Source: Parcubacteria group bacterium
Lineage (GTDB): Bacteria; Patescibacteriota; Minisyncoccia; Phycocordibacterales; UBA2163
Assembly: GCA_016784285.1 (NCBI GenBank)
Contig: JADHUX010000005.1
Span: 1-15,062, forward strand
Direction of reading: 5' to 3'
DNA length: 15,062 bases
Of this stretch, positions 1 through 15,062 are shown piece by piece; position 1 is the first letter of the stretch, and each line of letters begins with the position of its first letter. The translations under genes were made by a program, and so were the position numbers. Under the pieces are notes generated by a model, which saw only the letters and a list, made by a program, of their open reading frames with translations, searched no databases and was not told the DNA's origin.

Positions 1-503
1 TTTTCTGCTGGTAGGTAGTCAACCATGAATGCATGCTCCCACATGTCCATTGCCAAGATTATTGGAATCCCTGAAAGTGTGCCAAGCTCATGGTCACCCG
101 TCCATGCAACGTGGGGAGTCTTACCTTTAGGGTCCCAGTAGAGGACTGTCCACCCAATACCACGGCTTTTGCCGACTGCTTTGAAATGCTCTATGAACCC
201 TTCCCATGAACCGTACTTTTCTGACAAAGCTTTTACGAGTTCAGAGTCTTTGTTAACTTCTTTTTTACCACCCTCAAGTGCGCTGAAGTAATATTCATGC
301 ATTCGCATGCCGTCAAACTCAAATGAAAATCTTCTGCGTAGCTCTGCTACTACATAATCGTCGCCTTTAAGCTCTTCTACCTTCTCTCTTAAGAGATTCA
401 CATGCTTTACGTATCCAGCGTAAAGCCCTAGGTGTGCTTGAATCTGCTTTTCAGATATCCCATCAAGCGCAGGAATATCAAATTGTTGTTCTTCGTATTT
501 CAT
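1..503 (-). CDS. Fe/Mn superoxide dismutase-like protein (3' end beyond window)
   Basis: Family role: superoxide dismutases convert superoxide to oxygen and peroxide with an Fe or Mn ion held by three His and one Asp. 167 codons are visible from the ATG at 503; the usual length is about 200, so roughly the last 30-40 residues are off the window. Candidate ligands are His24 (QAHLGLYAGYV), His69 (MRMHEYYF), and Asp153 and His157 in DMWEHAFMVDY, the family signature. RGIGWTVLYWD (114-124) matches the core of the C-terminal domain. The N-terminal helix is atypical: where classical enzymes have HxxxHHxxY, this protein has HLGLYAGY, so the usual second-sphere His and gateway Tyr are not in register. 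It therefore belongs to a divergent subfamily and activity is not assured. Metal choice cannot be read. The gene is divergent from the hydrolase at 528; a -10 box lies 8 nt before the ATG, suggesting a leaderless mRNA. Confidence 0.88.
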   Translation of the reverse strand, partial: MKYEEQQFDIPALDGISEKQIQAHLGLYAGYVKHVNLLREKVEELKGDDYVVAELRRRFSFEFDGMRMHEYYFSALEGGKKEVNKDSELVKALSEKYGSWEGFIEHFKAVGKSRGIGWTVLYWDPKGKTPHVAWTGDHELGTLSGIPIILAMDMWEHAFMVDYLPAE

Positions 504-511
504 ATGCGTGC

Positions 512-540
512 ATTATATAATTTATATATGCTAAATGCAA
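512..540 (-). promoter_or_regulatory. Promoter of sod-like gene, probably leaderless
   Basis: On the minus strand TTGCAT (540-535), a 17-nt spacer, then TATAAT (517-512). The ATG at 503 begins 9 nt after the -10 box, where transcription would be expected to start. There is no room for an SD. The -35 is a weak match. Confidence 0.45.
516..521 (+). promoter_or_regulatory. -10 box of the MBL-hydrolase gene, probably leaderless
   Basis: A perfect TATAAT is followed by 6 nt and then the ATG at 528, so the predicted +1 is the A of the start codon. It overlaps the minus-strand TATAAT at 517-512. No convincing -35 was found (about 493-498 is weak). Confidence 0.45.
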
Positions 541-1382
541 AAAAGAACATTAAACTTTATCTACTTTTTGGTCTTCTTATATTAAATATTTTTATTTGGT
601 CTGTTATCTTTGGGGAGGAAAGCGAGATCTTAAGAGTTGCGTTCTTAGATGTAGGGCAAGGAGATGCAGTATTTATACAAGCTCCAAATGGTAATCAAGT
701 TCTTATAGACAGCGGGGTGAATAAAAAAGTGTTAAGAGAGCTCGGCAAAGTAATGCCGTTTTATGACCGTTCTATAGATATGCTTATAGCCACACACCCT
801 GACAAAGATCACATCGGCGGTTTTCCAGATATTTTAAAAAGATATAAGGTAGACTTCTTGCTTCACTCTGGCAGAGAATCAGAAAGCGCAATATATGGGG
901 AAGTAGTCCAGTTAACTGGACTAGCTGGTGTGAGGACGGTTGAGGCGAGGCGGGGGATGGTAGTGGTGTTAGACGATGACGTACATTTAAATATTCTGTT
1001 TCCAGATAGAGAGGTACCCGAGCTTGAGAGCAATACTGCATCTGTTATAGCACAACTTGTATATGGCGAGACGGAGTTTATGTTGACAGGCGACTCACCA
1101 AAAGCAATTGAGAATTATTTAGTGATGTTAGACGGAGAAAGTTTAGAAAGCGATGTGCTTAAAGTAGGGCATCACGGTTCTAAAACTTCTAGTGCAAATG
1201 CTTTCATAGGGTTTGTGCAACCTAAATATTCTGTAATCTCTGCAGGGAAGGATAATAAATACGGACACCCTCACGAAGAAGTACTTGAAACACTAGGTCA
1301 GTTTGGCTCTGCAATACTCAGCACACAAGACAAAGGACTCATTGTATTTGAGTCCGATGGAGAAAATGTCTTTGTTAGATAA
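528..1382 (+). CDS. Membrane-anchored ComEC/Rec2-type metallo-beta-lactamase-fold hydrolase
   Basis: A 284-aa protein. Residues about 9-28 form one hydrophobic segment (uncleaved anchor or signal), followed by an MBL domain of the type found at the C terminus of the competence protein ComEC: FLDVGQGDAVFI (39-50), the metal-binding motif THPDKDHIGG (His90, Asp92, Asp94, His95), LTGDSP, KVGHHGSKTSS and KYGHPHEEVL near the end. There is no ComEC channel domain, so this is a stand-alone hydrolase probably facing outward; the family's likely substrate is a phosphodiester or nucleic acid, but this is inferred. I chose the ATG at 528 over in-frame ATGs at 504 and 432, because those lie within or before the sod start and a TATAAT at 516 points to 528. 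A 20-bp perfect palindrome of the dispersed TTAA family lies inside the gene (about residues 126-132). The 3' end overlaps convergent rpmB by 8 bp. Confidence 0.88.
   Translation: MLNAKKNIKLYLLFGLLILNIFIWSVIFGEESEILRVAFLDVGQGDAVFIQAPNGNQVLIDSGVNKKVLRELGKVMPFYDRSIDMLIATHPDKDHIGGFPDILKRYKVDFLLHSGRESESAIYGEVVQLTGLAGVRTVEARRGMVVVLDDDVHLNILFPDREVPELESNTASVIAQLVYGETEFMLTGDSPKAIENYLVMLDGESLESDVLKVGHHGSKTSSANAFIGFVQPKYSVISAGKDNKYGHPHEEVLETLGQFGSAILSTQDKGLIVFESDGENVFVR
904..923. repeat. TTAA-centred palindrome, copy 1 (inside a CDS)
   Basis: Perfect 20-bp palindrome centred on GTTAAC with left arm TAGTCCA. The same arm core (AGTCCA) occurs in the intergenic copies at 6651 and 11647. It is read in frame as VQLTGL within the MBL hydrolase, in a helix between catalytic motifs. 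Confidence 0.8.
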
Positions 1383-1614
1383 GCCCTGCTTCTTTTAGTG
1401 TAGAGTAAGCACCGTTCTTTTTGATAGTTTTGATCGCTTTTGTTGAGAGTTCAAGGGTGATGCTCTTCTTAAGCTCCGGAATGTAGATTTTCTTTTTCTG
1501 GAGGTTTGGGTGTCTTCGCACTTTTCCTACTGGGTTGAACTGAGTAGCACGAACACGGTTGCTGTATCTTCCAGCAACTTTTGAACCTTTTTGAGTTATT
1601 GGGCAAATTTTCAT
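1375..1614 (-). CDS. rpmB: 50S ribosomal protein L28
   Basis: 79 aa, the normal length for L28. The N terminus MKICPITQKGSKVAGRYSN matches the family (Cys, Thr, Lys then a Ser/Asn-rich loop), followed by the RRHPNLQKKKIYIPE core and a basic C-terminal helix ending KTIKKNGAYSTLKEAGLI. L28 is a late-assembling large-subunit protein near the E site. Only one of the Cys residues of zinc-type L28 proteins is present (Cys4), so no zinc site is expected. The gene is convergent with the hydrolase, the last 8 bp overlapping. The 5' leader on the minus strand is about 75 nt, lacks an SD, and carries three tandem copies of a 9-bp unit just before the ATG. Confidence 0.93.
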   Translation of the reverse strand: MKICPITQKGSKVAGRYSNRVRATQFNPVGKVRRHPNLQKKKIYIPELKKSITLELSTKAIKTIKKNGAYSTLKEAGLI

Positions 1615-1620
1615 GATAAT

Positions 1621-1652
1621 AGCTTCATTAGCTTCATTAGCTTCATTAGCTT
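1621..1652. repeat. 9-bp tandem repeat in the rpmB leader
   Basis: Three perfect AGCTTCATT units (1621-1629, 1630-1638, 1639-1647) plus a partial AGCTT. An inverted copy of the same motif lies at 1736-1750, so each of the two divergent genes has the unit in the same sense relative to its own mRNA. Confidence 0.9.
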
Positions 1653-1691
1653 GTTAGGGCTAAAAAACTATCAGCTATTTGGTATGTAATT

Positions 1692-1719
1692 TTGATATGT
1701 TATCATTTAAACATATATT
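1692..1719 (+). promoter_or_regulatory. Promoter of the M50 peptidase gene
   Basis: TTGATA (1692-1697), a 16-nt spacer, TATATT (1714-1719). It overlaps the rpmB promoter on the other strand. An inverted repeat, ATATGTT (1695-1701) and AACATAT (1710-1716), spans the shared region and could be an operator. Confidence 0.45.
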
Positions 1720-1725
1720 TCGCAA
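1697..1725 (-). promoter_or_regulatory. Promoter of rpmB
   Basis: Minus strand TTGCGA (1725-1720), a 17-nt spacer, TAACAT (1702-1697) preceded by TGA, an extended -10 of the TGn type. Expected start near 1690. Confidence 0.5.
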
Positions 1726-1735
1726 CTCTTTAGTT

Positions 1736-1772
1736 AAGCTAATGAAGCTAGCGAAGCTATAAGCTAAAAGCT
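1736..1772. repeat. Inverted and degenerate copies of the 9-bp unit in the M50 gene leader
   Basis: The 15 bases at 1736-1750 are the exact reverse complement of the rpmB-side repeat; degenerate AAGCTA units continue to 1772, right up to the ATG at 1777. Confidence 0.8.
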
Positions 1773-1776
1773 CATA

Positions 1777-2427
1777 ATGCAACCAGATTTTATATTTATA
1801 ATAGTAATACTTATCTTTTCTGTGGTGATACATGAAGTGTCGCACGGCTATGCCGCTAACCACCTTGGTGACCCCACAGCTCGTCTTGCTGGTAGGCTCA
1901 CTCTAAATCCTATAAAGCATTTGGATATGATGGGGTCTATTATAATCCCAGCTATACTTATTTTAACTAGCGCAGGATTTATCTTTGGTTGGGCAAAGCC
2001 TGTGCCGTATAATCCGTATAATCTCCGCAGAGGAGGTAAGTGGGCAGAGGCGATAGTTGCAGGAGCAGGGCCAGCTTCAAACTTCATAGTTGCAATAGTG
2101 TTTGGTCTTCTGATGCGCTTTGGAATTGCATTTGGTTTTGCTACGGTGCCGTTTATTCAAATTGCAGGGATTATTGTATTTGTGAACATAATGCTTGGGG
2201 TGTTTAATCTTATTCCCGTATATCCATTAGACGGTTCAAAGGTTTTGGCTGGGGTATTGCCGTACAATGCAGGGCAGGCATACAGAAGATTTCAAGACAG
2301 TATGGCGCGATACGGGTTGATAGCTATGTTTGGCTTCATCTTCATCTTCATATTAATTCTAGGTCCCATTTTCGTACGTCTCGTGTCATTAATCTTTAGC
2401 CTTATAACAGGGTTGCCTTTTTTCTAG
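1777..2427 (+). CDS. M50 family site-2-protease-like zinc metallopeptidase
   Basis: A 216-aa multi-spanning membrane protein of the compact M50 family, which cleaves membrane-embedded substrates. The zinc motif HEVSH (His19, Glu20, His23) lies in the first transmembrane segment. AGPASN (97-102) and NLIPVYPLDG (144-153, Asp152 as third ligand) are the two other hallmark motifs. WAKPVP (72-77) is also typical. About five or six hydrophobic segments can be seen, the last near 183-212. No PDZ domain is present, and the length fits the minimal family. The substrate is unknown; possible roles include signal-peptide remnant removal or regulated proteolysis of an anti-sigma-like protein, but nothing nearby identifies a partner. 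The start has no SD; the leader is made of AAGCTA repeats. A strong hairpin follows the gene. Confidence 0.92.
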   Translation: MQPDFIFIIVILIFSVVIHEVSHGYAANHLGDPTARLAGRLTLNPIKHLDMMGSIIIPAILILTSAGFIFGWAKPVPYNPYNLRRGGKWAEAIVAGAGPASNFIVAIVFGLLMRFGIAFGFATVPFIQIAGIIVFVNIMLGVFNLIPVYPLDGSKVLAGVLPYNAGQAYRRFQDSMARYGLIAMFGFIFIFILILGPIFVRLVSLIFSLITGLPFF

Positions 2428-2445
2428 TAATTCGCGGGAAAAGGT

Positions 2446-2479
2446 CTTTCCTTGCTACGGAGCGTAGCGAAGTAGAAAG
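2446..2479. repeat. Strong stem-loop after the M50 gene
   Basis: Inner stem 2451-2459 with 2463-2472 (one bulged base, 3-nt loop) extended by an outer CTTTC/GAAAG stem. It begins 18 nt after the stop. No T-run follows, so it is not a standard intrinsic terminator; it may stabilise the 3' end or be a dispersed repeat copy. Confidence 0.6.
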
Positions 2480-2534
2480 GAGGGAACTTGAGGAGCGACA
2501 AAAAATGGCTTTAAATAAGAACATTTCATCGCTA

Positions 2535-2563
2535 TTGACAAGCTAGTTAAGATATGTTAGTAT
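2535..2563 (+). promoter_or_regulatory. Promoter of the 77-aa gene
   Basis: TTGACA (2535-2540), a 17-nt spacer, TAGTAT (2558-2563) preceded by TGT (extended -10). A perfect TATAAT at 2561-2566 overlaps but would need a 20-nt spacer. Confidence 0.55.
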
Positions 2564-2630
2564 AATGACATTAAGTTGGATCTTTGTAAATAAAGAAATT
2601 TACTTTTTACTTTTTTTGAAAGGAGTTAAA

Positions 2631-2864
2631 ATGTCAGATTTATTGGAAGCACAAGAAAAGACGAAAGAAGCACAAAAAGAGATACTTACTGATACATATC
2701 AGGAAGTATTACAAAAGCTTGATGATGCTCTAAGTACTGCAAAAGAAATGAGGGTACGATCAATCCCAATTGATAAAATGGGGGAATATGTGAAAGGGAT
2801 TGTGAAAAGCGGTTTCAATAGTATTTCATGCCCGAATGGACTCGGACCTATAGCAGAAGATTAG
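2631..2864 (+). CDS. Small helical cytosolic protein, function unknown
   Basis: 77 aa, not recognised. It has no signal peptide or membrane segment. Residues 1-45 are charged and rich in Glu, Lys and Ala with heptad-like spacing (QEKTKEAQKEILTDTYQEVL), suggesting a long amphipathic or coiled-coil helix. The C-terminal part contains a single Cys in SISCPNGLGPI. The ATG at 2631 is chosen because AAAGGAG (2619-2625) lies 5 nt upstream, while the in-frame ATG at 2565 overlaps the -10 region. It is probably co-transcribed with the exported protein gene at 2933, 68 bp downstream, whose leader is almost identical. The next strong terminator is at 3371. The pairing with an exported helical protein could mean a shared pathway, but this is only positional. 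Confidence 0.75.
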   Translation: MSDLLEAQEKTKEAQKEILTDTYQEVLQKLDDALSTAKEMRVRSIPIDKMGEYVKGIVKSGFNSISCPNGLGPIAED

Positions 2865-2932
2865 TGATTTAGAAAAGTTAATCCTCCGTTCATTTATTTT
2901 TCTAATTTTTAACTTTTTGAAAGGAGTTAAAA

Positions 2933-3340
2933 ATGAAATACCTACGTACATTATTTATCGTTGCAGTAATTTCTGTTTTTTCACCATCAGTTTTTGCGCA
3001 AGAGCAAGTATTACCAAGTTTTTTGGTGGAAGACCTTGTCAATTTTGTGAAAGTCCCTTCCGCTACCGCTCAAGATAGTTTAGGATCAGCTTTTGGCGAT
3101 CTCAAACAAACTTGCCAGGATTATTTAGATTCTGGTGAATACGAGAAGTCAAAAGAAGTTTTAGCAAGGCAGTACGCTTATGCTAAAACAGATGAGGAAA
3201 GGAAAGCTGTTGTTTCGGCTTATGCTGAACTTGAGAAAATGAAGGAAGTCGCTGAGGCATTCACTGCAAAACCGACACCAGAACAGCAGAGAATACTTGA
3301 AGAAGCTGGAAAAGAACTCAGGACAATGTTTGAAGGATAG
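2933..3340 (+). CDS. Small exported alpha-helical protein, function unknown
   Basis: 135 aa. Residues 1-22 form a clear Sec signal peptide: MKYLR, a hydrophobic core, and a likely type I cleavage after SVFA, before QEQ. There is no lipobox Cys. The mature part is about 113 residues, helical by composition, with repeated short helices that resemble tetratricopeptide-like pairs (DYLDSGEYEKSKEVLARQYA, then TDEERKAVVSAYAELEKMKE), but no family could be assigned. One Cys (CQDYL) is present, so no intramolecular disulfide. The start is fixed by AAAGGAG at 2920-2926, 6 nt before the ATG, within a leader nearly identical to that of the upstream gene. A long hairpin terminator follows. Confidence 0.8.
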   Translation: MKYLRTLFIVAVISVFSPSVFAQEQVLPSFLVEDLVNFVKVPSATAQDSLGSAFGDLKQTCQDYLDSGEYEKSKEVLARQYAYAKTDEERKAVVSAYAELEKMKEVAEAFTAKPTPEQQRILEEAGKELRTMFEG

Positions 3341-3370
3341 GTTAAATCACAAGATTTCAGCAATAGTTAT

Positions 3371-3418
3371 AATGACCAAGTAATACATTTAGTTTATGTA
3401 TATGCTTGGTCATTTTTT
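3371..3418 (+). terminator. Intrinsic terminator after the exported-protein gene
   Basis: AATGACCAAG (3371-3380) pairs with CTTGGTCATT (3405-3414); an inner ATACAT/ATGTAT stem extends it; T-run at 3413-3418. Confidence 0.85.
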
Positions 3419-3427
3419 ATTTACCCG

Positions 3428-3455
3428 TTGCATTTTTCTGGCTTTGTAGTATATT
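3428..3455 (+). promoter_or_regulatory. Promoter of rpsL-rpsG-fusA
   Basis: TTGCAT (3428-3433), a 16-nt spacer, TATATT (3450-3455). Predicted start about 3462, exactly where the leader hairpin begins. Confidence 0.5.
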
Positions 3456-3461
3456 GTATTT

Positions 3462-3483
3462 ACTTGCGAAAGCGGGTTTTTTT
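3462..3483 (+). promoter_or_regulatory. 5'-terminal hairpin plus T-run in the rpsL leader
   Basis: ACTTGC (3462-3467), GAAA tetraloop, GCGGGT (3472-3477), with two G-T pairs, then a run of seven T. It would sit at the very 5' end of the mRNA. It looks like a terminator but is too close to the predicted +1 to act as one on this transcript. Confidence 0.5.
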
Positions 3484-3500
3484 ATAGAAAATTTAGAGAA

Positions 3501-3908
3501 ATGTCCACAATTAATCAGTTAGTAAAAAAGAAGAGAAAGAAGGATGCCACAAAGTCAAAGACTGTGGCTCTTGGACGTGGATTTAATACATTAAAGAACA
3601 AGCCAGTTTTCTATAATTCACCGTTTAAACGAGGTGTATGTATAAAGGTGATGACAAAGACTCCTAAGAAGCCTAACTCTGCTGTACGAAAGGTAGCAAG
3701 AGTAAGACTTACAAATGGTATGGAGGTTACAGCATATATCCCAGGTATGGGGCACAACTTACAAGAGCACTCAGTAGTATTACTTCGAGGTGGTCGTGTG
3801 AAAGACATTGGTCTAAGATACACTGTAGTACGAGGAAAGCTTGATGCAGGAGGAGTAGAAAAGAGAAACAGAGGACGAAGTAAATACGGTACTAAAAAAG
3901 CTAAATAA
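3501..3908 (+). CDS. rpsL: 30S ribosomal protein S12
   Basis: 135 aa, longer than the usual 123-125. It begins [14 protein letters not shown] and carries the decoding-centre loops [13 protein letters not shown] and [19 protein letters not shown]. The second loop reads KDIGLRY where most bacteria have KDLPGVRY, one residue shorter and without the Pro. Between SK (19-20) and RGVC (44-47) there are 23 residues where Thermus S12 has about 10, giving an insert of about 13 residues containing [15 protein letters not shown]. From memory, similar inserts occur in Parcubacteria S12, so this may be lineage-typical. The start lies 17 nt after the leader T-run without a convincing SD (TTAGAGAA only). It is the first gene of rpsL-rpsG-fusA. 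Confidence 0.96.
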
Positions 3909-3916
3909 TTTTAATA

Positions 3917-4387
3917 ATGCGAAGAAAGATCAAAAAAAGAAAAGAGGTTGGGAAAGATTCAGTACATGAGTCTGTTAAGGTTGCAAAGTTTATTAATTAC
4001 GTAATGCAAGACGGTAAGAAAAACACCGCACGTAAGGTGGTGTACGACACACTTGAAGAGATAAAAACTAAAGAAAAGACAGACAAGCCGGCAGTACTTT
4101 TTGAATCTGCTTTGGACAATGTAAGTCCTAATATGGAAGTACGTTCACGAAGAGTAGGAGGTGCTAACTATCAAGTACCAAGAGAGGTACGACCTGAAAG
4201 ACGGTTACTACTTTCAATGCGTTGGATCATAGGTGCAGCACAATCTAAGAAAGGATCTCCAATGTACAAAAGACTTGCAGAGGAGTTAATACTTGCAAGT
4301 AAGAATGAAGGAGAAGCAATCAAGAAGAAAGAGAATATGCATAAGATGGCAGAGTCTAACAAAGCGTTTGCGCACTTTGCTTGGTAA
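3917..4387 (+). CDS. rpsG: 30S ribosomal protein S7
   Basis: 156 aa, the standard length. S7 nucleates assembly of the 30S head and lies at the mRNA exit channel. Recognisable segments are KFINYVMQDGKKNTARKVVY (25-44), FESALDNVSPNMEVRSRRVG (62-81), GANYQVPREVRPERR and the C-terminal KMAESNKAFAHFAW. It starts 8 nt after rpsL with no SD (TTTTAATAATG), so expression probably depends on translational coupling or unstructured A/T-rich leader sequence. No pseudoknot of the E. coli S7-repressor type is evident in the 8-nt gap. The N terminus is slightly more basic than usual (RRKIKKRKE). Confidence 0.97.
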   Translation: MRRKIKKRKEVGKDSVHESVKVAKFINYVMQDGKKNTARKVVYDTLEEIKTKEKTDKPAVLFESALDNVSPNMEVRSRRVGGANYQVPREVRPERRLLLSMRWIIGAAQSKKGSPMYKRLAEELILASKNEGEAIKKKENMHKMAESNKAFAHFAW

Positions 4388-4412
4388 TTTTATTAATAAT
4401 TAAATTAAACAA

Positions 4413-6557
4413 ATGGAAAGAGACTATCCACTAGAGAAAGTAAGAAACACAGGTATCATCGCTCATATTGACGCTGGTAAAACCACAACGACAGAGCGTG
4501 TGCTGTTTTATACTGGAGTGTCACATAAGATAGGTGAGGTACACGAAGGAGAGGCAACTATGGATTGGATGGAGCAAGAACAAGAGCGAGGTATTACTAT
4601 TACTTCTGCTGCTACAACAGCTTTCTGGACCCCAACATATGCAGATAAGGGAGATGAAAATAATAAATATCGTTTTAATATTATAGACACACCAGGTCAC
4701 GTAGACTTTACTGTGGAAGTTGAAAGGTCACTTAAAGTGCTTGATGGTGGGGTGGTAGTGTTTGACGGAGTGGCAGGAGTAGAGCCACAGTCAGAAACTG
4801 TATGGCGACAAGCTGATAAGTATAGTGTTCCGAGGATTTGTTTTATAAACAAAATTGATAGAACTGGAGCGTCATTTGAAAGGTCATATCAAACTATATT
4901 AGACAGACTTACAAAAAACGCAGTGCGAATGCAGATCCCAATAGGTGAGGAAGATAAGATGGAAGGAGTTGTAGACTTGCTTAAGATGAAAGCGTATTAC
5001 TTTGAAGGGCAAATGGGTATGGAGGTAAGAGAAGATGAAGTACCAGAAGACTTAAAAGCTGCAGCAGAAAAATATCGCGGTGAACTTATAGAAAAAGCTG
5101 TTGAGGATGACGAGGTTCTTATGAATGATTACTTGGAAGGTAAAGAGATTCCAGTGGATGCTATAAAGAAAGCTATAAGAAAAGCAACAATTGCAAATCA
5201 GTTTGTACCGGTGTTTACAGGTACAGCGCTGAAGAATAAAGGAGTACAGCTTGTACTCGATGCTGTTGTAGATTACTTACCATCACCTCTTGATATACCA
5301 TCAGTTAAGGGTATTGACCCTAAGACAGAAGAAGAGATAGAGCGAAAAGCATCAGACGATGAACCTTTTGCAGCGCTTGCTTTCAAGCTCCAAACAGATC
5401 CATTTGTAGGACAGCTCACTTACTTCCGTGTGTATTCAGGTACACTTGAGGCAGGTTCTTATGTTTACAACACAACAACAGGTAATAAAGAAAGAGTGGG
5501 ACGAATCTTGCGTATGCATGCAAACTCTCGTGAAGAGGTGAAAAAGGTTTATGCAGGAGAAATAGCTGCTGCTGTAGGACTTAAAGATACAAGAACGTCA
5601 GACACACTTTCAGATGAAACAAATCAGATTATTTTAGATAGGATTGAATTCCCAGAGCCTGTGGTAAACCTAAAGATAGAACCAAAAACAAAAGCTGATC
5701 AGGAAAAGATGGGTATTGCACTTAAGAAGCTTTCTGATGAAGATCCTACATTTAGAATATCTACAGATACAGAAACAATGGAGACTATCATCGCTGGTAT
5801 GGGTGAGCTTCACTTGGATATTCTAGTGGATAGGATGAAAAGAGAGTTTAATGTAGAAGCAAACGTAGGTAAACCACAAGTAGCATATAAAGAAACTATC
5901 CAAAAAGAAGCAGAAGCAGAAGTAAAATATATAAAGCAATCTGGTGGTCGTGGACAATATGGTCATGTGAAGATTAAGATCAAGCCACTTGAAACTCTTG
6001 AAGAAGATGCAAAGATACCTAAGAATGTCACAAGAGAAGAAGGGTTTGAGTTTGTAAACAATATTAAAGGTGGAGTTATTCCTATGGAATATATCCCAGC
6101 AGTTTCTAAGGGTGTTAAAGAAGGTATGCAAAGAGGTATTGTGGCAGGTTATAAGCTTGTAGATATTTCAGTAGACCTTTTTGATGGTTCTTTCCATGAT
6201 GTGGACTCATCTGAGATTGCTTTCAAGATCGCAGGTTCACAAGCTTTCCAGCAGGCAGCTGCAAAAGCAAAGCCAGTACTACTTGAACCTATTATGAAAG
6301 TAGAAGTAGTAACTCCAGAGCAGTTTATGGGTGATGTAACAGGTAATTTGAGTTCAAAACGTGGGCAAGTAGAAGGCATGGAAGATAGAGGTATGCTTAA
6401 GGTTGTAAATGCTAAAGTGCCACTTTCTGAGATGTTTGGTTACACTACTACACTTCGTTCAATGACAGAGGGACGAGCTTCATCTACTATGGAGTTTGAT
6501 CACTATGAAGTAGTACCACAAAACGTAGCTCAAGAAATAAAAGAAGCAAGAGGATAA
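4413..6557 (+). CDS. fusA: Elongation factor G
   Basis: 714 aa. EF-G is the GTPase that drives ribosomal translocation and, with RRF, recycling. G1 is AHIDAGKTT (17-25), G3 DTPGH (92-96), G4 NKID (146-149); the switch I region [10 protein letters not shown] is intact. Domain II carries [20 protein letters not shown], domain [20 protein letters not shown] and GMGELHLDI, domain [14 protein letters not shown] and the C-terminal domain [17 protein letters not shown]. All key elements are present and there is no sign of a split into EF-G1/EF-G2-type specialisation. It starts 25 nt after rpsG in an A/T-rich, SD-less context. It is the last gene of its unit, closed by a 44-bp perfect-palindrome terminator. 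Confidence 0.98.
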
Positions 6558-6567
6558 TTTTAAAATA

Positions 6568-6611
6568 AAAAAACTCTTGAATTAACTCTAGAGTTAATTC
6601 AAGAGTTTTTT
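6568..6611. terminator. Intrinsic terminator after fusA (44-bp perfect palindrome)
   Basis: Perfectly self-complementary, centred on TCTAGA, flanked by AAAAA on the left and a T-run on the right, so it could work from either strand. Confidence 0.9.
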
Positions 6612-6622
6612 CTTTAATTCAT

Positions 6623-6648
6623 AAGTACTACAGTTAACTGTAGTACTT
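6623..6648. repeat. TTAA-centred palindrome, copy 2
   Basis: Perfect 26-bp palindrome: arm AAGTACTACA, core GTTAAC and the complementary arm. It starts 11 nt after the fusA terminator. Confidence 0.88.
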
Positions 6649-6650
6649 GC

Positions 6651-6676
6651 AACTAGTCCAGTTAACTGGACTAGTT
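6651..6676. repeat. TTAA-centred palindrome, copy 3
   Basis: Perfect 26-bp palindrome with arm AACTAGTCCA and core GTTAAC, only 2 nt from copy 2. It is followed by AGGT, as are copies 4 and 7. Confidence 0.88.
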
Positions 6677-6784
6677 AGGTTCTTACTTTCATTTGCCTTT
6701 TTTTGAGGTTTGTGTAGAGTGGTATGTAGAAGTTTTTAGTATAAATTGAATATTTCTTATAAATTTAGGAAAGGTGGCATAAAA

Positions 6785-6988
6785 ATGGAAGAAGTTGTAA
6801 TGACTGGTGGATGGCTTACGTTTCATTTAGTTATATGGGGTACAATAGCTGTTGGTTTTTTTGTGTTACTTTATTTTTTTATGAGCCGTGGCGACAGAAT
6901 TAAAGAATTGGAAGAAGAAAATAGAGAACTAAAACTTGAAGATGAAAAAGAGAGGATAAGAATAGCCACACGTACACACATTGATTAA
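6785..6988 (+). CDS. Small single-pass membrane protein with C-terminal coiled coil
   Basis: 67 aa, not recognised. A short N terminus (MEEVVMTGG), a transmembrane segment at about residues 10-33 (WLTFHLVIWGTIAVGFFVLL), a positively charged SRGDR just after it, then a charged helix with Leu heptads (IKELEEENRELKLEDEKERI, about 38-57) likely to form a cytosolic coiled coil. Topology is inferred from the positive residues after the membrane segment. The ATG at 6785 is chosen because AAAGGTGG (6770-6777) precedes it by 7 nt; the in-frame ATG at 6746 has no such site. The gene sits alone between the fusA terminator plus palindromes and a hairpin ahead of tuf, breaking the str operon. Base composition and SD use differ from the ribosomal genes around it. 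Function unknown. Confidence 0.75.
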   Translation: MEEVVMTGGWLTFHLVIWGTIAVGFFVLLYFFMSRGDRIKELEEENRELKLEDEKERIRIATRTHID

Positions 6989-6995
6989 TTTTAAA

Positions 6996-7027
6996 GGCAG
7001 GGAACTCACTAGTACGAGTTTCCTGCC
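6996..7027 (+). terminator. Stem-loop after the 67-aa membrane protein gene
   Basis: 12-bp stem: GGCAGGGAACTC (6996-7007) with GAGTTTCCTGCC (7016-7027), one G-T pair, 8-nt loop. There is no proper T-run, so termination is probable rather than certain. Confidence 0.55.
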
Positions 7028-7044
7028 TATATTCATATCAAATC

Positions 7045-7073
7045 TTGCGCTTTTTGGTGGGTTCTGGTACTAT
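7045..7073 (+). promoter_or_regulatory. Promoter of tuf-rpsJ
   Basis: TTGCGC (7045-7050), a 17-nt spacer, TACTAT (7068-7073) preceded by TGG (extended -10). Expected start about 7080, giving a leader of about 94 nt. A perfect TATAAT at 7157-7162, 11 nt before the ATG, could be a second, nearly leaderless start site. Confidence 0.5.
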
Positions 7074-7173
7074 ATCTACATATCGCCTTGTGCGCTTTTT
7101 TGTAATGTGCACGAGCTTTGTCGCTAAAAAGGGGGATATTGGTAAATTTTATTAATTATAATCATAAATTATT

Positions 7174-8367
7174 ATGGCAGAAGCATTTGACAGGTCAAAG
7201 CCTCACGTAAACGTAGGTACAATTGGCCACGTTGACCACGGAAAAACAACTTTGACTGCATCTATCTTGCATGTTCTTAATCTTGCAGGAATGACAGTGA
7301 AGATGAAGAAGGTTGACGAAATTGACGGAGCACCTGAAGAGAAAGCAAGAGGTATTACTATCTCACTTTCTCACAATGAGTACGCAACAGACAAACGTCA
7401 CTACGCACACATTGATGCACCAGGTCACGCCGACTATATTAAAAACATGATCACAGGAGCCGCACAGATGGACGGCGCAATACTTGTGGTTGCAGCATCT
7501 GACGGTGTAATGCCTCAGACAAGAGAGCATATCCTACTTGCAAAACAGGTTGGTGTACCAAAAATTATCGTATTTCTTAACAAAGTTGATCAGGTTGACG
7601 ACAATGACCTAGTTGACCTTGTAGAAGAAGAAGTTCGTGAACTTCTTACGCAGTACGAATTTGATGGAGAAAACGCTCCAGTTATACGTGGTTCAGGTCT
7701 TAAAGCACTTGAAGCATCATCAATAGATGACGAATGGGCAAAGAAAGTTATGGAACTTGCAGATGCTCTTGACGAATACATCCCACTTCCAGAAAGAGAA
7801 ATGGACAAACCATTCCTAATGCCTATTGAGGACATCTTCTCAATTGAAGGGCGAGGAGCGGTAGTAACAGGAAGAATTGAAAGAGGTGTAGTAAAGGTAG
7901 GAGAAGAGATTGAAATCGTAGGTATTAAAGAGACAGCAAAAACTACTGTTACAGGTATTGAGATGTTCAACAAGAACCTTGACGAAGGTCAAGCAGGAGA
8001 CAATGCTGGTATCTTGGTTCGTGGTCTTAAAAAAGAAGAGATCCACAGAGGACAAGTACTTGCAAAACCAGGTTCTGTAACACCTCATACTGAGTTTGAA
8101 GCAGAAGCTTATATTCTAAAGAAAGAAGAAGGAGGACGACACACACCATTCTTTACAGGTTATAAACCACAGTTCTACATCAGAACAACTGACGTAACAG
8201 GAGAGGCAACTCTACCTGAAGGAACAGAGATGGTAATGCCTGGAGACACAACAACATTTACAGTGAAGCTGGTATCACCAGTTGCTCTAGAAGAAAAGCA
8301 AAAGTTTGCTATTCGTGAAGGAGGTAAAACTGTTGGTGCTGGAGTTGTGACAAAGATCATTGCATAA
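7174..8367 (+). CDS. tuf: Elongation factor Tu
   Basis: 397 aa, the standard length. EF-Tu delivers aminoacyl-tRNA to the ribosome in a GTP-dependent way. G1 is GHVDHGKT (18-25), switch [10 protein letters not shown]3 DAPGH (81-85, with Ala where most bacterial EF-Tu have Cys), G4 NKVD (136-139) and G5 GSGLKAL (usually GSALKAL). Domains II and III follow, with [13 protein letters not shown] and the C-terminal [15 protein letters not shown] intact. His85, the residue that activates GTP hydrolysis, is present. It starts in an A/T-rich context without an SD (AAATTATTATGGC) and is followed 8 nt later by rpsJ, so the two are probably co-transcribed. A single tuf copy is seen here; a second elsewhere cannot be excluded. 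Confidence 0.98.
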
Positions 8368-8375
8368 ACTTAAAT

Positions 8376-8750
8376 ATGGCTACAACAGCGACAACTAAAA
8401 CTAAAAAAGCGCCTGCTAAAAAGAAAGCGTCAAAGAAAGACGAAGCGCCAAAGATCCGAATTCGTGTGCGTGCATACGAACATAAGATCTTAGACAGTTC
8501 TATAAAACAAATCATAGACACAGTGCTTCGTTTTGATGCAAAGGTGGTGGGACCCATCCCACTTCCAACGGAGATTAAGAAGTATACTGTAAACCGTGCA
8601 TCATTTGTTTACAAAGATGCTCGTGAGCAGTTTGAGATGAGGGTTCATAAAAGGGTGATAGACATCCTAAGCCCATCTCCGAAGATAGTAGAAGCGCTTA
8701 CAAACTTAAGCTTACCGTCTGGAGTCAATATTGACATAAAGATGGTTTAA
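8376..8750 (+). CDS. rpsJ: 30S ribosomal protein S10 with Lys/Ala-rich N-terminal extension
   Basis: 124 aa against about 100-105 in most bacteria. The extra 25 or so residues are at the N terminus ([20 protein letters not shown]), low-complexity and basic, and probably disordered. The S10 fold starts at about residue 28 ([16 protein letters not shown]) and includes the conserved [20 protein letters not shown] and the C-terminal [13 protein letters not shown]10 belongs to the 30S head and in other bacteria also partners NusB in antitermination. Here it is coupled to tuf rather than to rplC: a strong terminator lies directly after it. No shorter start fits better, as no internal ATG precedes the core, so the extension appears genuine. 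SD absent. Confidence 0.96.
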
Positions 8751-8753
8751 AAC

Positions 8754-8793
8754 AAATAAAAAGCCCTTCGCTTAAGCGAAGGGCTTTTTATTT
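8754..8793. terminator. Intrinsic terminator between rpsJ and rplC (40-bp perfect palindrome)
   Basis: A/T-flanked GC-rich stem: GCCCTTCGC paired with GCGAAGGGC around a central TTAA, followed by TTTTTATTT. It starts 3 nt after the rpsJ stop. Symmetry makes it potentially bidirectional. Confidence 0.92.
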
Positions 8794-8820
8794 GCATTTC
8801 AACCAGCATTGTAGTACTAT
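8792..8820 (+). promoter_or_regulatory. Promoter of rplC-rplD-rplW-rplB
   Basis: TTGCAT (8792-8797), a 17-nt spacer, TACTAT (8815-8820). The -35 overlaps the last two bases of the rpsJ terminator. Expected start about 8827. Confidence 0.5.
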
Positions 8821-8834
8821 ACAGAGACTTATTT

Positions 8835-8856
8835 AGAAGCTCTTCGCTTCTTTTTT
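8835..8856 (+). promoter_or_regulatory. Near-5' hairpin plus T-run in the rplC leader
   Basis: AGAAGC (8835-8840) pairs with GCTTCT (8846-8851), 5-nt loop, then six T ending 8 nt before the ATG. Same layout as the rpsL and rpsS leaders. Confidence 0.5.
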
Positions 8857-8864
8857 GTTAAAAT

Positions 8865-9458
8865 ATGACTAAATTCATAATTGGAACAAAACAAAATATG
8901 ACTCAAATCTTCGATAATGAAGGTAAGGTCCACCCAGCAACTGTACTTAAGGCAGAGCCTACTTCTGTGACTCAGCTAAAAAGTAAAGAAAAAGACGGCT
9001 ATGAAGCAGTACAAGTAGGTTATGGTGAACGAAAGGAAAAGAATATAAACAGTGCTCAGAAAACTAAAGGTAATTTTGCAGGATTTAAAGAATTTGAGGG
9101 TGTAGGAGAATACAAAGTAGGCGACAAGATAGATATTTCTAGTTTTGAAGAAGGAGACAGGATAGAAATCGCTTCTATTTCAAAAGGTAAGGGTTTCCAA
9201 GGTGTGGTAAAGCGTCACGGTTTCCACGGTGGGCGACGTTCACACGGTCAGAAGCATTCAGAAAGAGAGCCAGGTTCTATTGGTGCAACAGGTCCACAAA
9301 GAGTGTTCAAGGGTAAGAAGATGGGTGGCCGTATGGGAACTGACAGAGTAACTTTGAAAAAAGTTGAAATACTTCAGATCGATAAAGAAAACAATCAGCT
9401 TGTAGTAAGAGGTGCGGTACCTGGAAGAAAGGGGACTGTTGTTGAAATAAAAGGATAA
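8865..9458 (+). CDS. rplC: 50S ribosomal protein L3
   Basis: 197 aa, compact for L3 (about 205-210). L3 is an early assembly protein whose long loop reaches the peptidyl-transferase centre. Hallmarks: IIGTKQNMTQIFDNEGKVHP at the N terminus, SISKGKGFQGVVKRHGFHGG (124-137 region), SHGQKHSEREPGSIGA and KGKKMGGRMGTDRVT. The C terminus ends in AVPGRKGTVVEI. The start codon follows TTAAAAT directly after the leader hairpin's T-run and lacks an SD. This is the first gene of a four-gene unit separated from rpsJ by terminator and promoter, unlike the usual single S10 operon. Confidence 0.97.
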   Translation: MTKFIIGTKQNMTQIFDNEGKVHPATVLKAEPTSVTQLKSKEKDGYEAVQVGYGERKEKNINSAQKTKGNFAGFKEFEGVGEYKVGDKIDISSFEEGDRIEIASISKGKGFQGVVKRHGFHGGRRSHGQKHSEREPGSIGATGPQRVFKGKKMGGRMGTDRVTLKKVEILQIDKENNQLVVRGAVPGRKGTVVEIKG

Positions 9459-9462
9459 TAAT

Positions 9463-10233
9463 ATGGAAACTAAAGTATACAATTTGGAAGGAAAAGAAAC
9501 AGGAAAGGTAAATCTACCCGAGAGTGTTTTTAACTTGCCTTGGAATGATGATCTTGTACATCAGGTTGTAGTATCTCAACAGAGTAATTTACGAACTCCT
9601 GTCGCGCACACTAAAGACAGAAGTGAAGTAAGAGGTGGTGGTAGAAAACCATGGCGACAAAAGGGTACAGGTAGCGCACGACACGGTTCAAGACGCTCAC
9701 CTATATGGAGAGGAGGAGGTATAACCTTTGGTCCACGTAACGACAAAGACTATAGCAAAAAGATAAATAAAAAGATGAAAGCAAAAGCACTTTTCACAGT
9801 ACTTTCACGAAAACTTAAAGACGGTGAAATAATCTTCGTTGATTCATTTGCATTCGCAGAACCAAAAGCTAAAAAAGCAAAAGAAGTAGTATCAAACCTT
9901 TCAAAGATTGCAGGTTTTGACACACTTTCTACAAAGAGAAAAAACGCAGCACTGTTTGCACTTGGTATTAAAGACAAAAATACAGAAAAAAGTTTCCAAA
10001 ATTTTGGAAATATTTCAGTTGATGAAGCTCGTAACTTAGATCCACTTGATATTCTTACATACAAGTATCTAGTAGTTTCAGATCCTGAAAATGTAATCAA
10101 ATTTTTGGAAGGTAAAACAAAAGGTAAAGTTGATCCGTCAGCTGGCGGAAAAAAAGAGGTTAAAGCTCCTGCTAAGAAGCCAGCCCGTTCGACAAGCTCA
10201 GGGCAGGCAGCTGAAAAAGTAATAAAGAAATAA
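9463..10233 (+). CDS. rplD: 50S ribosomal protein L4 with repeat-bearing C-terminal tail
   Basis: 256 aa; typical L4 is about 200-210. The core includes the exit-tunnel loop RSEVRGGGRKPWRQKGTGSA and the following RHGSRRSPIWRGGGITFGP, then the globular domain ending near YLVVSDPENVIKFLEGK. From about residue 217 there is an extra tail of about 40 residues that is not part of the fold. Within this tail two DNA repeats are read in frame: a 16-bp near-palindrome (10134-10149, DPSAGG) and a 25-nt repeat (10188-10212, STSSGQAA) identical to one in rplV. It also shares APAKKPA coding sequence with the start of rplW next door. L4 in some bacteria represses its own operon, but no such leader structure was identified here. 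Starts 4 nt after rplC, no SD. Confidence 0.95.
   Translation: METKVYNLEGKETGKVNLPESVFNLPWNDDLVHQVVVSQQSNLRTPVAHTKDRSEVRGGGRKPWRQKGTGSARHGSRRSPIWRGGGITFGPRNDKDYSKKINKKMKAKALFTVLSRKLKDGEIIFVDSFAFAEPKAKKAKEVVSNLSKIAGFDTLSTKRKNAALFALGIKDKNTEKSFQNFGNISVDEARNLDPLDILTYKYLVVSDPENVIKFLEGKTKGKVDPSAGGKKEVKAPAKKPARSTSSGQAAEKVIKK
10134..10149. repeat. In-frame palindromic repeat B, copy 1 (rplD tail)
   Basis: TCCGTCAGCTGGCGGA, one G-T-type mismatch from a perfect palindrome. Read as PSAGG, in the same frame as copies in rplW and rpsQ. Confidence 0.8.
10188..10212. repeat. In-frame repeat A, copy 1 (rplD tail)
   Basis: 25 nt identical to 12812-12836 in rplV and in the same reading frame (STSSGQAA). Contains TTCGACAAGCTCAGGG, which I recall as a common dispersed repeat motif in several bacterial genomes. 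Confidence 0.85.
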
Positions 10234-10234
10234 T

Positions 10235-10702
10235 ATGGCATTGTTTGGATCAAAAAAGAAAAAAGACTTGTCCGCAGAAGCTTCAGCGAAGGCGGAAGCT
10301 CCAAATCCGCCAGCTGGCGGAGAGGTTAAGGAGGTAAAGAAAGCTCCTGCTAAAAAACCAGCTGTAAAAAAGGTTGTTAATAAAGCTCCTGCGGTTGTAA
10401 AACCTCAAGCAAAAGAAAGTGTTAACTTTACATCGGTATTAGTGCAACCTCGTATTACTGAGAAAGCTACAGTGCAAACAGAGAACGGAGTGTATGTGTT
10501 TGAAGTTGCTACAGACGCTACAAAGAAAGAGATCGGAAGTGCCGTAAAGCATTATTACAATGTAAGTCCTGTAAAAGTAAATATAGTAAAGATCCCTTCA
10601 AAAAAGGTATCTTCACGAACAACACGAAAGAAAGGAGTAAAAGCTGGAGGTAAGAAAGCATATGTGTTTTTGAAAAAGGGAGATAAAATAGAAATTGTAT
10701 AA
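10235..10702 (+). CDS. rplW: 50S ribosomal protein L23 with long N-terminal extension
   Basis: 155 aa; normal L23 is about 95-100. The first 60 or so residues are extra, low-complexity and basic (KKAPAKKPAVKKVVNKAPAV). The L23 fold begins near residue 63 with SVLVQPRITEKATVQTENGV and includes the basic hairpin KIPSKKVSSRTTRKKGVKAG, ending YVFLKKGDKIEIV. L23 forms the docking site for SRP and trigger factor at the tunnel exit, so an added flexible arm would sit where nascent chains emerge (inference). Two repeat elements are in frame within the extension: 10271-10296 (SAEASAKAE) and 10306-10321 (PPAGG). The start is one nt after the rplD stop (TAATATG). No ATG nearer the core was found, so the extension seems to be translated. 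Confidence 0.94.
   Translation: MALFGSKKKKDLSAEASAKAEAPNPPAGGEVKEVKKAPAKKPAVKKVVNKAPAVVKPQAKESVNFTSVLVQPRITEKATVQTENGVYVFEVATDATKKEIGSAVKHYYNVSPVKVNIVKIPSKKVSSRTTRKKGVKAGGKKAYVFLKKGDKIEIV
10271..10296. repeat. In-frame repeat C (rplW N-terminal extension)
   Basis: 26 bp bounded by TCCGC (10271-10275) and GCGGA (10292-10296), with an internal CTTC/GAAG hairpin. Encodes SAEASAKAE. Confidence 0.7.
10306..10321. repeat. In-frame palindromic repeat B, copy 2 (rplW extension)
   Basis: TCCGCCAGCTGGCGGA, a perfect 16-bp palindrome, read as PPAGG. Confidence 0.85.
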
Positions 10703-10707
10703 ATATT

Positions 10708-11550
10708 ATGAAGAAATATAAACCAACATCACCAGGAAGAAGAGGGATGACAGGTATCTTATACCGAGGTGTTTTGACTACATCAAAGCCGTATAAGCCA
10801 CTTACACGTGGTGTTAATCGATCTGTAGGACGAAACAGTGATGGGCGTATAACAACTCGTCATAAAGGTGGTGGACACAAAAGAGTATGGAGAGAGATAA
10901 GTTTTAAATATAATAAACGAGAAATAGAAGGAACTATAACAACAGTAGAGTACGATCCAAACAGATCAGGGTTTATCTCACTTGTAACATACAAAGACGG
11001 AGAAAAAAGATATATATTACTTCCACAGTCAATGAAAGTTGGTGACACTGTAGTAGCTTCAGCTGAAGCTAAGGTAAAAGTAGGTAATTCATTACCACTT
11101 AGTAAAATCCCAGTAGGTACATTTGTATACAATGTAGAGATCAAGCCAGACAGTGGTGCGAAGATTGCACGTTCAGCTGGTAACTACGCAGAAGTGATCG
11201 CAAATGACGGTGGCTTCGTACATCTTAAGATGCCGTCATCTGAAATTAGAAAAGTAAGTGAAAAAGCTTGGGCAACAGTCGGAGAAGTAAGTAATGAAGA
11301 ACATAGACTTGTGAACATTGGTAAAGCAGGACGAGCAAGGTGGATGGGACGACGACCGACAGTACGTGGATCTGCGATGAACCCAGTAGACCACCCACAT
11401 GGTGGTGGAGAAGGGCATGCAGGACGTGGACGAAGACGAGCTATCTCTAAATGGGGTAAACCAACAGGAAAAGGACAGAAGACAAGAACTCCAAAGAAAT
11501 ACTCAAATCAACTAATAGTAAAAAGAAGAAAAGTAGGAAAGAAACGATAA
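10708..11550 (+). CDS. rplB: 50S ribosomal protein L2
   Basis: 280 aa, the usual length. L2 is required for subunit joining and peptidyl-transferase function. Evident segments: KYKPTSPGRRGMTGI at the N terminus, GRITTRHKGGGHKRVWREI, the central beta domain with YDPNRSGFISLVTYKDGEKR, the strongly conserved loop NPVDHPHGGGEGHAGRG with the functional His in HPHGGGEG, and a basic C terminus NQLIVKRRKVGKKR. No extra tail is present, unlike L4, L23 and L22. It starts 5 nt after rplW without an SD (AATATTATG) and ends its transcription unit at a strong terminator, whereas in most bacteria rpsS follows directly. Confidence 0.98.
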   Translation: MKKYKPTSPGRRGMTGILYRGVLTTSKPYKPLTRGVNRSVGRNSDGRITTRHKGGGHKRVWREISFKYNKREIEGTITTVEYDPNRSGFISLVTYKDGEKRYILLPQSMKVGDTVVASAEAKVKVGNSLPLSKIPVGTFVYNVEIKPDSGAKIARSAGNYAEVIANDGGFVHLKMPSSEIRKVSEKAWATVGEVSNEEHRLVNIGKAGRARWMGRRPTVRGSAMNPVDHPHGGGEGHAGRGRRRAISKWGKPTGKGQKTRTPKKYSNQLIVKRRKVGKKR

Positions 11551-11557
11551 AAATAAA

Positions 11558-11594
11558 AACAAAAACATCGAGGTCCGACCTCGGTGTTTTTGTT
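11558..11594 (+). terminator. Intrinsic terminator after rplB
   Basis: CGAGGT (11569-11574) pairs with ACCTCG (11578-11583), CCG loop; the stem extends outward through AACAAAAACA and TGTTTTTGTT, giving a built-in T-run. Confidence 0.9.
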
Positions 11595-11601
11595 AATCTG
11601 T

Positions 11602-11627
11602 AACCACTATAGTTAACTGTAGTACTT
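11602..11627. repeat. TTAA-centred palindrome, copy 4 (imperfect)
   Basis: Core GTTAAC, arms AACCACTATA and TGTAGTACTT with three non-pairing positions, one of them G-T. Same 26-bp frame with AA/TT ends as copies 2, 3 and 7; followed by AGGT. Confidence 0.7.
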
Positions 11628-11630
11628 AGG

Positions 11631-11650
11631 TACTACGATTAATCGTAGTA
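11631..11650. repeat. TTAA-centred palindrome, copy 5 (ATTAAT core)
   Basis: Perfect 20-bp palindrome, TACTACGATTAATCGTAGTA. The core is ATTAAT rather than GTTAAC, itself a compensated change. Confidence 0.85.
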
Positions 11651-11670
11651 GTCCAGTTAACTGGACTACT
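11647..11670. repeat. TTAA-centred palindrome, copy 6
   Basis: Perfect 24-bp palindrome with left arm AGTAGTCCA and core GTTAAC. Overlaps copy 5 by 4 bp. Confidence 0.87.
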
Positions 11671-11690
11671 TACGTTTATCTATTTATCAC

Positions 11691-11716
11691 AACCAGTCTA
11701 GTTAACTAGACCGGTT
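11691..11716. repeat. TTAA-centred palindrome, copy 7
   Basis: 26 bp, left arm AACCAGTCTA, core GTTAAC, one mismatched pair (11695/11712). Followed by AGGT. Confidence 0.82.
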
Positions 11717-11728
11717 AGGTAGACTGAC

Positions 11729-11757
11729 TTGCAGGGTTTGGTTGGGTGTATTATATT
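11729..11757 (+). promoter_or_regulatory. Promoter of the 48-aa membrane protein gene
   Basis: TTGCAG (11729-11734), a 17-nt spacer, TATATT (11752-11757). Expected start about 11764, 54 nt before the ATG. Confidence 0.45.
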
Positions 11758-11817
11758 TTAGGCAGAGAGTAAAGATTAAATTAGATAAATAATTATTTAG
11801 TTTTTTAGGAGATAGAT

Positions 11818-11964
11818 ATGTGGTCATATTTCTTTGCTGGCTCTGTTGCAGTAGGTATAACATTAGGTATAGTCTTTTTTGTCATTTTTGGACCTGTGAT
11901 AATTATGGCGCTTGCTGAAATTGTGACAGAAAAACTCGAGTCCGTATATCGTATGAAGGGGTGA
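11818..11964 (+). CDS. 48-aa single-pass membrane protein, function unknown
   Basis: A short gene. Residues about 3-36 are strongly hydrophobic (FFAGSVAVGITLGIVFFVIF then GPVIIMALA), enough for one long or two closely packed membrane segments, followed by a short charged tail EIVTEKLESVYRMKG. AGGAG at 11807-11811, 6 nt before the ATG, is a proper SD, and an own promoter is visible upstream. The 3' end runs into the stem of a terminator hairpin, which includes the stop codon. The gene stands alone between rplB and rpsS, in the same setting as the 67-aa membrane protein gene between fusA and tuf; the two proteins show no obvious sequence similarity. Function is unknown. The combination of SD, promoter and terminator makes it more credible than length alone suggests. 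Confidence 0.68.
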   Translation: MWSYFFAGSVAVGITLGIVFFVIFGPVIIMALAEIVTEKLESVYRMKG

Positions 11965-11981
11965 TTAATTTCACCCCTTTT
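11956..11981 (+). terminator. Intrinsic terminator overlapping the end of the 48-aa gene
   Basis: AAGGGGTGA (11956-11964) pairs with TCACCCCTT (11971-11979), loop TTAATT, short T-run. The TGA stop is the last part of the left arm. Confidence 0.82.
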
Positions 11982-11992
11982 GCTATGTTTTG

Positions 11993-12020
11993 TTGACATT
12001 TGGCCCTGATTTGGTAATAT
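11993..12020 (+). promoter_or_regulatory. Promoter of the rpsS-to-rplX unit
   Basis: TTGACA (11993-11998), a 16-nt spacer, TAATAT (12015-12020) preceded by TGG (extended -10). Expected start about 12027. The best promoter match in the window. Confidence 0.65.
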
Positions 12021-12026
12021 TCTGTA

Positions 12027-12048
12027 AAGCTCGCAGGAGCTTGTTTTT
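12027..12048 (+). promoter_or_regulatory. 5'-terminal hairpin plus T-run in the rpsS leader
   Basis: AAGCTC (12027-12032), GCAG loop, GAGCTT (12037-12042), then GTTTTT. The stem begins at the predicted +1 and ends 15 nt before the SD-less ATG. Confidence 0.55.
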
Positions 12049-12057
12049 ATAGTCAAT

Positions 12058-12402
12058 ATGTCACGATCACTCAAAAAAGGTCCATATGTAGACGAAAGCC
12101 TCCTAAAAAAGGTGGACGGCAAGAAACCCGACGAAGTCAAAGGGCCTATTAAGACATGGGCACGAAACAGTCAGATTTCACCAGAGATGGTAGGCTTTAC
12201 ATTTGGTGTTCATAACGGAAAGGAACATATAGAAGTGTTCGTTTCAGAAGAGATGGTAGGGCATAGATTAGGTGAATTCTCACCTTCAAAGAAATTCTTG
12301 CGACACGGAGGTAAAATGCAGAAAGAGCTAGAGCAGAAGAAGAAAGAATCAGAGATCGCTGCAGCAAAATCTGCTAAAGAAGCTGGAGACTCTAAGAAAT
12401 AA
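12058..12402 (+). CDS. rpsS: 30S ribosomal protein S19
   Basis: 114 aa; the core is the usual 90 or so residues with a C-terminal extension of about 20. Core motifs: [19 protein letters not shown], then [40 protein letters not shown] and [14 protein letters not shown]. The extra tail ([20 protein letters not shown]) is charged and helical, in line with the tail expansion seen in L4, L22, L23 and S10. S19 is located in the 30S head and contacts S13 and the A-site side bridge. It is the first gene of the last transcription unit, preceded by its own promoter, a 5' hairpin and an SD-less start (AGTCAATATG). Confidence 0.97.
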
Positions 12403-12407
12403 TTATT

Positions 12408-12857
12408 ATGAAAGCGTATCTCAAAAATTACAGACAAGCACCTCGTAAAGTTCGCCTTATTGCAGATCTTGTTCGTGGTAAGAAAGTTGATCGTGCTCTT
12501 ACACTTCTTTCTGCTACAGATAAAAAAGCAACACTACCTTTCAGAAAGTTAGTTGAGTCTGCAGTTGCAAATGCAAAAAGTTCTGGTGCTAAGAAAGAAG
12601 ATTTAATAGTAAAAGAGATACAAGTAAACGAAGGTATAGTATTCAAGCGATACAAACCTCGTGCACGTGGTAGAGCATCAGCAATACGTAAAAAGACAAG
12701 TCACATCTCTGTTGTTTTAGGAGAAAAGAAAAACAAAGAAATGAAAGCTAAAGCTGAGACTAAAAAGCCAGTAGCTAAAAAAGCTAAACCAGCTGCAAAA
12801 AAAGTACCCACTTCGACAAGCTCAGGGCAGGCAGCTAAGAAAACAATAAGAAAATAA
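12408..12857 (+). CDS. rplV: 50S ribosomal protein L22 with repeat-bearing C-terminal tail
   Basis: 149 aa; typical L22 is 110-115. The core starts directly at MKAYLKNYRQAPRKVRLIAD and contains RGKKVDRALTLLS and the tunnel-lining hairpin FKRYKPRARGRASAIRKKTS, then SHISVVLGEK. From about residue 112 an extra Lys/Ala-rich tail follows (KAETKKPVAKKAKPAAKKVP) with the in-frame repeat A at 12812-12836 (STSSGQAA), identical to the L4 tail. The L22 C terminus lies near the outer surface around the tunnel exit, close to L23, so the tails of L22, L23 and L4 may be exposed (inference). Starts 5 nt after rpsS, no SD. Confidence 0.95.
   Translation: MKAYLKNYRQAPRKVRLIADLVRGKKVDRALTLLSATDKKATLPFRKLVESAVANAKSSGAKKEDLIVKEIQVNEGIVFKRYKPRARGRASAIRKKTSHISVVLGEKKNKEMKAKAETKKPVAKKAKPAAKKVPTSTSSGQAAKKTIRK
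12812..12836. repeat. In-frame repeat A, copy 2 (rplV tail)
   Basis: 25 nt identical to 10188-10212, same reading frame. The flanks differ (CCCG versus CCCAC), so the identity is limited to the element. Confidence 0.85.
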
Positions 12858-12858
12858 T

Positions 12859-13533
12859 ATGACACATACAGTACACCCATATGCACATAGATTAGGAATA
12901 CTAAGAGACTGGAAGTCTAAGTGGTTTTCTGCTGACCCTAAACGATATCGTGAATTTATAAAATGCGATACTAAGATTAGAGAATTTTTAAATAAAAAGC
13001 TAAGAGGATTTTATGTAAGTTCTGTAGAAATAGAAAGAGGAGAAAAGAAACTAAGAATTATTATAAAAACATCCCGCCCAGGTATGATCATCGGCAGAAG
13101 TGGTGACGGTGCTACAAAACTTAAAAATGAGATCGAGAAAGTTATTGGGAAACTAAAACTATCTGATAAGCAAGATATTAAACTTGATATAGAAGAAGTT
13201 AAAAACCCAGAATCAAACGCTGCAATAGTGGGGCAGATGGTAGCTGAAGCCCTTGAAAAGAGAATGACATTTAGACGTGTACTAAAGCAAACAGTAGAGA
13301 AGATTATGGCTAATCGTGACGTCTTAGGAGTAAGAGTATTAGTTAGTGGGCGTCTAGGAGGTGCTGAGATGGCACGTAAAGAGCAAATAAAGAAAGGGCG
13401 AATCCCGCTTCAGACATTCCGTGCGGACATTGATTTTGCAAGAGAAAAAGCACACCTTCCTTATGGAGTTATTGGTATTAAGGTTTGGATATATAAAGGA
13501 GATAAGTTTGAAGATAAAAAAGTAACAAAATAA
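12859..13533 (+). CDS. rpsC: 30S ribosomal protein S3
   Basis: 224 aa, the usual size. N-terminal VHPYAHRLGILRDWKSKWF, then the KH domain with IIKTSRPGMIIGRSGDGATK (GxxG loop at about IGRSG), and the C-terminal domain with RVLVSGRLGGAEMARKEQIK, RIPLQTFRADIDFA and LPYGVIGIKVWIYKG. S3 forms part of the mRNA entry channel and helicase site. The short C terminus (KFEDKKVTK) has no extra tail. It starts one nt after the rplV stop (TAATATG), a spacing shared with rplW, rpsQ and rplN, which suggests termination-reinitiation coupling in the absence of an SD. Confidence 0.97.
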   Translation: MTHTVHPYAHRLGILRDWKSKWFSADPKRYREFIKCDTKIREFLNKKLRGFYVSSVEIERGEKKLRIIIKTSRPGMIIGRSGDGATKLKNEIEKVIGKLKLSDKQDIKLDIEEVKNPESNAAIVGQMVAEALEKRMTFRRVLKQTVEKIMANRDVLGVRVLVSGRLGGAEMARKEQIKKGRIPLQTFRADIDFAREKAHLPYGVIGIKVWIYKGDKFEDKKVTK

Positions 13534-13535
13534 TT

Positions 13536-13952
13536 ATGTTGTTTCCAAAGAAAGTAAAATACAGAAAATGGCAAACAGGCCGTAAGAATCCAAAGAAGGT
13601 TGGCTCAGCAACTCGTGGTAATTCTCTTGCATTTGGTTCATTTGGACTTAAGTCAATGAAGGCTGTGAGAATACGATCAAATCAGATAGAAGCTGCTAGA
13701 AGAGTGATCTCACGAGCTATGGGAAAGAGTGGACGAATCTGGATACGAGTATTCCCAGACCGACCTTATACCGCTAAAGCAGCAGAGGTAGGTATGGGTA
13801 AAGGTAAAGGCGATCTACAAGGCTATGAGTTCCCGGTACTTCCAGGACACATACTTTTTGAAGTAGACGGTGTAGACGAAGCTATCGCACGTGAAGCACT
13901 TCGTAAAGCTACTGCAAAGCTACCACTGACTGCTAAAGTAATAAGCAGATAG
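13536..13952 (+). CDS. rplP: 50S ribosomal protein L16
   Basis: 138 aa, the usual length. MLFPKKVKYRKWQTGRK, then ATRGNSLAFGSFGLKSMKAV, RVISRAMGKSGRIWIRVFPD and the conserved MGKGKGDLQG loop, ending EALRKATAKLPLTAKVISR. L16 sits near the A site and central protuberance. In E. coli the residue just before MGKGKG is Arg81, which is hydroxylated; here that position is Gly (AEVGMGKGKG), so this modification is not possible at that site. Starts 2 nt after rpsC, SD-less. Confidence 0.97.
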   Translation: MLFPKKVKYRKWQTGRKNPKKVGSATRGNSLAFGSFGLKSMKAVRIRSNQIEAARRVISRAMGKSGRIWIRVFPDRPYTAKAAEVGMGKGKGDLQGYEFPVLPGHILFEVDGVDEAIAREALRKATAKLPLTAKVISR

Positions 13953-13962
13953 TTTAAATATT

Positions 13963-14154
13963 ATGGCAAAGAAAATAGATTTAAAAAATAAGAGTGACAA
14001 AGATTTACAAAAAGAACTTAACGATAAGCGAGAAGGTGTTCGTGCGTTTCGGTTTGGCATTGCAGGAAGTAAGATCCGTAATGTAAAAGAAGGAAGAGAT
14101 ACAAAAAAGCAAATCGCACAGATCTTGACTGAAGCTAATACAAGAAATAAATAA
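13963..14154 (+). CDS. rpmC: 50S ribosomal protein L29
   Basis: 63 aa, a typical two-helix L29. [20 protein letters not shown] is helix 1, followed by a short basic loop ([17 protein letters not shown]) and a second helix ending [13 protein letters not shown]29 lies at the tunnel exit next to L23. The match is weaker than for its neighbours because L29 is poorly conserved, but position between rplP and rpsQ and length support it. Starts 10 nt after rplP, AATATTATG context, no SD. Confidence 0.93.
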
Positions 14155-14155
14155 T

Positions 14156-14437
14156 ATGAATAAGGAAAATAATCCGCTAGCTGGCGGAAGACAAAAAAAT
14201 ACAGAGACAAAGAAACAAAAGACACTTTCAGGTGTAGTAGTTTCAGACAAGATGACAGATACAGCCGTAGTTGCTGTAGAGCGATATGTAAAACACCCTA
14301 AGTATGGTAAGTTCATAAAGCGACTTAAGAAGTATAAAGCGCATGATAAAGGTAATCAGTCTAAGATTGGAGACAAGGTAAGTATAGAGCAGACACGACC
14401 AATATCTAAAGACAAAACATTTAAGATAATAAATTAA
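14156..14437 (+). CDS. rpsQ: 30S ribosomal protein S17 with N-terminal extension
   Basis: 93 aa; typical S17 is 80-88. The fold begins at about residue 23 with [20 protein letters not shown], then [40 protein letters not shown]. The extra first 20 residues include the in-frame palindrome at 14173-14188 (PLAGG) and a basic stretch [11 protein letters not shown]17 is a primary 16S-binding assembly protein. It starts one nt after rpmC (TAATATG). No ATG closer to the core fits the family start, so the palindrome appears to be translated. Confidence 0.95.
14173..14188. repeat. In-frame palindromic repeat B, copy 3 (rpsQ extension)
   Basis: TCCGCTAGCTGGCGGA, one mismatch pair from a perfect palindrome, in the same reading frame as the rplD and rplW copies. 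Confidence 0.8.
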
Positions 14438-14438
14438 T

Positions 14439-14810
14439 ATGATTCAGCCACAGACATTAGTAAAAGTAACAGACAACTCCGGAGCAAAGATCGGTAGAGT
14501 GTTCAAGGTGCTAGGAGATTCAAAAAAACGGTATGCTCGTATTGGTGATATTGTGGTGCTTTCTGTACAAACTGCAGAGCCAAGAAAGTTAGTAAAGAAA
14601 AAGGAAGTTTTACGAGCTGTAGTGGTACGTCAAAAACAACCATTTAGAAGAAAAGATGGTTCATACATTTCATTTGACGAAAACTCTGTAGTAATAATAG
14701 ACAAAGAAAAGAAAGAGCCACGAGCAGGACGTGTGTTTGGACCAATACCACGAGAGATCGGTGAGCTTGGATACCAGAAGATAGTGTCACTTGCACCAGA
14801 AGTAGTATAA
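14439..14810 (+). CDS. rplN: 50S ribosomal protein L14
   Basis: 123 aa, the usual length. [20 protein letters not shown] is the typical N terminus, followed by [60 protein letters not shown] and [21 protein letters not shown]14 forms intersubunit bridge contacts and is the RsfS silencing-factor target in many bacteria. No extra tail. It starts one nt after rpsQ (TAATATG) without an SD. Confidence 0.98.
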
Positions 14811-14817
14811 AAATATT

Positions 14818-15033
14818 ATGAAAATCAAGAAAAATGACAAAGTAAAAATAATTGCAGGGAAAGATAAAGGTAAGACTGGAAAGGTTTTGCGCGCACTTCC
14901 TAAGCTAGATCAGATCATAGTAGAGGGTGTAAATGTAAAGAAGCGACATCAAAAACCAACACAAAGTAATCAGAAAGGTCAGATAATAGACAAGGTTATG
15001 CCTGTGCATGTTTCAAATGCTAAGAAAATATAA
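14818..15033 (+). CDS. rplX: 50S ribosomal protein L24, short form
   Basis: 71 aa against about 100-105 in E. coli. The KOW motif [20 protein letters not shown] is complete, then [20 protein letters not shown] and [20 protein letters not shown]. It ends at HVSNAKKI; the C-terminal part found in most bacteria (often with CPxCGK in others) is missing, yet a clean TAA stop is followed 2 nt later by the next start, so this is a naturally short version and not a frameshift. L24 initiates 50S assembly. Starts 7 nt after rplN, AATATTATG, no SD. Confidence 0.95.
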
Positions 15034-15035
15034 AT

Positions 15036-15062
15036 ATGATTCATATAAAAGACAGACAAAAA
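15036..15062 (+). CDS. rplE: Start of next gene, probably ribosomal protein L5 (partial)
   Basis: Nine codons are visible (MIHIKDRQK), starting 2 nt after the rplX stop in the same SD-less context (AAATATG). In the standard order rplX is followed by rplE, and a basic helical N terminus is compatible with L5. The identity rests on position only. Confidence 0.5.

Follow-up and report, generated by a model that had tools for sequence, protein, structure and literature searches.

Dispersed palindromes of a Parcubacteria group bacterium as probable cognate sites of a TrpR-like protein

Palindromes of the window and their copies elsewhere

The window analysed here, the whole stretch of 15,062 nucleotides from contig JADHUX010000005.1, contains seven palindromes, all found at the positions reported in the initial annotation (904, 6623, 6651, 11602, 11631, 11647 and 11691) and listed here without strand. 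As described there, five of them are perfect: 904-923 (20 bp, new-type core GTCCAGTTAACTGGAC), 6623-6648 (26 bp, old-type core CTACAGTTAACTGTAG), 6651-6676 (26 bp, new-type core), 11631-11650 (20 bp, CTACGATTAATCGTAG) and 11647-11670 (24 bp, new-type core), the last two sharing an overlap of 4 bp. The imperfect ones are 11602-11627, with an old-type right arm and 10 of 13 pairs matching, and 11691-11716, with the core GTCTAGTTAACTAGAC and 12 of 13 pairs; the perfect version of the latter, AACCGGTCTAGTTAACTAGACCGGTT, lies on contig C20 (L062 4164-4189). The centre is GTTAAC in six copies and ATTAAT in 11631-11650, the four 26-bp copies begin with AA and end with TT, and AGGT follows the copies at 6651, 11602 and 11691, each of which had been noted before. 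The TTAA centre, previously called invariant, is so within the window, but the centres differ in related families.

A count against 200 dinucleotide shuffles, which the initial annotation had proposed, placed the window palindromes far above chance. For perfect palindromes centred on TTAA, the window count was 7 with arms of at least 8, versus a shuffle mean of 0.045 (maximum 1), and 6 with arms of at least 10, versus 0; both window counts include one non-family hairpin (8753-8794). A chance origin was rejected, since the counts were far above those of shuffles and controls.

The palindrome at 904-923 sits within a metallo-beta-lactamase-type ORF (432-1382; PF00753 match). An insertion at this position is unsupported, because three relatives align across the stretch without indel. 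The old-type core of 6623-6648 is the one found around a TrpR-like gene in genome G004, and the copy is identical to a G004 copy in 30 of 30 bases (L137 3207-3236). Likewise, 11606-11632 is identical in 27 of 27 bases to a G004 copy upstream of tuf. The 26 bp of 6651-6676 recur on contig C31 (two copies) and on C20.

The palindromes belong to a dispersed family with at least 11 copies in the window's own Paceibacterota-type assembly (G000; 376,478 bases in 43 contigs). The word AGTTAACT occurs 13 times in the whole assembly, 10 times inside family palindromes and three times outside, versus 3 occurrences of the reversed control word. Searches revealed no Rfam family at gathering score within the window and no match of 11580-11760 in plasmid records or by distant blastn. 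Exact AGTCCAGTTAACTGGACT was detected in 5 stretches of the genome contig collection, two of them titled Candidatus Paceibacterota; the other three (Leptolyngbya, Abditibacteriales, Herbivorax) are taken as chance, about 4 being expected by our estimate. With about 10 per genome, the copy number is low for a REP family.

A TrpR-like gene between two palindromes

On contig C31, a gene of 146 codons (2015-2455, minus strand) lies between two palindrome copies; it belongs to the TrpR/HisR superfamily. The PF01371 (TrpR superfamily) profile scored 43.1 bits for its protein and 35.9 bits for the protein of G276, the curated cut-off being 27. The predicted model shows a TrpR-like fold with a mean pLDDT of 83.9 and a C-terminal third of low confidence, and the best-matching PDB entries are TrpR-like, with a probability of 1.00, a target TM-score of up to 0.79 and E-values of at least 0.055; the protein profile matched 3kor with an E-value of 3.6e-8. 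The equivalog models for the TrpR/HisR proteins stayed below their cut-offs, with 31.3 versus 42.2 bits for TIGR02531 and 18.2 versus 67.25 for TIGR01321. At the start of the gene lies a promoter-like TGGACT-17-TATAAT, a consensus match only, the first hexamer of which is covered by the upstream palindrome.

The gene unit is located between tig and yidC in G000 and is absent in G002, G005 and G001; these flanks are too diverged among the relatives to define its ends, and the comparisons caught no relocation of a copy or of the unit. G004 carries the TrpR-like gene at the same place, with both flanking copies changed alike. The paralogues seen in a single genome are not identical, and in G246 each of four adjoins a different core. 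A phage origin was not supported by tblastn, which detected no match of the G000 protein among 50,697 phage records; in viral contigs, 11 stretches fitted a pattern and none was confirmed.

Comparison of 70 TrpR-like loci of the order, taken from 118 gene matches and picked mostly by score and length, revealed palindromes of the same core on both sides of the gene in 54 loci, versus 456 of 4792 cross-locus control pairs. When imperfect palindromes were allowed, the numbers rose to 63 of 70 and 693 of 4792, and 7 of the 70 loci had no matching flank palindromes under either test. Further out in the phylum, 22 of 29 TrpR-like genes were without matching palindromes. Of the 34 genomes with GTTAAC-type palindromes, 19 had a detected gene, versus 68 of 363 others (p 6e-6); of the 26 genomes with at least 3 TACGATATATCGTA, 21 had one, versus 66 of 371 others (p 5e-11). 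No gene was found at E 1e-6 in the remaining 15 of the 34 and 5 of the 26 genomes, and in two genomes with palindromes and no gene (G258 and G159) the stretches examined held no TrpR-like ORF at E 1. The genomic counts indicate that the palindromes and the TrpR-like gene tend to co-occur. As judged from the sequences, many related ultra-small bacteria share the arrangement of the gene between palindromes, with palindromes of other sequence; keyword searches of the open-licence literature did not trace it in print.

Variation of core and arms

The core sequence was correlated with the recognition helix of the adjoining protein (partial r 0.52, permutation p 5e-4) and hardly with the remaining protein sequence (0.09, p 0.06) in 49 of the 70 loci, 7 of the others being outside alignment A3 (L235, L241-L246) and 14 without a shared perfect core of 6. 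Base -6 was A in 28 of the 31 loci with proline at helix position 3 (non-proline: 2 of 18), and base -4 was G in 26 of the 31 with arginine at position 8 (non-arginine: 3 of 18), an association that is only partly corrected for kinship and has exceptions. Helix positions 3, 4 and 8 align with TrpR 79, 80 and 84 (Ile79, Ala80 and Arg84), three of the six DNA contacts given in PMC9413887. In the aligned loci, the core differs by lineage and follows the helix at the equivalents of these residues, barely the rest of the protein. That inner-core variation tracks a TrpR-type recognition helix is as expected for the duplex site of a dimer.

Covariation of the arms, claimed in the initial annotation, was borne out in an alignment drawn from six genomes (27 copies, 24 of them distinct): both partners change in 11 of 12 pairs, and none of 500 shuffles attained the covariation score. 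Two sources seem to underlie it, an inner core that varies with the recognition helix and outer arms with a sharp edge of symmetry. Outside the core, arm sequence is particular to each site and symmetry is perfect up to a point from which it is abruptly near-random; among palindromes with arms of at least 8, 52 of 98 arms are at least 14 long. Because symmetry is perfect and then drops at once to near-random, the sequences suggest that one arm was copied from the other. Hairpin selection and a copying process that regenerates symmetry had both been proposed; the latter fits the edge of the outer arms better, the former less well.

Placement among genes and interpretation

Outside the window, 90 sites were assigned by crude ORF calls of at least 80 codons: 29 lie in convergent, 44 in tandem and 4 in divergent gaps, 9 within ORFs and 4 at stretch ends. 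This mapping to gene ends, which had also been proposed, showed that convergent ends are favoured over divergent promoter gaps, as in REP elements (background gaps: 40 convergent, 35 divergent), the divergent depletion on its own being weak with length-weighted gaps (p 0.08).

The palindromes are probably dispersed cognate sites of the small helix-turn-helix protein of the TrpR/HisR superfamily encoded on C31. The best reading is that of REP-like sites cognate to a TrpR-family protein, in a system similar to a REPtron but with no recognisable transposase; REP-like elements and protein sites, both among the original candidates, were well chosen. A dimer would bind the core (14-20 bp) in duplex form, and the copy upstream of the gene may serve as its autoregulatory operator. 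The mixed cores of the window would record a switch of specificity that left old sites behind, from the old type of G004 (CTACAG, with proline at the position of TrpR 79) to the new type of G000 (GTCCAG, with arginine there). DNA synthesis may fold back at the core and copy one flank onto the other, which would give symmetric outer arms. Copies most likely would have spread as REP-like repeats, with the gene and its two palindromes as the parent unit. It is conceivable, with the balance tipped against it, that the whole is a selfish two-part element without recognisable transposase, in which a TrpR-type gene bounded by its own putative sites seeds solo palindromes via stalled synthesis and fold-back copying, protein and palindrome co-evolving into separate families.

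An ordinary regulon, with an autoregulated regulator of TrpR/HisR type and the dispersed palindromes as operators of neighbouring promoters, we regard as rather unlikely. TrpR and HisR are such regulators with lineage-specific palindromic motifs (PMC9413887), the upstream palindrome overlaps the promoter-like match in G000, and many tandem-gap copies are no more than about 100 bp away from a downstream start; however, sites follow the gene as well as precede it, some lie within ORFs, divergent gaps hold only 4 of 90 sites versus 29 for convergent ones, and the symmetry of the long arms far exceeds a TrpR-sized footprint. RNA hairpins, a candidate of the initial annotation, are improbable, whether as terminators or as stabilisers of 3' ends that have a favoured tip. 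The enrichment at convergent ends, the A-rich start and T-rich end of several copies in other genomes (e.g. L147, L173 and L174) and the terminator-like call for the copy after the TrpR-like gene on C31 would suit them, but a scan of six of the seven window copies (those from 6623 to 11691) called none terminator-like, core sequence varies with the helix of a DNA-binding protein, and G-U types at the first mismatch are not in excess (32 of 98, the random expectation).

That the palindromes are classical REP elements mobilised by a Y1 transposase of the RAYT/IS200 type is very improbable: the placement is REP-like and the G000 assembly has six Y1_Tnp matches, but none of the six surrounding stretches holds a family palindrome (one holds a different GTTAAC palindrome, ATCCCTATCGTTAACGATAGGGAT), G004 has five such matches and three palindromes, and 27 aligned copies, read by eye, showed no shared GTAG or CGTC tag in unpaired bases flanking the stem.

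With the palindromes read as cognate sites, dozens of TrpR-like proteins, each adjoining its own presumed site, would form a natural series of protein-DNA co-evolution, and the recognition code of the TrpR helix should therefore be readable and testable. The REP concept would gain a partner other than a transposase. In uncultivated Patescibacteria, the abrupt end of arm symmetry would be a clean trace left in nature by templated copying; it also warns against taking covariation between palindrome arms as proof of a selected hairpin.

Several known systems share parts of this picture. Phage stoperators are dispersed repressor sites in intergenic gaps as well, but are phage-borne and asymmetric. 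Fungal mitochondrial PstI palindromes and double-hairpin elements are dispersed hairpins with compensatory arm changes; in contrast to the present family with its presumed partner, they are not known to have a protein partner. Quasipalindrome template switching is a mutational route that makes the arms of inverted repeats identical and can keep hairpins perfect (PMC3820800, PMC8794818); unlike the mutation process described there, it is proposed here for a dispersed family seeded by a putative protein-binding core. TrpR and HisR (YerC), as described in PMC9413887, are autoregulated, bind lineage-specific 20-bp palindromic motifs and, in nearly half of the HisR genomes, have a site before the HisR gene. 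The present system resembles them in PF01371, the TrpR-like fold, a lineage-specific palindrome of about 20 bp centred on TTAA or otherwise, and likely autoregulation; in contrast to that account, the protein is longer with an extra C-terminal part, sites lie on both sides of the gene, many are away from divergent promoter gaps, and the symmetric arms exceed the footprint. With the REP/RAYT REPtrons of PMC3733652 it shares dispersed short palindromes, mostly in tandem and convergent gaps and some paired, clustered or intragenic, a gene flanked by copies, and a repeat-specific pairing of gene and repeat. Unlike in the REPs described there, no GTAG/CGTC tag was seen outside the stem of the palindromes, and their arms vary by copy yet stay perfect; the partner flanked by the repeats is a TrpR-type DNA-binding protein and not an HUH/Y1 tyrosine transposase.

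Palindrome families in the window and across the order

The seven TTAA-centred palindromes of the initial annotation (904, 6623, 6651, 11602, 11631, 11647 and 11691) were all confirmed as described. Their number exceeds chance expectation: the window contains seven perfect TTAA-centred palindromes with arms of at least 8 (six family copies and a hairpin at 8753-8794), whereas 200 dinucleotide shuffles averaged 0.045. A search of the source assembly (43 contigs, 376,478 bases, 70% complete), of which the window is contig C23, revealed 13 copies of AGTTAACT, of which ten belong to the family (six in the window, two each on contigs C20 and C31) and three do not; counting the ATTAAT copy at 11631, the family has at least 11 members. 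A covariance model built from 27 copies gave 20 strand-matches in this assembly at E 0.01 and, across the order, hit 34 of 397 genomes, among the genus-mates G004.

CCAGTTAACTGG was found in 11 of the 397 genomes, with ten copies in G258 and eight in G276 and none of the control word in either, while the longer AGTCCAGTTAACTGGACT gave no copy in five genus-mates. Each genome tends towards one core of its own (the core being the inner, lineage-specific part) or a small number of them: ACTACAGTTAACTGTAGT in G024, GTGCAGTTAACTGCAC in G356 and TTTGTACAGTTAACTGTACAAA in G346, with more than one in each of G197, G228 and G328. Copies in other genomes, 14 to 68 bp long, are perfectly palindromic, although their outer arms vary between copies. 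Close pairs occur in G024 (stretches L140, 1544-1600; L141, 7999-8052; L143, 1525-1562; L144, 1973-2009), and the outer flanks of some can also pair with each other, as though one core had been set within another.

Perfect hairpins seem to be frequent in these genomes. A second family of palindromes, TCCGCCAGCTGGCGGA, has a window copy inside an ORF (10306-10321) and nine further copies in 66 kb of the assembly (stretches L062, L064 and L097). A different GTTAAC palindrome, ATCCCTATCGTTAACGATAGGGAT, lies on contig C30 (L097, 2277-2300), about 500 bp or less from a Y1_Tnp match.

A TrpR-like gene flanked by palindromes

Two copies on contig C31 enclose an ORF of 146 codons (2015-2455, minus strand), 22 bp before its start and 19 bp after its stop, whose product scored 43.1 bits against PF01371 (Trp_repressor; cut-off 27). 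The gene is found in the same place in G004 (rplB 95% identical to that of the source genome), where both flanking palindromes have a different core, changed alike. The neighbours of this unit are presumably tig and yidC; these are adjacent, with the unit absent, in G002 and G005, and are separated by a longer gap in G001, likewise without the unit. The copy at the gene start spans the first hexamer of a promoter-like TGGACT-17-TATAAT, so the gene is likely to be autoregulated.

A profile of six such proteins matched in 87 of the 397 genomes. Perfect palindromes sharing a half-core of at least 6 within 350 bp on both sides of the gene were present at 54 of 70 loci, and at 63 when quasi-palindromes were included; cross-genome controls gave 456 and 693 of 4792, respectively. 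Median gaps at the 54 loci were 11.5 bp on the start side and 15 bp on the stop side, and in some loci the palindrome abuts the start codon or includes the stop codon. The cores include TACGATATATCGTA, TATCATATATGATA, CTACATTATAATGTAG, GTACGATCGATCGTAC, TCCAGTATACTGGA and CTTACGGTTAACCGTAAG. In G246, four paralogues each lie next to their own core, one of which is imperfect on one side. Since 22 of 29 more distant TrpR-like relatives elsewhere in the phylum are unflanked (7 are flanked), such palindromes do not surround just any TrpR-like gene.

Gene and palindromes also co-occur. Of the 34 genomes that carry GTTAAC-type palindromes, 19 also contain the gene, versus 68 of 363 others (p 6e-6); among the 26 with at least three copies of TACGATATATCGTA it is 21, versus 66 of 371 others (p 5e-11). 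TACGATATATCGTA itself was found in 58 of the 397 genomes and the control word in none. As counter-evidence, no gene was detected at E 1e-6 in the remaining 15 of 34 and 5 of 26 (G003, G022, G078, G109, G173), nor a TrpR-like ORF in the fetched stretches of G258 and G159, which could be due to missing contigs, divergence or loss. Within the source genus, G003 has nine copies of TACGATATATCGTA, which is the core of another such family, without a detected gene and the source assembly two.

At the 49 loci whose core was usable, similarity of cores tracks recognition-helix similarity (r 0.55), also given the rest of the protein (partial r 0.52, permutation p 5e-4), which itself contributes 0.09 (p 0.06). 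With bases numbered from -1 beside the centre, the strongest single residue-base associations were those of base -4 with helix positions 4 and 8, of base -3 with position 8 and of base -6 with position 3. A at -6 is found in 28 of 31 cases with Pro at helix position 3 and 2 of 18 with non-Pro; G at -4 in 26 of 31 with Arg at position 8 and 3 of 18 with non-Arg. Correction for kinship comes from the partial test alone, and the gene tree groups several families but places members of others together: G030 (f26) with G246 (f85), and G120 (f45) with G012 and G193 (f8). By alignment, positions 3, 4 and 8 correspond to Ile79, Ala80 and Arg84 of E. coli TrpR, three of the six DNA contacts named in PMC9413887, which also gives TGTAcTnGTnnACnAgTACA as the TrpR motif and describes HisR motifs as lineage-specific. 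The association itself, same-core palindromes on both sides of the gene and a core that tracks the helix, we regard as nearly certain; direct binding of the TrpR-like protein to the palindromes is predicted from sequence and appears highly probable.

Arm symmetry and possible copying

The initial annotation had proposed either selection on a hairpin or copying that regenerates symmetry; our data fit copying better than selection. Among 98 palindromes with arms of at least 8, the median arm is 14 (at least 14 in 52, at least 20 in 14), and beyond the first mismatch complementarity drops immediately to 0.298 across ten positions, against a background of 0.259. This sharp edge speaks against compensatory selection, because such maintenance should give scattered mismatches; first mismatches of G-U type on either strand (32 of 98) equal random expectation. 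Three cases serve as examples. Downstream of the gene, in gene orientation, one flank is common to the source genome and G004 (TTAGGATTAT versus TTATGATTAT); on the opposite side the source genome has its reverse complement and G004 a different sequence. Two G159 copies in one context (GCGAGGA ... GACGCGGCAGTCTAG) have perfect arms, 28 and 30 bp long, that differ, and an orthologous copy in G342 and G235 differs by T/C in one arm and matching A/G in the other. By analogy with P nucleotides, which arise by opening of hairpin-capped ends, such opening is another possible source of the symmetry. Copying that yields symmetry of this kind is known from template switching at inverted repeats (PMC3820800, PMC8794818).

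Helix position 3 and the gene-flanking core are Arg and GTCCAG in the source genome, Pro and CTACAG in G004, and again Pro and CTACAG in G024, which belongs to a different family. Both core types coexist in the window, where the 6623 copy equals a gene-flanking G004 copy over 30 identical bases; we infer that the mixed cores reflect a switch of protein specificity. All 27 bases of the stretch 11606-11632, its mismatch among them, agree with a G004 copy upstream of tuf, which suggests copying between places; a repeated C-to-T change is a possible alternative.

The 904 copy lies inside coding sequence, and simple insertion is not supported there, as three relatives align without indel. In G002, 7 of 10 pairs are symmetric at this position though the genome has neither gene nor model match, which may be chance or a relic.

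Genomic placement

The clusters at 6623-6676 and 11602-11716 each come after a terminator-like hairpin, and neither was itself called as a terminator. Perfect palindromes at 6568-6611 (44 bp) and 8753-8794 (42 bp) start A-rich and end T-rich and are probably bidirectional terminators. Small ORFs follow a promoter-like stretch after fusA and rplB (about 6690-6988 and 11720-11963); by eye, relatives (L027, L051, L138) have a similar stretch leading into another small ORF, a pattern that would fit an exchange of small genes at these places. Two ribosomal-protein ORFs share, close to their 3' ends and read in frame in each, an identical 24-mer, TTCGACAAGCTCAGGGCAGGCAGC (10188-10211, 12812-12835). 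A longer dispersed stretch, GCGGGAAAAGGT ... GAGGAGCGA (window about 2435-2510; L062, 3950-4040; L138, 2864-2945), directly adjoins a family palindrome in G004.

Outside the window, 90 non-redundant sites on 75 fetched stretches lay between convergent ORFs in 29 cases, between tandem ones in 44 and between divergent ones in 4, within an ORF in 9 and at a stretch end in 4; background gaps of at least 30 bp were convergent in 40, tandem in 139 and divergent in 35. Convergent versus divergent placement gave p 5e-4 by number of gaps and 0.009 by length; weighted by length, p was 0.007 for the convergent excess and 0.08 for the divergent deficit. The whole explanation, REP-like spread included, seems to us fairly probable. 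REPs are described as located mainly between tandem and convergent genes (PMC3733652).
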